DNA of 64,000 nt from Hymenobacter sp. J193 (GTDB lineage: Bacteria > Bacteroidota > Bacteroidia > Cytophagales > Hymenobacteraceae). The notes under the pieces were generated by a model. That model was not told where the DNA came from and ran no database searches. It saw only the letters and a list, made by a program, of their open reading frames with translations. The stretch lies in NCBI RefSeq assembly GCF_024700075.1, contig NZ_JAJONE010000001.1, positions 1,302,001 through 1,366,000 on the forward strand, written 5' to 3'. Made by a program: the position numbers and the translations under genes. This document shows positions 1 to 64,000 of this stretch, piece after piece; the stretch's first letter is position 1; every line of letters starts with the position of its first letter.

Positions 1-3000
1 CTGCACCGTGCCGCCGTGGCGCTCCGACAGCTCCTTCACCAGGGCAAGCCCTACCCCGCTGCCTCCGGAGTCCGCGCCACTACTCACTACCTGGTAAAAC
101 CGGTCGAACAGGTGCGGGAGGTGGCTGGGTGCAATGCCCACCCCGGTATCCTGCACGCTCAGCACCACGGTTCCCTGGGGTGCCAGCGGCGTGGGCGCTT
201 CGTCGTGCACGGCCAGCGTGACGTGCCCCCCGGCGGGCGTGAAGCGCAGGGCATTGGCGAGCAGGTTGCTCACTACTTCTTCCAGACGCGTTACGTCAAA
301 CACCAACGGCACCGGCTGGGCCGGCACGGCCAGGTGCAGGCCTATTTGCCGCGCGGCGGCCAGGTGCTGAAACCCCGCCAGCCAGGCGCGGGCCGATGCG
401 GCCACGTCGCCGGCCTGGGGCTGCAGGGTAAGCCCGCCGGCTTCCAGCTTGCTTAAGTCGAGGAGCTGGTTGATAAGGCGCAGCAGCTTGCGGGCATTGT
501 CGCCGATGCGCAGGCCGTGGCGGCGGGCCGGGGCCGGCATCGTTTCGTCGTAGGCCAGCTCCTCGGCCGGGCCCAGAATAAGCGTGAGCGGGGTGCGCAG
601 CTCGTGGCTGATGTGAGTGAAGAAGTCGGTTTTCACCCGGTCCATTTCCTGCAGATGTACCAGGGCCTGGTATTCCAGCTGCTGCTGGGCCCGCTCCCGC
701 TCCCGGCGCTGGGTGTTGCGGCGCACCACATAAAAGGCCCCGGCCACACCCGCCGCGTACAACAGGTAGGCCCACCAGGTACGCCACCAAGGCGGGCTGA
801 TGGTGAAAGACAGCCGGGTGGGCTGCGGATTCCACCGGCCGGCATCGTTGGCGGCCTTCACCTCAAAGGTGTAGCTGCCCGGCGGCAGGTTGGTGTAGGT
901 AGCGGAGGTAGCCTCGGCGGGCTTGCTCCACCGCTCGTCGAACCCCGTGAGGCGGTACTGGTAGCGGACTTTGGTAGGACTGGTGAGGCTGACGCCCACA
1001 AACTCGAAGGCCAGCTGGTTGAGGTGGTGAGGCAAGGTGAACCCCGCAGCCAATGCCGTGTCGCGGCCAAACACGCGCAGGTGAGTGACGTGCGTGCTGG
1101 GCGGCACGGGGTTGGGGCGAGCCAGGTGCGGGTCGTAGCGCATGAGGCCGTTCACGGTGCCGGCCCACAGCTTGCCATCGGGCTCCAGCAACACGGCGTT
1201 CTGGTTGGTTTCCTGCCCCAGAAAGCCCTCGGCGGTGCCGTAGCTCACAGTGCGGCGCGTGGCCGGGTCGAACACATCCAGGCCCAGGTTGGTACCCACC
1301 CACACCCGGCCCCGGGCATCACAGCGCACGAAGTACGGGTTGTTGGATTTCAGCCCTACTTCCGGTCCGTAGGCTTTCAGGCGTTGCCCGTCAAATTGCA
1401 GCAGCCCTTCCCCAATGGAGCCCAGCCAGAGGTAGCCACGCGGGTCTTGGGTGATGGAGCCGATACTCAGGTGGTCGGTGCGGCCGTCGGCGCGGCGCAG
1501 CTGGTCGGGGCCATTGGCCTGCACGTCCACACGCACCAGGCCTTGGTCGTCGGTACCCAGCCAGAGAGTACCCTCCCGGTCCTGGAAGGCCGCCCACAGC
1601 GCGTTGGTACCCAGGCCCGAACTAGCGCCGTAGGTTCGGCTGGCGCCGGTGGCGGGGTTCAGCACCACGGTAGCCCCGGCGGCGGCCGTTACGGCCCACA
1701 CCCGGCCCAGCTTGTCCTGAGCAAACTGGCGCACGTTCTGGCCCGCCAGACCCGGTATGTTGTTTAGCCCCTGCCAGCGTCCGGTAGCTGGTGTATACAC
1801 AGCCACGCCACTGCCCCGGCTGCCCAGCCAGATGCGCCCCTGCGCGTCCTTGAACAAGGCCCGCACGAAGTTAGCCGCGTCGCCACCCGGCCGCCGGTAG
1901 GCCAGCCGGAACTGCCGGCCCGCAGGGTTTTCAGGCCGAAACTCCCACAGGCCCAGCCGGGTACCCACCCAGTAGACGCCTGGCCCAACATTTACTATAT
2001 TCTGCACGTCGGCCTCGCCGGACTCGTTGCGGCCTCCCAACCCCTCAGCCGACCCAAACAAGGCAAACTGCTCGTCGGGAATGTGCTGAAGGATGCCGTC
2101 GTCGAGCACCACCCACATGCTGCCTTCCCGATCTTCGAGCAAGCCACAGGCGGTTTGGTCGCTGAGCAGGCTGTGCTGGGGAAAGCAAGTGACGCGGCTC
2201 GTGGCCGGCTCGTAGCAACTCACGCCCGCCGCCGACACGGCCCACACCCGCCCGAGGCGGTCGGGCAGCACCCGCTGGGGTGCGGCGGCGCACAGGCCTT
2301 GCTCCCGCCCTATCACCCGCAGTTGCCAGGGCTGGGCGGGTGAGGTCCGCGTGAGCTGACCCAAACCGTTTTTCAAACCCAGCCAATACGCATTGTCGGA
2401 GGCCCGGTGAATGGAATAAACCCGTTGCTGGCGGATAGCGGCGGGCAAGGCTGCCGTGGCTGCCTCCAGCCGCTGCCCGGTATTGGCGTGTACAATTACT
2501 AATCCCTGGGCAGTGGCCACCCACAGCTCTTGGGCGGCACCAGCGGCTATTTGAAAGATTGTATCGGAAGGTAGGGCGTGGGGAGCAGCTACGTGCTTGA
2601 TTGGCCCATTGCCAGCTTGCGGCAGACGGTACAGGCCATTGCCGAGGGTAGCCACCCACAGCTGCTGGTTGGGGGCGGGCAACAGCTGGCGGATGCTGGC
2701 AGTGGCGCGCCAGCGGGCCGGGCCCAGCTTGCCCACCTGCCCGGTTTGGCTGATGGCCGTGATGATGCCGGCCGCGTGGCCCAGCCACATGCCTCCTCCC
2801 GGAGCCGGCAACAGGCTGCTTACGTGGTTGTCGGGGAGGCCCTGGCGGGAGTCGAGGGTCTGGAAGCGGCGGCCATCAAACCAGCATACCCCACCCTGCG
2901 TGCCGGCCCACAGCCGCCCGCCCTCATCTTGCGCCAGACAGTACACGGTGCTTTGCGGCAGCCCATCGGCTAGGCCATACACGCGGGTAGCCAGCGTTTG

Positions 3001-3090
3001 GGCGTGGGCAGTGCCAATGCCAACTACCAGCGCAACGGATAGCAGCCAGCAAAAAGGAAGTAAGCCGAAACGGGCGGAGAAGTGCAGCAT
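1..3090 (-). CDS. Two-component-propeller sensor histidine kinase, C-terminus beyond window
   Basis: The reverse strand is open from an ATG at 3090 to the window edge (1030 codons), so this is a partial gene. A signal peptide or anchor occupies about residues 1-28. A long run of beta-propeller repeats follows (recurring GxLW.GT, RVWV and YWLG motifs), as in two-component regulator propellers. A Y_Y_Y-type domain lies near residues 700-760 (YQYRLTGFDERWS), and one membrane segment at about 768-787. The dimerisation box HISHELRTPLTL carries the phosphoacceptor His at residue 829, and the ATPase N box NLLANALRFT and DTGVGIAP are visible. It should sense a periplasmic ligand and autophosphorylate. 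A receiver plus AraC output domain (hybrid HTCS form) may follow outside the window; this cannot be seen. Family confidence is high; the ligand is unknown. Confidence 0.93.
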   Translation of the reverse strand, partial: MLHFSARFGLLPFCWLLSVALVVGIGTAHAQTLATRVYGLADGLPQSTVYCLAQDEGGRLWAGTQGGVCWFDGRRFQTLDSRQGLPDNHVSSLLPAPGGGMWLGHAAGIITAISQTGQVGKLGPARWRATASIRQLLPAPNQQLWVATLGNGLYRLPQAGNGPIKHVAAPHALPSDTIFQIAAGAAQELWVATAQGLVIVHANTGQRLEAATAALPAAIRQQRVYSIHRASDNAYWLGLKNGLGQLTRTSPAQPWQLRVIGREQGLCAAAPQRVLPDRLGRVWAVSAAGVSCYEPATSRVTCFPQHSLLSDQTACGLLEDREGSMWVVLDDGILQHIPDEQFALFGSAEGLGGRNESGEADVQNIVNVGPGVYWVGTRLGLWEFRPENPAGRQFRLAYRRPGGDAANFVRALFKDAQGRIWLGSRGSGVAVYTPATGRWQGLNNIPGLAGQNVRQFAQDKLGRVWAVTAAAGATVVLNPATGASRTYGASSGLGTNALWAAFQDREGTLWLGTDDQGLVRVDVQANGPDQLRRADGRTDHLSIGSITQDPRGYLWLGSIGEGLLQFDGQRLKAYGPEVGLKSNNPYFVRCDARGRVWVGTNLGLDVFDPATRRTVSYGTAEGFLGQETNQNAVLLEPDGKLWAGTVNGLMRYDPHLARPNPVPPSTHVTHLRVFGRDTALAAGFTLPHHLNQLAFEFVGVSLTSPTKVRYQYRLTGFDERWSKPAEATSATYTNLPPGSYTFEVKAANDAGRWNPQPTRLSFTISPPWWRTWWAYLLYAAGVAGAFYVVRRNTQRRERERAQQQLEYQALVHLQEMDRVKTDFFTHISHELRTPLTLILGPAEELAYDETMPAPARRHGLRIGDNARKLLRLINQLLDLSKLEAGGLTLQPQAGDVAASARAWLAGFQHLAAARQIGLHLAVPAQPVPLVFDVTRLEEVVSNLLANALRFTPAGGHVTLAVHDEAPTPLAPQGTVVLSVQDTGVGIAPSHLPHLFDRFYQVVSSGADSGGSGVGLALVKELSERHGGTVQ

Positions 3091-3160
3091 CGGCAACGGT
3101 GGAGGTTCGTTAGCTACCAAAGTGCCTTACAAAGGCAGCCTGGTAGAAAACTCAGATTAA

Positions 3161-3283
3161 ATGGCACTATCAAACATCCTGCAAGGTGGTCTATTCGCTT
3201 ATCGTTCTCAACCACATGATGATGTGAAACTTCAAGCTGAAGCATACCGCCACGGCAAGCTGGGCCAAAGCTACCGGCTATAG
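3161..3283 (+). CDS. Possible 40-residue small protein
   Basis: An ATG-to-TAG frame of 40 codons lies between the divergently placed kinase and the LuxR-type gene. The product would be soluble, polar and rich in Gln, His and Arg (ends GKLGQSYRL). The amino-acid mix looks protein-like and the local DNA is less GC-rich than its neighbours, but no ribosome-binding site or homologue is recognised. It may be a gene remnant or chance. The rest of the 3091-3354 gap presumably holds the two divergent promoters. Confidence 0.25.
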   Translation: MALSNILQGGLFAYRSQPHDDVKLQAEAYRHGKLGQSYRL

Positions 3284-3354
3284 TCCTAGTTAAAATGAGT
3301 AAGATTACCTATGCCTGTAAGTAGGCTATTCCGGCGTTGTCGCTATCTTCCCGA

Positions 3355-4119
3355 ATGATTCGTCTGCGCCACGCCGATTTTCTGCGCCTCAACCACGCCA
3401 TTGAGCTGGTCCACGCCGAGGCCGAGCCGCTGGGGTTGTTCGGGCAGTTGTCGAGGGCTGTGATGCTGGCTATTTCGGCCGAAACGGTGTGTTTCGACGG
3501 CTACGACCTGCAGGGCCGCATTGGCCACCTGGGCGCTTACCCCGAGGGCTTGTTTGTGGCCGACGACTTTCCCCTGCTCGGCAACCACATTGCCGAGCAT
3601 CCGCTGTTTCCGGCCATTATGGAGCAGCGCCGCTCCGAGCCCCTGCGCACCAGCGACTTCTGCCGGATGCCGCAGTACTTTCAAACCACCCTGTTCAATT
3701 CCTTTTACCGACCCCTGGCCCTCACGCACCATATGATTCTGGGGTTGGAGCTGACGGATTACGGCTGGGTTACCTGCGCCCTGGCCCGGCGCCGCCGCAA
3801 CTTCACCGAGGCCGACCGCCAGGTGCTGCACCTGCTCAAGCCCCACGTGCAGGTGGCCGTGCGGCACGCCCGCACCGTAGCCCGCCTTCAGAACCGGCCA
3901 CCCGCCGCCCCGGAAATGGCCCTACTCACGGCGCTTACGGCCCGCGAAACCCACGTGCTGACCCTGCTCAGCCGGGGCCTGACCGACAAGGAAATAGGTC
4001 AGCAGAGCGGCATTAGCACCCGCACGGTGCAGAACCATTTGCAGAACATCTACAGCAAGCTGGGCGTGACCAACCGCACGGCGGCGCTGGGGCAGGTATT
4101 GGGGCGCGGGGCGTACTAG
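3355..4119 (+). CDS. LuxR-family transcriptional regulator
   Basis: A protein of 254 residues from ATG 3355; a TTG six codons upstream is possible but less likely. The C-terminus is a clear LuxR/GerE helix-turn-helix (LTARETHVLTLLSRGLTDKEIGQQSGISTRTVQNHLQNIYSKLGV read in parts), with the usual conserved Glu, Gly, Val, Asn and Lys positions. The N-terminal 180 residues are not a receiver domain, since no phosphoacceptor Asp pattern is seen; they may form a GAF/PAS-like sensor. It is a DNA-binding regulator with an unknown signal. It stands alone, codirectional with dnaX 56 bp downstream, but dnaX has its own -7 box. Confidence 0.85.
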   Translation: MIRLRHADFLRLNHAIELVHAEAEPLGLFGQLSRAVMLAISAETVCFDGYDLQGRIGHLGAYPEGLFVADDFPLLGNHIAEHPLFPAIMEQRRSEPLRTSDFCRMPQYFQTTLFNSFYRPLALTHHMILGLELTDYGWVTCALARRRRNFTEADRQVLHLLKPHVQVAVRHARTVARLQNRPPAAPEMALLTALTARETHVLTLLSRGLTDKEIGQQSGISTRTVQNHLQNIYSKLGVTNRTAALGQVLGRGAY

Positions 4120-4155
4120 CGGCCCGGATGGGGCGGAATCGGGCGGGCGGTTGCT

Positions 4156-4163
4156 TATCTTTG
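4156..4163 (+). promoter_or_regulatory. Bacteroidota -7 box upstream of dnaX
   Basis: TATCTTTG matches the Bacteroidota sigma-A -7 consensus TAnnTTTG and ends 12 bp before the dnaX ATG, implying a very short leader. A good -33 TTG element is not evident. Confidence 0.55.
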
Positions 4164-4175
4164 TGACTAGCTCGT

Positions 4176-6328
4176 ATGGAAAATTTCGTTGTTTCGGCCC
4201 GTAAGTACCGCCCAGCCACGTTTCGCAGCGTGGTGGGGCAGCAGCACGTTACTACCACCCTGCAGAACGCCATTGCCTCTCAGCACCTGGCCCAGGCGTT
4301 TCTGTTCTGCGGACCGCGCGGCGTGGGCAAAACCACCTGCGCCCGCATCCTGGCTAAAACCATCAACTGCGAGTTTGTAGAGCAGCACGTGCGCCAGGGC
4401 CGCCCGGTTTCGGAGCTGATCAAGACCCAGCCCGACATCGTGCCCGCGGCCCTGCAACAGGTTGCCGACCCTGACAATACGCCCTTCGACCTGGAGGCCT
4501 GCGGCAAGTGCCCCTCGTGCCGGGCCTTCCAGGAAAGCGCCTCTTTTAATGTGCACGAGCTGGATGCGGCTTCCAACAACTCGGTGGAAGACATCCGCTC
4601 TCTGGTGGAGCAAGTGCGCTACGCCCCGCAGCAGGGCCGCTTCAAGGTGTACATCATCGACGAAGTGCACATGCTCTCGAATGCAGCCTTCAACGCCTTT
4701 CTGAAGACGCTGGAGGAGCCCCCGGGCTACGCCATCTTCATTCTGGCTACCACGGAGCGGCACAAGATTATCCCCACGATTTTGTCGCGGTGCCAGATCT
4801 TTGATTTCAACCGCATCAAGGTGGACGACATGCGCAACCACCTGCGCTACGTGGCCACCCAGGAGCACATTCAGGCCGAAGACGACGCTCTGCACCTGCT
4901 GGCCCAGAAAGCCGACGGCGGCCTGCGCGACGCCCTGAGCATGTTCGACCAGATGGTGACCTTCTCGGGCCAGAACCTGCGCTACCAGGATGTGGTGCAG
5001 AACCTGCACATTCTGGATTACGAGTACTATTTCCGGCTGGTAGACGCACTGCTAACGGAAAACCTGTCGGCCACGCTGCTCTTGCTGGATGAGGTGATGC
5101 AGCAGGGCTTCGACCTGCACAACTTTGTGGTGGGCGCCGCCGAGCACCTGCGCGGGCTGCTGGTGTGCAAAGACCCCGTGACGGTGCAGCTGCTGGAAGT
5201 GTCGGACAACATCCGGGCGCGCTACGTGCAGCAGGCCCAGGCCGCCCCGCTGGCATTCCTGCTCTCGGCCCTGAACCTGGTAAGCGTGTGCGACCGGGAG
5301 TTCAAGCAAGCCAAAAACCAGCGCCTGCACGTGGAGCTCACGCTCATGAAGCTAGCCTACCTGAACGGGGCCGTGCAGTTTGCCCGCGACCTGCAGGGAG
5401 GTCCGGCTCAAGCCAGCGTAGCATCGTCGGATAATGGCGAGGCGAAAAAAAAGTAGTGTAACAACGCCCGCCCCGGCTGCCGCCGCGCCCGTACCGCCAT
5501 CGGCGCCTGCCGGCCGCCTCGTAGCCGATGGCACCGCCGAAACCCCGGCCGCTTACCGCGCCACTTCAACCAGAAACCAGAAACCAGAAACCAGAAACCA
5601 GCAACCCGTTCACGCTCCCGCCGATCCGGAGCCCATTGTACCAGTCGACAGCGGCGTGGAAGAGCTGCACGTTACGCCCAGCATCGAAAACCCGCCGGCC
5701 GTCGTGCCGGCCCGCCGCCAGCTGCACGATACGGCTCCGCACGTAGACACCGGCCGCCCCAGCGTGGCCGGCCACGAGCCCCAGGACGCACCCATCGTAG
5801 CTGCCCCCCTCCGCCCCCCTTCCTTCCCTTACCCGTGGCGCCGGCGTGGCCTCCAAGCTGCCCAGCCTCACGGCCATGAAGGAGCAGGCGGCACGCCAGA
5901 GCGCGGCTCCCAAAACTACCGCCACCGAGGAGGATGCCCCGGCCGCCGCGCCCGGCACCCTGCCCGCCATCGACGATGCCCGTCTGCAGCAGGTATGGAA
6001 TGAGCTCAAGGAATTGCGCAAGGCTGGCAGCATGAGCGAGTACACGGTGCTGAACCGCCCGGTACAGGCCGATGAGCGGCACGTAATTCGGCTGCGCGTG
6101 GACAACCCCGTGCAGGAAGACGTATTCAACGACTTCCGGGCCGATTTCCTGGGGGAGCTGCGCCGCCGCACGGGCTACCCGCGCCTCACGGTGCAGGTGG
6201 AGGTGGTGGAGCAGCAAAGCACCGGCCGCAAGCTCTACACCTCCGCCGACAAGTTCGAGTACTTGGCCGAGAAATTTCCCGCCCTGGTCACCATGAAGCA
6301 GCGCCTGGGCCTGGATACTGACTTTTGA
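4176..6328 (+). CDS. dnaX: DNA polymerase III subunit tau/gamma (DnaX), two frame breaks
   Basis: Clamp-loader ATPase. The first frame runs 4176-5456 (426 aa). It shows Walker A GPRGVGKT at residues 46-53, a zinc module with Cys65, Cys109, Cys112 and Cys115 that contains an extra loop of about 40 residues, Walker B with DEVH at 162-165, and the SRC sensor motif at 204-206. It stops at TAG (5454-5456) right after an A8 tract (5445-5452). Reading on with one A skipped gives a Pro/Ala-rich linker (5453 to about 5805). A second one-base surplus in C6 runs at 5804-5809 or 5814-5819 leads to the conserved C-terminal part (about 5801-6328; ASKLPSLTAMKEQ, VWNELKELRKAG). Intact tau would be about 716 aa; the stopped form resembles E. 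coli gamma (about 430 aa). The first break could be programmed slippage or a sequence error; the second looks like an error. Confidence 0.93.
5568..5605 (+). repeat. Tandem 7-bp repeat inside the dnaX tau linker
   Basis: AACCAGA is repeated four times and followed by AACCAGCAAC, encoding a RNQKPETRNQ-like stretch in the linker. The last 17 bases equal the right arm of the inverted repeat at 60913-60929, so an interspersed heptamer repeat appears to have entered a coding region. Confidence 0.8.
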
Positions 6329-6815
6329 TTAATGTGCTAAAGTGGAGAATGTGCTGCGCTGCGCTGATGTGCTAATGCTAATTTCCTGCTGCGCTTCAAC
6401 GCTGCCTGGGCAAGCGGCTTGAAATCATCTGGCACAGAGTAGCGTGTTCTAACTTCCATCCTATTTTCGGCTGGCCATATTCGGCGCAGGGCACAGGCAT
6501 TGGGAAGGTGAAATGGATATTAGGCACTATTTACCCACTCCTTCCCTCCCCTTAAGGAGCACCATACAGGCCATTACGGAGAAATACTATTTCGCTCTGG
6601 CAGGCAGCGGCTGTTTTCTACTTGTCATTGAGAGTATGTGGCGCATCAAGCCAGTGGAGTAGCCATCCGTCCTGGGCAACGCACCAGGTTATGAAGGAGC
6701 CGTGCCGTGTGGGCAGTAGCGCGAACTACACAGTTCGCGCTACGACTAATCTATCCATTAGCACCTCAGCACATTTCCCACCTTAGCGAAGCGAAGCACA
6801 TTAACGCAGCGCCTT
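6329..6815. repeat. Non-coding region bounded by imperfect inverted repeats, with a REP-like hairpin
   Basis: This is the largest part of the 530-bp gap between dnaX and the M16 protease gene. A left arm at 6327-6377 (built on TTAATGTGCT and GATGTGCTAATG) is the imperfect complement of 6756-6805 (CATTAGCACC...GCACATTAAC). Inside lies a perfect 12-bp stem at 6716-6727 and 6732-6743 (GTAGCGCGAACT, loop ACAC). No credible gene lies between the arms, so it may be a MITE-like or REP-type element. Confidence 0.6.
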
Positions 6816-6823
6816 TATCTTTG
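6816..6823 (+). promoter_or_regulatory. -7 box for the M16 protease gene
   Basis: TATCTTTG, identical to the dnaX -7 box, lies 35 bp before the GTG start at 6859, giving a leader of about 30 nt. Confidence 0.5.
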
Positions 6824-6858
6824 ACTTTTATTCTTTTGCCCTACCTCATCTGTTTTCC

Positions 6859-9800
6859 GTGAAAAAAAACCTGCTACTCGTGCTGCCGGCTATGGCGGTG
6901 CTGAGTTTAACCCAGTGCCAGTCGAGCAAGCCGGCCGCTACGGCCGCTGCTACGACGACTCCGGCCCCCGCCGCGCCGGCCCAAAAGGAATATAAGTACC
7001 AGACCGTGGAGGGCGACCCGCTGAAGGCCCGCATCTACACCCTCGACAACGGCCTGACGGTGTACCTCTCCGACTACAAAGACGCCCCGCGCATTCAGAC
7101 CTACGTAGCGGTGCGCGCTGGTTCCAAGAACGACCCGCACACCGCCACCGGCCTGGCCCACTACCTGGAGCACATGGTGTTCAAGGGCACTTCCAAGCTG
7201 GGCACCCAGAACTGGGCCGCCGAACAGGCCGAGCTGGCCAAGATTGAGGCCCTCTACGAGCAGTACCGCAGCAAAACCGATGTAGCCGAGCGCAAGCGCC
7301 TCTACCACCAGATTGACTCGGTATCGGGCGTGGCGGCCAAGTACGCCGTGGCCAACGAGTACGACAAAGCTATGGGCGCCATCGGGGCCAAGGGCTCCAA
7401 TGCCTACACCTCGGTGGAGCAGACGGTGTACCAAGAAGACATTCCGAGCAACCAGGTGGAGAAGTGGGCCGCCATTCAGGCTGAGCGGTTTGGGGAAATG
7501 GTGCCCCGCCTGTTTCACACCGAGCTGGAAGCCGTGTACGAGGAGAAAAACCGCACCCTCGACAGTGACTTCAGCAAGGAGTATCAGGCCTTGAACGCTG
7601 CCCTCTACCAGAAGCACGAGTACGGCACCCAGACCACCATCGGCACCATTGAGCACCTGCAGAACCCGTCCATCACGGAAATCAAGAAGTACTTCACCCA
7701 GTACTACGTGCCCAACAACGTGGCCCTGACGCTGAGCGGCGACCTGGACTACGACCAGACCATCCGCATCATCGATAAGTACTTTGGCGGGTTGCAGCGC
7801 CAGCCGATACCGGCGTTTACGCCCGCGCAGGAAGCGCCCATCACGGCGCCCATCGTGAAGGAAATCAAAGGCCCCGACGCGGAAAACGTGATGCTGGGCT
7901 TCCGCTTTCCCGGTACCACCACCCCCGACGCCGTGGTGCTGCGCATGATCGACAAGATTCTGACCAACGGCCAGGCCGGCCTCGTGGACCTCGACCTCAA
8001 CCAGCAGCAAAAAGTGCTGCAGGCAGCCACGTTTACCGACCTCAACAACGACTACTCCACCCACGTGCTCTACGCCACCCCGCGCCAGGGCCAGAAGCTG
8101 GAACAGGTGCGCGACCTGCTCCTCGCGGAGCTGACAAAGGTGAAGAAAGGGGACTTCCCCGACTGGCTGATTCCGGCCATTATCAACAGCGAAAAGCTGC
8201 AGCGCACCAAGAGCTACGAAAGCAACGAGGCCCGCGCCGGCGCCTTCGTCTCGGCCTTCATTGCCCGCCAGGACTGGAAAGACTACATAAAGCAGATCGA
8301 CGACTTCGCCAAGATTACCAAGGCGGATGTGATGCGCGTGGCTAATCAGAACTACGGTCAGAACTACGTGGCCGTGTACAAGCGCACCGGCCAGGACCCC
8401 AACAAGGTGAAGGTGGTGAAGCCCACCATCACGCCCGTGCCCGTGAACCGCGACGCCGCTTCCGGCTTCTACAAGCAGGTAACCAGCCTTCCGGCCCCGG
8501 CCCTCCAGCCGGTGTTCGTGGACTATAAGAAGGATATCCAGGAAACCAAGCTGGCCTCGGGCGTGCCGGTGTTCTACACCCGCAACACCGAAAACAACCT
8601 CTTCGACCTGTACTACGTGCTCGACATGGGCACCAACAACGACCCGCGCCTGGGCCTGGCCGCCGACTACCTCCAGTACCTCGGCACCGACAAGTACACC
8701 GCCGCCCAGCTCCAGCAGGAGTTCTACAAGCTGGGCTGCTCCTTCGGGGTGCAGAGCGGGGCCGACCGTATCTACGTGAGCCTCTCCGGCCTCGACAGCA
8801 ACTTCGAGCCGGCCGTGCAGCTGTTTGAGAGCCTGCTGGCCAAGCCCAAGCCCGACGCCGAAGCCCTGCAGAACATGGTGGCCGGGGTACTGAAAGCCCG
8901 CCAGGACGCCAAGCTCAACAAAGGCGTGATTCTCAACCAGGCATTGGTGAACTACGCTAAGTACGGCCCGAAGAACCCTTTCACCACCCAGCTCAGCGAG
9001 AAGCAGCTCAAAGCCCTGAAACCCCAGGAGTTGACGGCCCTCATCCAGAAGATTCCGACCTACGAGCACCGCGTGCTGTATTACGGACCGCGGGCTGTCA
9101 AGGAGACAGAAAATAAGCAGGATGCTGAACAAGTGAATCGTGATTGTCATGGCGTTGTGCGCCTTGAATCAGGTTTAGTAAACACACTAGAAAAGCTCCA
9201 CAAAACGCCCACCAAGCTCACGCCGGTGCCGGCGGCCAAGGACTTTGCCGAGCTGCCCATGAACAGCCGCAAGGTGTACTGGGTGGATTACAACATGGTG
9301 CAGGCCGAAATCGTGTTCCTGACCAAGGGCGACGTGTACGACAAAGCCCTGGTGCCCACCGTGAGCCTCTACAACGAGTACTTCGGGGGTAGCATGGGCA
9401 GCATCGTGTTCCAGGAGCTGCGCGAAAGCAAGGCCTTGGCGTACTCGGCCTACTCCGGCTACTCCAACGCCGGCAAGGTGGGCCGCTCCAACTACATCAG
9501 CTCCTACATCGGCACCCAGAGCGACAAGCTGCCCGAGGCCATGGCCGGCATGCAGGCCCTGCTCAACGATATGCCCGTGGCCGAAGCCAACCTGCAGATT
9601 GCCAAGGACGCCATCCGCAACAGCATTGCCACCGAGCGCATCACCAAGAGCGACATCCTCTTCAGCTACGAGCGGGCCAAGCGCCTCGGCCTCGACTACG
9701 ACCTGCGCCGCGACGTGTACGAGCAGACCCCGAACATGAGCTTCGATGACCTGCGCAAGTTTCAGGAAGCCAAAGTGAAAGGCCAGAACCAGAGCATCCT

Positions 9801-9894
9801 CGTCATCGGCTCCAAGGACCGTCTCAACTTCAAGGAGCTGGCCAAGTACGGCCAGGTGCAGCAGCTGACGTTGAAGGAAATCTTCGGGTACTAG
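6859..9894 (+). CDS. M16 family zinc metallopeptidase, lipoprotein
   Basis: A protein of 1011 residues starting at GTG 6859, which is directly followed by the KKNLLLVL signal sequence. The lipobox LTQC places the lipidated Cys at residue 20, so it should be an outer-membrane or periplasm-facing lipoprotein. The inverted zinc motif HYLEH lies at residues 101-105 and the downstream acidic helix (ELEAVYEEKN) at about 222-231, as in pitrilysin/insulinase-type enzymes. The length fits a two-half fused M16 protein; the second half lacks the HxxEH motif, as expected for the inactive partner half. Odd feature: about 26 residues at 749-774 (nt 9103-9180) look inserted and are AT-richer than the flanks. 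It is likely monocistronic and ends before a hairpin terminator. Confidence 0.93.
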   Translation: MKKNLLLVLPAMAVLSLTQCQSSKPAATAAATTTPAPAAPAQKEYKYQTVEGDPLKARIYTLDNGLTVYLSDYKDAPRIQTYVAVRAGSKNDPHTATGLAHYLEHMVFKGTSKLGTQNWAAEQAELAKIEALYEQYRSKTDVAERKRLYHQIDSVSGVAAKYAVANEYDKAMGAIGAKGSNAYTSVEQTVYQEDIPSNQVEKWAAIQAERFGEMVPRLFHTELEAVYEEKNRTLDSDFSKEYQALNAALYQKHEYGTQTTIGTIEHLQNPSITEIKKYFTQYYVPNNVALTLSGDLDYDQTIRIIDKYFGGLQRQPIPAFTPAQEAPITAPIVKEIKGPDAENVMLGFRFPGTTTPDAVVLRMIDKILTNGQAGLVDLDLNQQQKVLQAATFTDLNNDYSTHVLYATPRQGQKLEQVRDLLLAELTKVKKGDFPDWLIPAIINSEKLQRTKSYESNEARAGAFVSAFIARQDWKDYIKQIDDFAKITKADVMRVANQNYGQNYVAVYKRTGQDPNKVKVVKPTITPVPVNRDAASGFYKQVTSLPAPALQPVFVDYKKDIQETKLASGVPVFYTRNTENNLFDLYYVLDMGTNNDPRLGLAADYLQYLGTDKYTAAQLQQEFYKLGCSFGVQSGADRIYVSLSGLDSNFEPAVQLFESLLAKPKPDAEALQNMVAGVLKARQDAKLNKGVILNQALVNYAKYGPKNPFTTQLSEKQLKALKPQELTALIQKIPTYEHRVLYYGPRAVKETENKQDAEQVNRDCHGVVRLESGLVNTLEKLHKTPTKLTPVPAAKDFAELPMNSRKVYWVDYNMVQAEIVFLTKGDVYDKALVPTVSLYNEYFGGSMGSIVFQELRESKALAYSAYSGYSNAGKVGRSNYISSYIGTQSDKLPEAMAGMQALLNDMPVAEANLQIAKDAIRNSIATERITKSDILFSYERAKRLGLDYDLRRDVYEQTPNMSFDDLRKFQEAKVKGQNQSILVIGSKDRLNFKELAKYGQVQQLTLKEIFGY

Positions 9895-10114
9895 CCTCAC
9901 CCCCGGCCCCTCTCCCGCGGAGAGGGAAGTCAGCCATCAGCAACGACTGCGGGCACAATGAGCTTAGGCTCATTGTGCCCGCTTTTTTTATGTCCCAGCC
10001 GAAAGCCAAAACAAAGAAACGCCCACGGCGGGGCTGCGCAGCGCGAGCGAAGCAGCTCCGCGTCATTGCTGACGGCTGGCACCCCTCTCTGCGGGAGAGG
10101 GGCCGGGGGTGAGG
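9895..10114. repeat. Long inverted repeat enclosing the M16 gene terminator
   Basis: The left arm 9895-9918 (CCTCACCCCCGG...) is the perfect 24-bp complement of 10091-10114. Pairing continues imperfectly inward for about 28 bp more on each side. A further GGGGTGAGGC-type fragment lies at 10205-10218. The 502-bp gap to icd otherwise holds only the terminator and the icd promoter region. Confidence 0.75.
9949..9989 (+). terminator. Rho-independent terminator after the M16 gene
   Basis: A perfect 14-bp stem (GCGGGCACAATGAG, 9949-9962, with 9969-9982) with a six-base loop is followed by seven T residues. Confidence 0.9.
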
Positions 10115-10396
10115 CCCCGCCGGAACGAAATCGTCAGGGTCCCGCTCTCCATGATGTCGCGCATCAAGTGAGGGAAGGGGCCGGGAGCCGGGGCCACCGG
10201 GGTCAGCGGGGGGTGAGGCCTACGCGGCCGGCATATACGACATTTTTTTTAAACGCTTGTTTCCCCCGATTTTAATCGGTGCTTTGCATCCTGATACGGC
10301 GGCGGCCCGTCCTTTTTGCCTGTTTCGGCCGCCAGTGCCCGTTCGCTCCTCCTACAACCCTCTAACCCCCGCGTCAACTTCCTGACAACGTAGTAT

Positions 10397-11662
10397 ATGG
10401 CAGACCATAAAATCACCATCAAAAACGGCAAGCTTAACGTTCCGGATCAACCCACGATTCCCTTTATCGAGGGCGATGGTACCGGGCCCGATATCTGGGC
10501 GGCTTCCGTGAAAGTGTTTGACGCGGCGGTGGCAAAAGCCTACGGCGGCAAGCGCAAGCTGGTGTGGAAAGAGGTGCTGGCCGGTGAAAAAGCCTTCAAG
10601 CAGCTCAACAACTGGCTGCCCAACGATACCCTCGATGCCTTCCGCGAGTACCTTGTGGGCATCAAAGGGCCCCTCACTACCCCCGTGGGTGGTGGCATCC
10701 GCTCCCTGAACGTGGCCCTGCGCCAGGAACTCGACCTGTACGCCTGCGTGCGCCCGGTGCGCTGGTTTGAGGGTGTGCCCTCTCCCGTGAAGCACCCCGA
10801 GCTGACGGACATGGTGATTTTCCGCGAAAACACGGAAGATATCTACGCCGGCATTGAGTACATGAACGGCACCCCGCAGGCCCAGAAAATGCTGGAATTC
10901 CTGCAGGACGAGATGGGCGTGAAGAAAATCCGCTTTCCCGAAACGTCTTCGTTCGGCATCAAGCCCGTGAGCAAGGAAGGCACGGAGCGCCTGGTGCGCG
11001 CCGCCATCCAGTACGCCATCGAAAACAAGAAGCCCTCGGTGACCATCGTGCACAAGGGCAACATCATGAAGTTCACCGAGGGCGCCTTCAAAACCTGGGG
11101 CTACGAGCTGGCCGAGCGGGAGTTTGGCGACAAGGTGTACACCTGGAACCAGTACGATAAGGTGGCCGCCAAGCAAGGCCAGGATGTGGCCGACGCCCAG
11201 CAGAAGCTGGCCCTCGACAGCGGTAAAATCCTCATCAAGGACAGCATTGCCGATGCCTTCCTGCAGCAGATCCTGCTCCGCCCCGCCGACTACTCCGTGG
11301 TAGCCACCCTCAACCTGAACGGCGACTACATCTCCGATGCCCTGGCCGCCATTGTGGGCGGTATCGGCATCGCGCCGGGCGCCAACATCAACTACCTCAC
11401 CGGCCACGCCATCTTCGAGGCTACCCACGGTACGGCGCCCAAGTACGCCAACCAGGACAAGGTAAACCCCGGCTCGGTCATCCTGAGCGGCGCCCTGATG
11501 CTGGAGCACCTGGGCTGGCAGGAAGCCGCCGACCTGATCTACAAAGGCATCGAAGCCACCATTGCTTCCAAGCGCGTCACCTACGACTTCGAACGCCTGA
11601 TGGAAGGCGCTACCCTGCTCAAATGCAGCGAGTTCGGCGAGGAGATTGTAAAGAATATGTAG
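10397..11662 (+). CDS. icd: NADP-dependent isocitrate dehydrogenase
   Basis: A protein of 421 residues, the usual length of the E. coli Icd type. It oxidatively decarboxylates isocitrate to 2-oxoglutarate in the TCA cycle, in the cytoplasm. Seen motifs include [10 protein letters not shown] near residue 25, the substrate loop [19 protein letters not shown] (the Ser that AceK phosphorylates in E. coli is present), [14 protein letters not shown], and the nucleotide-site region [11 protein letters not shown] near residue 345. It is monocistronic, bounded by terminators on both sides. No aceK is visible nearby. Confidence 0.97.
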
Positions 11663-11691
11663 TAGCTTGGCATAGGCCAATTCATTAGAAA

Positions 11692-11727
11692 CCCCGCGTT
11701 GGCTGTAAGGCTGGCGCGGGGTTTTTA
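11692..11727 (+). terminator. Terminator after icd
   Basis: The stem CCCCGCG (11692-11698) pairs with CGCGGGG (11715-11721) and is followed by five T residues. Confidence 0.85.
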
Positions 11728-11737
11728 CTTAATAATT

Positions 11738-12223
11738 ATGAAAAGCAGACTGCTCCTTCTTCCTTTTCTGACAACAGCAATATCATGTCAAAATCAGACT
11801 CATGCTCCAGCTGATTTTGCGTTCAGAATTGATGGTTTTACTGACGTTATTGACACGTATGAAAACACATTTACGAGGAGAGGCATTAATCAAGGTTCTA
11901 TTAATTTCACGGATACTACAGTAACCTTAACACTGACTACTGAACAAAAGGACTCCATCTATTTTTTTATGGGTGAAAAGGCATTTTTCTCTATGCCTGA
12001 AGAAATAAAAGTTCCTTGTGAAGATTACATCAAACCCTCAGAGACAGACAACTTAATCGTCAGAGCAAACGGACAAAATAAAAAAGTCGTTTTCCATAAC
12101 GGCTGCACTACACATGACGAAAAAGTTAAAGACTTTTATTCTATCCGTAGCTTCATTTATAAAATTGTTTACAGGAATAAAAATATAAAATCGTTGCCTA
12201 AATCCAGCTTGATGATTTTATGA
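11738..12223 (+). CDS. Hypothetical low-GC lipoprotein
   Basis: A protein of 161 residues from ATG 11738, the first start that gives a lipoprotein signal (MKSRLLLLPFLTTAISC, lipidated Cys17). The mature part is polar with few hydrophobic stretches and two further cysteines (VPCEDY, NGCTTHD) that could form a disulfide. Codon use is strongly AT-rich compared with neighbours, which suggests recent transfer or an accessory gene. It begins only 11 bp past the icd terminator, so its promoter would have to overlap that hairpin, or it depends on read-through. No family recognised. Confidence 0.7.
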   Translation: MKSRLLLLPFLTTAISCQNQTHAPADFAFRIDGFTDVIDTYENTFTRRGINQGSINFTDTTVTLTLTTEQKDSIYFFMGEKAFFSMPEEIKVPCEDYIKPSETDNLIVRANGQNKKVVFHNGCTTHDEKVKDFYSIRSFIYKIVYRNKNIKSLPKSSLMIL

Positions 12224-12313
12224 TCTATTTAATAACGAGACAATGAGCATCACTTTCAGTTGTGCCTACTTATATTATTGTAGCTCTTTATAAGCTCTTA
12301 AGACTATTTATCC

Positions 12314-13240
12314 TTACTCCGCCAGCAGCAACGTCGCTACGGCTGCCAGCGCCTCACGGGACGTTTCGATACCGTGCCCCGTGTTGGCAAAGGTTTGTAC
12401 CTCCCGCAGCCGGGGCAGGTATTGCCGGGCCACTGCCACGGATTTGCGATAAGGAAACAGCATATCCTGTTCCCCTACCAAGAGGTAAACGTCCGACGAA
12501 ACGTTGGCTAACTCAGCGGCGGGCATAGCGTAAGGCTTCTGCGTGCGGTCCTGGTACTGCGTGATGGCAAACAGCTCGTAGTCGGCCAGCAGTTGCCGGG
12601 CGGGTGCCGACAGCTGGTGATGCGGCGGGCAAAACACGGCCCGGTCGAGGAAGGTCAGCACGTTGGCCGTGGTTGGGCGCAGCAACGGCAGCAGGTTGTA
12701 ATATAGGTTGCGCAGCCCCAGCGAAAATGCCTGCAAGCACCCGGGATTGAGCAGCACAATCTTATCTACAAGCTCTGGCGCCTCTTGGCTGAGCTTGAGG
12801 GCCAGCAGCCCACCAAATGAGGCACCCAGGATATGCGCTTTGGACAGGCGCAGTTGACGTAGCAGGTCGGCGGCCCAATGCCCGTACCCGTCTCCTTTCA
12901 CGTCGGGCGTGGCTCCGTCGCTCAGGCAGGGCTGCCCGTTCACGTCCACCAGGAAAATGCGGAACTTCTCCTTTAGCGGGGCCAGGTTGCCGTCCAGGTC
13001 CCAGAAGAGTCCCACCGTACGAAACCCGGGAAACACCACTACCGCTGGCCAGTCTGTTTGCTCAGCATTGATCGTCCACACCACGGTAGTACCCAGAAGC
13101 GAAGAAACTTCCAGCCGCTGGTAGCAGCAGTTGTTCAAGGTTTCCACCTGCTCCACCCAGCGCGCCAGAAAGGCTTCGGCTCGGGGTTGGTCTTTGAAAG
13201 AGGAACGATGGGCAGCGGCCACGGAGACGACGGTTTTCAT
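12314..13240 (-). CDS. Alpha/beta hydrolase
   Basis: A protein of 308 residues; the ATG at 13240 (MKTVVSVAAAHRS) is preferred over an in-frame extension that reads back into the Crp-like gene. The nucleophile elbow GASFG (ILGASFGGLLALKL), the acid in GEQDMLFP and the His in NTGHGIETS make a complete Ser-Asp-His triad. It is probably a cytoplasmic esterase or lipase-like hydrolase; the substrate is not predictable. It follows the Crp/Fnr-type gene by 52 bp on the same strand, so the two probably form an operon. Confidence 0.85.
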   Translation of the reverse strand: MKTVVSVAAAHRSSFKDQPRAEAFLARWVEQVETLNNCCYQRLEVSSLLGTTVVWTINAEQTDWPAVVVFPGFRTVGLFWDLDGNLAPLKEKFRIFLVDVNGQPCLSDGATPDVKGDGYGHWAADLLRQLRLSKAHILGASFGGLLALKLSQEAPELVDKIVLLNPGCLQAFSLGLRNLYYNLLPLLRPTTANVLTFLDRAVFCPPHHQLSAPARQLLADYELFAITQYQDRTQKPYAMPAAELANVSSDVYLLVGEQDMLFPYRKSVAVARQYLPRLREVQTFANTGHGIETSREALAAVATLLLAE

Positions 13241-13292
13241 GCCGCAAAGGACACGCCCACGCCCCCGGCAAAACTTGGTGTAAACCAAGTTT

Positions 13293-13895
13293 TCAAAACC
13301 GGATGGAGTTATACAGCTTGCTGAAGTTGGTGGGGTCGATGTGCAGGTAGCTGGCAATGTACTTGTGTGGTACCAGCTGAAACAGGGGTGCGCTACGTTG
13401 TGTGAACCGGATAAAGCGTTCCTCAATGCTACAGGCGTGGAACTCCCGGTGCCGGGCCGCCAAGCCCACAAACTTGGCCTCCACCATCTTCCGAAACAGC
13501 CGCTCCAGTTGCTGCGACTTGTCAAACAGCTCATTCAGCCGCTGAAACGACACCCGCCCCAGCCGACTCGCCGTCAGGGCCCGGATGGCATATTCCGAGG
13601 GATTCTGGTTTAGAAACGAATCGGGAATGCCCGCTAACGAGGGCGGATACGAAAACGACACCACGTGCTCCTTGCCGTCGTTGTTGAAATAGGCAATCTG
13701 CACCCCTTCATACACGAAATACAAGTCGCGCTCCACGCTGCCTTCCTGCACAAGAAACTCCCCTTTCTGGTAGCTGACGGGTTGCAGCTCCGCAAAAAGC
13801 AGGTCGTATACGCTGTCGTCCGTAACGTGAAACTTGCGTAAGAAAGGCTTGTAGTCGGCGTGGGTAACGGCCGCTGTGGTACAGGAAACAGCCAT
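13293..13895 (-). CDS. Crp/Fnr-family transcriptional regulator
   Basis: A protein of 200 residues. The N-terminal cyclic-nucleotide-binding fold is visible (KGEFLVQEGSVERDLYFVYEG, then VVSFSYPPSLAG). The C-terminal part ends in a short helix-turn-helix (YIASYLHIDPTNFSKLYNSIRF), typical of the short Bacteroidota Crp-like regulators. The phosphate-binding arm of true CRP is not conserved, so cAMP binding is doubtful. It probably controls its own operon with the downstream hydrolase. Confidence 0.88.
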   Translation of the reverse strand: MAVSCTTAAVTHADYKPFLRKFHVTDDSVYDLLFAELQPVSYQKGEFLVQEGSVERDLYFVYEGVQIAYFNNDGKEHVVSFSYPPSLAGIPDSFLNQNPSEYAIRALTASRLGRVSFQRLNELFDKSQQLERLFRKMVEAKFVGLAARHREFHACSIEERFIRFTQRSAPLFQLVPHKYIASYLHIDPTNFSKLYNSIRF

Positions 13896-13998
13896 ACAGA
13901 GAGTAATCAGCGTGTCTTTGAAAGCTAAAGAAAAGAACGCCGAAACGCTACTGCCTCAGTATCCCAACTTATTGTATTCCTCGGCTACGAAAGCTCCG

Positions 13999-14406
13999 TT
14001 AGTCGTCAGACCTACCAGCAATAGCCGCATGCCCGCCCAGTGTGCTGGCGACAAACCGCCGGGTACTTTCAGCAACCGGGGAAAGGCGAGTGAGAAGCTT
14101 TTGCCAGCTTTCCAGCTGCTCTTCGGGCGTGAGGGCATAGCGCCAGCGGGGCTGCCCGTCTACCCACTCCAAGTCCATCCGCATTCCATCCCGGGCCCAG
14201 ACGTAGTTGAGCAAGATTTCGTCGGCAGGCAGGTGTAGCACGCTGGTGCCATCGTCGCCGACGGCTACGAACAGAAAAGCGCCGTGGTAGTAGCACAGCA
14301 CGCGGTAGCCTTCCTTATCGGAAGACGACAGGCAGTAGTCGCCGGATTTAAGGCGTTCCAGTAGCAACTGGCGGCATTCGACAACGGTAGTGGGCGTAGC
14401 AGGCAT
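13999..14406 (-). CDS. Conserved-looking hypothetical protein, 135 aa
   Basis: Start taken as ATG 14406 (MPATPTTVVECRQLLLERL). It is a small soluble protein with no signal peptide or membrane segment, an acidic middle and an aromatic-rich strand pattern (YRVLCYYHGAFLFVAVGDD). No family is recognised. It is separated from the Crp-like gene by about 100 bp and could be cotranscribed with it, although spacing gives no strong support. Confidence 0.55.
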   Translation of the reverse strand: MPATPTTVVECRQLLLERLKSGDYCLSSSDKEGYRVLCYYHGAFLFVAVGDDGTSVLHLPADEILLNYVWARDGMRMDLEWVDGQPRWRYALTPEEQLESWQKLLTRLSPVAESTRRFVASTLGGHAAIAGRSDD

Positions 14407-14778
14407 GAGCAAAGCGGATAGGAGGCGTCAACTTACAGCTTATTTCTCGCCGGCCCTCAGCTACACGCAGGCATGGGCATAGCCGGAAAGTTACTGGCAT
14501 TCGGGCAGGTTCGGCTGGGGCCGGCCTTGGCAGGAAGCAGTGACAATAAAAGCAGATCGGCAAAAATACCGTAGTCACGATTACATAAAACTTCGCCAGG
14601 AACATTCATCATTTTTTAACGGTTCCACTTCTGTTTGTGGTATTCAGACCAGGAAAATAGGCCTAGCACCGTGTCACAAATCAAGCTGATTCTGCCTTTC
14701 ATCTGCTGGCGTTTCGCCGTAGAATTGCTCGTGTCGTTGCCGCCGGGCCCCGGCTCCTCCCCTTACTTCCTGGTTATT
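14407..14778. other. Intergenic region, 372 bp, nothing definite
   Basis: This lies between two divergent small genes. The middle (about 14540-14670) is AT-richer and probably carries the promoters. No RNA gene or strong hairpin is seen. Confidence 0.4.
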
Positions 14779-15180
14779 ATGCGCACCTTCTCCATCACCC
14801 CTGCCGCTCCCCGCTCTCCACAGCCCGCCGCCCTTTCTTTGGTGCTCAAAGACAGCTACCTCAAGGCGCTGGGCTTCGTGCCCCTGCGTACCGACCAGCC
14901 CGTGCATCAGCTGGCCGCCGCGCAGCCTCTCAGTTACGTGGCTACCACCGATGTGCGCTACCGCCACCCCCGCCCCGCCGCCGACGGCACCGTGCTGTAC
15001 GTGTACGCCTGGCTCCACGAATCGGGCTACCTCCTGGCTACCAGCGCCCACCTCAACCGCGAAGACCAGATCCTGGCCGAGCTAACCTCCAACGACTTCC
15101 GGCAGCTGCAGCGCCACACCCTGGAGTTTTTCGCCCGGCACGGCGGCGTAGCGGCCCTGGAGCCGGCGCAGGCGGCTTAA
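14779..15180 (+). CDS. Hypothetical protein, 133 aa
   Basis: ATG 14779 (MRTFSITPAAPRSP) is preferred; the frame is open from 14635 but the upstream part looks non-coding. It is a small cytoplasmic protein with two mixed alpha/beta stretches (LSLVLKDSYLKALGFVPL; TVLYVYAWLHESGYLLATSAHL) and an Ala-rich tail. Codon use is typical of the genome, supporting a real gene. No family assigned. Confidence 0.6.
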   Translation: MRTFSITPAAPRSPQPAALSLVLKDSYLKALGFVPLRTDQPVHQLAAAQPLSYVATTDVRYRHPRPAADGTVLYVYAWLHESGYLLATSAHLNREDQILAELTSNDFRQLQRHTLEFFARHGGVAALEPAQAA

Positions 15181-15202
15181 ACAAACGGTGCGCATAAACA
15201 GC

Positions 15203-15251
15203 GCTGCCCCGCCCCCGGAACCTTCCTCAACGGTTTCGGGGCCGGGGCAGC
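15203..15251. terminator. Bidirectional hairpin between convergent genes
   Basis: GCTGCCCCG (15203-15211) pairs with the complementary run ending at 15251, with further pairing of CCCGGAA and TTTCGGG. It lies between the stops of the + strand unknown and the - strand DinB-like gene. No T-run is present. Confidence 0.55.
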
Positions 15252-15257
15252 ACTGCG

Positions 15258-15764
15258 TCAGGCCTGCACTACCCGCGCCGTGACGAGCAGCTGGCCCAGG
15301 TGGCGGGTGGTGTGCTCGGCGGCGTGCGTGAGCAGCCCCACCACCGTGCTGGGCAGCCCGGCCCGCCCCACCGGCCGGAACTCCGGGAGGCTGCTTTCGG
15401 GCGTGGTGCGCAGCTGAGCGAGGAATTGTTCGGTTTGCTCATGAAAATGCGCCAGCAGCGCGGCCGTGCTGCCGGGGGCAGTGGGCACATCGTTTTCGGC
15501 GGCCAGGTAAGCCAGTTGCGCCGCGGTGAGCGGCTCCTGGCGGGCGTAGGTGGCCAGCCGGTCGAGCACGCCGGCCAGGTGGCGCAGATGAAAGCCTACG
15601 GAAGCCACACCGGCCGGCCGGGCGGCCAGTAAATGGTCGGGGAAGTTTTGCAGAGCGGCATCCAGCTCTTCCTGGGCCTGCAGCAGTGCGTGGGCAATGG
15701 GCTGGAGCAGCGGCGGCACCTCGGGCAGCGGCCCGCGCAGCCATACCTCGGGCAGGGTAGACAT
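15258..15764 (-). CDS. DinB-like four-helix-bundle protein
   Basis: A protein of 168 residues. It has the DinB/DUF664-like layout: a His in the second helix (GFHLRHLAGVLDRL) and two His in the last helix (LTHAAEHTTRHLGQLL), which are the usual three metal ligands. Members are metal-binding bundle proteins, some of them thiol-S-transferases; the activity here is unknown. It is cytoplasmic. It is separated from the TPR gene upstream by about 190 bp of repeat-rich DNA, so probably transcribed alone. Confidence 0.8.
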   Translation of the reverse strand: MSTLPEVWLRGPLPEVPPLLQPIAHALLQAQEELDAALQNFPDHLLAARPAGVASVGFHLRHLAGVLDRLATYARQEPLTAAQLAYLAAENDVPTAPGSTAALLAHFHEQTEQFLAQLRTTPESSLPEFRPVGRAGLPSTVVGLLTHAAEHTTRHLGQLLVTARVVQA

Positions 15765-15772
15765 GGGGAGAT

Positions 15773-15945
15773 GACAGGTAACAGGTGACAGGTAACAGGT
15801 GATTAGCGGCGCGGGGCCGCATGGCCGCTGGGGCAGCCGCCAGTCGGGAGACTGGCTTCTATTCTTCGGCGGGCAGACGCGCCCGCTGCGCGGGTTAAGT
15901 CTGCCGCCAGGCGTACATACCTGTTACGTGTCACCTGTTACTTCT
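15773..15945. repeat. Heptamer-type inverted repeat
   Basis: GACAGGTAACAGGTGACAGG... at 15773-15802 consists of alternating 7-base units (GACAGGT, AACAGGT). Its complement, ACCTGTTACGTGTCACCTGT, is at 15919-15938. The spacer holds a second inverted pair (GGCGGGCAGAC and GTCTGCCGCC). Confidence 0.7.
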
Positions 15946-15954
15946 TCACCTTCC

Positions 15955-17205
15955 TCACTTCTTATTGCCTTTCAGGTAAGCCTGGGCTTCGCGGTAGAGG
16001 TCGGAGCGGTGCTCGGCGTTTTCGCGCAGCACCAAGTAATAGTTACGGGCAGCTTTCTTGTCCCCGTCTTTGGCCGCCATGCGAGCCAGGTAGGCGTTGG
16101 CCAGCAGGTAGAAGCCGCTTTCGGTTTCGCCGGTGGTTTCGGCAAACACCACGCTGCGCTGGTAGTAGTTCTGGGCAGCCGGCAGGTCGCGCTCCATAAA
16201 CTGCGCGATATAGCCCAGAAAAAACGAGGCGTAGCGCCCACTGATGGCCTCGTAGCCCGGCAGGCCCCGGTTGAGCTTGTCCAGAATCTGCTTGCTCACG
16301 CGCTGGCACTCCACAAACTCGCCCTGGTTGTAGCACACCAGCGCGTAATAGCGCTGGAAGTAGGCATTATCGGGATAGTTGGTGGCTAGCTCGCGGGCGA
16401 CTTGCAGGCTGGCTTTGGGATTTTTCTCCTCCGTGTACAGCAGCCGCATCAGGAAAAACTTGGCCTCCGTGCTGGTGTAGAACCCGTTGCGGGCCACCGT
16501 GCGCAGCTGCTGCATGCCCAGTTGGCGGTTGCCCTTCGGAAAGAACAGCAGCACGGGCCGCAGCAGCGGGTAGTTTTCCGAAATCCAGACGGCGTAGTAG
16601 TTGATCAGGCCCTGCCCGAACAGGAAGTCGGCGCTGAGGCCGTTGGCTTCCTTGCTTTTATCGAGGTAGTCGAGGGCCTCCTTGCTGTTGAGGGTGGCCT
16701 TGCGCCAGTTTTTGCGCTCGGCGTGCAGGCGGGCCGCAAAGCCATAGGAGGCGGCCAGGAAAAAGCTGGCTTCGTAGTTTTTGCTGTCGTCTTCGTAGAG
16801 CCGCTCCCCGTGCACTATGGCCGTATCCAGGTAAGCCAGCATCAGCTTGTCGTACTGCTTGTCCTGAAAGTTGCTGGGCATCATCTTCCAGCAGGTGCTC
16901 AGCCCCAGCAGGAAGTAGGGCATGGGGTGGTTGGGGTAGCGCCGCCGCAAAGAGCGAAACTGACGCTCGGCCTTATCGAATTTGAAGTTGTAGAGGTTTT
17001 CGACGGCCCCGCCCAGCTCCACCTGAATATCCTTGTCGAGCAGCAGCCAGCCTTTGGTGTCCACAGCACTGGGAGCCACTTCCACACCATCCAGCTCGAT
17101 ATTGCGCATGGGCTGCTGGCGCTGCGTAGTATCGGGCTGCTGGGCCCACGCGGCCAGCGGGCAGCCCAGACTTAACAGCAGAAACACAAGGAAATAACGG
17201 TGCAT
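15955..17205 (-). CDS. Secreted TPR-repeat protein
   Basis: A protein of 416 residues. ATG 17205 gives a clean signal peptide (MHRYFLVFLLLSLGCPLAAWAQ). The mature part is a chain of tetratricopeptide-like helix pairs (for example ENLYNFKFDKAERQFRSLRRRYPNHP; AYLARMAAKDGDKKAARNYY), so it is probably a periplasmic or outer-membrane-associated scaffold. Its exact role is unknown. It lies divergent from the aldehyde dehydrogenase gene, with about 190 bp of shared upstream DNA. Confidence 0.8.
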   Translation of the reverse strand: MHRYFLVFLLLSLGCPLAAWAQQPDTTQRQQPMRNIELDGVEVAPSAVDTKGWLLLDKDIQVELGGAVENLYNFKFDKAERQFRSLRRRYPNHPMPYFLLGLSTCWKMMPSNFQDKQYDKLMLAYLDTAIVHGERLYEDDSKNYEASFFLAASYGFAARLHAERKNWRKATLNSKEALDYLDKSKEANGLSADFLFGQGLINYYAVWISENYPLLRPVLLFFPKGNRQLGMQQLRTVARNGFYTSTEAKFFLMRLLYTEEKNPKASLQVARELATNYPDNAYFQRYYALVCYNQGEFVECQRVSKQILDKLNRGLPGYEAISGRYASFFLGYIAQFMERDLPAAQNYYQRSVVFAETTGETESGFYLLANAYLARMAAKDGDKKAARNYYLVLRENAEHRSDLYREAQAYLKGNKK

Positions 17206-17396
17206 AGAGAAGCGAAAGAAGCCGCGCAAGGTACCGCGAAAATAGTGGTTTCCGAAGGCTGCCAGTATAACCGCCCCGGACCTCCAACGGTTAGACGTTG
17301 TAGGCGGTTCGGAAATAGTACGCGGTTTCCCGGCGCAAAGTCCTACTTTGACCCCATCACGTCTGCCTTCTCTTCTTCCTAAAACCCCGAAAACGC

Positions 17397-18935
17397 ATGC
17401 CCAAAATCATTTCCCCGCAGGTCGAATTCAGTTTTTTGCTGCAGCAGATGAAAGCAGCCACACCTGAGGTTTTTTCTGCCGACGGCAAATTTCTGAACCT
17501 GCTGGAAGGCCGCTGGCAGGAACCCGGCACCCCGCGCGAGTTCACCTCCCCCATTGATGGCTCGCCGCTGGGCCCGCTACCCATGCTCAACCGCGACGCG
17601 GCCCTGCGCGGCGTGCACGCGGCTAAAAAGGAAGCCGCCGACTGGGCTAAGGTAGACCTGGACGAGCGCAAGCGCCGCGTGCAGGACTGCCTCGACCAAC
17701 TGCGCCCCCAGGTAGACCTCATCGGCAAGCTGCTGATGTGGGAAATCGGCAAGACCTACAAGCTGGGCTTCACCGACATCGACCGCGCCATTGAGGGCGT
17801 GCAGTGGTACGTGGATAACATAGAAGGCATGCTGGGCTCCCGCAAGCCGCTGGGGCTGGTCAGCAACATTGCTTCCTGGAACTACCCGATGTCGGTGCTG
17901 CTGCACGCGGTGCTAGTGCAGGCCCTGTGCGGCAACGCCGTTATTGCCAAGACGCCCACCGACGGCGGCTTTATCTCCCTGAGTCTGGCCTTTGCCATTG
18001 CCCGCCGCTGCGGCCTGCCCGTGACGCTGGTCAGCGGCCCGGGTGGGGAGCTGAGCGACGCACTGGTGAAGAATGAGGCCATTGACTGCCTGAGCTTTGT
18101 GGGCGGGCGCTACAACGGCCGCAACATTGCCGACGCCCTGGCCCAGCACCAGAAGCGCTACATGCTGGAAATGGAAGGCGTGAACACCTACGGCATCTGG
18201 GACTACTCCGACTGGAATGCGCTGGGCGACCAGCTCAAGAAGGGCTACGACTACGGCAAGCAGCGCTGCACTGCCTACGTGCGCTTCGTGGTGCAGCGCA
18301 GCCTGTTCCCGCGCTTTCTCGAAACCTACTGGGAAGCCATCCGCAGCCTGAAAGTGGGCAACCCCACGCTGGTAGACGGCCCCGACGACAAGCTGCCCGA
18401 CCTGGCTTTCGGCCCCGTCATCAACCGTAACCAGGCCGAGGATCTGGACCGCCTCTACGCCGACGCGCTGAAAACCGGCGCCACGCCCATTTTCGAGGGC
18501 CAACTGGATGATTCGCTGTTTTTACCGGGCCAGGACCGCTCGGCCTACCGCGCCCCGCGCGCCCTGGTAAACCTGCCGCGCCAAAGCGAGCTGTATTTCA
18601 AAGAGCCCTTCGGCCCCATCGACAGCATTGTGCTGGTAGACCGCGTGGAGGAGCTGGTGGGCGAAATGAACATCAGCAACGGGGCCCTGGTAGCTGCCGT
18701 AGCCTCCGACGACCAGAAGTGGGCCGAGCGCACGGCCCGCGAGGTGCGCGCCTTCAAAGTGGGCATCAACAAGCTCCGCTCCCGCGGCGACCGGGAAGAG
18801 GTGTTCGGCGGGCTGGGTGAGTCGTGGAAAGGTGCCTTCGTAGGTGGCAAGCTGCTGGTGGAAGCCGTGACGGAAGGCCCCGCCCCGGTGCTTGGCAACT
18901 ACGAAGAAGCTACTCTGCTGCCCGAGAAGCCCTAA
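17397..18935 (+). CDS. NAD(P)-dependent aldehyde dehydrogenase
   Basis: A protein of 512 residues in the aldehyde dehydrogenase superfamily. It oxidises an aldehyde to the acid or acyl derivative; the substrate is not identifiable. The catalytic Cys is residue 291 (KQRCTAYVR), the general-base Glu region is at 258-260 (LEMEGVN), and the cofactor-site motif SNIASWNYPMSVLLHA with downstream AKTP is present. The subgroup looks like the Bacteroidota succinate-semialdehyde/phenylacetaldehyde-like enzymes with a short N-terminal extension. It is monocistronic, followed by a terminator. Confidence 0.92.
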   Translation: MPKIISPQVEFSFLLQQMKAATPEVFSADGKFLNLLEGRWQEPGTPREFTSPIDGSPLGPLPMLNRDAALRGVHAAKKEAADWAKVDLDERKRRVQDCLDQLRPQVDLIGKLLMWEIGKTYKLGFTDIDRAIEGVQWYVDNIEGMLGSRKPLGLVSNIASWNYPMSVLLHAVLVQALCGNAVIAKTPTDGGFISLSLAFAIARRCGLPVTLVSGPGGELSDALVKNEAIDCLSFVGGRYNGRNIADALAQHQKRYMLEMEGVNTYGIWDYSDWNALGDQLKKGYDYGKQRCTAYVRFVVQRSLFPRFLETYWEAIRSLKVGNPTLVDGPDDKLPDLAFGPVINRNQAEDLDRLYADALKTGATPIFEGQLDDSLFLPGQDRSAYRAPRALVNLPRQSELYFKEPFGPIDSIVLVDRVEELVGEMNISNGALVAAVASDDQKWAERTAREVRAFKVGINKLRSRGDREEVFGGLGESWKGAFVGGKLLVEAVTEGPAPVLGNYEEATLLPEKP

Positions 18936-18964
18936 GCCCACAGCGCTTACTTCTGCTTTTGTAA

Positions 18965-19018
18965 ATCCCCCGGTGTGGTTTCTTTCCTGACAGGAAATGA
19001 GCCGCGCCGGGGGATTTT
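18965..19018 (+). terminator. Terminator after aldehyde dehydrogenase gene
   Basis: ATCCCCCGG (18965-18973) pairs with CCGGGGGAT (19007-19015), followed by TTTT. The loop is long (33 nt) and contains an inner TTTCCTGACAGGAAA hairpin. Confidence 0.75.
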
Positions 19019-19225
19019 GCGTGAGCCAGTCGGCTTACGGCGGCAGTTCATATTAGTGTGATATATCAATCCGCTAGCATCCTCTACTGGGTTTGCGCAT
19101 CGCCTGCCTGGACTTGAGATGCTGTGGGGAGGCTTGCAACTTTTACGGCAGGATGCGGCTCCCAGGTAGTATGCGGGCCGGGAGGCCCGGCTTGCTTTCC
19201 GCCCTTTTTTCGCTTGCTATCTGCT

Positions 19226-19717
19226 ATGTATTATCCTTCCCTGGCCATAGGAACTTTGTTGCTGGCCGGCGCACTGTCGGGCTGCTGCGGCACGTGTATC
19301 GGCAACGACGGCAACGAATACCTGTCGCTGGCTTTTTCGACTGACTCGCTGGGGGGCCAGGGTTTTCGGCGGGCTGAGCTGCGCTCGGCCTACGTGGTGC
19401 GCTACCAGGACGACGCCCTGACCCAGCCCCTGGATACGCTGCGGCAGCCTACCAGCCTGCGCGTGTACTGGCCCCAGGCCATGCTTTCGCTGCTGCCCGT
19501 AGCCAATATTAATTCGCCGACCTACTCCAACTGGGCGCTGCCGCAAAGCTACCGGCTGGTGGTGCCCGCCGCCGCGCGCACCTACGATATCAACGCCCTG
19601 GAAGTGAAAACGTCAGAAAGCAACTGCGGCTGCACAGAAACCACGCTCACCCGTTTCGAGCTCAACGGAAAGCCCACCGAGCCGGGGCTGGGCAAGGTGG
19701 TAGTGCTACAGAAATAG
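19226..19717 (+). CDS. Hypothetical lipoprotein, 163 aa
   Basis: ATG 19226 gives a lipoprotein signal (MYYPSLAIGTLLLAGALSGC, Cys20). A Cys-rich start (CCGTC) and a CGC motif near residue 133 suggest disulfides. The mature domain is beta-rich (LRVYWPQAMLSLLPVANI; YRLVVPAAARTYDINALEV). No family is recognised. An envelope location is likely. It lies 55 bp upstream of the aminotransferase, which has its own -7-like box. Confidence 0.65.
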   Translation: MYYPSLAIGTLLLAGALSGCCGTCIGNDGNEYLSLAFSTDSLGGQGFRRAELRSAYVVRYQDDALTQPLDTLRQPTSLRVYWPQAMLSLLPVANINSPTYSNWALPQSYRLVVPAAARTYDINALEVKTSESNCGCTETTLTRFELNGKPTEPGLGKVVVLQK

Positions 19718-19760
19718 TAGAAGCGCCCCTTTTGGTATAGGCGCGCAAGCAAACGGGGCG

Positions 19761-19768
19761 TACATTTA
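19761..19768 (+). promoter_or_regulatory. -7-like box immediately before the aminotransferase gene
   Basis: TACATTTA matches TAnnTTTG at all but the last base and ends 4 bp before the ATG at 19773, so the transcript would be leaderless if this is the promoter. Confidence 0.35.
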
Positions 19769-19772
19769 GCCC

Positions 19773-20969
19773 ATGCTGCAAGTTTCTCAGCGCGGCCGGG
19801 CCATGCCCCTCTCACCCTACCGCCGCCTTACGCCCTATGCCGAAGCCGCCAAAGCCCGCGGCCTGCACGTGTACCATCTGAACATCGGCCAGCCCGATAT
19901 TGAAACGCCCCCGGCCATGCTGGCGGCCGTACAGCAGGCCGATATCCGGGTGCTGGAGTACAGCCACGGCGCCGGCAACCCCAGCTACCGCCGCAAGCTG
20001 GCGGCCTACTACCAGCGCGCCGACATTGATGTGACGCCCGAGGAAATTATTGTGACCACGGGCGGCTCGGAGGCCATTTTGTTTGCCATGCTCAGCTGCC
20101 TGAACCCCGGCGACGAGGTGTTGGTACCGGAGCCTTACTACGGGGCCTACACGGCTTTTTCCATTGCGGCCGGCGTCACGCTGGTGCCGGTTCTCTCGCA
20201 CATCGAAACGGGCTTTGCGCTGCCCCCGCTGGCCGAGCTGGAGGCTCACGTCACGGACCGCACCCGCGCCGTGCTCATTTGCAACCCCAACAACCCCACC
20301 GGCTACGTGTACAGCCGCGCGGAGCTGGAGCAGCTGCTGGACTTGTGCCTGCGCCATGACCTATATCTGCTGTCGGATGAGGCGTACCGGGAATTTTGCT
20401 ACGACGCCCCCTACGTGAGTGCCCTGCACCTGGGCCCGTCCACCCACGAGCACGTGATTTTGCTTGATACTATTTCCAAGCGCTACAGTGCCTGCGGGGC
20501 GCGGCTGGGAGCTTTGGTCACGAAAAACCAGGCCGTGCGCGACGCCGCCTTCCGCTTTGCGCAGATGCGTATTTCCCCGCCCGGCCTGGCCCAGTTGCTG
20601 GGTGAAGCCGCCGCCGACCTACCTGAAACCTACTTTGACCACACCAAGGCTGAGTACCAGGCCCGCCGCGACCAGTTGGTGGCGCGCCTGCAGGCCATGC
20701 CTGGTGTGGTATGCCCCCGCCCCGGCGGTGCGTTCTACGTGCTCTGCCGCCTGCCCGTAGACGATGCCGCCCGCTTTTCGCAGTGGCTGCTGGAGGACTT
20801 CAATCACGAAGGCCAGACGCTGATTATGTCGCCGGCCGTGGGGTTCTACGCCACCCCCGGCGCGGGCCTCGACGAGGTACGCCTGGCCTACGTGCTGAAT
20901 ATTCCGGCCCTGAATGCAGCTATGGACTGCCTGGAGCACGCCCTGCAGGTGTACCCTGGCCGAAGATAG
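19773..20969 (+). CDS. Class I/II pyridoxal-phosphate aminotransferase
   Basis: A protein of 398 residues, fold type I. The PLP Lys is residue 236 (LDTISKRYSACGARLG). NPNNPTGYVYS near residue 172 and the preceding TTGGSEAI and PYYGAY cofactor-site segments are all present. It resembles aspartate-type aminotransferases of subgroup I, transferring the amino group of an amino acid to a 2-oxo acid. The exact amino acid cannot be decided. The alternative start at M11 (MPLSPYRRL) is also reasonable, because conserved sequence begins there. Confidence 0.92.
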   Translation: MLQVSQRGRAMPLSPYRRLTPYAEAAKARGLHVYHLNIGQPDIETPPAMLAAVQQADIRVLEYSHGAGNPSYRRKLAAYYQRADIDVTPEEIIVTTGGSEAILFAMLSCLNPGDEVLVPEPYYGAYTAFSIAAGVTLVPVLSHIETGFALPPLAELEAHVTDRTRAVLICNPNNPTGYVYSRAELEQLLDLCLRHDLYLLSDEAYREFCYDAPYVSALHLGPSTHEHVILLDTISKRYSACGARLGALVTKNQAVRDAAFRFAQMRISPPGLAQLLGEAAADLPETYFDHTKAEYQARRDQLVARLQAMPGVVCPRPGGAFYVLCRLPVDDAARFSQWLLEDFNHEGQTLIMSPAVGFYATPGAGLDEVRLAYVLNIPALNAAMDCLEHALQVYPGRR

Positions 20970-21079
20970 TAGGTAGCGGAGCGGTTGTCAGCTGATTCCG
21001 GCAGGATAAGCCGTAGCTTTTGCCAACGGTTTGCCTGGTTTATTCTCGCCTCATACTCCGCGTCCCCTGCTCTTTGGTT

Positions 21080-21736
21080 ATGCCCCAGCCTACTGAAACC
21101 GCGTCCGTGAAAAAGTACTCCGCCGGTTTGCGCATCTGGCACTGGTCCAACTACCTCGTGATTTCGGGGCTGCTGAGCACCATTCTGTTTCTGCGGGTCA
21201 TCATCAACATGCGCGGGCTGTTCCCGAAAATGCAGCAGGTACTGCAGGAGCAGGGCATTTCAGCCACCGAGCAGCAGTTACGCGGCGTGGGAAGGCTGGT
21301 CAGCCACCGCATCTGGGACTGGCACATCTACCTGGGCGTGGCCTTATCGATTTTGCTAGGCTGGCGCATCATTACCGAGCTGGTGCAGCCCGCCGTGCAA
21401 AGCTTCCGGGCGCGGTTGCGGCAGGCCAATCAGGCGCCTGCGGCGGGCGCCGGCTTTCGGCTGCGTAAGTCGGCGGCGGTGAAGTACAGCTACCTCGTAT
21501 TCTACCTGCTGCTGACGGTGATGGTAGCCACGGGCCTGCTGCTGGTGTACGCCGACGACGTGCAGGCCCTGCACGAGATGGAGCACTTCATCAAGGACAT
21601 CCACAGCCTGAATATGTACCTCATCCTGGCCTTTATCGTGGTACACATCGTGGGCGTGGTGTGGGCCGAGCTGCACAAGGACCGGGGCATCACCTCCGAC
21701 ATGCTGCACGGAGGCCAGGCCACTGACCAGGAGTAA
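21080..21736 (+). CDS. Cytochrome b561-like membrane protein
   Basis: A protein of 218 residues with four predicted membrane helices (NYLVISGLLSTILFL; YLGVALSILLGWRII; YSYLVFYLLLTVMVATGLLL; LNMYLILAFIVVHIVGVVW). Candidate haem-ligand His residues occur in helices or at their ends (LRIWHWSNY; WDWHIYLG; HEMEHFIKDIHSLN; VVHIVGVVW), as in the Ni/Fe-hydrogenase b-type cytochrome / cytochrome b561 superfamily. It is probably an electron-transfer subunit in the inner membrane. No hydrogenase or dehydrogenase partner lies beside it. It ends at a terminator. Confidence 0.82.
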   Translation: MPQPTETASVKKYSAGLRIWHWSNYLVISGLLSTILFLRVIINMRGLFPKMQQVLQEQGISATEQQLRGVGRLVSHRIWDWHIYLGVALSILLGWRIITELVQPAVQSFRARLRQANQAPAAGAGFRLRKSAAVKYSYLVFYLLLTVMVATGLLLVYADDVQALHEMEHFIKDIHSLNMYLILAFIVVHIVGVVWAELHKDRGITSDMLHGGQATDQE

Positions 21737-21761
21737 GAAACTGCCGATTACTGCGTATCTT

Positions 21762-21803
21762 AAAACCGTCGAAGCGGCCTGCGGGCGGGCTTCGGCGGTT
21801 TTT
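21762..21803 (+). terminator. Terminator after cytochrome b-like gene
   Basis: AAAACCGTCGAAGC (21762-21775) pairs, with one mismatch, with GCTTCGGCGGTTTT, ending in TTTTT at 21803. Confidence 0.85.
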
Positions 21804-21825
21804 CATGCTTAGATAGTTGTTGCTG

Positions 21826-22326
21826 ATGCGAGTTTCCGTATTGTTGGTCGGGGTTGTAGGCGCAGGCTTGTTGCTGAGCAGCACGCCGCCCGCTCGTCAG
21901 GCCCAGTACCTTACGCTACGGCGCAACGGCGCGGCCCTGTCCACCGATTCGCTTAGCTCCCGCTTTGAGGTGTCGCCGGGCGCGGGGCGCGTACTCACGC
22001 TCACCATCGTACCGGCTGACGCACCCGACGACCCCGGCCTGACTATTATGGTAGATGAGTTCAAGCCTGTGCCCCAGGTGTACCGCTTCAAGGAAATTTT
22101 GAGCGGGCACATCCGGGAGGCTTCCTACCGCGTGGGAAATGTATCGGCTGAGTCGAAAGCCTGCGCCCTGAACGACGGGGAAGTGCGCGTCACGGCCGTA
22201 GACGCGGAGCATCACCTCCTCACGGGTACCTACCGGGCCGTGCTGTGCCAGACCAACGTGGCCCGCAGCGCCGCCCGCCGCCTGGTGCTGGAAGGCTCTT
22301 TTTCCTTTCCCTACGAGGAGCGGTAG
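21826..22326 (+). CDS. Exported hypothetical protein, 166 aa
   Basis: ATG 21826 (TTG 21817 possible) begins a hydrophobic signal (MRVSVLLVGVVGAGLLLSSTPPA). The mature domain looks like a beta-sandwich or porous barrel fragment with two Cys (SKACALNDGEVRV; RAVLCQTNVA) that could pair. It is presumably periplasmic. No family is recognised. It is convergent with the alcohol dehydrogenase gene. Confidence 0.65.
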   Translation: MRVSVLLVGVVGAGLLLSSTPPARQAQYLTLRRNGAALSTDSLSSRFEVSPGAGRVLTLTIVPADAPDDPGLTIMVDEFKPVPQVYRFKEILSGHIREASYRVGNVSAESKACALNDGEVRVTAVDAEHHLLTGTYRAVLCQTNVARSAARRLVLEGSFSFPYEER

Positions 22327-22393
22327 CCCCATTAAAATCAATTTGGGCCACTCTTGAGGAGCAGCCCGAATTATTGCTTGTCGGCCTTTTCGC

Positions 22394-23437
22394 TTATAGC
22401 GTTGCTAAGTCAATAACGAAACGGTACTTCACGTCACTCTTCAGCATCCGCTCGTAGGCCTCGTTGATGTAGCTCATGGGAATGACTTCGACGTCGGACA
22501 CGATGTTGTGCTGGGCGCAGAAGTCGAGCATTTCCTGGGTTTCCTGGATGCCCCCGATAAGCGAGCCGGCAATGCGGCGGCGCTTGCCAATGAGCTGGAA
22601 AGCGTGCAGCTGTGGGGCCTCCGGGGGCACGCCCAGCAGAATCATGGTGCCGTCGCGGCGCAGCAGGCTCACGTACTGGCTCAGATCCAGCGGGGCCGAA
22701 ACGGTGTTGATGATGAAGTCGAAGTAGTTGCTTACGCTCTTGAGGGCGCCTTTATCTTTCGTTACCACAAACTTATGGGCTCCCAGGGCCCGGGCATCGG
22801 CTTCCTTATCGGGGGAAGTGCTGAGCACGGTTACCTCGGCGCCCATGGCGGCGGCCAGCTTCACGGCCATGTGGCCCAGGCCACCCAGGCCCATCACGCC
22901 TACGCGGTGGCCGGGGCTTACGTTCCACTGGCGCAGGGGCGAGTACGTAGTAATGCCCGCGCACAAGAGCGGGGCTACGCCGGCCAGCGGCAGGGAGTCG
23001 GGCACCCGCAGCGTGTATTTTTCATCCACCACAATCAGGTTGGAGTAGCCGCCGTAGGTGGGCGCGCCGGTTTCCTTTTCGCGGCCGTTGTAGGTGCCTA
23101 CCATGCCCACTTCGCAGTACTGCTCCAAGCCCTCCTGGCAGCTGGGGCAGGTGCGGCAGGAGTCCACCATGCAGCCTACACCAGCCAGGTCGCCTACCTT
23201 AAAGTTTTTCACATGGGCGCCCACCTGCGTCACGCGGCCCACGATTTCGTGGCCGGGCACCATGGGAAAGATAGAGCCGCCCCACTCGTCGCGCACCTGG
23301 TGCAGGTCAGAGTGGCACACGCCGCAGAACAGAATTTCGATTTGTAAATCGTGGGCGCCTACTTCGCGGCGCTCAAACTGGAAAGGCTCAAGAGGAATAT
23401 TGGCCGCAGGGGCGGCGTAGGCTTTGGCTGGGGTCAT
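22394..23437 (-). CDS. Zinc-dependent NAD(P) alcohol dehydrogenase
   Basis: A protein of 347 residues from ATG 23437 (MTPAKAYAAPAANIPL). It has catalytic zinc ligands in GVCHSDLHQV and GHEIVGRVTQVG, a four-Cys structural zinc loop (CMVDSCRTCPSCQEGLEQYC), and the Rossmann motif GLGGLGHMAVKLAAAMG. It resembles the YahK/AdhC cinnamyl-alcohol-dehydrogenase-like group, reducing aldehydes with NADPH. It is cytoplasmic and divergent from the glycosyltransferase gene, with about 115 bp between starts. Confidence 0.93.
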   Translation of the reverse strand: MTPAKAYAAPAANIPLEPFQFERREVGAHDLQIEILFCGVCHSDLHQVRDEWGGSIFPMVPGHEIVGRVTQVGAHVKNFKVGDLAGVGCMVDSCRTCPSCQEGLEQYCEVGMVGTYNGREKETGAPTYGGYSNLIVVDEKYTLRVPDSLPLAGVAPLLCAGITTYSPLRQWNVSPGHRVGVMGLGGLGHMAVKLAAAMGAEVTVLSTSPDKEADARALGAHKFVVTKDKGALKSVSNYFDFIINTVSAPLDLSQYVSLLRRDGTMILLGVPPEAPQLHAFQLIGKRRRIAGSLIGGIQETQEMLDFCAQHNIVSDVEVIPMSYINEAYERMLKSDVKYRFVIDLATL

Positions 23438-23551
23438 GGGTAAGAAAGCTTGAAAAGAAGTCTGTTTAACTCTGCCGCTGCCCGAAGGTTGTGCGCCACC
23501 GCGCAGTATCTTGCCTCGCCGATATTCTTCTGTCGTCATTTTTTCCTGCTT

Positions 23552-25099
23552 ATGATGCCCTCGCCTGCGCCTACGCGCCGTTTTTACGGAGGCTGGCTGG
23601 TTGTACTGGCAATGCTGCGAATGGCGGCGCAGTACCAGCTCACGCACCCCAGCTACCAGCTTCACCGCGACGAGTACCTGCACCTCGACCAGGCCAACCA
23701 CCTGGCCTGGGGCTATATTTCGTTGCCGCCACTTACGTCGTGGGTGGCGTGGCTGGTGCAGGCTCTGGGCAACAGTGAGTTCTGGGTGCACTTTTTCCCG
23801 GCCCTGTTTGGGGTATTCACGCTGGCGCTGGTGTGGGCGCTGGTCCACGAGCTGGGCGGTGGCCTCTACGCTAAGCTGCTGGCCGCCGGGGCCGTGCTGT
23901 TTTCGGCCCTGCTGCGCATCAACCTGCTGTTTCAGCCTAATTCCTTTGATGTGCTGGCCTGGACAGCGGCCACGTATTGCCTGGTGCGCTACCTGCGCAC
24001 CGAGCGCCTGGGCTGGATGCTGGGCGTGGGCGCGGCCCTGGGCCTGGGGCTGCTGAACAAGTACAACATCGTGTTCTGGGCCGCCGGCATAGCGCCGGCA
24101 TTGTTGCTCTCAAAGCATCGCGCGCGGGTGTTCGGGCGGCGGGCCATGTACCTGGCAGCGGGGCTGGCCTTGCTGATTTTCCTACCGAACCTGCTCTGGC
24201 AGGTACAGCACAACTTTCCGGTAGTGTGGCACATGCAGGAGCTCAAGCGCACCCAGCTGGTAAACGTGCAGCCCGCTGATTTCCTGAAAAGCCAGCTGCT
24301 GTTTTTTCTGAACAGCCTGTGGCTATTGGTGGCCGCCGGGGTAGGGCTGGCGCGCTGGCCCGCGCTGCGGCCCTACCGGTTTCTGGGCTGGAGCGTGCTG
24401 CTGACCCTGGCCATTTTCCTGGCGCTGCGAGCCAAAGACTACTACGCCATTGGGCTGTACCCGCCGCTGCTGGCCGTGGGCGCGGTGTATATGGAGCATC
24501 TGCTGCAAGCCGGGCGCTGGCGCTACCTGCGGCCGGTACTGCCGCTGGTGCAGGCGCTGCTGTTTATTCCCATGCTGCGGGTAGCGTTTCCGCTGCAGCC
24601 GCCGGCCGCCCTGCAGCGCCGTGCCGCCGATTTTGAGGCGCTGGGCTTGCTGCGCTGGGAAGATGGCCGCAACCATCCCCTGCCTCAGGACTTTGCCGAT
24701 ATGCTGGGCTGGCGCGAAATGGCCGACCAGGCTACCCGGGCCTACCAGCTCCTGCCCGACTCCCTCCGTGCCCACACCCTGGTGCTCTGCGACAACTACG
24801 GCCAGACCGGCGCCATCAACTACTACGCTGCTGGCCGCCTGCCACCCGCCGTGTCCTTCAATGCCGATTACGTGTACTGGTTTCCGGATCTGCGCTCTGT
24901 CCAGGCCATTGTGCTGGTGAGCGAAGACGGACCCGATGCGGAAGACGGCGCACATTTTCGGCAAGTGCGCCTTATCGGCCGCGTAACGGAGCCGCTGGCG
25001 CGTGAACACGCCACGCGGGTTCTGCTCCTTATCGGCCCCGACAAAGCTATTATCACGAAGCTGCAGCAACGACTGAAAGACCGCCAACAGCTGCGGTAA
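23552..25099 (+). CDS. GT39-type membrane glycosyltransferase
   Basis: A protein of 515 residues from ATG 23552. The N-terminal HRDEYLHLDQANHLAWGYISLPPL motif carries the acidic residues typical of the first periplasmic loop in PMT/ArnT-like GT-C enzymes. About ten to eleven hydrophobic helices follow, then a soluble C-terminal domain (about residues 370-515). It should transfer a lipid-linked sugar to a periplasmic acceptor; donor and acceptor are unknown. No polysaccharide cluster surrounds it. Confidence 0.87.
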   Translation: MMPSPAPTRRFYGGWLVVLAMLRMAAQYQLTHPSYQLHRDEYLHLDQANHLAWGYISLPPLTSWVAWLVQALGNSEFWVHFFPALFGVFTLALVWALVHELGGGLYAKLLAAGAVLFSALLRINLLFQPNSFDVLAWTAATYCLVRYLRTERLGWMLGVGAALGLGLLNKYNIVFWAAGIAPALLLSKHRARVFGRRAMYLAAGLALLIFLPNLLWQVQHNFPVVWHMQELKRTQLVNVQPADFLKSQLLFFLNSLWLLVAAGVGLARWPALRPYRFLGWSVLLTLAIFLALRAKDYYAIGLYPPLLAVGAVYMEHLLQAGRWRYLRPVLPLVQALLFIPMLRVAFPLQPPAALQRRAADFEALGLLRWEDGRNHPLPQDFADMLGWREMADQATRAYQLLPDSLRAHTLVLCDNYGQTGAINYYAAGRLPPAVSFNADYVYWFPDLRSVQAIVLVSEDGPDAEDGAHFRQVRLIGRVTEPLAREHATRVLLLIGPDKAIITKLQQRLKDRQQLR

Positions 25100-25280
25100 C
25101 CGATTTCATCAGTCAGTTGCCCACCCAAAATTTCAGAGTAAAAACCAGTCATTCCAAGCACCGCTGACTTGGTTTAGGGTAAGCAGCTCCTGCTAGGCAG
25201 TAGCCGCAAAATACCGCCGCGCCCCGCCTTAACTACGGGCTGGTACGGATAGCGCTGCGCCGTGCGAGTGTCCACCTTTG

Positions 25281-25313
25281 TTTCCGGGTTGCTCCTTGCT
25301 GGCAGCCCGGAAA
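25281..25313 (+). promoter_or_regulatory. Leader hairpin directly before the outer-membrane protein gene
   Basis: TTTCCGGGTTGC pairs with GCAGCCCGGAAA (one G-U pair) and ends 4 bp before the ATG at 25318. It would mask the translation start region if present in the transcript. A TTTG-ending -7-like box abuts it at 25273-25280. Confidence 0.45.
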
Positions 25314-25317
25314 TACC

Positions 25318-26190
25318 ATGCGTAAACCATTACTAGTATTGCTTCTCCTGCTGCTGGCTACCCCAACCGTGCTGTGGGCGCAGGACGATGAGGAATTCGG
25401 CTTCGGCTTCTACGTGCAGGGCGGCACGAATTATACGCCCGGCTTCAAGCTGGACTCGTACGACCGGTTCCGGGCCAGCTTCAACCAGGCCGCCCGCTCG
25501 CGGCTGCAAACCGAGCTGGGCGCCTGGCAGCCGCAGCGCTTCCAGAACTTTGGGGGCGGGCTGTACTTCGGGCCAATTCACCTGAGCTTCAATAAGCAGT
25601 TCAGCAGCGCCACGGCCGTGGCGAAGTTCAAGAACGGCGACCAGCGCGAAATGACGCTGGATTACAACCCGCTGGACATGCACTTCGAACTGCTGTTCGG
25701 CAAACGGCTGCAGGCCGGCGCGGGCTGCGGGCTACGGGTCGAAAATGCCACCGTGCGCAGCGGCCTGCGCTACGCGGGCGGCCCGCTCAGTTACGGCGAG
25801 GATCAGGCGCTCAACGGGATTTTTCGCTCGATCAGCGGCGGAGCCATAACGGGCAGCGCCCGCGTCGACTTTCAGCTCGTGCGGGTGAAGAAACGGCCCT
25901 TGCTGACGCTGTCGATGCGCGGCACGTACGCGGGCGTGACGCGCAAATTCCTGGAGGGCAACGCCTACCTGCTGCCGTATTCAGACCAGATGATGAAAAA
26001 GATGAGGGGCGGCAGCGGGCACGCCGACGGCACCCTGCGCTTCTACCTGCCCGAAGAAGTAAGCCAGCGCAACAACGTGTACACCACGATGGTGGGCGGC
26101 GGAGAGGCGTTTTCGGGCACGGTACACGGCTGGGCCTTTTCCGCTAACCTCATATTGACGCCCTACGAATGGTACGCCGACGCCAACTAA
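25318..26190 (+). CDS. Putative outer-membrane beta-barrel protein
   Basis: A protein of 290 residues with a strong signal peptide (MRKPLLVLLLLLLATPTVLWAQ). It has alternating amphipathic strands and a C-terminal aromatic-rich strand (VHGWAFSANLILTPYEWYADAN), as in Bacteroidota outer-membrane barrel proteins. A Gly-rich start (FGFGFYVQGGTNYTPG) fits a first strand. No specific transporter family is recognised. Its stop overlaps the next gene by 22 bp, so the two form an operon. Confidence 0.7.
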   Translation: MRKPLLVLLLLLLATPTVLWAQDDEEFGFGFYVQGGTNYTPGFKLDSYDRFRASFNQAARSRLQTELGAWQPQRFQNFGGGLYFGPIHLSFNKQFSSATAVAKFKNGDQREMTLDYNPLDMHFELLFGKRLQAGAGCGLRVENATVRSGLRYAGGPLSYGEDQALNGIFRSISGGAITGSARVDFQLVRVKKRPLLTLSMRGTYAGVTRKFLEGNAYLLPYSDQMMKKMRGGSGHADGTLRFYLPEEVSQRNNVYTTMVGGGEAFSGTVHGWAFSANLILTPYEWYADAN

Positions 26191-26717
26191 CCGCCCGCCG
26201 GCGCTACACGACGGCCCTATGCCTGCTGGGGCTGAGCACCGCCTGCGAAAAGCCCGAAATCCGCGACATTGAGCAGGAAGAAACCCGCTGGGAAGGCACC
26301 TGGCAGGTGCCCGAAATTCGCCTGGTGGTGACGGATACGCTGGGTAACGTGCGCTCCGAAACCGTGCAGACGGACCAGGGCACGGCCACGTTCCGCATTG
26401 CCTCCCAGGAAGGCAGTGACGTGTTCAACGACGTGGCGTTCGAAGGCGAGGCAGCTAATTCGCAGCTGGTGAGTTACTTTCGGGGCGTAGCGGCGGGAAA
26501 CCGGATTCCCGGTGGCTGGTCGCTGTACTGGGATGCTGACCCGGAAGCGCGGCGGCTGATGATCTGGGGCATTGCGCCAGGCGTCAGCTACCACCGCACC
26601 GTGAATGTGGAAGTGGTGAGCAAGCAGGAGCGGAAACTGTTTTACATTTTCCCGGCGGGTGCCAACGGCACCACCCGCAACGAGCGGCTGTTTTACACGC
26701 TCACGTTGCGCAAGTAG
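26169..26717 (+). CDS. Lipoprotein partner of the barrel protein, 182 aa
   Basis: Starts inside the 3' end of the barrel gene. An Arg-rich start leads to a lipobox (LLGLSTAC, Cys26). The mature domain is beta-rich (WEGTWQVPEIRLVVTDTLGNV; WSLYWDADPEARRLMIWGIAPG), like small DUF-type lipoproteins. The translationally coupled layout suggests that the two products act together in the outer membrane; the function is unknown. Confidence 0.75.
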   Translation: MVRRRQLTARRRYTTALCLLGLSTACEKPEIRDIEQEETRWEGTWQVPEIRLVVTDTLGNVRSETVQTDQGTATFRIASQEGSDVFNDVAFEGEAANSQLVSYFRGVAAGNRIPGGWSLYWDADPEARRLMIWGIAPGVSYHRTVNVEVVSKQERKLFYIFPAGANGTTRNERLFYTLTLRK

Positions 26718-26730
26718 GAAGCACCTTTGA

Positions 26731-27459
26731 TCAGCTGGCCTTATCCAGTTGAGTCTGCGCGGCTTTGCTTTCGGAGGCAGCCTGTACAGGCGTGGCTTCG
26801 GCAGCGGGAGCAGCCTGCCCGGTACGCATGATTTCGGCAACCTGTTCCTGCAGGCGGCGCATCGATTCGCGGGCAAAGCGCTTCTGCAGCATCCGGCCGA
26901 AAAGCTTAAAGCCAATCCAGTAGAATGGGTTGCGAATCTGGCCGTGCTGGGAAAAGGCGTGAATGCGGAATACCACGCGCCCGGTAGCCAGAAATTTATG
27001 AATGGTGAAGTCAATCTGCCCGCGCTCAAAGTGGCCTTCTAGGGTGCGGTAGTTGTAGCCCCACACCTGCTCCTCGCCCTCGGGCGAGGGGCGCCGCTCG
27101 TCCGTGACGCCGCCGATGCGCACACCAAACCAGAACGAGAAACCCAGAAACTGCGCCCGCAGCACCATCAGCCGTTTCTCCAGGGGCTGATCGGGCACGA
27201 AGATGCCGGTGATGAGGTTGGGCGGCGGAAAGGAGTAACGACGCAGCACTTCCTGGGCCGCAACCCAACTGCCGTGGGCGGCCGGCGGACCAGGCGTTTC
27301 CCGGGGCAATTCCAGCTCGTAGTCGTCGATGCGCCAGCCGTTTTCGGCGGTGTACTCGCTCACACGGGTGAGGTCGAAGTTTACCTGGGCCTTTTCGTAA
27401 GCCGCCAGGCGGGCTTGCTCCTGCTCCCAGAGCGCGGGGGCGTTAGATGGGGCGTTCAT
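26731..27459 (-). CDS. DUF1990-like protein
   Basis: A protein of 242 residues resembling the DUF1990/UPF0548 family: the core GYNYRTLEGHFERGQIDFTIHKF and the following VVFRIHAFSQHG segment match its usual pattern. It is cytoplasmic with an Ala-rich tail. Its 5' end overlaps the 3' end of the gene upstream by 17 bp, indicating coupled translation. The biochemical role of the family is unknown. Confidence 0.75.
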   Translation of the reverse strand: MNAPSNAPALWEQEQARLAAYEKAQVNFDLTRVSEYTAENGWRIDDYELELPRETPGPPAAHGSWVAAQEVLRRYSFPPPNLITGIFVPDQPLEKRLMVLRAQFLGFSFWFGVRIGGVTDERRPSPEGEEQVWGYNYRTLEGHFERGQIDFTIHKFLATGRVVFRIHAFSQHGQIRNPFYWIGFKLFGRMLQKRFARESMRRLQEQVAEIMRTGQAAPAAEATPVQAASESKAAQTQLDKAS

Positions 27460-28021
27460 GACGTTCCTTATGTTGACCGTTCTCGTCTTTTTCTACGGTT
27501 TCTACCTGCACCGGCCCTAGGGGGTGGCCGCCGCTGGCCTCGGCGGCGCGCTGGCAAAACGTCACCCAGGTTTGCTCCTGGACCTGCTTACCTACCCCGA
27601 TGGTGCTGTAGGCAAAGGCTACCAGTCCGTCGCGGGAGCGGGCCCGCGAGTGAATTTCAAACCGCAGCGCATTGGCTTTGCCAGGCAGCTGGCGGACCGA
27701 AAAGCGGATGCGGCCAGCTTCGGGGTGGCCTTCGAGCGTCACCAGCTCAAAATGCTGGTCGGCTACTTCCGTCACGCGCACTTCCCCGTTCCAGGGACCC
27801 AGAATTTTGATGTGAAACTCGTCGCCGACGGCCAGGCTGTGGGCCTCACCTTTTTCCTTGTGAAAATCGGCCAGCAGGTCGGGAGAAAATTTCTCCAGGT
27901 CGCACTTGATTTCGTTGAACAGCTCCTTAGCCGATTTTTGGGGGTGCTCCACGTCGATATAGTACCGCCGCTCGATGTGCGGGCCGGCACCGGTCTGGGC
28001 GGGTTGTTCGGGTTTGTTCAT
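27443..28021 (-). CDS. Second DUF1990-like protein
   Basis: A protein of 192 residues from ATG 28021 (MNKPEQPAQTG). Its core is similar to that of its operon partner (GEVRVTEVADQHFELVTLEGHPEAGRIRFSVR; then LRFEIHSRARSRDGLVAFAYSTIG), so the pair may have arisen by duplication or act as a heteromer. No signal peptide. Expressed first in a two-gene operon divergent from endonuclease V. Confidence 0.7.
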   Translation of the reverse strand: MNKPEQPAQTGAGPHIERRYYIDVEHPQKSAKELFNEIKCDLEKFSPDLLADFHKEKGEAHSLAVGDEFHIKILGPWNGEVRVTEVADQHFELVTLEGHPEAGRIRFSVRQLPGKANALRFEIHSRARSRDGLVAFAYSTIGVGKQVQEQTWVTFCQRAAEASGGHPLGPVQVETVEKDENGQHKERHERPI

Positions 28022-28218
28022 AGCAGCGGGCCGGCGCCGGGGTGTGGCCGCCAAGCCAGGTTTTCCTAACGCAGCGCAGCCCAGCCGGGTTAGGCTGGCG
28101 GTAAATCAGCGAATGGGTGAATGAATAGATGTGCCCGCGCCACCGTATAAGGCCAACTTTTCTTGCTCGTAGCCGCGCGTCTCTATCAGACAACAGATAC
28201 CGTGCGCAACGTCAAATC

Positions 28219-28260
28219 CACTCACTCACTCACTCACTCACTCACTCACTCACTCACTCA
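28219..28260. repeat. CACT tetranucleotide repeat, 10.5 units
   Basis: A perfect (CACT)n tract ending 9 bp before the endonuclease V ATG at 28270. Simple repeats of this type change length by slippage. At this position it would alter leader length or promoter spacing for nfi. The frame upstream of the ATG is open through the repeat as Leu-Thr-His-Ser units. Confidence 0.95.
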
Positions 28261-28269
28261 CACTCGCCA

Positions 28270-28956
28270 ATGGCCTACTACCGCCCCTATCACCCGCCCG
28301 CCGACCCACTCATTGTGCGGGACCTGACGCGTCAGCAGGACGAGCTGCGCGCCCACCTCCGCCTGGAACCGTTGGCAGCTGAGCCCGCCCTTATTGCTGG
28401 CTGCGACTCCTCGTTTCCGACGCCGGAAACGGTGTTGTCGGTGTTTGTGGTGCTGCGGTTTCCGTCGCTGGAGCTGGTGGAGAAGGTTTACTATACCGGC
28501 CCCGTGACGCTGCCTTACATTCCGGGGCTGCTGGCTTTCCGGGAAGCGCCCAACCTGCTGCTGGCCTACGATAAGCTGCAGCACAAGCCCGACGTTATCA
28601 TGGTGGATGGGCACGGCATTGCGCACCCGCGCCGCATGGGCATTGCTGCGCATCTGGGCGTGCTGCTCGACCGGCCCACCTTCGGCGTCGCCAAAAACAA
28701 GCTGACGGGCACTTTCCAGGAACCCGCGCCGGAGAAGGGCAGCATCAGCCCGCTCACCGACAAAAGCGGGGAGCTGCTGGGCCAGGTTATCCGCAGCAAG
28801 GACAAGGTGCTGCCGCTGTTCGTGAGTCCCGGCCACCGCTGCGACCAGGCCACGGCTACCCGCCTCACGCTGGCCTGTCTGCGCGGCTACAAGCTGCCCG
28901 AGCCTACCCGCCTGGCCGACCACTGGGCCGAAGAATTCAAGAAAGAGCTGTGCTGA
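28270..28956 (+). CDS. nfi: Endonuclease V
   Basis: A protein of 228 residues, the normal length. It nicks DNA one base 3' of deoxyinosine and other deaminated bases. The catalytic metal Asp is in GCDSSF. PYIPGLLAFREAP holds the conserved Glu and PYIP wedge, DGHGIAHPRRMGIAAHLG the second Asp, and GVAKNKL the Lys. The start ATG 28270 is the first Met beyond the tetranucleotide repeat; an in-frame start at 28129 would add a low-complexity leader and is rejected. Its stop overlaps the next ATG (TGATG). Confidence 0.95.
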   Translation: MAYYRPYHPPADPLIVRDLTRQQDELRAHLRLEPLAAEPALIAGCDSSFPTPETVLSVFVVLRFPSLELVEKVYYTGPVTLPYIPGLLAFREAPNLLLAYDKLQHKPDVIMVDGHGIAHPRRMGIAAHLGVLLDRPTFGVAKNKLTGTFQEPAPEKGSISPLTDKSGELLGQVIRSKDKVLPLFVSPGHRCDQATATRLTLACLRGYKLPEPTRLADHWAEEFKKELC

Positions 28957-29661
28957 TGTTCCGAAAAACAGTTTTCTGCCTGCTGAGCACCGTAGTAGCC
29001 GGGTTGCTTAGCTGCCAGTCCGATACGCCCCGGCAGCCCGCCTCTGCCCCAGCAGCTCCGGCCGCCGCTCCTCCTCCATCTGCTCCGGCTGCCAGTTCCG
29101 GCCAGCCCCGCACCACGTCGGCAACAGCTCCGGCTGCCGCTGACACCTCCTTCCTGGCCACCTGGCAGCAGTTCGACCGTGCGCTACGGCAGTCGGATTC
29201 CGTGGCCCTGCAGGCGCTGATTGACCCCGCTGCCGGTCTGTGGATACTGGAGCAACCGGGCGCTATGCCGCTGCTGACGCACGTTGTGCGGACGGCATCC
29301 TTCCGCCGCGAGTACCAGCAACAGCCCTTGTTTTCGCTTGTGGCCCAGTTGATGCCGTGTGCTACCCCCCACCGCCGTAGAGCAGTTTCCGCCTTTCGAC
29401 TGCGGGGCCCAGGATAAGGGCCGCTCTGGCTTTGCGCGGGAAGGGTGTTTCGTGGGGCCGGGCACTGAGTTTCGGGCGCTGCAGGTGTGGCCCTACGCTA
29501 CCGTTCGGGGCGGCACGCAGGCCCAGGGTCAGGCGGCCCAGCAGCGCGTGAGGCGCACGGTGCTGCAAACGGCCACCAGCTTCCGGTTTCATTTCGGACG
29601 ATTGGCTGATGGGCGCTGGCGGCTGCTGTTTATGGACTTACGCGTGCCCTGCAGCGCCTAA
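28956..29661 (+). CDS. Hypothetical lipoprotein, frame broken at a C6 run
   Basis: Starts in the nfi stop (TGATG) with a lipoprotein signal (MFRKTVFCLLSTVVAGLLSC, Cys20) and a Pro/Ala-rich tether, then a helix-rich domain (FLATWQQFDRALRQSDSVAL). The frame stops at 29417. Dropping one C from the six at 29365-29370 joins it to the frame ending at 29661 (PTAVEQFPPFDCGAQDKG...), giving about 234 aa. The second part looks coding (VWPYATVRGGTQAQ; FGRLADGRWRLLFMDL). It is either a sequence error or a recent pseudogene. Its end overlaps the convergent gluQ by 24 bp. Confidence 0.7.
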
Positions 29662-30549
29662 AGCAGCCTGCAGATGCGCCAATGACTCCGCCGCCGTTGT
29701 CGGCAAGCCCAGCAGTTGCGCCACTACTACATATACCACCCGTGGGCTATCGGCCTCGGCCGCAATACCGCGCTGCGTGGAAGCCTGGGTTGATTTGGAG
29801 AGCTTTAGGCCATCGGCCCCTGGCAGCAGGGCGTGGTGGCCGAACCGGATGCGCTGAAAGGCAGCCATGCCGGGCAGCTTGCAAGCCAGCCAAAGCTGCG
29901 CGGCCGTGCTGGGCAGCAGGTCCTGGCCCCGAACGATAAGCGTCACGCCCAGGCGCACATCATCCACCACCGAAGCCAGCTGGTAAGCCGGCCATCCGTC
30001 TTTCCGGCGCACCACAAAGTCGCCCAGCACGGCATCCAGTGGCACTACTGCTGGTCCTTGCCACAGGTCCTGAAAATCAACCAGCGTACCGGCCGGCACC
30101 CGTGCCCGCCAGGCCGTTTCGGTCGCATCAAGGGGCACATCCAACTTCTGACAAGTGCCGGGGTAATGCCCGCTTACGGTGGTGCGGGCCAGCTCGGTGC
30201 GGGAGCAGCGGCAGCCGTAAAACAGCCCCGGCTGCGTTGCGCGGGCCGCCTGCAGCACGGCTTCGTATTCGGGCAGAAAATGGCGCTGGGAGAAGTGCTG
30301 CTCGAAGTCGGTGGGGCCGCCGGGGCCGTGGTCGTAGTCGAGGCCCAGCCACTGCAGGGTCTGAAAGATATTCTCCAGGTAAGCCGGCCGGAAACGGGCG
30401 CGGTCCAGGTCGTCGATGCGCAGGTGCAGGGTGCCGCCAGCCTGGCGCACCAGCAGCCAGGTGAGCGTGAAGTTCACGGCGTTGCCCAGGTGCAGAAAGC
30501 CGCTGGGCGTGGGCGCCAGACGCGAAACAACGGGCGAAATAAGGGACAA
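29638..30549 (-). CDS. gluQ: Glutamyl-Q tRNA(Asp) synthetase-like protein
   Basis: About 303 residues, i.e. only the catalytic domain of glutamyl-tRNA synthetase without the anticodon-binding domain, as in GluQ/YadB. That enzyme charges Glu onto queuosine of tRNA(Asp). The HIGH-type motif is FLHLGNA, the KMSKS-type motif LKLSKS, and the zinc-binding CRCSRTEL with YPGTC is retained. No ATG fits. The TTG at 30549 is proposed because a -7-like box (TATCTTTA, complement at 30571-30578) lies just upstream. Confidence 0.88.
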   Translation of the reverse strand: MSLISPVVSRLAPTPSGFLHLGNAVNFTLTWLLVRQAGGTLHLRIDDLDRARFRPAYLENIFQTLQWLGLDYDHGPGGPTDFEQHFSQRHFLPEYEAVLQAARATQPGLFYGCRCSRTELARTTVSGHYPGTCQKLDVPLDATETAWRARVPAGTLVDFQDLWQGPAVVPLDAVLGDFVVRRKDGWPAYQLASVVDDVRLGVTLIVRGQDLLPSTAAQLWLACKLPGMAAFQRIRFGHHALLPGADGLKLSKSTQASTQRGIAAEADSPRVVYVVVAQLLGLPTTAAESLAHLQAALGAAGHA

Positions 30550-30570
30550 GGGCAGCAGTATAGCGACGCG

Positions 30571-30578
30571 TAAAGATA
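30571..30578 (-). promoter_or_regulatory. -7-like box for gluQ
   Basis: On the minus strand TATCTTTA matches TAnnTTTG except for the final base, about 22 bp before the proposed TTG start. Confidence 0.35.
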
Positions 30579-30675
30579 TCAACAGCGGCCGCGCTGACGG
30601 CCCTTTGGTATATTCAGCTTAAACTATTCACTTGCGCGGCCGTCCAAGCGCCTCCCCCGTTTTCCTGCGCTGCCC

Positions 30676-30771
30676 ATGAAACATTGCCTACTCTTTCTGC
30701 TCCTGTACCTGGTGCAGGGCTTTGCCGCCGATGGCCACAACCTCGGCGTGCAGCACCTGATGGTGCAGTAA
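30676..30771 (+). CDS. Possible 31-residue secreted peptide or gene remnant
   Basis: ATG 30676 opens a short frame encoding a textbook signal peptide (MKHCLLFLLLYLVQGFAA) plus 13 residues ending at TAA. It could be a tiny secreted peptide, or the 5' stump of an envelope-protein gene cut by deletion. The rest of the 395-bp gap (30583-30977) is AT-richer towards its end and presumably holds the pirin promoter. Confidence 0.3.
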   Translation: MKHCLLFLLLYLVQGFAADGHNLGVQHLMVQ

Positions 30772-30977
30772 GCAAAAAGGCGCTGACAATCAGGCAAGGC
30801 CGTTTTGCTTCCGATTCAGTTGGCTTACGAATACCTCGCTGTTATCCGAAACGCATTAGCGGCTGCTTCCTGCTGAAAAAATATATAGCGCTAAGGAAAC
30901 ATTTTGTCGCAACCTATGTATGTACATATATTCGCAGCCGCTTCACTCCGGACGGCTTTCGATTACGCTCTACTTTT

Positions 30978-31691
30978 ATGAAAACGGTTCTGCACGCGGC
31001 TGATAGCCGCGGCCACGCCAGCCACGGCTGGCTCAACTCTTACCATACCTTCAGCTTCGCGGGCTACAACAACCCGGCGCGGGTGCACTTCGGAGCCCTG
31101 CGTGTGCTCAACGACGACACCGTGGCGGCGGGCATGGGCTTCGGCACGCACCCGCACGACAACATGGAAATCATCAGCATTCCGCTGGAAGGCACGCTGG
31201 AGCACAAAGACAGCGCCGGCAACCACGGCATCATCCGCCAGGGCGACGTGCAGGTGATGAGTGCCGGCACCGGCATTGCCCACAGCGAGAAAAACCACAG
31301 CCGCCAGGAGCAGGTGAAGTTTCTGCAGATCTGGGTGTTTCCGAACCAGCGCAACGTTACGCCCCGCTACGACCAGCAGACGTTCCGGGCCGAAGACCGC
31401 CAAAACCAGTTTCAGCAAATCCTGTCGCCCTCGCCCGACGATGCCGGGGTGTGGATTCAGCAGGATGCCTGGTTTCACCTGGCCGATTTCTCCGCCGGCC
31501 ACGCCGCCGACTATTCGCTGAAAAAGCCTGGCAACGGCGTGTATGTGTTTGTGCTGGAAGGCGACGTGACCGTGAGCAGCCAGCCCCTGCATCGCCGCGA
31601 CGGGCTGGGCGTGTGGGAAACCGACACCCTGCAATTCAGCGCCGATACGAATGCCCGGGTGCTGCTGATGGAAGTACCTATGAGCTTCTAG
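30978..31691 (+). CDS. Pirin family protein
   Basis: A protein of 237 residues of the bicupin pirin family. The N-terminal cupin carries the metal motif GTHPHDNMEIISIPLEG with further His in EHKDS, and QVMSAGTGIAHSE. Pirins bind iron; some act as quercetinases or as redox-responsive cofactors. It is cytoplasmic. The first of two pirins in this cluster, about 35 % alike by eye, with a nitroreductase between them. Confidence 0.93.
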   Translation: MKTVLHAADSRGHASHGWLNSYHTFSFAGYNNPARVHFGALRVLNDDTVAAGMGFGTHPHDNMEIISIPLEGTLEHKDSAGNHGIIRQGDVQVMSAGTGIAHSEKNHSRQEQVKFLQIWVFPNQRNVTPRYDQQTFRAEDRQNQFQQILSPSPDDAGVWIQQDAWFHLADFSAGHAADYSLKKPGNGVYVFVLEGDVTVSSQPLHRRDGLGVWETDTLQFSADTNARVLLMEVPMSF

Positions 31692-31802
31692 CAGCCTACC
31701 CGGCGGCTGGAACTACGTATGCACTGGCTTCCGGCTACGCCTTAATAGGCTTTACTTTTTCAACTTTCCTTCAGCGGCTGCCCGTGCTGCTGCTTTCCTG
31801 AT

Positions 31803-32381
31803 ATGAAACACGCCCCTACCACCTACCCGGTGCACGACCTTATTCGCAAACGCTGGAGCCCGCGCGCATTTGCCAGCTACCCCGTAGCTCCCGAAACCCT
31901 GAATCAGGTGTTCGAGGCCGCTTCCTGGGCCGCCAGCGCCATGAACGAGCAGCCCTGGCGCTACGTCTACGCCCACCACGCCGACACCGAGGCTTTCCAA
32001 AAAATGGTAGACTGCCTGCTGCCCGGCAACCAGCCCTGGGCCCGGCACGCCCCCGTTCTCGTTCTGGCCCTGATTAAAACCGACCTGGGCAACGGCACGC
32101 CCAACGGCGCCGCCCTCCACGACTTGGGCATGGCCAATGCCAACCTGATGCTGGAAGCCACGGCCCTCGGTTTGCACGGCCACTTTATGGGTGGCTTCGA
32201 CCGTGATAAGGCCCGGCAAGCCTTTCAGTTGCCGGAAAACCTGCAGCCCGTGGTGATGCTGGCGCTGGGCTACCTGGGCGAAGCCGAGCAGCTGGAGGAG
32301 CCGTTCCTGAGCCGCGAAAAAGCCCCGCGCCAGCGCAAGCCGCTCGCCGATTTTGCCTTTCACACCCAGCTTCCCGGCTAA
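31803..32381 (+). CDS. Nitroreductase family protein
   Basis: A protein of 192 residues. The N-terminal IRKRWSPRAFASYPV, the dimer/FMN-site pattern AASWAASAMNEQPWRYVY and the C-terminal LGYLGEAEQLEEP are typical of FMN-dependent nitroreductases. It would reduce nitro or quinone substrates with NAD(P)H. It lies between two pirin genes, 12 bp before the second, so it is cotranscribed with at least that one. This points to an electrophile or quinone stress unit. Confidence 0.9.
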   Translation: MKHAPTTYPVHDLIRKRWSPRAFASYPVAPETLNQVFEAASWAASAMNEQPWRYVYAHHADTEAFQKMVDCLLPGNQPWARHAPVLVLALIKTDLGNGTPNGAALHDLGMANANLMLEATALGLHGHFMGGFDRDKARQAFQLPENLQPVVMLALGYLGEAEQLEEPFLSREKAPRQRKPLADFAFHTQLPG

Positions 32382-32393
32382 CCGTTTTCTGCT

Positions 32394-33104
32394 ATGAACT
32401 ACCGCATCATCCGGGCTGCCGAGCGGGGCCTCAAAGACATTGGCTGGCTGCAAAGCAACTTCACGTTTTCCTTCAGCAGCTACGCCAACCCCGAGCGGAG
32501 CGGCTTCGGGCTGCTGCGCGTGTTCAACGACGACTTCGTGCAGAAAGGCGGCGGCTTTGGACTGCATGCGCACCAGAACATGGAAATTATTTCGGTGCTG
32601 CTGGCCGGCCGCATGAACCACAAGGACTCGCTGGGCTACTCCGAAATAATTGAGCCCGGCGGCGTGCAGATTATGAGTGCCGGCACCGGCCTGCGCCACG
32701 AGGAATACAACGTGGGCGACGACGAGGTCAACTTCCTGCAGATCTGGATTGAGCCCAAGCTGGGCAACATTGCCCCGCGCTACCAGCGCCGACAGTTCCC
32801 CGAGGAAAAGCGCCGCAACCAGCTCGTGACTATCGTCAGCAACGACGAAGGCACGGCCCACTGCTGGATAAACCAGAACGCCCGCCTTTCGCTGGGCTAC
32901 TTCGAGGCCGGTCAGCAGCTCAGATACCCACTCAAGCCGCTCAATAAAGCTGTATTCGTTTTCGTGATGGACGGCAGCCTGATGGTGAACGGCCAGGCCA
33001 TAGGCAAGCGCGACAGTATCGGCCTCTGGGACACAGACCTGGTTTCGATTGAGTGCCCTGCGGAAAGCCGCTTTATCATTATCGAAGCGCCTATTAACTC
33101 CTGA
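32394..33104 (+). CDS. Second pirin family protein
   Basis: A protein of 236 residues. The metal site appears as GLHAHQNMEIISVLLAG with NHKDS, and the QIMSAGTGLRHEEY motif is present. It is a diverged paralogue of the pirin upstream, starting 12 bp after the nitroreductase stop. Probably the last gene of the unit, followed by a hairpin. Confidence 0.92.
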   Translation: MNYRIIRAAERGLKDIGWLQSNFTFSFSSYANPERSGFGLLRVFNDDFVQKGGGFGLHAHQNMEIISVLLAGRMNHKDSLGYSEIIEPGGVQIMSAGTGLRHEEYNVGDDEVNFLQIWIEPKLGNIAPRYQRRQFPEEKRRNQLVTIVSNDEGTAHCWINQNARLSLGYFEAGQQLRYPLKPLNKAVFVFVMDGSLMVNGQAIGKRDSIGLWDTDLVSIECPAESRFIIIEAPINS

Positions 33105-33128
33105 CAACCTGCTTTTTCAGGACCCGCT

Positions 33129-33165
33129 GCAACGCCCTGGCCGAAAGCCAGGGCGTTGCGTTTGG
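33129..33165 (+). terminator. Hairpin after the pirin/nitroreductase unit
   Basis: GCAACGCCCTGGC (33129-33141) pairs perfectly with 33147-33159 around a CGAAA loop, followed by a short T-rich stretch. Confidence 0.75.
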
Positions 33166-33314
33166 CACAACCAGGGGCGTAGGCTTTGCGTGTTCGTAGG
33201 CAGTTGGCTACTGGCAATTGAGGAACTGGACCGCTACGCAGGCACCAGCGCGCCACTTTGCCGAATGCTTGCTAATTTAAGCGCCCAGACAGCTTTTTAC
33301 GCTGGCGCTTTTCT

Positions 33315-35444
33315 ATGAAACACATTGTTCCGGCGCTGGCGGCGCTGCTGATGGGCACTACAGCTGTAGCCCAAACTACCATCAAAACCCTGCCTTATCC
33401 CCAGACGCGCAAGGTCGATACCGTTACCACCTATTTCGGTACCAAGGTGGCCGACCCGTACCGCTGGCTGGAAGACGACCAGTCGGCCGATACCAAGGGC
33501 TGGGTGCATGAACAAAACAAGGTAACCCAGCAGTACCTCAGCCAGATTCCGTACCGCGACGCCATCCGCAAGCGCCTCGAAACGCTCTGGAACTACGAGA
33601 AATACAGCGCCCCTTTCAAGGAAGGCAAGTACACGTACTTCTACAAAAATTCGGGGTTGCAAAGCCAGTCGGTGCTGTACCGGCAGGTGGGCACGGGCGC
33701 GCCGGAGGTATTTCTCGACCCCAACCAGTTCGCCAAGGATGGCACTACCTCACTGGCGGGCATCAACTTCACCAAAGATGGCTCCCTGGCTGCCTATCAG
33801 ATTTCGGAGGGCGGCTCCGACTGGCGTAAGGTGATTGTGCTGAAAACGGCCGATAAAAAGCAGGTAGGCGACACCCTGCGCGACGTGAAGTTCTCGGGCC
33901 TGGCCTGGCAGGGCAACGAGGGGTTCTACTACAGTTCCTACGACAAGCCCAAGGCCGGCAGCCAACTGGCCGGCAAAACCCAGTATCACAAGCTCTACTA
34001 CCACAAGCTGGGCACGGCCCAGAGCATGGATAAGCTCATTTTTGGGGGTGATAAGACGCCGCGCCGCTACATCGGAGCCTCACTCACGGAAGACCAGCGC
34101 TTCCTCGTTATTACGGCGGCCAATACCACCACCGGCAACGAGCTGTATCTGCAGGACCTCAGCAAGCCCGGCAGCGCCATCGTAACGGTAGTAGACCACG
34201 AAAAGAACGAGAATGAAGTGGTGGACAACGTGGGCGGTAAGCTCTACATTTCCACCAACCTGAACGCGCCCAACAACCGCTTAGTGACCGTAGAAGCGGC
34301 CAAGCCCCAGCCCGCGAACTGGAAAAATCTGATTCCGGAAACCAAGAACGTGCTGACGGTGAGCACCGGCGGTGGCAAAATTTTCGCCAACTACCTACAG
34401 GATGCCACCACGCTTATTGAGCAGTACGATATGAACGGCAAGAAGGAGCGTTCCATTCAGCTGCCTTCGGTGGGTACGGCCTGGGGCTTCGGCACCAAGA
34501 AGGAAGAAAAGGAAACCTACTACACCTTCACCTCTTACATCTACCCGCCCACCATCTTCCGGTACGACATTGCCACCGGCAAATCAGAGGTATACAAAAA
34601 GTCCGGCGTGCAGTTCGACCCCAGCAAGTACGAGTCGAAGCAGGTGTTCTACACGTCCAAGGACGGCACCAAGGTGCCCATGATTATCACCTACAAGAAG
34701 GGCTTGGCGCTGAACGGTAAGAACCCCACGCTGCTGTACGCCTACGGCGGCTTCAACTCCAGCCTCACGCCCAGCTTCGGCACCTCTACCATTGTGCTGC
34801 TCGAAAACGGGGGCGTGTACGCCGTGGCCAACCTGCGCGGGGGCGGCGAATACGGCGAGAAGTGGCACCTGGCCGGCACCAAGCTGCAGAAACAGAACGT
34901 GTTCGACGACTTTATTGCCGCCAGTGAGTACCTGGTAAAAAGCAACTACACCTCCAAGGACTACCTAGCTATTTCGGGTGGCTCCAACGGCGGCCTGCTG
35001 GTGGGGGCTGTGATGGCGCAGCGGCCCGAGTTGTTCAAAGTGGCTTTCCCGGCCGTGGGCGTGATGGACATGCTGCGCTACAACCAGTTCACGGCCGGCG
35101 CCGGCTGGGCCTACGACTACGGCACGGCCCAGGACTCGAAGGAAATGTTTGAGTACCTCTACAAGTACTCGCCCTACCACGCCCTTAAGCCCGCCAGCTA
35201 CCCCGCTACGATGGTGACCACCGCCGACCACGACGACCGGGTGGTGCCCGCGCACTCATTCAAGTTTGCCTCGCGCCTGCAGGAAATGCAGAAAGGCCCG
35301 GCTCCGGCCCTTATCCGCATCGAAACCAAAGCCGGCCACGGGGCAGGCCGCTCCACCGCCCAGGTTATTAGTGAGCAGACCGACAAGTGGGCTTTCCTAT
35401 TCCAGAACATGGGCCTGACGCCTTACCAGACTCCGGCCAACTAA
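33315..35444 (+). CDS. Prolyl oligopeptidase family serine peptidase (S9A)
   Basis: A protein of 709 residues. After a signal peptide (MKHIVPALAALLMGTTAVAQ) comes VADPYRWLEDDQSADTKGWV, the hallmark start of S9A enzymes, then a seven-bladed propeller and a C-terminal alpha/beta-hydrolase domain. The catalytic Ser is residue 557 (SGGSNGGLLVG); Asp and His lie in TADHDDRVVPAHS and KAGHGAGRSTAQ. It cleaves short proline-containing peptides in the periplasm. Monocistronic, with a strong terminator. Confidence 0.96.
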   Translation: MKHIVPALAALLMGTTAVAQTTIKTLPYPQTRKVDTVTTYFGTKVADPYRWLEDDQSADTKGWVHEQNKVTQQYLSQIPYRDAIRKRLETLWNYEKYSAPFKEGKYTYFYKNSGLQSQSVLYRQVGTGAPEVFLDPNQFAKDGTTSLAGINFTKDGSLAAYQISEGGSDWRKVIVLKTADKKQVGDTLRDVKFSGLAWQGNEGFYYSSYDKPKAGSQLAGKTQYHKLYYHKLGTAQSMDKLIFGGDKTPRRYIGASLTEDQRFLVITAANTTTGNELYLQDLSKPGSAIVTVVDHEKNENEVVDNVGGKLYISTNLNAPNNRLVTVEAAKPQPANWKNLIPETKNVLTVSTGGGKIFANYLQDATTLIEQYDMNGKKERSIQLPSVGTAWGFGTKKEEKETYYTFTSYIYPPTIFRYDIATGKSEVYKKSGVQFDPSKYESKQVFYTSKDGTKVPMIITYKKGLALNGKNPTLLYAYGGFNSSLTPSFGTSTIVLLENGGVYAVANLRGGGEYGEKWHLAGTKLQKQNVFDDFIAASEYLVKSNYTSKDYLAISGGSNGGLLVGAVMAQRPELFKVAFPAVGVMDMLRYNQFTAGAGWAYDYGTAQDSKEMFEYLYKYSPYHALKPASYPATMVTTADHDDRVVPAHSFKFASRLQEMQKGPAPALIRIETKAGHGAGRSTAQVISEQTDKWAFLFQNMGLTPYQTPAN

Positions 35445-35466
35445 CCCGGGTTACTGGTTTTCAGCA

Positions 35467-35503
35467 AATGAGCCGGCTTCCACAGAAGCCGGCTCATTTT
35501 GTT
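35467..35503 (+). terminator. Terminator after prolyl oligopeptidase gene
   Basis: AATGAGCCGGCTTC (35467-35480) pairs perfectly with 35485-35498, followed by TTTT. Confidence 0.9.
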
Positions 35504-35530
35504 TAGTGGCTGCAGAAGGCGCAAAACAAT

Positions 35531-36167
35531 TTACAGCAGTTTCTGGAGGTCGGTTATCTGCTGAATGCGCACTGGCGCTTCTTCGGCCGGCACTTTACCG
35601 AAACCGTACTCAGCAAAGATAAATGGTTCCCCAGCCAGTTGACTGGCGTCAAAGTCGCTGCGGGTGTCGCCCACGTACACGGGTGCCTGTAAGCCGAAGG
35701 TGGCTACCAGCTTCTTTAATGTTCTCGGATTTGGGCAGCCCTTTGGTACCAAAGCACTGGTGGCCTTCGAAATACTGCTCCAGCTGGGTGTGCTGGAAAA
35801 ACGCTTCGATGTAGCCCGTCTGGCAGTTACTCACGATAAACAGGCGGTAACGGGCTGCCAGGTAGCGCACCGTATCGGCCAGGCCGGGGTAGGGCGTGCC
35901 ACCGTATTGCCGGGCATAACTCAGTTCCTGCTCGGCGCAGATGGCCTTGAACTCGTCGCGCTTCTCGGCCGGCAAAGAGGGAAACAGCTTGTCGTACACC
36001 GCGCTGAAGGGCTGCCCGGTCACGGCTTCCACGTCGGCCACCGTCACGGAATCAGAGATGTAGTCGACACTACGGGCGGCATGTTGAAAGGCTTGCGTAA
36101 CGGCTTCGGTGGCATTCCACAGCGTGCCGTCAAGGTCGAAAATGATACTATCTACGGGTTGTTGCAT
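35531..36167 (-). CDS. HAD-family hydrolase, frame broken
   Basis: A phosphoglycolate-phosphatase-like HAD enzyme. The first part (36167-35649) has motif I DLDGTLWNAT near residue 11, a helical cap, and motif II as IVSNCQTG. After GTKGLPKSENI the frame is lost. It resumes one base on as KKLVATFGLQAPVYVGDTRSDFDAS (motif IV GDTRSD) to the stop at 35531. The span is 637 nt, one more than a multiple of three; an extra A on the minus strand in the run at 35715-35717 would explain it. Intact, it would be 211 aa. Probable sequence error rather than a pseudogene, since both halves look well kept. Confidence 0.85.
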
Positions 36168-36229
36168 AGGTCAGAAAAAACAGAGAAAGCGCCCAGCTTC
36201 ACCTGTGTGGAAAAAGCTGATAGAATGAA

Positions 36230-36320
36230 TGCTGTAGAGACGCCTACTTGCGTCTCGTCGGCCGCGCAATCACAACAAGTGTCGTTCATAGACGAGACGC
36301 AAGTAGGCGTCTCTACAGCA
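36230..36320. repeat. Perfect 30-bp inverted repeat (GAGACGC family)
   Basis: Arms at 36230-36259 and 36291-36320 (beginning TGCTGTAGAGACGCCTACTT) are exact complements around a 31-bp spacer. It sits between the HAD and arsM genes, both on the minus strand, downstream of arsM. Confidence 0.92.
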
Positions 36321-36338
36321 GTTCCAACCATACGCTTC

Positions 36339-37385
36339 TCAGCAACCACAGGAAGACGCAGCTTCGCCGGATGCAGTGGCCGCCGGGGCGGGGCCGCAGG
36401 GAAATAGGCCGAAGTGCTGCTCTTTGTTGCCCAGCACGCGGAAGTGGGCGCCATAGCGGGTGTGGGAGAGCATATCGGCGGTGTTGCCGCACACCAGCAC
36501 CGGACGGCCGGTTTCAAAGGTGTGGTGGTCGTCGAGCACGAAGCGGTGCGGCTCCCCGGGCACTGTGCCTAGGTACGTAGCCACCTGCCCGAAGTCTTCG
36601 CACTGGTCTTCAAGGTCGAGCTTGAAGGCGCGCACCGTGAGCGAGTAGAACTTGATGTTGCCCACCTTCTGCTCAATTTCCTCGTTGTCGATGGAAAGTT
36701 GGCGCTTAGCCGTGAGGCGGTAGTCGTGCACGCCCAGCTGGCGCAGCAGGCGGCGGAAGTCCTCAATGTACATGGCCCCGCTCAGGCACTCTCCGTACAG
36801 CACCGGGTCCTGACGCAGGCTTTCGGGCACGCGGCGGTCGGCAAAGACGTCGGCAATGTACAGCTCACCGCCGGGCTTCAGCACCCGGAATATTTCGCGG
36901 TAGGTGGCCGTTTTGTCGGTGCTCAGGTTCAGCACGCAGTTGCTCACCACCAGGTCCACGCTGTTGTCGTCGAGGCCGGCGGTACGCAGATCTTCGATGT
37001 AGCCTTTGCGGAACTCCACGTTGGGCTGCTGGTAGCCAAACCGTGCGGTGTGGGCGGCCACGTGGCGGCGGGCCACGGCCAGCTGCTCCTCGGTCATATC
37101 CACCCCAATCACGTGCCCCTGCTCCCCCACCAGCTTCGAGAGCAGGAAGGCATCGCGGCCCGAGCCGGAGCCCAGGTCGAGTACGGTGCAGCCCTCAATG
37201 GCGGCCGGAATGCACACCCCGCATCCGTAGTACTTTTCCAGCACCTCGCTTTCCAGCGTCGCCAGAATCTTCTTGTGCGCGGCCGGAATGTCGTCGGTGC
37301 AGCAGGCGTTGGTTTTCAGGTCCTGACTGGTGCGCAGCTCGGTGCCGTAGTAATCCTGTACCTGCTGCTGAATGTCGTTTTCCAT
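36339..37385 (-). CDS. arsM: Arsenite S-adenosylmethionine methyltransferase
   Basis: A protein of 348 residues. It methylates trivalent arsenic using SAM. The Rossmann SAM motif is VLDLGSGSGRDAFLLS. Arsenic-binding Cys are expected at the conserved places: a CC pair at residues 28-29 (NACC), Cys58 region (YGCGVC), and the Cys in SNCVLNLS near 150. The C-terminus carries an extra domain and ends in SCGC, which may bind metal or arsenic. No arsR, arsB or arsC lies beside it, so it is a lone arsM. Confidence 0.93.
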   Translation of the reverse strand: MENDIQQQVQDYYGTELRTSQDLKTNACCTDDIPAAHKKILATLESEVLEKYYGCGVCIPAAIEGCTVLDLGSGSGRDAFLLSKLVGEQGHVIGVDMTEEQLAVARRHVAAHTARFGYQQPNVEFRKGYIEDLRTAGLDDNSVDLVVSNCVLNLSTDKTATYREIFRVLKPGGELYIADVFADRRVPESLRQDPVLYGECLSGAMYIEDFRRLLRQLGVHDYRLTAKRQLSIDNEEIEQKVGNIKFYSLTVRAFKLDLEDQCEDFGQVATYLGTVPGEPHRFVLDDHHTFETGRPVLVCGNTADMLSHTRYGAHFRVLGNKEQHFGLFPCGPAPAATASGEAASSCGC

Positions 37386-37421
37386 GATGAATGGCGAATA
37401 AGCGAAAGAAGAGTTACTGGC

Positions 37422-37799
37422 TTACTCCACCAGCTGCGCGTAGAGGCGGGCTAAGGTAGCGGCGGGGTCTTCACACAAACCAGGGTGCACGGGCGAAGTT
37501 TGCACCAGCGTGCTGCGCGTGGCCGTGAGCCACCGGAACCGCGAAGCCACCGGCAGCTGCCCGATGGGCCCACCGTGCCTTCTTCCCTGGCAGATACGCT
37601 CGAAGGAGCGCAGCCGCTCCAGCAGGTCGTCCATGTCCAGCTCGCAATGGGTGAAGGCGCGCAGCCGGGCCTCGGGCACGCCGTAGCGGCACTCCAGAAA
37701 GCCCTGGGAAGCGCAATACACGATGACACCCACGTTCAGAAACTCTTCGCGCTCCACCCGCGGCACGATGCGCAGCACGGCGTACTCAAACAAGTGCAT
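37422..37799 (-). CDS. DUF3037 domain protein
   Basis: A protein of 125 residues from ATG 37799 (MHLFEYAVLRIVPRVEREEFLNVGVIVYC), which matches the strongly conserved DUF3037 start. It is cytoplasmic. Its first 14 bp overlap the end of the HipA-like kinase gene, so translation is coupled. The family commonly travels with HipA-like kinases; the function is unknown. Confidence 0.88.
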   Translation of the reverse strand: MHLFEYAVLRIVPRVEREEFLNVGVIVYCASQGFLECRYGVPEARLRAFTHCELDMDDLLERLRSFERICQGRRHGGPIGQLPVASRFRWLTATRSTLVQTSPVHPGLCEDPAATLARLYAQLVE

Positions 37800-38577
37800 G
37801 GCGGGCGGTTGTAGCTTCCTGAACAAAGATTTCGGACGCAGCCAGGCGGTTTTCCAGGAACTGCACGTAGTTGGCGCGCTGCTGCTCGGGCGTGAGGTCG
37901 GGCTCCTGCAGCCACTCGTCGGGCACCAGGGCCACGATGGCGCGCAGGCGCTCCGGGGTGAGGCGCGCATGGCCTTCGGCGTCGGCCCAGGCTAGCTCGG
38001 CAGCCTGGGGAAGCAGCACGTGGTCTTTCACCTGGGCAAACGGACGGTTTTTGACCTTGGCCCAGCCCGGCCCGATGTGGTGCACGTACAGGGCTGCCCC
38101 GTGGTCAATCAGCCAAAGCTCCCGGTGCCACATCAGCAGATTGGTATTGCGGGCAGTGCGGTCCACATTCAGCGTCAGGCCGTCGAGCCACACGATGAGC
38201 GAGGCCAGCCGGGGCTCGATAACCGTCACCAATGGGTCGAAGGTGATGGCGCCGCTGAGGTAGTGCAGGGCCAGGTTTCGGCCGGTACTGGCGCGCAGCA
38301 GGTCCTGGATTTCCTCGTCGGGCTCGGTACGGCCAAAGGCTTCGTTGAGCTCGATAAACACCAGTTCGGGCATGCGAAGCCCCAGAGCCCGCGCCAGCTC
38401 ACCCACAATCAGCTCGGCTACCAGCGCCTTCAGGCCCTGGCCCGCGCCCCGGAATTTCACCACATACAGAAAATTATCATCGGCCTCCACTAGGGCGGGC
38501 AGTGAGCCGCCTTCGCGCAAGGGGGTCACGTAGCGCGTCACGTTCACGGTGCGCAGCTCAGGAATTTCAACCGACAT
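37786..38577 (-). CDS. HipA-like kinase
   Basis: A protein of 263 residues from ATG 38577. The nucleotide-site Lys is in LYVVKFRGAGQG, the catalytic-loop-like motif in DRTARNTNLLMWH (Asp and Asn retained), and the metal Asp in LIDHGAAL, as in HipA/PI3K-like kinases. The N-terminal HipB-interaction region of classic HipA is absent and no HipB-type antitoxin is nearby. The overlapping DUF3037 gene is its likely partner. Whether it is a toxin cannot be said from sequence. Confidence 0.82.
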   Translation of the reverse strand: MSVEIPELRTVNVTRYVTPLREGGSLPALVEADDNFLYVVKFRGAGQGLKALVAELIVGELARALGLRMPELVFIELNEAFGRTEPDEEIQDLLRASTGRNLALHYLSGAITFDPLVTVIEPRLASLIVWLDGLTLNVDRTARNTNLLMWHRELWLIDHGAALYVHHIGPGWAKVKNRPFAQVKDHVLLPQAAELAWADAEGHARLTPERLRAIVALVPDEWLQEPDLTPEQQRANYVQFLENRLAASEIFVQEATTARHALV

Positions 38578-38698
38578 AGAGCGGAGAACAGGTACAGCCG
38601 CAAAAAACGCATAAATCCGCCAGTTGTTCGGAAGCCCTACGGCAACCCCACCGCCAAACCACAGTACATTCACCGAAACAACCCCGATACTCCCGCGC

Positions 38699-39652
38699 AT
38701 GGCTTCTATCGTAACGCTCACGCTGAACCCCACTGTGGACAAAAGCACCACGGCCGACCAGATCATTCCCGACCAGAAGCTGCGGTGCGCAGCGCCGAAG
38801 TTCGAGCCCGGCGGGGGCGGCATCAACGTGTCGCGGGCCCTGAAGCGGCTCGGCGCCGACTCAGTAGCGGTTTTTCCGGTGGGCGGACCCAGCGGCCAGC
38901 TGCTGCGGGAGCTCCTCACCCAGGAGCAGATTCAGCAGCAGCCGGTGGAAACGGCGGGCCGAACGCGCGAAAACTTCATCGTGGTAGATGCGCGCACCGG
39001 CCAGCAGTACCGCTTCGGCATGCCCGGCACCGAGCTTGCCGAGGACGAGCAGCAGCAGGTGCTGACCACCCTGCGCAACCTGCCCACGGTGCCCGATTTC
39101 CTGGTCATCAGCGGGAGTCTGCCACCCGGCGTGGAGCCTGAGTTCCTGGTGCAGATCGTGCGGGCGGCTAAGGATATGGGCATCAAAGTAGTGGCCGACA
39201 CCTCGGGCCCGGCCCTGCACCGCGTGCTGGAGGAAGGCGTGTACCTGGCCAAGCCCAACGTGGGTGAGCTAAGCAAAATGGCCGGCGTAGAGGAGCTCGA
39301 CAACGAAGCCGCAGCGGAAGTGGCCCAGCGCCTGGTGCGTGAAGGCAAGGCCGAAATCCTGGTAGTGTCGCTTGGGCCCCAGGGCGCCTGCGTCGTGACT
39401 CGGGACTTCACTGACCACGTGCCCGCGCCCTCCGTAAAAAAGCGCAGCACCGTAGGCGCCGGCGACTCGATGGTAGCCGGCCTGGTCTACGGCTTGTCTA
39501 CTGGCCTGTCGGTGCGCGAAACGGCCCGCTTGGGCGTGGCCTGCGGCACGGCCGCCACCATGAACCCCGGCACTGAGCTGTTCCGCAAGGCTGATGTGGA
39601 CAAGCTCTACCAGTGGCTCCTGCAACAGGCGCAGCCCGGCGTGGCGGCGTAG
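38699..39652 (+). CDS. PfkB-family hexose kinase (1-phosphofructokinase-like)
   Basis: A protein of 317 residues from ATG 38699 (MASIVTLTLNPTVDKST), typical of 1-phosphofructokinase/tagatose-6-phosphate kinase types. Substrate motif GGGGINVSRALKRLGAD near residue 38 and the ATP/anion-hole motif TVGAGDSMVAGL near 255 with the catalytic Asp are present. It probably phosphorylates fructose 1-phosphate, fructose 6-phosphate or a similar sugar phosphate. No PTS genes are adjacent. It is divergent from the HipA-like gene. Confidence 0.9.
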   Translation: MASIVTLTLNPTVDKSTTADQIIPDQKLRCAAPKFEPGGGGINVSRALKRLGADSVAVFPVGGPSGQLLRELLTQEQIQQQPVETAGRTRENFIVVDARTGQQYRFGMPGTELAEDEQQQVLTTLRNLPTVPDFLVISGSLPPGVEPEFLVQIVRAAKDMGIKVVADTSGPALHRVLEEGVYLAKPNVGELSKMAGVEELDNEAAAEVAQRLVREGKAEILVVSLGPQGACVVTRDFTDHVPAPSVKKRSTVGAGDSMVAGLVYGLSTGLSVRETARLGVACGTAATMNPGTELFRKADVDKLYQWLLQQAQPGVAA

Positions 39653-39754
39653 GTGACGGGCCATGCCGCAAGCTCGTTGCCGGTCATGCCGAGCATGTAG
39701 CGCATCAAGCCAGGGGACCGAGGCATCTCGCGTGCTGACGTTGCAGTGGTAACT

Positions 39755-39847
39755 GTCATGCTGAGCAAAGCCGAAGCATCTCTACCGCTTCGTCTGAATA
39801 CCACTGCAACGAAGCGGTAGAGATGCTTCGGCTTTGCTCAGCATGAC
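39755..39847. repeat. Perfect 39-bp inverted repeat (GTCATGCTGAGC family, copy 1)
   Basis: Arms 39755-39793 and 39809-39847 are exact complements with a 15-bp spacer. The outer ends are GTCATGCTGAGC and the inner ends CCGCTTCGT. A diverged relative (GGTCATGCCGAGCATG...) lies just before, at 39682-39740, in the same intergenic region. It may act as a transcription barrier between convergent genes. Confidence 0.93.
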
Positions 39848-39874
39848 GTTCTTATAGAGTACAATTCATCTGCT

Positions 39875-40628
39875 TTAAGGAATCGTCTTCATTTGCTGCT
39901 CCCCTACCAGCGCCTGCAGCTGCCGGGCATTCACTACGCCCGCGCCCCCAATGCCATTGTTGAAGTACACGTAAGCTTCCCGCACAATGGGCTCGGCCTG
40001 AATCTGCCGGGCCACGCTGGCTAGAAACTCCTCCGAGTACGCCGACGTGTAGAGCTCTGGCACCCCGTGCAGGCGGTAGTACACCTGCGGCGTGTTCACA
40101 ATCACTTCATCGGGCAGGGCAGCGGGGTAGCTCTGGCCCACGAAGCTGATGCCGCGCCGGGCCAGGGTGCGGAAGATTTCCCCCGTCCACCAGCTTGGGT
40201 AGCGGAACTCCAGCACGTTGTGAAACTCGGGGTCGAGGTGCTCCAGGATGCGGCCCAGCAGTTCTTCGGTATAGGCGCCCTTGGGCGGGAGTTGAAACAG
40301 CACTGGTCCCAGCTTTTCGCGCAGTCCTTCGCGCACCGTACCGTAGAAATCGGCCAGAATGGGGCTGCACTCCGCGTTGAACTTCTTGTAGTGCGTCACC
40401 GGGCGCGGGGCCTTCACGGCAAACCGGAAGTCGGCGGGGCTTTGCTCGTACCAGCTCTCAAATACCTTTAGCTCCGGCATCCGATAGAAGGTCACGTTTA
40501 CCTCCAGGGTGTTGAATTGGGTGCAGTAGTAAGCAAACCAGCTTGCGCGGCGGCAGCCCCTCGGGGTAAAGCACGCCCTTCCAGTCGCGGTACGAGAAGC
40601 CAGAGCAGCCGATGTAGTAGGTAGTCAT
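39875..40628 (-). CDS. DUF72 protein, copy 1, frame broken
   Basis: The first 30 codons from ATG 40628 (YYIGCSGFSYRDWKGVLYPEG) and the frame 40495-39875 (VTFYRMPELKVFESWYEQ onward) are both clearly DUF72. They are out of phase by one base: an extra G at about 40541 turns AAG-TGG into AAGCTGG. The span is 754 nt, one over a multiple of three. The paralogue at 41975-42706 is intact and aligns across the break. DUF72 proteins have a TIM-barrel fold of unknown function. It is probably a sequence error, though real decay is possible. Confidence 0.88.
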
Positions 40629-40892
40629 AGCAGGTTGTGGAGGTGTGGGCTTCTACGCAGCTGGGGCCTGGGAGTCGCGCACTGGCTTATTTGCTGCCCG
40701 CTTGGGCGCTAAAATAGCCAGCCAGACAGGCCCCTGTTACTGTTGAGCCGCCAAATTCTGTACGCGACCAAGGGTACTTCTGTGCGTATGTTGCTGCTTA
40801 CCACGCCTGATTAGTGCAGCTGGCGCCTCAATGTGGCGCATCCGGGCTTTGCCCCTCTCCCGACCTTCCTTCACCTTCTTACTTTCTTTTCT

Positions 40893-41816
40893 ATGATTCT
40901 TCGTCTCGATGAGTTGGCGCTTGATTTGCCAAAACCCAAAAATCCTTCGGCCAACGACGCCGCTGCTATCCAGGAGCTGCTGGGCGGTAAGTTCGGGGAG
41001 ATGAGCACGCTGATGAACTACACGTTCCAGTCGTTCAACTTCCGGGGGCGCGACCGGCTCCGGCCCTTCTACGCCCTCACGTCGGCCATTGCCGCCGAGG
41101 AATATTCCCACATCGAGGCGGTCAGCTATGCCATCAACTTACTGCTCACCGGCGTGACGGAGCGCGGCAAAGACCCCAAGCCAGGCCCACTGTCTGATGC
41201 CGTGGATGCCCGCAACACCTACCACTTCCTGGCCAGCGGGCAGGCGGCCCTGCCCTTCGACTCCATGGGCAACCCCTGGACCGGCCAGTACGTGAACAGC
41301 TCCGGCAACCTGCGCCTCGACTTGCTGCATAACTTCTTCCTGGAATGTGGTGCCCGGGCCAACAAAATCAAAGCCTACGAAATGGTAACCGACCCCTGCG
41401 CCCGCACCATGGTAGGCTACCTGCTGGTGCGCGGCGGCCTGCACGTGTATGCTTACGCCAAGGCCCTGGAGGTTATTACCGGCGTCGATGTAAAGAAAAT
41501 CATGCCCGTGCCGCCGCTGTCCAACGACAAGTTCCCCGAGGCCCGCAAGTTCATGGAGCACGGCCTGCACCGTCAGCTCTACACTTTCTCGCCCAACGCC
41601 TACGCCGAAGCCGGCCTGATCTGGAACGGCAAGCACCCCGAAGACGGCTCCCCGCTGGAAGTGGTGCAGGGCGCTATTCAGGGCGTTCCTTACCCCGTGC
41701 TGGAAGAAGAGCCCCAGCTGTCCTCGCCCGGCGAAGACGACTTCGACCCCGAAATGTTCAAGGACATTGCCAAGAAGCTCGGCCTCTCCGATGAGTGGAA
41801 GCAGCGCCATGGCTAA
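40893..41816 (+). CDS. Manganese catalase family protein
   Basis: A protein of 307 residues from ATG 40893, the usual length. It would disproportionate hydrogen peroxide at a di-manganese centre. Ligand-bearing helices are seen as LLGGKFGEMSTLMNYTFQSFN (Glu), AAEEYSHIEAVS (Glu and His), NFFLECGARANKI (Glu) and GGLHVYAYAKAL (His). It ends at a strong terminator. The 264-bp gap upstream presumably carries its promoter. Confidence 0.93.
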   Translation: MILRLDELALDLPKPKNPSANDAAAIQELLGGKFGEMSTLMNYTFQSFNFRGRDRLRPFYALTSAIAAEEYSHIEAVSYAINLLLTGVTERGKDPKPGPLSDAVDARNTYHFLASGQAALPFDSMGNPWTGQYVNSSGNLRLDLLHNFFLECGARANKIKAYEMVTDPCARTMVGYLLVRGGLHVYAYAKALEVITGVDVKKIMPVPPLSNDKFPEARKFMEHGLHRQLYTFSPNAYAEAGLIWNGKHPEDGSPLEVVQGAIQGVPYPVLEEEPQLSSPGEDDFDPEMFKDIAKKLGLSDEWKQRHG

Positions 41817-41842
41817 GCCTTCGGGTGTATTCAGCTATTCTC

Positions 41843-41879
41843 AAACCGGGCCTGCTCCAACGAGCAGGCCCGGTTTTTT
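41843..41879 (+). terminator. Terminator after Mn catalase gene
   Basis: AAACCGGGCCTGCTC (41843-41857) pairs perfectly with 41862-41876 around CAAC, with six T residues. Confidence 0.95.
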
Positions 41880-41978
41880 GTAGGGGCGGGGCTTGCCCCC
41901 GCCCACCACTAGCGTGGTCGGGTCTATCGACCTCTGGTCACGCTGCGAACAACGGGCGGGGGCAAGACCCGCCCCTAC
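41880..41978. repeat. 25-bp inverted repeat (GGGGCGGG/CCCCCGCCC family)
   Basis: GTAGGGGCGGGGCTTGCCCC... (41880-41904) is complementary with one mismatch to 41954-41978. Its right arm overlaps the stop codon of the following minus-strand DUF72 gene by a few bases. Confidence 0.9.
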
Positions 41979-42706
41979 TGCCCCACCAGCGCCCGTAGCT
42001 GTCGGGCGTTGCCGATGGCGGAGGCGTCGATGTCGTTGTTGAAGTAGCAATACATTTCGCGTAGCGGCTCCCCGGGCTCCTGCACCTCCTGCACCAGCCG
42101 GCGCAGAAACTCCTCGCGGTAGGGCGAGCGGTACAGGTCGGGTACCCCATGCAGGCGGTAGTAGCCCACCGGCGTAGTGCGCACCAGCTCATCGGGCAGC
42201 AAGGGGTGGCTTTGTCCGCAGAAGCTCACGCCCCGGGCCGCCAGCGCCCGGTACACTTCGCCCGTCCAGCAGCTCGGGTGCCGAAACTCCAGCACGTTGC
42301 GAAAGGCCGGGTCCAGACTGTCGAGAATGCGGCCCAGCCGCTCCTCGGTGTAGGCCGCCTTGGGCGGGAGCTGAAACAGCACCGGCCCCAGCTTCTCCCG
42401 CAGCCCTTCCTGCAGGGTACCGTAGAAATCGGCCAGCAGCCCGGCCGTGTCGCGAAACTGCTTGTAGTGCGTAATCAGCCGCGGCGCCTTCACCGCAAAC
42501 CGGAACTCCGGCGGGCTGGCCGCGTACCAGCCCTCCGCAAACGAGAGCTGCGGAAACCGGTAGAAGGTCACGTTCAGCTCCAGGGTGTTGAAGTGCTGGC
42601 TGTAGAACTCAAACCACCGCCGCTGGGGCAGCTTATCGGGGTAGAACGCGCCCTTCCAGTGGCGGTAGTGGTAGCCGGAGCAGCCGATAAACCAGGCAGG
42701 CAGCAT
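41975..42706 (-). CDS. DUF72 protein, copy 2
   Basis: An intact 243-residue DUF72 protein: WFIGCSGYHYRHWKGAFYPDKLP at the start, NTLELNVTFYRFP, FRFAVKAPRLITHYK, and YFNNDIDASAIGNARQL at the end. It has a TIM-barrel fold of unknown biochemical role, in the cytoplasm. Close paralogue of the broken copy at 39875-40628, on the same strand with only the catalase gene between. Confidence 0.93.
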   Translation of the reverse strand: MLPAWFIGCSGYHYRHWKGAFYPDKLPQRRWFEFYSQHFNTLELNVTFYRFPQLSFAEGWYAASPPEFRFAVKAPRLITHYKQFRDTAGLLADFYGTLQEGLREKLGPVLFQLPPKAAYTEERLGRILDSLDPAFRNVLEFRHPSCWTGEVYRALAARGVSFCGQSHPLLPDELVRTTPVGYYRLHGVPDLYRSPYREEFLRRLVQEVQEPGEPLREMYCYFNNDIDASAIGNARQLRALVGQ

Positions 42707-42723
42707 AGCAGAACCAGTAAGGG

Positions 42724-43233
42724 TTAGGACCGTGAGCCGCCGCGCACCGCCGTGTCATGGCGACCGGCCCGCACTAACAAGTAGCCGGCCAGCAGCAGCA
42801 GCACCCCAAACCCCAGGAAGGCCATATCCCAGGGCAGCTTATCAGCGGCGTACTCGTTCACGTGGTGCAAGCCCAGCAGGGTATGGTCGATAATGCCCTC
42901 GACTACGTTGAAAAGGCCCCAGCCCAGGAGCAAACTGCCCACCAGCGTGCGGCCCGACCACGGCACATCGGCCCGGCAGCCGGCTGCCCACAGCAGGCGC
43001 AGCCCCACGGCCGTCATTACCCACACGGCCGCATGAAACACCCCGTCCCAGTACATATTCACCTTGGCATTAATCAGGTTGTCGGGCGGGAGCTGGTTGG
43101 AAAGCATGTTATGCCACTGCAGAATCTGGTGCAGCACAATGCCATCCACGAAGCCGCCCAGGCCCGCCCCAAGCAGGATACCAGCTGCCAGGAGTGGCCC
43201 CCGGTGCAATGGTTCTGAGGCTGTGTTAGTCAT
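42724..43233 (-). CDS. DUF2243 membrane protein
   Basis: A protein of 169 residues from ATG 43233 (MTNTASEPLHRG). Four membrane helices (LAAGILLGAGLGGFVDGIVLHQIL; AAVWVMTAVGLRLLWAAG; SLLLGWGLFNVVEGIIDHTLLGL; WDMAFLGFGVLLLLAGYLLV) contain conserved His and Asp residues (DGIVLHQILQWHN, EGIIDH, HHVNEY), the DUF2243 pattern. The function is unknown. Its start overlaps the upstream small gene by 8 bp. Confidence 0.88.
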   Translation of the reverse strand: MTNTASEPLHRGPLLAAGILLGAGLGGFVDGIVLHQILQWHNMLSNQLPPDNLINAKVNMYWDGVFHAAVWVMTAVGLRLLWAAGCRADVPWSGRTLVGSLLLGWGLFNVVEGIIDHTLLGLHHVNEYAADKLPWDMAFLGFGVLLLLAGYLLVRAGRHDTAVRGGSRS

Positions 43234-43456
43234 GCGTAGCACGTAAACGGTGGAAATAGGCGCGGATATCGGCCGCGAAAAACACGCCTAGCCCTACCAG
43301 CAGCAGCACCGCCACCGGCAACAGCAGCAGCCCCAGGTGCTGGCCATAGTCGGGGCCGTGAATGGTGGCCTGCACGCGCGGCCGGCACACCCGGCATGCC
43401 TGAGCAGCTGGAGGCAGCAGGAGCAGCAGGCCACAGGTTATCAGCAGAAGCTTCAT
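43226..43456 (-). CDS. Small membrane protein with CxxC motif, 76 aa
   Basis: A signal peptide (MKLLLITCGLLLLLPPAAQA) is followed at once by CRVCRPRVQ, one membrane helix (LGLLLLPVAVLLLVGLGVFFA) and a basic tail. The CxxC at the mature N-terminus could bind metal or haem, or be redox active. It overlaps the DUF2243 gene, so the two are coupled and probably act together in the membrane. Not recognised. Confidence 0.7.
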   Translation of the reverse strand: MKLLLITCGLLLLLPPAAQACRVCRPRVQATIHGPDYGQHLGLLLLPVAVLLLVGLGVFFAADIRAYFHRLRATHD

Positions 43457-43651
43457 AGCAGATCAGGCACGTTTCAGCAAAGCGCCGGCCCTGCAACGGG
43501 CCGGCGGTGGTAGAACGCAGCCCTTACCTGCCAGGTTAAGGTCGAGCCTGCTGGGCACTCCCCAGAGCTCAGGGCAAGAACCTCAGCCAGCTTAACCCGA
43601 CATTGAGCCAGTATATTGGGCCCCAGCTTAGCCTTTTGCTTATCACCGCCC

Positions 43652-44401
43652 ATGAAATTCCTGCTTGCCCTTTCCCTGCTGGCGGCCGTTGCCACGAACA
43701 GCAAATTCCCTAGTTCCGAGCCCGGCCCCAACAAAGTCGTGTACCAGTCGGCCGATTTAACCATCACCCAGGTGGCCCCGAACAGCTATGTGCACACCTC
43801 CTTTCTGCAGACCGAAACCTTCGGCAAGGTGCCCTGCAACGGCCTGGTGGTAAAAAGCGGCGCGGAAACCGTGGTGTTCGACACGCCCACCGGCGACAAA
43901 GAATCCGGGGAGCTGATTGCCTGGATAACCCAGGAGCTTCATTGTAAGGTGAAAGCGGTTGTTCCGACGCACTTCCACGAAGACTGCGTGGGCGGGCTGC
44001 CGGAATTCCAACGTCATAACATTCCGTCCTACGCCCACAAAAAGACCATTGAGTACGCCCGGCAGCACAAGTTCAACGTGCCCCAGCATGGGTTTGCCCG
44101 CCGCCTCACCCTGCGCGTGGGCACCACCAAGGTGTACACTACCTTTTTTGGGGAAGGCCACACCCGCGACAACTTGGTGGGCTACTTCCCCGCCGACGAA
44201 GTGCTGTTCGGGGGCTGCCTCATCAAGGAACTGCAGGCCGGCAAAGGCAACCTGGCCGATGCCAACGTGCCCGCCTGGCCCGCCACCGTAGCCCGGGTAA
44301 AGCAGGCCTACCCCGCCCTGCAGGTGGTGGTTCCCGGCCACGGCGCTGTGGGCGGCCCCAGCCTGCTCGACTACACCATCCAGCTGTTTCAGCAGCCCTG
44401 A
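43652..44401 (+). CDS. Subclass B1 metallo-beta-lactamase
   Basis: A protein of 249 residues from ATG 43652, with an N-terminal export signal (MKFLLALSLLAAVATNS). It hydrolyses beta-lactams, typically including carbapenems, in the periplasm. All six zinc ligands of B1 enzymes are present: His107, His109 and His170 for Zn1; Asp111, Cys189 and His230 for Zn2. They lie in THFHEDCVGG, GEGHTRDN, GGCLIKEL and VPGHGA, and the carboxylate-binding Lys192 follows Cys189. Genome-typical GC and no mobile element nearby suggest an intrinsic chromosomal enzyme. Confidence 0.93.
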   Translation: MKFLLALSLLAAVATNSKFPSSEPGPNKVVYQSADLTITQVAPNSYVHTSFLQTETFGKVPCNGLVVKSGAETVVFDTPTGDKESGELIAWITQELHCKVKAVVPTHFHEDCVGGLPEFQRHNIPSYAHKKTIEYARQHKFNVPQHGFARRLTLRVGTTKVYTTFFGEGHTRDNLVGYFPADEVLFGGCLIKELQAGKGNLADANVPAWPATVARVKQAYPALQVVVPGHGAVGGPSLLDYTIQLFQQP

Positions 44402-44640
44402 TTTCGCGGGTTTTGGCGGCTACTGCGGCGGCGGCGTTGGTGCCGCGGCCGGGTGGGGTTTCCCATCAAACAGGATGCCTGGCGCGTATGCATTGCCGGC
44501 CGACCTCATCTTGGCCCCAACCACGCCGTACCGCCCCCGCCGGCTGGGTTGCCGGAATCAGCCCTAACTTGCTGCCCGGCTATTTGGCGCGGAAACGCGT
44601 AATCAGCTGACAACACACTTAAGTAACAAACACAGAGAAC

Positions 44641-45579
44641 ATGGCTTCAGGGTTTTTCGCGCTCTTGGATGATATTTCCGCCTTGGTAAAAGTAAGCGCC
44701 GCTAGTCTGGACGATGTACCCACCCAGATTGCCAAGACTACCGGCAAAGTGTCCGGCATTGTCATCGACGATACTGCCGTGACCCCCAAGTACGTGGTAG
44801 GCCTCGACCCCTCCCGGGAGCTGTCCATTATCTATCGGATAGCAAAAAAGTCCCTGATCAATAAGCTGTTTATTCTGAGTCCCGCCGCCCTGGTGCTTGG
44901 GTATTTTGCCCCCTGGGCCATTACGCCCATCCTTATGCTGGGCGGCGCCTACCTGTGCTTTGAAGGGTATGAGAAGGTGCATTCCATGTTCAGCAAGCAC
45001 CCCGAGGTGCCGGCCGAAAGCGAGCAGCTAAAAACCATTACCCCCGAGGAGTTGGAGCAGGAGCGGGTGGCCGGGGCCGTGCGCACCGACATCATCCTGT
45101 CGGCCGAAATCATGGCCATTGCCTACAGCCAGGTTACGGGCCAGCCCCTGGTCAACCAGATTGCCGTGATGCTGGCCGTGGCCGTGTTCATCACTGTGGC
45201 CGTCTACGGCTTTGTGGGCCTCATTGTGAAGGCCGACGACTTCGGCGTCCACCTGGCCCAGGACAAATTCCACCCCGCCACCCAAAAGCTGGGGCGCGGC
45301 ATCGTCAAGTTCATGCCCCACTTCCTGAGCATCCTCAGCTACGTGGGCACCGCCGCCATGCTCTGGGTGGGCGCCGAAATCATAGCCCACGGTATTCCGT
45401 TCACCGCGCACTTACTGCACGAGCTGGAAGAGTCGTTGGCGCACATTCCGGCGGTGGCCTGGCTGGCCAAAGCCCTGAGCTGTGCCATAGGCGGCTTGCT
45501 GATTGGCTTCGTGGTGGAAAAGCTGGTGCTGCTGGCCAAGAAGCTGGTTGGCAAAGGCAAAAAGGAGCAGGCTGCCTAA
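44641..45579 (+). CDS. DUF808 family membrane protein
   Basis: A protein of 312 residues, the YedI/DUF808 type: the start MASGFFALLDDISALVKVSAASLDDV and the DDTAVTPKYVVGL segment are diagnostic. About five or six membrane helices follow, with a basic tail (KKLVGKGKKEQ). It is an inner-membrane protein of unknown function. The 239 bp upstream contain only small hairpins. A GTCATGCTGAGC repeat follows. Confidence 0.93.
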   Translation: MASGFFALLDDISALVKVSAASLDDVPTQIAKTTGKVSGIVIDDTAVTPKYVVGLDPSRELSIIYRIAKKSLINKLFILSPAALVLGYFAPWAITPILMLGGAYLCFEGYEKVHSMFSKHPEVPAESEQLKTITPEELEQERVAGAVRTDIILSAEIMAIAYSQVTGQPLVNQIAVMLAVAVFITVAVYGFVGLIVKADDFGVHLAQDKFHPATQKLGRGIVKFMPHFLSILSYVGTAAMLWVGAEIIAHGIPFTAHLLHELEESLAHIPAVAWLAKALSCAIGGLLIGFVVEKLVLLAKKLVGKGKKEQAA

Positions 45580-45614
45580 GCCGCCGGGATAACAGAATCA
45601 ACCCTCACCTGAAC

Positions 45615-45708
45615 GTCATGCTGAGCGCAGCCGAAGCATCTCTACCGCTTCGTTGCAAGGCCACTGATTAGTCAGAGGTAGAGATGCTTCGGCTGCGCTC
45701 AGCATGAC
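45615..45708. repeat. 32-bp perfect inverted repeat (GTCATGCTGAGC family, copy 2)
   Basis: Arms 45615-45646 and 45677-45708 are exact complements and share the outer sequence with the copies at 39755 and 51869. The loop ends differ between copies. Confidence 0.92.
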
Positions 45709-45844
45709 GTGCTAGCGGAAGCCCCACCTGCATCCAGGAAAAGCCCCGCGTCAGTTGTGCAGACACTGCCTGCGCTCTGATGTGGACATAACACGCCGCC
45801 CACTCCCCCTTTCTCGCAAAAAGTCCGACCTACGGGCGCAGTCG

Positions 45845-46054
45845 TTCGCGGTCTGGATTCAGTTCTTCGCGCCTTCGCCCCGGTCGTTCGCGGTGTCGCC
45901 TCAGTCGTTCGCGGCTTCGCCTCAAGCATTCGCGGTGCCGCCTCGGTTGTTCGCGCCTTCGCCCCGATCATTCGCGCCTTAGTCCCGGTCGTTCGCGGCC
46001 CCGCCGCAGGGGCTCGCGGCCTCGCCCCGGTCGTTCGCGGTGCCGCCCCAACTT
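45845..46054. repeat. 21-bp tandem repeat, about ten units
   Basis: Units begin TTCGCG and follow TTCGCGGTGTCGCCTCAGTC-like patterns. The CGCCCCGGTCG half is variable and the TTCGCG half nearly fixed. The length is a multiple of three, so several frames stay open (SFAVSPQ-like heptapeptides on +, KPRTTEA-like on -), but no good start, signal or neighbour supports a gene. The rest of the 45580-46183 gap holds the palindrome at 45615 and an AT-richer stretch before the next gene. Confidence 0.9.
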
Positions 46055-46183
46055 TTCCGCCGCCCGCACCTTGAAATATCGTGGGAATCCGGTATTCTTA
46101 TAGCACCGCGCTGCTCCTATCTTATCTCCCCTATTGCTTCATTTCCAGCCGAATCCCTCATTCCTCATTCTACCTACTCCGTT

Positions 46184-46880
46184 ATGCTTACCGCCAAACA
46201 AGACAACCGCCTCACGGCCGCCGAAAACGTATCCGCCGCCCTGGCCGAGGCGGCCCCCACCTACACCGCCGACAAGGCCCTGCAGAAAATCCGCACCGAC
46301 CTCGACGCCCTGCTCGCCGCCCTCAAGCCCCTGCGCCAGCAAGGCCTGCGCACCGCCAGCCAAGGCGCCTCCAAAACCAAAGCCCAGCGCCGCGAACTAC
46401 TGGCCACCGCGGCCGCCGAGGTAGCCGGCGACGTGTACAGCTACGCCACCGACCAGCAGAACCGCACCCTGCAAACCAGCGCCGACTACAACTACTCCGC
46501 CCTCTACGAGCTGCGCGCTACCGCCCTCGCCGATCTGGCCCAGCACATCTACGACGAGGCCACCACCCACAAAACCGCCCTCCTCGACTACGGCCTCACC
46601 CCCCACCCGCCTCACCGAGCTGCAAACCGCCCTCACCAGCTTCAACGGCGGCAAAAACGACCCGCGCCAGCACATCAGCGAGGGCAAAGCCGCCCGCCTC
46701 GCCATCAAAGACCAGTTCGCCCAGCTCGCCACCCTGCTCGAAGACCGCCTCGAACGCAGCCTGCGCAAATACGCCCGCTCCGCCCCCGCCCTCTACCAGC
46801 GCATCCAGGCCGCTCGCATCGTAGTAGACCGCCCCGGCAGCCACAAAGGCAGCGGAGAGACGCCGGAGCAGCCGGGGTAA
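46184..46880 (+). CDS. Hypothetical helical protein, frame broken at a C6 run
   Basis: Starts MLTAKQDNRLTAAENVSAAL at ATG 46184. The frame is helix-rich and uniform to GLTP at nt 46598. Removing one C from 46599-46604 continues it as TRLTELQTALTSFNGGKNDPR... to TAA 46880, giving 231 aa. It has no signal peptide or membrane segment, is rich in Ala, Leu, Lys and Glu, and is probably an all-helical or coiled-coil bundle. The span is 697 nt, one over a multiple of three. Unknown family; sequence error or recent decay. Confidence 0.7.
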
Positions 46881-47045
46881 TTACTCAAGTGTTATCCTGA
46901 ACGGAGTGAAGCAGAGTGAAGGGATTCATCTGATTCGCTGATTTTTGTTGTGTTCAAAACTGCTTGGATTATTTAGCTGGTGTACAAATCATGCCACTGC
47001 AAGCCATTAAATTTGTTGAAAACTTAATGAGTCAAAAAACAACTT

Positions 47046-47627
47046 ATGCGCTATTTCTACTGGATATTTTTCTTAACAGGCTTGACGCTCCCCACGTTAT
47101 CAATTGCTCAAAGCAGCTGGCCTACCACCCGTATAGATGAGCAACTTACCATCCAGATGCCCTATGCGGCTACATTGGAGGAAGACACAAAGGCAGCAGA
47201 CCCCAAGCTCCGCGGGGTTCAACGGTTTTGGACCTCGACCTCAGATAATGAATTTCAAGTCTTTAGGGTAGATCTACGTTATATTCCTAATTACAACCCC
47301 GATGCCGTCCTGAGCAAATCAGAGCTTAGCAAAGTGTATGATAAAGCCTCCAAGTTGTTTAATCATAAAGTATTAAAAGGCAGATTGATGTCTTATGGTG
47401 ACGTTGCTTTTGCTGGCACCTTTGCCCGTGCCGCACTTTATCGGGGCTTTGATGAGTATCGCCAAAGACCGATTAACATCGAGACGATTTGGTTAACGCA
47501 CGATCATGCCATTTATCTGCTTACTTGCTCCTACTCTATTCCCGAAGAAGAAGGTGCTCTTGCCGATAAAAAGCGTTTCTTTTCATCTTTACACTTTGAT
47601 GATCCAGCAACCACCAAAGAATTGTAG
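47046..47627 (+). CDS. Exported hypothetical protein, AT-rich, 193 aa
   Basis: A signal peptide (MRYFYWIFFLTGLTLPTLSIAQ) is followed by a mixed alpha/beta domain (IDEQLTIQMPYAATLEED; ETIWLTHDHAIYLLTCSYSIPEEEG). The C-terminal helix-strand layout resembles PsbP/DUF1795-like small domains, but this is only a fold impression. Low GC marks the start of an accessory patch reaching to about 49.1 kb. Confidence 0.65.
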   Translation: MRYFYWIFFLTGLTLPTLSIAQSSWPTTRIDEQLTIQMPYAATLEEDTKAADPKLRGVQRFWTSTSDNEFQVFRVDLRYIPNYNPDAVLSKSELSKVYDKASKLFNHKVLKGRLMSYGDVAFAGTFARAALYRGFDEYRQRPINIETIWLTHDHAIYLLTCSYSIPEEEGALADKKRFFSSLHFDDPATTKEL

Positions 47628-47765
47628 TGAGAGATAAATAGCCCGTACTGATGAAAGTTTAGCTTAGCTCAACTCGCAACAATTTCTACCGGTTGAAGCA
47701 TTAATTTTTTGGCATTTTATCCTGATTTATCGAATGCACTAATCCCCAATCTGCGCCCTATGGTT

Positions 47766-48587
47766 CTAGGGCGTGTTTACAATCAGAGCCACGTCAAGGC
47801 GGCAATGAGGCAGCAGGTGGCAAAGTAGTTGGCCGCGCGCTTGTCAAAGCGGGTGGCCACGGCCCGAAAGCGTTTCAAGCCGTTGATGGCGCGTTCGATG
47901 CGGTTTCGCTCTTTATAGATTTCAGCGTCATGTTCCAGGCACACAATTCGATTTTTCTTGCTTGGAATCACGGCCGTGGCTCCGGCTTGCTGGATTTGGG
48001 CCCGTACGTAGCCGGCATCGTAGGCCCTGTCGGCCAGCACGGCTTGGCCCGGGCGCAGGTGGCCCCGCAGCAGGCCCGGCGCTTGCGGGCAGTCGCCGGC
48101 TTGGCCGCCGGTCAGGGCCAAGGCGCACACGCGGCCGTAGGCGTCGCAGCTCAGGTGGAGTTTGGTGGTGAAGCCGCCGCGGCTGCGGCCGAGGGCCTGC
48201 CCGCAGGGGCTGTCTTTTTTTGGCCCCGGCCGCCACCTGGTGCGCCCGCACGGCGGTGGAATCGACCAGCAGCCGGTGCAAGCCCGTGGCGGTTTGCACC
48301 TGGGCCAGCACATGGGGCCACACGCCGGCTTGCCGCCAGCGCCGAAACCGCGCATACACCGTGTGCCAGGGCCCGAACCGCTCAGCCGGCAAATCCCGCC
48401 ACGACACCCCGCAGCGGGCCCGCCAGAGCACGGCTTCGACGAACAGGCGCGTGTCCTTGGCCGTCGTGCCAGGCGAACGTTCCTGCCCCGGTAGCAGTGG
48501 CGAAAGCCGCGCCCACTGCTCGTCCGTCAACATGCTCCGGTCTTTATTCATGCTCAAAGGTCGAACCTAACTGTAAACACCCCCTAG
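47766..48587. mobile_element. IS5-family insertion sequence
   Basis: The ends CTAGGGCGTGTTTACAA (47766-47782) and the complement of CTGTAAACACCCCCTAG (48571-48587) form terminal inverted repeats differing at two positions. CTAG on both outer flanks may be a 4-bp target duplication. The length is about 0.8 kb with one transposase region on the minus strand, as in the IS427 subgroup. The flanking genes are AT-rich and host-atypical. Confidence 0.85.
47783..48551 (-). CDS. IS5-family transposase, two overlapping frames
   Basis: The first frame (from ATG 48551, MNKDRSMLTDEQWARLSPLLPG) carries the N-terminal domain through WRDLPAERFGPWHTVYARFRRW and the first catalytic Asp (LVDSTAVRAH). The second frame, ending at 47783, carries GGFTTKLHLSCD, the second Asp in VLADRAYDA and the Glu in YKERNRIERAINGLKRF. 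They join at an A7 tract (minus strand; T7 at 48213-48219) by a +1/-2 shift. In IS427-type elements such a shift can be programmed; one surplus A would also explain it. Confidence 0.87.
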
Positions 48588-48650
48588 ATATTAGGAGATA
48601 TAAATTTATCATTCAACCGCTTTTAAATAATTACCTTTCACAAACCAACA

Positions 48651-49010
48651 ATGTCGAAATATCAAGTACTATTCACAATAACAGCCTTCATTTTATCTGC
48701 TTGTTCGTCCCAAGAATGTACTGGAGAAATCGAAGCTCTAGTACTTTATGAGAAGCAGAGTATTGTATTTAACAGCAATGTGATTTATGTTGACATAAAG
48801 AATAGAAGTGGAATTGGCGTTAGAAAAACGATATATAATAATGGCAAATTGTACGGCACATTCAATAATGTGGCTATTATCTACGATAGTAGGAATAGAT
48901 ACAGAGGGAGAAAATGGATCTGCTTTAGCAGTCAGTATCTTACTAGGACGGTTACTTGCGGAGCCGAGCTAAACCCTGAGCATATTCCTGAGCTTGAGGT
49001 GTACGAATAA
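48651..49010 (+). CDS. Hypothetical AT-rich lipoprotein, 119 aa
   Basis: Lipobox LSAC after MSKYQVLFTITAFI places the lipidated Cys at residue 18. The mature part is beta-rich with four more Cys (ECTG, WICFSS, TVTCGA). Codon use is strongly AT-rich, unlike the chromosome average, and it lies directly beside the IS5 element. It is likely acquired DNA. No family recognised. Confidence 0.65.
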   Translation: MSKYQVLFTITAFILSACSSQECTGEIEALVLYEKQSIVFNSNVIYVDIKNRSGIGVRKTIYNNGKLYGTFNNVAIIYDSRNRYRGRKWICFSSQYLTRTVTCGAELNPEHIPELEVYE

Positions 49011-49148
49011 GTATGAACTATTGGCATATTTTCAACTAAACCTCAGAATTATATCAGCCAAAACGTCAGCAAAACATCTTCTGCACCCCGTTTGCTAGTC
49101 CCTGCGTAGAGCTTCCAACCTGAAGCCACCTACTAAGACCTAGCAGCT

Positions 49149-51764
49149 ATGAACTTCAATAACTTCACCATCAAGGCCCAGGAGGCCGTGCAGAAGGCCA
49201 CCGAAATTGCCGGCGGCCATCAGCAGCAGGCCATCGAAACGGGCCACCTCCTGAAAGCCCTCTTTCAGGTGGATGAAAACGTGACCGGCTTCCTCGCCAA
49301 GAAGCTCGGCGCCAACCTCAATATCCTCACCCCCCGCCTCGATGCCCAGGTAGAGGCCTACCCCAAGGTAAGCGGCGGCTCCCCCTACCTCGCCAACGAG
49401 GCCGCCAACGCCGTGCAGCGCGCCAACAACTTCCTCAAGGAGTTCGGCGACGAGTACGTAGCCGTGGAGCACCTGCTGCTGGCCCTCGTCGATGGCCGCG
49501 ACGCCACGGCCACCCTGCTCAAGGACACGGGCTTCAATACCAAAGACCTGAAAGCCGCCATCAAAGAGCTGCGGGGCGGCCGCAAAGTCACCTCGCAGTC
49601 GGCCGAGGACCAGTACCAGAGCCTGAACCGCTACGCCCGCAACCTCAACGAGCAAGTGCGCACCGGCAAGATGGACCCCGTCATTGGCCGCGACGAGGAA
49701 ATCCGCCGCGTGCTCCAGATTCTCTCCCGCCGCACCAAGAACAACCCCGTGCTGCTCGGGGAGCCCGGCGTGGGCAAAACCGCCATTGTGGAGGGCCTGG
49801 CCCAGCGCATCGTGGCCGGCGACGTGCCCGAAAACCTCCGCGAGAAAGTCATCATGTCGCTTGATATGGGTCTGCTCATTGCCGGGGCCAAGTACAAGGG
49901 CGAGTTCGAGGAGCGCCTCAAGTCCGTCATCAAGGAAGTCACCGACTCCGAAGGCCAGATCATCCTGTTCATCGATGAGATGCACACCCTGATCGGGGCC
50001 GGCGCGGGCGGCGACGGCGCCATGGACGCGGCCAACCTGCTCAAGCCCGCCCTGGCCCGCGGCGAGCTGCACGCCATCGGGGCCACCACCCTCAAGGAGT
50101 ACCAGAAGTACATTGAGAAGGACAAGGCCCTGGAGCGCCGCTTCCAGGCCGTGATGGTAGATGAGCCCACCATTGAGGACGCCATCAGCATCATGCGCGG
50201 CATCAAGGAGAAGTACGAGCTGCACCACGGCGTGCGCATCACCGACGACGCCGTCATTGCCGCCGTGGAGCTGTCGAGCCGCTACATCACCGACCGTTTC
50301 CTGCCCGACAAGGCCATCGACCTGATGGACGAGGCGGCGGCCAAGCTGCGCATCGAGCTGAACTCCATGCCCGTGGAGCTCGACGAGGTGCAGCGCCGCA
50401 TCATGCAGCTGGAAATTGAGCGCGAAGCCATCCGCCGCGAAGACAACAAGGACCGCGAGGCCGTGCTGAACCGGGAGCTGGCCGAGCTGTCGGAAAAGCG
50501 CGACTCGCTGAAAGCCCGCTGGCAGGGCGAAAAAGACGTGCTGACCAACATTCAGACCGTCAAGGAATCCATTGAACGCTTCAAGGTGGAAGCCGAGCAG
50601 GCCGAGCGGCAGGGCGACTATGGCCGCGTGGCCGAGCTGCGCTACGGCAAGATTCAGGAAGCCGAAGCCAAGCTCAAAACCCTGCAGGAACAAGCCAACG
50701 CCAACAAGGACGGTGGCTCCATGCTCCAGGAAGTGGTAACCCACGAGGACATTGCCGAGGTAGTAGCCAAGTGGACCGGCATTCCGGTGAGCAAGATGCT
50801 GCAGTCGGACCGCGAGAAGCTGCTCAACCTCGAAGCCGAGCTGGGCAAGCGCGTGGCCGGGCAGTCGGAAGCCATTGCGGCTATTTCGGACGCCGTGCGC
50901 CGCTCCCGCGCCGGTTTGCAGGACCCCAAGCGCCCCATCGGCTCATTTATCTTCCTCGGCACCACCGGGGTGGGGAAAACCGAGCTGGCCAAGGCCCTGG
51001 CCGAGTACCTGTTCAACGACGAGAACAGCATGGTGCGCATCGACATGAGCGAGTACCAGGAGCGCCACGCCACCTCGCGCCTGATCGGGGCGCCTCCCGG
51101 CTACGTGGGCTACGACGAGGGCGGGCAGCTCACGGAGGCCGTGCGCCGCAAGCCCTACTCGGTTATCCTGCTCGACGAAATCGAAAAGGCCCACCCCGAC
51201 GTGTTCAACATCCTGCTGCAGGTGCTCGACGACGGCCGCCTCACCGACAACAAGGGTCGGGTGGCCAACTTCAAGAACACCATCATCATCATGACCTCGA
51301 ACACGGGCGCCGACATCATTCAGCGCAATTTCAAGGAGCTGAACGAGTATAACCATGATGAGGTGGTGGACCGCACCCGCGAGGAAGTGGTGGAGCGCCT
51401 CAAGCAGCACATGCGCCCCGAGTTCCTGAACCGCATCGACGAAATCGTGATGTTCCAGCCGCTCAAGCGCAAGGAAATCCGCCGCATCGTTGACATCCAG
51501 TTCCGGCAGATTCAGCAGCGCCTGGAAGAAGCCGGCATCCGCCTGGAAGCCACCACCGAAGTGCTCGACTTCCTCGGCGAGCAGGGCTTCGACCCGCAGT
51601 TCGGCGCCCGCCCGCTCAAGCGCGTCCTGCAGCGGGTAATCCTGAATGAGTTGTCGAAGGAAATCCTGAGCGGCAAAGTCTCGAAGGACGCCGTAGTGGA
51701 AGCCGTGCTCGAAGACGGGCAAGTACATTTCAACAACGTGGACGTGGAAATCCCCGGCGTGTAA
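49149..51764 (+). CDS. clpB: ATP-dependent disaggregase ClpB
   Basis: A protein of 871 residues, full length. The order is: Clp N domain (about 1-145), first AAA+ with [14 protein letters not shown] and [12 protein letters not shown], the middle coiled-coil propeller (about 410-520), and the second AAA+ with [45 protein letters not shown] and [12 protein letters not shown]. It rescues aggregated proteins with DnaK in the cytoplasm. No sigma32-like or CIRCE element was found in the 138 bp upstream. It ends at a strong terminator. Confidence 0.98.
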
Positions 51765-51787
51765 CCTCATGCTGAACAACTGATAAA

Positions 51788-51825
51788 AACGCCCTGCCAG
51801 TACCCGTACCGGCAGGGCGTTTTTC
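51788..51825 (+). terminator. Terminator after clpB
   Basis: AACGCCCTGCC (51788-51798) pairs with GGCAGGGCGTT (51811-51821), followed by a T-run. Confidence 0.92.
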
Positions 51826-51868
51826 TTGCCCATTAAGTGGTGTAGTCGCTAACCAACCAAAACAGAAC

Positions 51869-51961
51869 GTCATGCTGAGCGCAGCCGAAGCATCTCTCCC
51901 GCTTCGTTGAATTACTACCACAACGAAGCGGGAGAGATGCTTCGACTCCGCTCAGCATGAC
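51869..51961. repeat. 41-bp inverted repeat (GTCATGCTGAGC family, copy 3)
   Basis: Arms 51869-51909 and 51921-51961 pair with two mismatches. It is the same family as the copies at 39755 and 45615. An isolated CATGACGT remnant at 51974 suggests an overlapping older copy. Confidence 0.92.
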
Positions 51962-52034
51962 AAGAGATATAGCATGACGTGCTAAAGGTGTAAAGGGCTC
52001 TTTTGCACATACTCTCCTCACAGCCTACCCCTCT

Positions 52035-52226
52035 ATGGAAAAGCTCAAGAAGTTCCTGCGCCTGCTCGGCCTGATTGCCATGCTGCTGCTAGCCGCCGCG
52101 GGCGTAGGTCTCACGGGGGCCGCCCCCATTCACCAGAAGCGGGAACGGTTTATCGACATCGAGCCCCAGACGGAGCAAGTAGACAAGAAGGAAAACGAGG
52201 AAAGCCAGGAACTCGGGCAGGAATAG
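52035..52226 (+). CDS. Small single-pass membrane protein, 63 aa
   Basis: One N-terminal helix (FLRLLGLIAMLLLAAAGVGLTG) is followed by a highly charged tail (HQKRERFIDIEPQTEQVDKKENEE). A good start sits after the repeat region. The tail-coding segment recurs in degenerate form at 53171-53267. Unknown function; it could be a small regulatory membrane peptide. Confidence 0.6.
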   Translation: MEKLKKFLRLLGLIAMLLLAAAGVGLTGAAPIHQKRERFIDIEPQTEQVDKKENEESQELGQE

Positions 52227-52376
52227 AAGCCGCCAGCTCCGCTGCTACTGAAGCAGCATGCAAAGCCTCGCCAGCAGCCGGCAGGGCTTCATGTGCCGCT
52301 GCATCTCTTAAAATTTCCTAGTCCTTACCGACGCCGCCTTGTAAGTTGCCGCCGCAAAATCAGCTCGTCTAGCAGC

Positions 52377-53165
52377 ATGAAACGGATCCACCTGTTTGAG
52401 TTTGAAGACTTCGCCTGGTTTCCTAACGGCCTCCGCATCTGCCTCACGCGGCTGATTGTGGTCATGCACAAGCTGCTGGGCTCGTCGGCGGACCTGCAGC
52501 AGCTGCTCAACCGGGCCCTGGCGCACTCCGAAAGCGCGGCCATCGTGGACCTGTGCTCGGGCAGCGGCGGGCCCATGCTGGAAGCTTACCAGGCGCTAAA
52601 GCAAGAGCCCGGCCGGCAGCAGCTGCAGCTTACCCTCACGGACCTGTACCCCAACCTGGAGCTGGCCGCAGCCATCAACCGCCAGCCCCAAGCAGGTATC
52701 TGCTATGAAACCAGCTCCGTCGATGCAACCCGCGTAGGTGCGGAGCTGCGCGGCGTCCGCACCATGCTCTGCAGCCTGCACCACATGCGGCCGGAGGTAG
52801 CGCGGGGCATCCTACAGGACGCGCGTGACCAGCACCAGCCCATCTGCGTGTACGAAATTAGCGACAACAGCTTCCCGATCAGCTTGTGGTGGGTACCCTT
52901 GCTGCCGAACTTCCTACTGGCGCTTTTCATCACGCCTTTTGCGCGGCCGCTCACGCTCCGGCAGCTCTTTTTCACCTATATACTTCCGGTTATTCCGTTT
53001 TGCTTTGCCTGGGACGGCGCGGTTTCCAACGCCCGGACGTATACCCTGGCGGATATGGCTATTCTGCTCGATGGGCTGCAAGCCCAGGACTACACCTGGG
53101 AAACCGGGCGCATGGCGGGCAAGGCAAAAAAGCTCTACCTGCTGGGCCTGCCCAAAGCCCGCTAG
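52377..53165 (+). CDS. Class I SAM-dependent methyltransferase-like protein
   Basis: A protein of 262 residues from ATG 52377 (MKRIHLFEFEDFAWFPNGLRI). SAM motif I appears as AAIVDLCSGSGGPMLEAY and the acidic strand as LTLTDLYPNLELA. The C-terminal half contains a membrane-like hydrophobic stretch (WWVPLLPNFLLALFITPFA), which may make it membrane-associated. The substrate is unknown. It sits between the small membrane gene and a duplicated fragment of that gene. Confidence 0.75.
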   Translation: MKRIHLFEFEDFAWFPNGLRICLTRLIVVMHKLLGSSADLQQLLNRALAHSESAAIVDLCSGSGGPMLEAYQALKQEPGRQQLQLTLTDLYPNLELAAAINRQPQAGICYETSSVDATRVGAELRGVRTMLCSLHHMRPEVARGILQDARDQHQPICVYEISDNSFPISLWWVPLLPNFLLALFITPFARPLTLRQLFFTYILPVIPFCFAWDGAVSNARTYTLADMAILLDGLQAQDYTWETGRMAGKAKKLYLLGLPKAR

Positions 53166-53170
53166 CTGCT

Positions 53171-53267
53171 CCATTCACCAGAAGCGGGAAAGGCTAGTTG
53201 ATACCGAGCCCCAGACGAAGCAGGCAGATAAGAAGAAAGGTGAGGAAGGAAACGTTTGGGGTCAGGA
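53171..53267 (+). pseudogene. Duplicated 3' fragment of the 63-aa membrane protein gene
   Basis: About 97 bp are clearly related to 52126-52223. Both start CCATTCACCAGAAGCGGGAA and keep GAGCCCCAGACG in phase (IHQKRERLVDTEPQTKQADKK against IHQKRERFIDIEPQTEQVDKK). There is no start or membrane helix, so it is a relic of a duplication in which the methyltransferase gene now lies between the copies. Confidence 0.8.
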
Positions 53268-53308
53268 GCAGGCGGGCCTTACTTCGTTTTGGTTTGTTTA
53301 GGGTCCTC

Positions 53309-53740
53309 CTAAAAATACTTTTTCTTGATGCGTCGCCGAACGCTATTAGGCATTTTTAGAGTCGTAAAATAAGTATCGGAGACTTCCTGTTGCCGGGCTT
53401 TGCTGGTGCCAGCGAGCTTATTGATTGCCACCGTAGCCAAGCCGCCAGAAATAGCGGCAAATACCAGATACAGGCCTACCGGTTGCTCCTTTACAACGGG
53501 GCCGTTTGGAGTAGTACGCGTCTCCGTTAGTACCCGCACGAAAACCAGTGAGCTGGAGGCAGCAATGCCCAACCAGATTTTACCGGCCCGTCGACGGGTG
53601 TTGTACATATTATTCAGCGCCCGCACAGTATCCTGCTGCAGCGGCGACAATCGAGGTGGCGGCGAAGGACTACTGGCGCTCTGCCCGTAGCTCGTTAAAC
53701 AAATGGCGCACGCAATGAGCGTCAAAAGGTATTTGTGCAT
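53309..53740 (-). CDS. Array protein C: one-domain membrane paralogue, 143 aa
   Basis: A signal peptide (MHKYLLTLIACAICLTSYGQ) and a Pro/Ser linker are followed by one copy of the array domain: DTVRALNNMYNTRRRAGKIW, two hydrophobic helices, and a basic end (TLKMPNSVRRRIKKKYF). Same strand and style as the next two genes. The last helix-plus-basic-tail pattern P-x-x-[VI]-R-x-x-[IL] is shared by all copies. No known family recognised. Confidence 0.65.
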   Translation of the reverse strand: MHKYLLTLIACAICLTSYGQSASSPSPPPRLSPLQQDTVRALNNMYNTRRRAGKIWLGIAASSSLVFVRVLTETRTTPNGPVVKEQPVGLYLVFAAISGGLATVAINKLAGTSKARQQEVSDTYFTTLKMPNSVRRRIKKKYF

Positions 53741-53794
53741 ATGGAGTTGAATAATTAAGTCAGCAAGTAATGTGAGTGAGCAACCAGGTTAAGC

Positions 53795-54199
53795 CTACAG
53801 CTGAAAGTGCCGGTGTCGCAGTTTATGGCGGATGGCCTTGGGCAGCGGCTTACCGTGCAAATAATCATTTTGCAACGCGTGTTCTCTTGCCTGGCTCCAC
53901 CGGCTACTTTTAGCCAAACTAAAGCCGGTGAGCATGACGCCGCCAAGAAGGATTGAGGAGGTTCCGCCCTGTGCGGAGTTGAAAAAGATACTCGCCCCTA
54001 CCCCCAGCACAATAAGTCCGGGAATCCGCAGCAGCCTGGCCCCGGCCCGGCGCTGGCTAAACAATTTGCCCACGGCCTGGGCCGAATCAGCTGCCACCGG
54101 CGCACTTTCCACGGCGGAATCGGGAAGTAAGAGTTGCTGCGCACGGCCGGGCACCAGCAGCCCCAGCAGGCAGGCTAGTAATAACAGATAGCACCGCAT
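53795..54199 (-). CDS. Array protein B: one-domain membrane paralogue, 134 aa
   Basis: A signal peptide (MRCYLLLLACLLGLLVPGRAQ), then DSAQAVGKLFSQRRAGARLL, two Gly-rich hydrophobic helices (LIVLGVGASIFF; SILLGGVMLTGFSLA), and the tail YLHGKPLPKAIRHKLRHRHF. It ends in the RHF motif also seen at the end of the second domain of protein A. It lies 54 bp upstream of protein C, so they are probably cotranscribed. Confidence 0.68.
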   Translation of the reverse strand: MRCYLLLLACLLGLLVPGRAQQLLLPDSAVESAPVAADSAQAVGKLFSQRRAGARLLRIPGLIVLGVGASIFFNSAQGGTSSILLGGVMLTGFSLAKSSRWSQAREHALQNDYLHGKPLPKAIRHKLRHRHFQL

Positions 54200-54419
54200 A
54201 GTTGTGTTGGTTGTATACGGGTGCAGAAAGCAAGAGCCCTACGCTAGGGGAGCAATAAGTAGCAGACAGATTAGCGGCGCAAGGTAGGCGGTAGCGGCTA
54301 GGAAACCCTGAAGCGCAGGAATGCGGTGTTGCAGCAGCTGCTCATCAACTATCCAATCCTTTTACACCAGCTTATAGCCGCTTAATCCGGCAGCCGATGA
54401 GTATGATTAACCCGTCGTT

Positions 54420-55328
54420 CTACCGGCGCCGGCGGGCTTCTCTTCGGGCCAGCCGGGCTTTCCACAGGCCGGCTTTGGCAAAGTGGCGCGGCTGCAGCTG
54501 CGCCCGGTACTGCGCTGGAATTGGCGCCCCTGCAGCACACGCAGCGTGCAGGGCGTTGAGCTTTTCGTAGCTGTAGGTAGTGTGCCGGACCAGCATATAC
54601 GTAAGGCCCACCCCAGCCAGCCCCAGCCCAGCCGCAACCGCGCCGCCCGAAGCCGGCGTTTCGTCCCAACTGCCTGTGACGGGATTGTATTCGCGGGTGC
54701 CGCCGGACATCAGGCTCAGGCCGGGCAACGCCAGGGCCAGCGGCCATTCTCCACTTACCCGCTTCATCATAAACAGCGCCGTAACGGCATCCAGTGTATC
54801 CTGCCGGGCATTGGCCAGAACTTGCTCGGGCATGAGTTGGGCGGCACTCCGCCGCAGGCTGTCCGTGCCGATACCGGGTGCCAATAGCGGGTTTTCCTCA
54901 TTGGCGGTACCGGGTATAGGCCGGTGGATGCCCCGCAGGCGGCGGCTGACATAAGCCGGCAGATGGCCCGTAAGCGCCAGCTCGCGCATGACGGCCGTTT
55001 CGTTTTTTCGCTTAAACCGCACACTCTTACCTACGCCTACGCCCACCAACGCCGCGCCGCCCACTACCCCCGGCGTCCAGACCCCGGCGCTGGTTGATTG
55101 TTGCGCCGGTAGAATTGCCGCCAACATACCCACCGTGCCTACTATCGGCCAGATAAAGCCGCCACTACGCCGGCTCCTGAACAATTCGTGCACGGCCCGG
55201 GCCGTATCGGCACGGCTCAGGCGGGACTCAGTCAGGTAAGCGGGTGGCAGCGAGGGTGTGGGGGCCTGCGCGTGGCCTTCCAGGGCTAAACCGAGCACCA
55301 GCAGGCTCAACATAAAATATCTATACAT
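54420..55328 (-). CDS. Array protein A: two-domain membrane paralogue, 302 aa
   Basis: After a signal peptide (MYRYFMLSLLVLGLALEGHAQ) the protein carries the array domain twice. Copy 1, about residues 38-135, runs from DTARAVHELFRSRRSGGFIW to LPAYVSRRLRGIH. Copy 2, about 175-285, runs from DTLDAVTALFMMKRVSGEWP to IPAQYRAQLQPRHF. Each has a pair of Gly/Val-rich hydrophobic helices between a Arg/Lys-rich entry helix and a basic exit. It may be an envelope membrane protein; the function is unknown. Confidence 0.7.
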   Translation of the reverse strand: MYRYFMLSLLVLGLALEGHAQAPTPSLPPAYLTESRLSRADTARAVHELFRSRRSGGFIWPIVGTVGMLAAILPAQQSTSAGVWTPGVVGGAALVGVGVGKSVRFKRKNETAVMRELALTGHLPAYVSRRLRGIHRPIPGTANEENPLLAPGIGTDSLRRSAAQLMPEQVLANARQDTLDAVTALFMMKRVSGEWPLALALPGLSLMSGGTREYNPVTGSWDETPASGGAVAAGLGLAGVGLTYMLVRHTTYSYEKLNALHAACAAGAPIPAQYRAQLQPRHFAKAGLWKARLARREARRRR

Positions 55329-55409
55329 ACATCAACCAGAATGCAAACTGCTTAAGTCGGTGCAAAATATCAGAAAGCCGCGAGAAAGCCGCTATGTTGG
55401 CCGCGCTTG

Positions 55410-55417
55410 TACTTTTG
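55410..55417 (+). promoter_or_regulatory. -7 box abutting the HupE/UreJ-like start
   Basis: TACTTTTG is a perfect TAnnTTTG match ending 4 bp before the ATG at 55422, so transcription would begin at or next to the start codon. Confidence 0.45.
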
Positions 55418-55421
55418 CCCT

Positions 55422-56025
55422 ATGGCCTCCACGTTTCAGACTTACCTCCAGCTCGGCTTCTTCCACATCTTCAACCTGCAGGCCTACGACCACCTCGTGT
55501 TTCTGCTGGCGCTATGTGCGCCCTACGTGCTGCAGGACTGGCGCCGCGTGGTGGCGCTGGTTACCAGCTTCACCCTCGGCCACTCCCCTCACCCTGGCCC
55601 TGGCCACGCTGAGCGTGGTGCAGTACTCGCCCCAGGTTATTGAGGTGCTGATTCCGGTGACGATAGTGCTGACGTGCCTGCTGAACCTGACCCGCGCCGG
55701 CCGCCCTACTGCCCGGCCGGTGTTGCGCCCGGCGCCGGAGCCGGTGGTGCTGGCCTGGCCCAACCTGCTGGCCGCCGTGTTCGGGCTGATTCACGGCCTT
55801 GGGTTTTCCAGCTACCTGCGCGAGCTGCTGGGCCACCAGAGCCGCCCGGTGCTGGAACTGCTGGCGTTCAATGTGGGCGTGGAACTGGGCCAGCTGCTGA
55901 TCGTAGCGCTGATTCTGCTGCTCGGGGCCCTGCTGCTGCGCGGCCTCGGCGTAGCCCGCCGCGACTGGCTCCTGGTCGTCAGCGGCGCCGCCCTGGGCAT
56001 CGCGCTGGTGCTCCTGGTGAAATAG
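55422..56025 (+). CDS. HupE/UreJ-family membrane protein, frame broken at a C4 run
   Basis: From ATG 55422: MASTFQTYLQLGFFHIFNLQAYDHLVFLLALCAPY, then VTSFTLGHS, after which the frame is lost. Dropping one C at 55585-55588 gives LTLALATLSVVQYSPQ and the rest (FGLIHGLGFSSYLRELL; LLLGALLLRGLG) to the stop at 56025. The family signature GHS-LTLA with His, and FGLIHGLGF, is then complete, and the protein is 200 aa with about six helices. The span is 604 nt, one over a multiple of three. HupE/UreJ proteins are often nickel-related secondary transporters. Likely sequence error. Confidence 0.87.
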
Positions 56026-56030
56026 TAAAA

Positions 56031-56117
56031 TGGTGAGTTGGCGTCCTGACCGCGCCATATGCGCAGAGCTGTGCCAACAGAACGTCAAGCTCACCATTTC
56101 ACCAGCTCACTGTCTCA
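56031..56117. repeat. GGTGAG/CTCACC short inverted and direct repeats
   Basis: AAATGGTGAG at 56028-56037 is complementary to CTCACCATTT at 56090-56099. CTCACCAT recurs at 56113. It resembles the short-unit intergenic repeats at 15773 and 60857 in organisation. Confidence 0.45.
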
Positions 56118-56223
56118 CCATCTTTCCGCCCGTGCAACTTCTGGCACTTTGCCGGTGACTTTACCTGTTATCTGCCGGTTTTCCTGTACTTTTTCGCCTC
56201 GCTACACGCATTCACGCTTTTCA

Positions 56224-58566
56224 ATGCTAAAACATCTTTTACGCTCGGCCGCTCTGGCCGCGCTGGCCGCCGGCCCCCTGGCGGCCCAAACTACCAACTC
56301 CGGCACCGATAAGTTTGCCCAGCTGGGCCAGGAGCTGCCCACGCCCAACACCTACCGTACCGCCTCGGGGGCGCCCGGCAGCCAGTACTGGCAGCAGCGC
56401 GCCGACTACAACATCCAGGTAAAGCTCGACGACGAGAAGCAGGCCATTACCGGATCGGAGGACATTACCTACACCAACCTCTCGCCCGACGTACTCACTT
56501 ACCTGTGGGTGCAGCTCGACCAGAACATCATGGACAAAACGTCCATCACCCAGGCCACGGAGGTGGGCGAGTTGTCGGACCGCATGTCGTTTCGGGGGCT
56601 GGAATACCTGATGAACTCGGACTTTGAGGGCGGCTTCAAGATTTCGGAGGTGAAGCTGAAAGGCGGCAAGGCCCTGCCCCACGTCATCAACCACACCATG
56701 ATGCGCATCGACCTGCCCACGCCCCTGCGGCCCAAGCAAGCCGTGACGTTCAGCATCAAGTGGAGCTACAACATCAACGACCAGCTGAAAATAAACCAGC
56801 GCAGCGGCTACGAGTATTTCCCCGAGGACAAGAACTACCTCTACGAAATTGCCCAGTTCTACCCGCGCATGGCCGTGTACTCCGATTTCCAGGGCTGGCA
56901 GCACAAGCAGTTTCTGGGCACCGGAGAGTTTGCCCTGCCCTTCGGCGACTACCGCGTGAGCATCACCGCCCCCGCCGACCACGTGGTGGGCGCTACCGGC
57001 GTGCTGCAGAACCCCAACGAAGTGCTGAGCGCCGCCCAGCGCCAGCGCCTCGAAAAAGCCAAGAACACCAAAACCCCGGTGCTCATCGTGAGCCAGCAGG
57101 AAGCCGAAGCCGCCGAGCAGAAGCGCGCCAAAGGCACCAAAACCTGGACCTACGCCGCCAAAAACGTGCGCGATTTTGCCTGGGCTTCTTCACGCAAGTT
57201 TATCTGGGACGCCATGCAGATCAAGCAGGCGGGCAAGCCGGTGATGTGCATGAGCTACTATCCCAAGGAAGGCAACCCGCTGTGGGGCCAGTACTCCACC
57301 GAAGTGGTGGCGCACACCATCAAAACCTACTCCAAGTTCACCATCGACTACGAATACCCGGTGGCTATTTCGGTGCACGGGCCGGTGGGCGGCATGGAGT
57401 ATCCCATGATTTGCTTTAATGGCGGCCGCCCCGAGAAGGACGGCACCTACTCGGCCGAGCGGAAGTACGGCATGATTTCGGTGATTATTCACGAAGTAGG
57501 CCACAACTTCTTTCCCATGATCATCAACTCCGACGAGCGGCAGTGGTCGTGGCTGGATGAGGGCCTGAACACCTTTGTGCAGTTCCTGACCGAGCAGGAA
57601 TGGGAGCGGAACTACCCCTCCCGCCGCGGCGAGCCGAAGCTGATTGTGGACTACATGCGCACCGGCAAAAATGTGCAGACGCCCATCATGACGAACTCGG
57701 AATCGGTGCTGCAGTTTGGGCCCAATGCCTACGCCAAGCCCGCCACCGGCCTCAACATCCTGCGCGAAACCATCCTGGGCCGTCAGCTCTTCGACTATGC
57801 CTTCAAGGAATACGCGCGTCGCTGGGCCTACAAGCACCCTGAGCCTGCCGACTTCTTCCGCACCATGGAAGACGCCTCCGGCACCGACCTCGACTGGTTC
57901 TGGCGCGGCTGGTTCTACACCACCGACCACACCGACCTGGCTATTGAGGGCGTGAAGTGGTACACCGTCGACTCGAAGAACCCCGAAATCGAGAATGCCC
58001 GCAAGCGGGAGCAACTGAACGCCGCGCCCAAAACGCTTTCCCAGCAGCGCAACCTGCAGGACATCAAGCGCACGTTGGTGGATGACAAGCCCCAGCTCAA
58101 GGACTTCTACAACGCCTACGACCCGCTGGCCGCCACCGAGGCCGACAAAAAGCGCTACCAGGACTACGTGGCCAAGCTCACGCCCGAGCAGCAAAAGCGC
58201 CTGAGCAGCGGCCTGCACTTCTACGAGGTGAGCCTGAAAAACCTGGGTGGCCTCACCATGCCCGTGGTGGTGCAGATGACCTACGAGGACGGCAAGCAGG
58301 AAGTGGTGAACATTCCGGCCGAAATCTGGCGCAAGAACAACGCGCAGGTAACCAAGGTGTTCATCACCGAAAAGCCCGTGGTAAGCTTCGTGCTGGACCC
58401 CTTCCTGGAAACCGCCGACACGGACCTGAGCAACAACGCCTACCCGAACCGGGCCGCGCCCTCGCGCTTCGAACTGTTTGAGCAGCAGCAGCGCGCCCAG
58501 CCCAATCCCATGCAGCAGACTTCGCAGCAGAAGCCGGCTGGCACCACCGGCACGGGCGGCAACTAA
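56224..58566 (+). CDS. M1 family zinc aminopeptidase
   Basis: A protein of 780 residues from ATG 56224 with a signal peptide (MLKHLLRSAALAALAAGPLAAQ), hence periplasmic or outer-membrane facing. The exopeptidase-type motif appears as GGMEYP. The zinc site is HEVGH with His423, Glu424 and His427, and the third ligand is Glu446 in WLDEGLNTF, the exact M1 spacing. The C-terminus is a Gln/Pro-rich low-complexity tail. It removes N-terminal amino acids from peptides. Monocistronic with a terminator. Confidence 0.95.
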   Translation: MLKHLLRSAALAALAAGPLAAQTTNSGTDKFAQLGQELPTPNTYRTASGAPGSQYWQQRADYNIQVKLDDEKQAITGSEDITYTNLSPDVLTYLWVQLDQNIMDKTSITQATEVGELSDRMSFRGLEYLMNSDFEGGFKISEVKLKGGKALPHVINHTMMRIDLPTPLRPKQAVTFSIKWSYNINDQLKINQRSGYEYFPEDKNYLYEIAQFYPRMAVYSDFQGWQHKQFLGTGEFALPFGDYRVSITAPADHVVGATGVLQNPNEVLSAAQRQRLEKAKNTKTPVLIVSQQEAEAAEQKRAKGTKTWTYAAKNVRDFAWASSRKFIWDAMQIKQAGKPVMCMSYYPKEGNPLWGQYSTEVVAHTIKTYSKFTIDYEYPVAISVHGPVGGMEYPMICFNGGRPEKDGTYSAERKYGMISVIIHEVGHNFFPMIINSDERQWSWLDEGLNTFVQFLTEQEWERNYPSRRGEPKLIVDYMRTGKNVQTPIMTNSESVLQFGPNAYAKPATGLNILRETILGRQLFDYAFKEYARRWAYKHPEPADFFRTMEDASGTDLDWFWRGWFYTTDHTDLAIEGVKWYTVDSKNPEIENARKREQLNAAPKTLSQQRNLQDIKRTLVDDKPQLKDFYNAYDPLAATEADKKRYQDYVAKLTPEQQKRLSSGLHFYEVSLKNLGGLTMPVVVQMTYEDGKQEVVNIPAEIWRKNNAQVTKVFITEKPVVSFVLDPFLETADTDLSNNAYPNRAAPSRFELFEQQQRAQPNPMQQTSQQKPAGTTGTGGN

Positions 58567-58597
58567 GCTACCTGGCTTCACTTTCTGAAGAATACCA

Positions 58598-58631
58598 AAA
58601 GAGCCGGGCTACCACGTAGTCCGGCTCTTTG
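58598..58631 (+). terminator. Hairpin after the M1 peptidase gene
   Basis: AAAGAGCCGG near 58599 pairs with CCGGCTCTTT ending near 58631, with a 13-nt loop. Confidence 0.75.
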
Positions 58632-58664
58632 CGCTTAGATTGAGTTCAGAAATTTGCTCGCGCT

Positions 58665-59057
58665 ATGAGTTTGTATGAGAATGATTGGGAAGACTTCGAT
58701 GAAGAAACAAAAGGCGCTTTTGCGAAGGCTACTCCCGTTCTGATTTGCTTTGGGATAGTACTTGCAACCGCTCTAACGCTGACTTTTCTTTATAGCTCAA
58801 GGCAACAAGACGAACGGTTTATAGCACGCAGCATTAGCGCTGTCGTAGCAAGAAAGTATCTAAGAGAGCAAAAGCAAGCATACCAAACTATCGACCTTCT
58901 TTGCCAGGATGAAAAAATATACTTCCCCGGCAGCCGGCGTTATTATGATTCCCTGCAACTAGGCGACTCGCTCTACAAGCCTGCTGGTTCCGTCTACTTT
59001 TTTCATGTTAAATATCAGGCGGGAAAAAGAACTTTACGGAAGCTTTACAACGACTAA
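58665..59057 (+). CDS. Hypothetical single-pass membrane protein, 130 aa
   Basis: An acidic N-terminus (MSLYENDWEDFDEETKG) precedes one helix (PVLICFGIVLATALTLTFLY) and a soluble basic domain (SISAVVARKYLREQKQAYQTIDLLCQ; VYFFHVKYQAGKRTLRKLYND). AT-richer than neighbours. Unknown family. Confidence 0.6.
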   Translation: MSLYENDWEDFDEETKGAFAKATPVLICFGIVLATALTLTFLYSSRQQDERFIARSISAVVARKYLREQKQAYQTIDLLCQDEKIYFPGSRRYYDSLQLGDSLYKPAGSVYFFHVKYQAGKRTLRKLYND

Positions 59058-59186
59058 ACACCCAACCACTATCGGGCCTCCCGTGCACCTCTTCAGCCAT
59101 GCTGCCGAATATCGACTGCAACAGTAAGGGCAGCCAGAGAAGCTTATCAGCTTCCCCGATTAATCCCGCCTTTTTCTATTAGCTTT

Positions 59187-59220
59187 CAGCAGCCGGGTTC
59201 GTTGTGTTCGGCTGCTTTTT
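59187..59220 (+). terminator. Hairpin with T-run before the HEAT-repeat gene
   Basis: CAGCAGCCG pairs with CGGCTGCT, followed by five T residues. It closes the preceding unit. Confidence 0.75.
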
Positions 59221-59244
59221 ATTATCACATTTATACCTATTCTT

Positions 59245-59748
59245 ATGCCCACCGCACGCGTTGCCGCGCTTCAGGCGCTTATTTTCAGTGATGATGACGA
59301 GGCGGCGGACGACGCTTTTGAGGAGCTGACTGCGCTGGGCGGGGAAGAAATGTTCCAGTTCCTTCTGCAGCTGTTGGAAACAGATAAGCCTCTACTACGC
59401 AACAGCGCAGCCAGTAGCTTGCGGGACCTAGCCGACCAACGAGCCGTTCAACCGTTGCTGGCAGCCATTCAGAAGCCCGCCAACCACGGCCGCAATGGTA
59501 CGTTGGTGTATGCGCTGGCTACTCACGACTGCCGCCACCTGCTGAAAGACTTATGCCTGATTGTCTTCTATCAGGGCTACGAAGCCAAGCACATGGCCCT
59601 CGATATTCTGGAGGAGCAGGAATTTGTGTACTCCGAAGAAGACGTAAAGGAAATCCGGCGGCTCTGGGAGCAGGTTCGCCAAAAGCCCGACCGCGCCCTA
59701 CAGGAAATCGGCCTCAACTGGATAGAGGAAATAATAGAAGAACTGTAA
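59245..59748 (+). CDS. HEAT-repeat protein, 167 aa
   Basis: Repeated helix pairs resemble HEAT/PBS-lyase-type repeats (LLRNSAASSLRDLADQRAVQPLLAAI; HMALDILEEQEFVYSEEDVKEIRRLW). No signal peptide. It probably mediates protein-protein contacts, as do immunity-like HEAT proteins, but no partner gene is evident. It is 24 bp upstream of the lipoprotein gene and so possibly cotranscribed. Confidence 0.7.
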   Translation: MPTARVAALQALIFSDDDEAADDAFEELTALGGEEMFQFLLQLLETDKPLLRNSAASSLRDLADQRAVQPLLAAIQKPANHGRNGTLVYALATHDCRHLLKDLCLIVFYQGYEAKHMALDILEEQEFVYSEEDVKEIRRLWEQVRQKPDRALQEIGLNWIEEIIEEL

Positions 59749-59772
59749 TAACACACCTATACAGCTTTCTGT

Positions 59773-60450
59773 ATGACTCTCCATCGTTGGAGGCTTTCAA
59801 ACCTCCTGTTGTTTTCGGTTCTGCTACTCAGCAGCTGCCAAACCAACACCGCGCCGGAAACCTCGGCTGCTCCAGAGGAGGCGGCTCTCCCGCCAGCGTC
59901 CTCCCCGCCCGACTCCACTACCTTGCAGCTGCAGGAGCTGCTGGCTCTCTATCCGCTGCTGACGCTGCCCATCAAGGTTTCCTCTCAGGACCTGGAAGAC
60001 GGTACCCCGGCGGCCAGCACCCAGCCCATGCACGGCCGGCTGATTCCGGCCCGCTTGCTGCCGCTGTTTGGCGAGTATGTGGCGGCCAACGGTGAGGAGG
60101 TATTCGCGGTGGGAAAAATTCCGCTTCCCAATCATCGTTTGGCCTTGCTGACCCGCGTACCGGGCGAGTATTTTTCTTCCCGCATCCGGCTGTTTGTCCT
60201 GACTGATTCAACCGGGCGTATCAGTGCCGACCTGGAGGTTGCGGAAACCTTCGGGGACGCCGGGGACGCTTACGTACGCACCAGCCTGGTAGAATCAGTC
60301 CCCGGCGGCCTCTCCGTTACCATCCAGCAGCAAACCTGTCACCCCCTGGATGAGGAGCTGACCGACATTGCCTGCGTTGATTCGGTGCTGGCTTACCAGC
60401 TACGCGACCAGCTTATTCGCGTATACCGCAAAAAAGCGCCTTCTTCCTAA
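59773..60450 (+). CDS. Hypothetical lipoprotein, 225 aa
   Basis: The lipobox LLSSC (Cys22) follows MTLHRWRLSNLLLFSVL. A Pro/Ala/Glu-rich tether leads to a globular domain (LLALYPLLTLPIKVSSQDLEDG; LALLTRVPGEYFSSRIRLFVLTDSTG) with two late Cys (QTCHPLDEELTDIACVDS). No family recognised; outer-membrane or periplasmic. Confidence 0.68.
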   Translation: MTLHRWRLSNLLLFSVLLLSSCQTNTAPETSAAPEEAALPPASSPPDSTTLQLQELLALYPLLTLPIKVSSQDLEDGTPAASTQPMHGRLIPARLLPLFGEYVAANGEEVFAVGKIPLPNHRLALLTRVPGEYFSSRIRLFVLTDSTGRISADLEVAETFGDAGDAYVRTSLVESVPGGLSVTIQQQTCHPLDEELTDIACVDSVLAYQLRDQLIRVYRKKAPSS

Positions 60451-60477
60451 CCTCTCACCCCGAAAACAAACTGCTTT

Positions 60478-60852
60478 ATGGGACTTCTCGATGGCCTTCT
60501 CGGCAATGCTTCCGAAAACGACGCGCAACAGATTCAGCAGGAGCTGAACCGTATTCTGGCCGCCGGCGAGCGGGTGGAAAAAGCCTACGCCATCCTGCGC
60601 GACCAGATCATCTTCACCAACCAGCGCCTGCTGCTGGTTGATAAACAGGGCGTAACGGGCAAGAAGCGCGAAATCATGAGCATTCCCTACCGCAGCATCG
60701 AGCGGTTTTCGATGGAAACCACCGGCCACTTCGACCTGGAATCGGAACTCTACATCTGGGTACGCGGCATGGCAGCTCCCATCGGCCGCACCTTCCGCAA
60801 CGACCAAAACATCTACGACGTGTACCGCGCCCTCGGCGAGTATGCGCTATAG
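60478..60852 (+). CDS. Bacterial PH-domain protein
   Basis: A protein of 124 residues matching the short bacterial pleckstrin-homology-like family. It has LLDGLLGNASENDAQQIQQEL, AYAILRDQIIFTNQRLLLVDKQGVTGKK, YRSIERFSMETTGHFDLESELYIWVRG and a final helix. Cytoplasmic, role unknown. Separated from eda by a heptamer-type inverted repeat. Confidence 0.88.
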   Translation: MGLLDGLLGNASENDAQQIQQELNRILAAGERVEKAYAILRDQIIFTNQRLLLVDKQGVTGKKREIMSIPYRSIERFSMETTGHFDLESELYIWVRGMAAPIGRTFRNDQNIYDVYRALGEYAL

Positions 60853-60856
60853 TTAA

Positions 60857-60929
60857 GTTGCTGGTTTCTGGTTTCTAGGTGCTGGTTATCCGTAGACGTT
60901 AGGTAAACTAGCAACCAGAAACCAGCAAC
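60857..60929. repeat. 17-bp inverted repeat of heptamer units
   Basis: GTTGCTGGTTTCTGGTT (60857-60873) is the exact complement of 60913-60929. The right arm also occurs at 5589-5605 inside dnaX. It could act as a weak terminator between the PH-domain gene and eda. Confidence 0.85.
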
Positions 60930-60936
60930 TCAACCC

Positions 60937-61584
60937 ATGCCCCGTTTTTCTTCTGCCCACACGCTGGCCCAGGCCCGGCTGCACCCGCTTATTCCGGTTT
61001 TCTACCACGCGCAGGAAGACTACGCCCGCCGGGTGCTGGCCGCCAGCTACGCGGCCGGCGTGCGCCTGTTTGAGTTCACCAACCGCGGCCCCGAGGCCCA
61101 CGCCATCTTCACTCGCCTGCAGCGCTTCGTGGAGGCCGATTATCCTGATCTGCTCCTGGGCGCGGGCACTATCTTCACCCCGGAAGAAGCCGGCCGCTTC
61201 ATCGAATCGGGTGCCGACTTCATCGTCCAGCCCGTGTGCAGCCCCGATGTGGCCGCCGTGTGCCGCAGCTACGACCTAGCCTGGCTGCCCGGTGCCCAGA
61301 CACTGAACGAGGTGTACGAGGCCCACCGCCTGGGCGCCACCATCGTTAAGCTCTTTCCTTCGGCCTACCTTACGCCCGCCTATCTGCAGATTCTGCGCGG
61401 CCCGCTGCCCCACCTTCCCCTCATGGCCACCGGTGGGATTCAGCCTACGGTAGAGAGCCTGCGCGCGTGGAAGCAGGCTGGTGCCACCTGCGTGGGCATC
61501 GACGCCCGCCTGCTCGACACCGCCGAGCCCAATCGCCTCACAACTCAGCTCACGGAACTGCTGGCCGTACTGCAGTCGGTTTAG
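60937..61584 (+). CDS. eda: 2-keto-3-deoxy-6-phosphogluconate / 4-hydroxy-2-oxoglutarate aldolase
   Basis: A protein of 215 residues, class I aldolase of the Entner-Doudoroff pathway. The Schiff-base Lys is residue 138 (TIVKLFPS), the general-acid Glu is residue 46 (FEFTNRGP with Arg50), and the GAGTIFT and ATGGIQPT phosphate-site loops are present. No edd or sugar-acid kinase is adjacent. It starts 8 bp after the inverted repeat. Confidence 0.92.
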   Translation: MPRFSSAHTLAQARLHPLIPVFYHAQEDYARRVLAASYAAGVRLFEFTNRGPEAHAIFTRLQRFVEADYPDLLLGAGTIFTPEEAGRFIESGADFIVQPVCSPDVAAVCRSYDLAWLPGAQTLNEVYEAHRLGATIVKLFPSAYLTPAYLQILRGPLPHLPLMATGGIQPTVESLRAWKQAGATCVGIDARLLDTAEPNRLTTQLTELLAVLQSV

Positions 61585-61763
61585 GAAAACCAGTAAGAGG
61601 GTCATGCTTCGACTGCGCGAACGGCAGAGGCAGCATATCTTCTCGTGACTTTTTCACCCTTGATGGCTGCACTTTGAGAAGCGCAGCAATTGTCAGGGTA
61701 CTGCTTGCAACTTTTGCTTAACGCCCCGGCTCTCTTTACTACACATCTAACCCAGTATGCTCC

Positions 61764-62171
61764 ATGCCTAAAATCCTTACCCTGCTAACCCTGGGCCTGC
61801 TGTCGTTTGGGGTGCTCAGCGGCTGCGAAGAAGATGAGGAAACCGCCACTGCCCAGGCCTCCTGCACCACGGTGAAAGTGCTCGGCCGCAGCTGCGACGG
61901 TACCATGCTCCAGCTCCCGACGGACGTTAATCTTGGCAAAACAATCACCATTGAAGGCGTGAGCTACGCCAACGTGGTAGCCACCTACTCGGAGGTGCCG
62001 GCCGGGCTGCCCGAGTCGCAAAGCTTCCTGACGGGCCTGCGCTTGGCCACCGATGCGGAAGCCCCCGACCAGGCCTGCATAGCTATTTATACCTCGTACG
62101 ATCTGGACCGGGTGATTTTAACGGACCCCAAGTGCAAGAGCGAAGGGTGGTGCGGCACTCCGAACCCGTAA
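61764..62171 (+). CDS. Hypothetical lipoprotein, 135 aa
   Basis: A lipoprotein signal (MPKILTLLTLGLLSFGVLSGC, Cys21) is followed by an acidic tether (EEDEETA) and a small Cys-rich domain (SCTTVKVLGRSC; QACIAIYTSYDL; DPKCKSEGWCGT), probably disulfide-stabilised. It may be a small envelope protein; unknown. Confidence 0.7.
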   Translation: MPKILTLLTLGLLSFGVLSGCEEDEETATAQASCTTVKVLGRSCDGTMLQLPTDVNLGKTITIEGVSYANVVATYSEVPAGLPESQSFLTGLRLATDAEAPDQACIAIYTSYDLDRVILTDPKCKSEGWCGTPNP

Positions 62172-62260
62172 CCGCATTTAAAAACCTTTGCGACGCCACT
62201 AGCCCGGCCACTTTCCCCATTTTTCCGGGTGAAGGTGGCCGGTTGCCGTGCAGGGCGCTG

Positions 62261-62268
62261 CATCTTTG
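62261..62268 (+). promoter_or_regulatory. -7-like box for ureD
   Basis: CATCTTTG differs from TAnnTTTG at the first base. A TTG at 62242-62244 is at a suitable -33 distance. It lies 18 bp before the ATG. Confidence 0.35.
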
Positions 62269-62285
62269 CCGTTCAGCCCTTTGCT

Positions 62286-63143
62286 ATGTCCGATTCGTCG
62301 TTGTGGAGTGAAGTCGAAGTTACGGTCGTGCGCGGCCAGTCGGTGCTGACGGTAAGCCGCAACGTGCAGCCTCTAAAGCTTCTGAACCCCGGAACTGCGG
62401 CCGGAAGCTGCCACGTGGTGCTCAGCAGCTACGGCGGCGGCCTGCTGGCCGGCGACGTTATCCGACTACGTGTAATGGTGCAGCCTGAGGCACGTCTGCT
62501 GCTCAGCACTCAGGCCAACACCCGCGTGTACCGCTCCGATAACGGTGCCATAGCCGAACAGCTAACCGAGGCACACATTGCCGCCGGCGCCCTGGTTGTG
62601 GTCCTCCCCGACCCTATCGTACTCCAGGTCCAGAGCCGCTACCGCCAGCACCAGCACTGGCACCTGGCCACTGGCGCCCTGCTTTTGCTGGCCGACTGGT
62701 TTCACTCCGGCCGCATAGACAGCGGCGAGCAGTTCGCCTTTACCGAATACCAATCGGAGCTACGGATAAGCCAGGAAGAACGCCTGACGGTACTCGACCG
62801 GTTTGCGTTTCGGCCCGAAGAGCACATTGCCACCTCGCCGGCGCACTTCAGTCAACACCAGACTTCTCTGGCCGTGTACCTGGCCGGCTCCCCCGACGAC
62901 GCCCGGTTTCAGCAGCTGGCAGCTGTGCTCCAGGCCCGGCAAACCCAAACCCGCGCCGGCCTGCCTGTTGATGTATCAGCCCACGACTGCGTGGTGGCCG
63001 TGACGCAGGTTCGCCCCGGCATGCTGCTGCTGCGGGCCCTGGGCACCAGCCGCGCCGCCCTGCAGCCCATTTACGACCAGCTCTACCAAGCCCTGGCTTC
63101 GCCGGATCTGCTGGGCTTCAACGTGGGGCTGCGGAAGTACTAG
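62286..63143 (+). CDS. ureD: Urease accessory protein UreD
   Basis: A protein of 285 residues from ATG 62286. The UreD/UreH core is visible: SYGGGLLAGDVIRLRVMVQPEARLLLSTQANTRVYRS in parts, PDPIVLQVQSRYRQ, and DWFHSGRIDSGEQFAFTEYQSEL. UreD is the scaffold that brings the UreFG nickel-delivery complex to apo-urease. No ureA-C or ureE-G lies in this window and the gene appears monocistronic. A HupE/UreJ-like gene lies about 6 kb away. Confidence 0.92.
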   Translation: MSDSSLWSEVEVTVVRGQSVLTVSRNVQPLKLLNPGTAAGSCHVVLSSYGGGLLAGDVIRLRVMVQPEARLLLSTQANTRVYRSDNGAIAEQLTEAHIAAGALVVVLPDPIVLQVQSRYRQHQHWHLATGALLLLADWFHSGRIDSGEQFAFTEYQSELRISQEERLTVLDRFAFRPEEHIATSPAHFSQHQTSLAVYLAGSPDDARFQQLAAVLQARQTQTRAGLPVDVSAHDCVVAVTQVRPGMLLLRALGTSRAALQPIYDQLYQALASPDLLGFNVGLRKY

Positions 63144-63187
63144 CGGCGGCCTTTCCAATGGCTTAGCTTGGTTATAAGGTTCCCGCT

Positions 63188-63195
63188 TATCTTTG
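63188..63195 (+). promoter_or_regulatory. -7 box for the DUF4202 gene
   Basis: TATCTTTG with a TTGG at 63168-63171 about 16 bp upstream fits the Flavobacterium-type TTG/TAnnTTTG promoter. The leader would be about 40 nt. Confidence 0.6.
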
Positions 63196-63241
63196 GCTAG
63201 GCCTGCCTCGGCCAGTTACCTTCCTGTTACGTGTTCGTGCT

Positions 63242-63835
63242 ATGAGCCTGCCTTCTGCCCGCTTTGCGGCGGCCCTCGAAAAGTTTGATGCCCTGAATGC
63301 CGAAGACCCTAACCAGGACACGGACGCTGAAGGTCGTGTCTGGCCCAAGGAGTTGCTCTATGGGCAGCGCATGAGTGCCGGCCTGGCCCAGGTAGCGCAC
63401 GGGGCCCCGGAACCGGTGCAGCTGGCAGCCCGCTGTCAGCATATTCGTCGGTGGGCTATTCCTCGTCAGGACTTTCCACTGGACCGCGCGGGTTACCACC
63501 GGTGGCGCAACACCCTTAAGCAGTACCACGCCGAGGTAGCCGGCCAGGTTTTAGCAGAGGCTGGCTATGAGGAGGCTACTATTACCCGGGTTCAGGCGCT
63601 GCTGCAAAAGAAGGAGCTTGCCCACGATGCCGATGTACAACTGCTGGAAGACGTTATTTGCCTGGTGTTCCTGGAGCATTACTTCCTCGCTTTCGCCCGC
63701 CAACACCCCGAGGAAAAAGTCATTGACATCGTGCAGAAAACCTGGCGCAAGATGACCCCGCAGGGCCACGCGTTAGCGCTGAAGCTCCCGCTGCCCGCCG
63801 AAGCTCAGGCATTGGTGGCCAAGGCTTTGGCTTAG
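63242..63835 (+). CDS. DUF4202 domain protein
   Basis: A protein of 197 residues with DUF4202 features (FDALNAEDPNQDTDAEGRVWPKELLYGQRM; ARCQHIRRWAIPRQDFP; WRKMTPQGHALALKLPL). It is rich in His and Glu, as in HD-like helical folds, but function is unknown. The family is often found beside siroheme or nitrate/sulfite assimilation genes, consistent with the convergent SUMT gene that it overlaps by about 63 bp. Confidence 0.9.
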   Translation: MSLPSARFAAALEKFDALNAEDPNQDTDAEGRVWPKELLYGQRMSAGLAQVAHGAPEPVQLAARCQHIRRWAIPRQDFPLDRAGYHRWRNTLKQYHAEVAGQVLAEAGYEEATITRVQALLQKKELAHDADVQLLEDVICLVFLEHYFLAFARQHPEEKVIDIVQKTWRKMTPQGHALALKLPLPAEAQALVAKALA

Positions 63836-64000
63836 CGCATATTCCGGAACCTCGTGGCCTAAACCTACTACCGCCCCGATAACAATGAGGGCCGGGTAGG
63901 TAATCTGCTGACTGGCCACCAGCGCCGGCAAGTCGCGCACGAGTCCGACGGCCAGCTTGCGCTGGGGCAGCGTGAGGTGCTGCACTACGGCAGCGGGCGT
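63773..64000 (-). CDS. cobA: Uroporphyrinogen-III C-methyltransferase, 3' part
   Basis: The reverse strand is open to the window edge. The segment VRDLPALVASQQITYPALIVIGAVVGLGHE matches the C-terminal end of SUMT enzymes, where PALIVIG-VV is conserved. SUMT makes precorrin-2 for siroheme and cobalamin. Only about 75 codons are inside the window. A tail of about 25 residues after the conserved end overlaps the DUF4202 gene. Confidence 0.7.
   Translation of the reverse strand, partial: TPAAVVQHLTLPQRKLAVGLVRDLPALVASQQITYPALIVIGAVVGLGHEVPEYALSQSLGHQCLSFGGQRELQR

Follow-up and report, generated by a model that had tools for sequence, protein, structure and literature searches.

Within the 64,000-nucleotide stretch of Hymenobacter sp. 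J193 DNA that was analysed (hereafter the window), three adjacent minus-strand genes, A, B and C, carry four copies of one domain of about 115 residues, two in A and one each in B and C. The ORF calls and coordinates agree in this respect with the original prediction, which was made from the same DNA. The genes, their domain copies and the neighbours discussed below are as follows:

49149..51764, plus strand: clpB (Pfam Clp_N, AAA, AAA_2 and ClpB_D2-small), the tail-to-tail neighbour that marks the conserved slot
53309..53740, minus strand: gene C (ORF, 143 aa), a signal-peptide-like N-terminus and one copy (residues 20-143; 95.3 bits)
53795..54199, minus strand: gene B (ORF, 134 aa), a signal-peptide-like N-terminus and one copy (residues 21-132; 94.4 bits; modelled)
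54420..55328, minus strand: gene A (ORF, 302 aa), a signal-peptide-like N-terminus, copies A1 and A2 and a basic C-terminal tail
54480..54851, minus strand: domain copy A2 (residues 160-283 of A; profile match of 110.2 bits; modelled)
54921..55259, minus strand: domain copy A1 (residues 24-136 of A; profile match of 133.9 bits), with the tip PAQQSTSAGVWTPG
55258..56025, plus strand: HupE/UreJ_2-like gene flanking the array opposite clpB (Pfam HupE_UreJ_2, E 1.6e-26 on its second part)
56059..58566, plus strand: M1 peptidase gene, the second flank of the slot (Pfam Peptidase_M1, E 1.6e-16)

The homology of the four copies is borne out by shuffle scores, own-genome search and profiles alike. The local alignment scores of the pairs A1-B, A1-C, A2-B and B-C were each reached by none of 2000 shuffles, and those of A1-A2 and A2-C by 5 and 4 of 2000, respectively. 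When B was used as a query against its own genome, A1 was recovered at E 7.9e-9 and A2 at E 0.005. A family profile made of 60 of the 74 domain matches, the window's own four copies being among the 60 rows, retrieved these four from the whole genome at E 1.3e-39 to 2.1e-26, the next-best places reaching only E 0.013 and 0.22. A profile of the four copies, the check proposed at the outset, found two domains in gene-A orthologues of other genomes, the second copy being weak in the case of L031. The finer description of the domain holds in part: the RHF ending is present in A2 and B, while A1 ends in RGIHRP and C in KKKYF, and the wording "Gly/Val-rich" for the hydrophobic helices fails for C, the first hydrophobic stretch of which is Ala/Ser-rich.

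No known family had been recognised from the sequence, and the Pfam, NCBIfam, PADLOC, PDB-sequence and Foldseek searches likewise gave the domain no family name. The models had no Foldseek match to E 0.001 in PDB and further libraries, including a viral one; only two PADLOC models were matched, by one member each and at E 0.01 at best, and gene C gave a sub-threshold match to a bacteriocin model (E 0.032). Nothing on the domain family was found in open-licence papers.

The family profile matches 115 of 120 genomes of the genus at E <= 1e-5. The matches per matched genome have a median of at least three and a maximum of at least nine, with two or more in at least 104 of the 115; all these counts are lower bounds, 38 candidates having been scored per genome. 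Gene A alone, used as a query, matches 106 of the 120 genomes at E <= 0.01. At the level of the order, the profile matches 43 of 291 genomes, and the matches fall in 7 of the 115 genera sampled (15 candidates scored per genome). Meanwhile, a coarse search of 395 genomes of the phylum, in which 11 candidates were scored per genome and distant relatives may be missed, gave four matching genomes, all in the same order, and none outside it. The nearest named relative of gene B is that of H. lutimineralis (80%), and the named loci found with gene A all carry Hymenobacter names (28 of 28). Among the 120 listed of the 182 matches in the gene-A protein search, most are also Hymenobacter, one being assigned to Janthinobacterium lividum and one carrying only a Bacteroidota label. 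A mobile origin was considered and rejected: no relative was confirmed on viral contigs, and gene A has no match on plasmids.

The chromosomal position is equally reproducible. Among the 86 best-scoring of the 115 matching genomes, 85 have a clpB match, and in 81 of these 85 no more than 20 kb separate clpB from the best-scoring member (median 2.1 kb), the two being tail-to-tail in all 81 cases; the exceptions are G045 (20.5 kb), G055 (29 kb), G058 (244 kb) and G099 (another contig). Clustering of the neighbours in 40 fetched loci, which were picked for carrying the domain, found clpB in 35, HupE/UreJ_2 in 28 and the M1 peptidase in 27, the first of these counts being a lower bound, as a clpB present inside L084 was missed. 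All domain genes lie between clpB and hupE in each of the 26 loci where both were found. The three loci from other families (L110-L112) lack clpB, HupE/UreJ_2 and the M1 peptidase. Two or more domain matches occur in 36 of the 37 loci from the bacterium's own family, which are the recurring multi-copy arrays that had been named as a mark of a family. Further paralogues have recurring places of their own: in 4 loci they neighbour accB/accC-like and dihydrolipoamide-acyltransferase-like genes, in 3 loci an alanine-dehydrogenase-like gene lies on one side and a flavin-reductase-like gene on the other, and in 2 loci they stand between a holB-like gene and adjacent genes that include hemC, the names of these neighbours being read from the sequences without family searches. 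The slot beside clpB says nothing direct on the function of the domain family. Judged from its sequences, the family is real, uncurated and lineage-restricted, has a striking fixed address and plausibly plays a role in the envelope.

Several other features of this region were observed. The HupE/UreJ_2-like gene of the window looks split near 55590 between two reading frames, the ORF 55407-55643 containing its start and the frame of 55258-56025 the remainder; in relatives it is one intact ORF, and the break could be a genuine frameshift or due to an error in sequencing. A 63-aa ORF (52035-52226, plus strand) between clpB and the array, with one hydrophobic helix and an acidic tail, is found at the same place in 6 of the 40 loci. 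PIN-domain genes with small partner genes, which are likely toxin-antitoxin pairs, recur in or beside the clpB-hupE interval (L087, L090, L096, L099, L101 and L105, c13/c15; L078, L080, L082 and others, c10/c12), and the interval looks like a spot of gene turnover. The Bacteroidota -7 motif TAnnTTTG is present in the 150 bp ahead of 7 of 22 A-type genes (mean 1.1 and maximum 5 in shuffles) and of 3 of 28 single genes (mean 1.0, maximum 6); it was not found in the 150 bp upstream of A, B and C of the window.

The history of the copies was approached with a quick tree of 115 domain rows and 120 columns, from which L100, L102 and domain matches under about 86 residues were left out and in which 44 of 112 inner branches stay open. 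There is one cross-species clade for the A1 domains, with 25 rows (SH-aLRT 99), and another for the A2 domains, with 26 rows (SH-aLRT 98), in which stand-alone genes of L098, L099 and L108 are included. Since A1 and A2 form distinct clades, gene A is a fusion of two old lineages, in agreement with the fusion suggested originally. The local duplication suggested along with it has to be given up as a recent event: a single clade of the window's four copies and those of the nearest relative was rejected (p-AU 5.5e-9). As far as the tree of these sequences can tell, the four copies are old separate lineages, two of them joined in gene A, and not recent local duplicates. The second domain that comes after A1 in L095-L097 groups with C-type singles in the quick tree. 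A partner swap is not claimed here, since a single clade of all second domains was not rejected (p-AU 0.364).

A maintained function had also been expected, and the dN/dS values of about 0.18 (A) and 0.19 (B) against the nearest relative show these two genes to be under purifying selection. The third genes, that is, C and its counterpart in the nearest relative, share 40% identity with a near-saturated dS of 2.65 and stand apart on the tree, so that C is either a replaced or a fast-diverging copy; it is not conserved in the nearest relative, and its branch is long and its place unsure. Broken or fragmentary domain copies are found in L102.

AlphaFold2 models were made of single chains only and cover three of the domains (A1, A2 and B), with the same layout in all. 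The model of B (66 sequences, pLDDT 80, pTM 0.60) has helices at residues 34-74, 81-100, 103-114 and 121-126; that of A (26 sequences, pLDDT 73, pTM 0.54) shows the layout of B two times over, and in A2 a beta-hairpin separates the two hydrophobic helices. The predicted fold is a long helix, a loop, a second hydrophobic helix and a basic helix-turn-helix cap. In the models, the long helix, which bears the conserved stretch D-T-x-x-A-V-x-x-L-F-x-x-R-R, continues from it without a break into hydrophobic segment 1, and the C-terminal cap bears the motif G-x-x-L-P-x-x-I-R-R-R-L. The most conserved positions (D38, A42, F47, R51, P120 and L127 in B numbering) belong to the early part of the long helix and to the cap, two elements that would meet on one side of the hairpin. 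Gene A, with its two profile matches, was in addition aligned with its orthologues (26 of 27 two-domain genes, L102 being left out). The A1 tip (about 55070-55115, minus strand) is strongly conserved in 25 of the 26, the exception being L107. This inter-helix loop is more conserved than most of the head, which is unusual for a hairpin tip; its conservation suggests a contact site, and the tip may be the mark of a binding partner.

The N-termini point to export. The dipeptide [AGS]Q occurs at residues 14-30 in 57 of the 69 proteins with a usable start (shuffle mean 16.3, maximum 27 in 500 shuffles), and in 4-23 of the same proteins in later windows. An [AGS]Q-type signal-peptidase I site is common in Bacteroidota, and A, B and C are likely Sec-exported. 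A Cys at residues 15-28 is present in 5 of 41 single-domain proteins, a Gln after the likely cleavage site being found instead, and B and C have their Cys residues at positions 10-14, within the hydrophobic signal-peptide core and ahead of where a usual lipobox would be. These 41 proteins were retained from 49 ORFs, fragments, overlapping frames and one near-duplicate having been left out, and were considered together with 25 domain rows; in their mature form all 41 are net basic. Of the 115 domains, 94 have a net positive charge on the one flank of the hairpin and 113 on the other; at the tip, 11 are net positive, 49 are net negative and 38 have no charge. Each domain has two hydrophobic segments of about 15 residues, with Kyte-Doolittle medians of 2.0 and 1.67. 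An additive insertion estimate is above zero, i.e. weak, for every segment, the first segment of A2 being the worst. GxxxG was counted 29 times in segment 1 (31.8 by shuffling) and 68 times in segment 2 (52.8 by shuffling, sd 5.9, maximum 73), and [GAS]xxx[GAS] 308 and 226 times (276.9 and 198.4 by shuffling), the domain rows being related and the counts hence not independent.

The signal-peptide-like N-termini and the hydrophobic segments together would place A, B and C in the envelope, and the charges bear on how they might sit there. With a signal peptide the head would be in the periplasm, and a hairpin inserted into the inner membrane in the ordinary way would then violate the positive-inside rule; a better fit is given by entry from the periplasmic side or by a protein that does not insert. 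This conflict is the main basis of the model that we prefer. In it, the hairpin would go into a membrane from the periplasmic side, perhaps into the outer one, as suggested by the signal-peptide-like N-termini, the basic flanks and a tip that is mostly neutral or acidic. Signal peptidase I would cleave ahead of the Gln, both ends of the protein would remain periplasmic, and the weakly hydrophobic hairpin would evade Sec stop-transfer and enter the membrane from its periplasmic face, so avoiding an inner-membrane placement with the positive charges on the wrong side. In what is the weakest step, several copies might join laterally into an assembly, with gene A as its tandem subunit, and guard the envelope in a way comparable to SlyB. 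As a whole, the reading of A, B and C as Sec-exported basic hairpin proteins that insert from the periplasmic side, probably into the outer membrane, and stabilise the envelope as such a guard is a tentative one, short of an even chance; no lipid anchor was seen that would send them to the outer membrane, and the weak hydrophobicity of the segments, which also fits a soluble protein, counts against it, as do the lack of a clear GxxxG enrichment and tips that carry charge in part of the domains.

An inner-membrane hairpin whose heads face the periplasm and which serves a complex of that membrane as a small scaffold or regulator is a somewhat doubtful alternative, as it would have basic flanks outside and a mostly neutral or acidic tip inside, and the segments are weakly hydrophobic for this placement too. 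That same weakness agrees with soluble or peripheral periplasmic helical bundles, the Gly/Ala-rich helices of which would pack mutually or between copies while the basic head meets an anionic partner such as peptidoglycan, the lipid A core or nucleic acid. Such bundles are nevertheless unlikely: segments of this length and Kyte-Doolittle median would be unusual for a soluble monomer, and the second half of the predicted long helix would be paired by segment 2 alone. Membrane-active antagonism or self-targeting of a bacteriocin- or holin-like kind, diversified by arms-race selection, would suit the basic hairpins, the replaced or fast-diverging gene C with its sub-threshold bacteriocin match, the degraded copies in L102 and a fold likeness, not significant, to viral models of SLATT 2TM effectors (E 1.3-4.0). 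It is, however, very improbable in view of the fixed slot in 81 of 85 genomes, the purifying selection on A and B, the poor PADLOC matches, the lack of confirmed relatives on viral contigs or plasmids and the lack of a recurrent immunity partner in the clustered neighbourhoods.

Regardless of which of these readings is correct, the family is unannotated and nearly universal in Hymenobacter, and with its old paralogue lineages, predicted fold and reproducible address it can be named, curated and tested.

Among known systems, DUF4235 resembles the family in UniRef name only: three homologues of gene A (P0035, P0085 and P0108) are so labelled, yet neither they nor A, B and C have a DUF4235 match in Pfam up to E 10. 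SLATT/DUF4231 shares the order of a helix, two membrane helices and further helices, and UniRef labels the homologue P0136 DUF4231. This name is not backed by Pfam either, no DUF4231 or SLATT model matching A, B, C or P0136 up to E 10 or appearing among the 25 of 31 families listed for 66 members at E <= 1; the viral-library Foldseek rows to SLATT have E values of 1.3, 1.4 and 4.0, and no PDB row reaches E <= 0.001. SLATT proteins act from the cytoplasm and are not known to have a signal peptide, whereas proteins of the present family carry a signal-peptide-like N-terminus.

The closest likeness is to SlyB and the glycine-zipper 2TM families (PF05433, PF13488), which are also small and exported, with a Gly/Ala-rich hydrophobic helix pair and a polar head. 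According to PMC13067283, SlyB is a lipoprotein that forms ring-shaped transmembrane complexes in the outer membrane (see also PMC13082787). The present family, in contrast, has no lipobox at the expected place, no clear GxxxG enrichment and no match to PF05433 or PF13488, neither in A, B and C up to E 10 nor among the 25 of 31 families mentioned above; membership was therefore rejected. A genome-wide search with both profiles located true members elsewhere (G000:C1 1216849, 3102605 and 3103566), which weakens the idea of a SlyB role, as that role may already be filled. Two of these proteins stand in tandem outside the window (G000:C1:3102605-3103709), and similar pairs are seen in other genomes of the genus. 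A SlyB-like guard role for A, B and C is thus offered by analogy, as a hypothesis only. A bolder and quite unlikely extension is that Cytophagales, Hymenobacter above all, possess an alpha-helical outer-membrane hairpin system of their own, built of cationic modules free of lipid anchors, with diversified paralogues in fixed slots and a tandem-fused subunit beside clpB, which would be unrelated to SlyB and would protect or tile the membrane as SlyB does in enterics. Should the hairpins indeed be outer-membrane proteins, Bacteroidota would gain a rare class of such proteins with a helical build.
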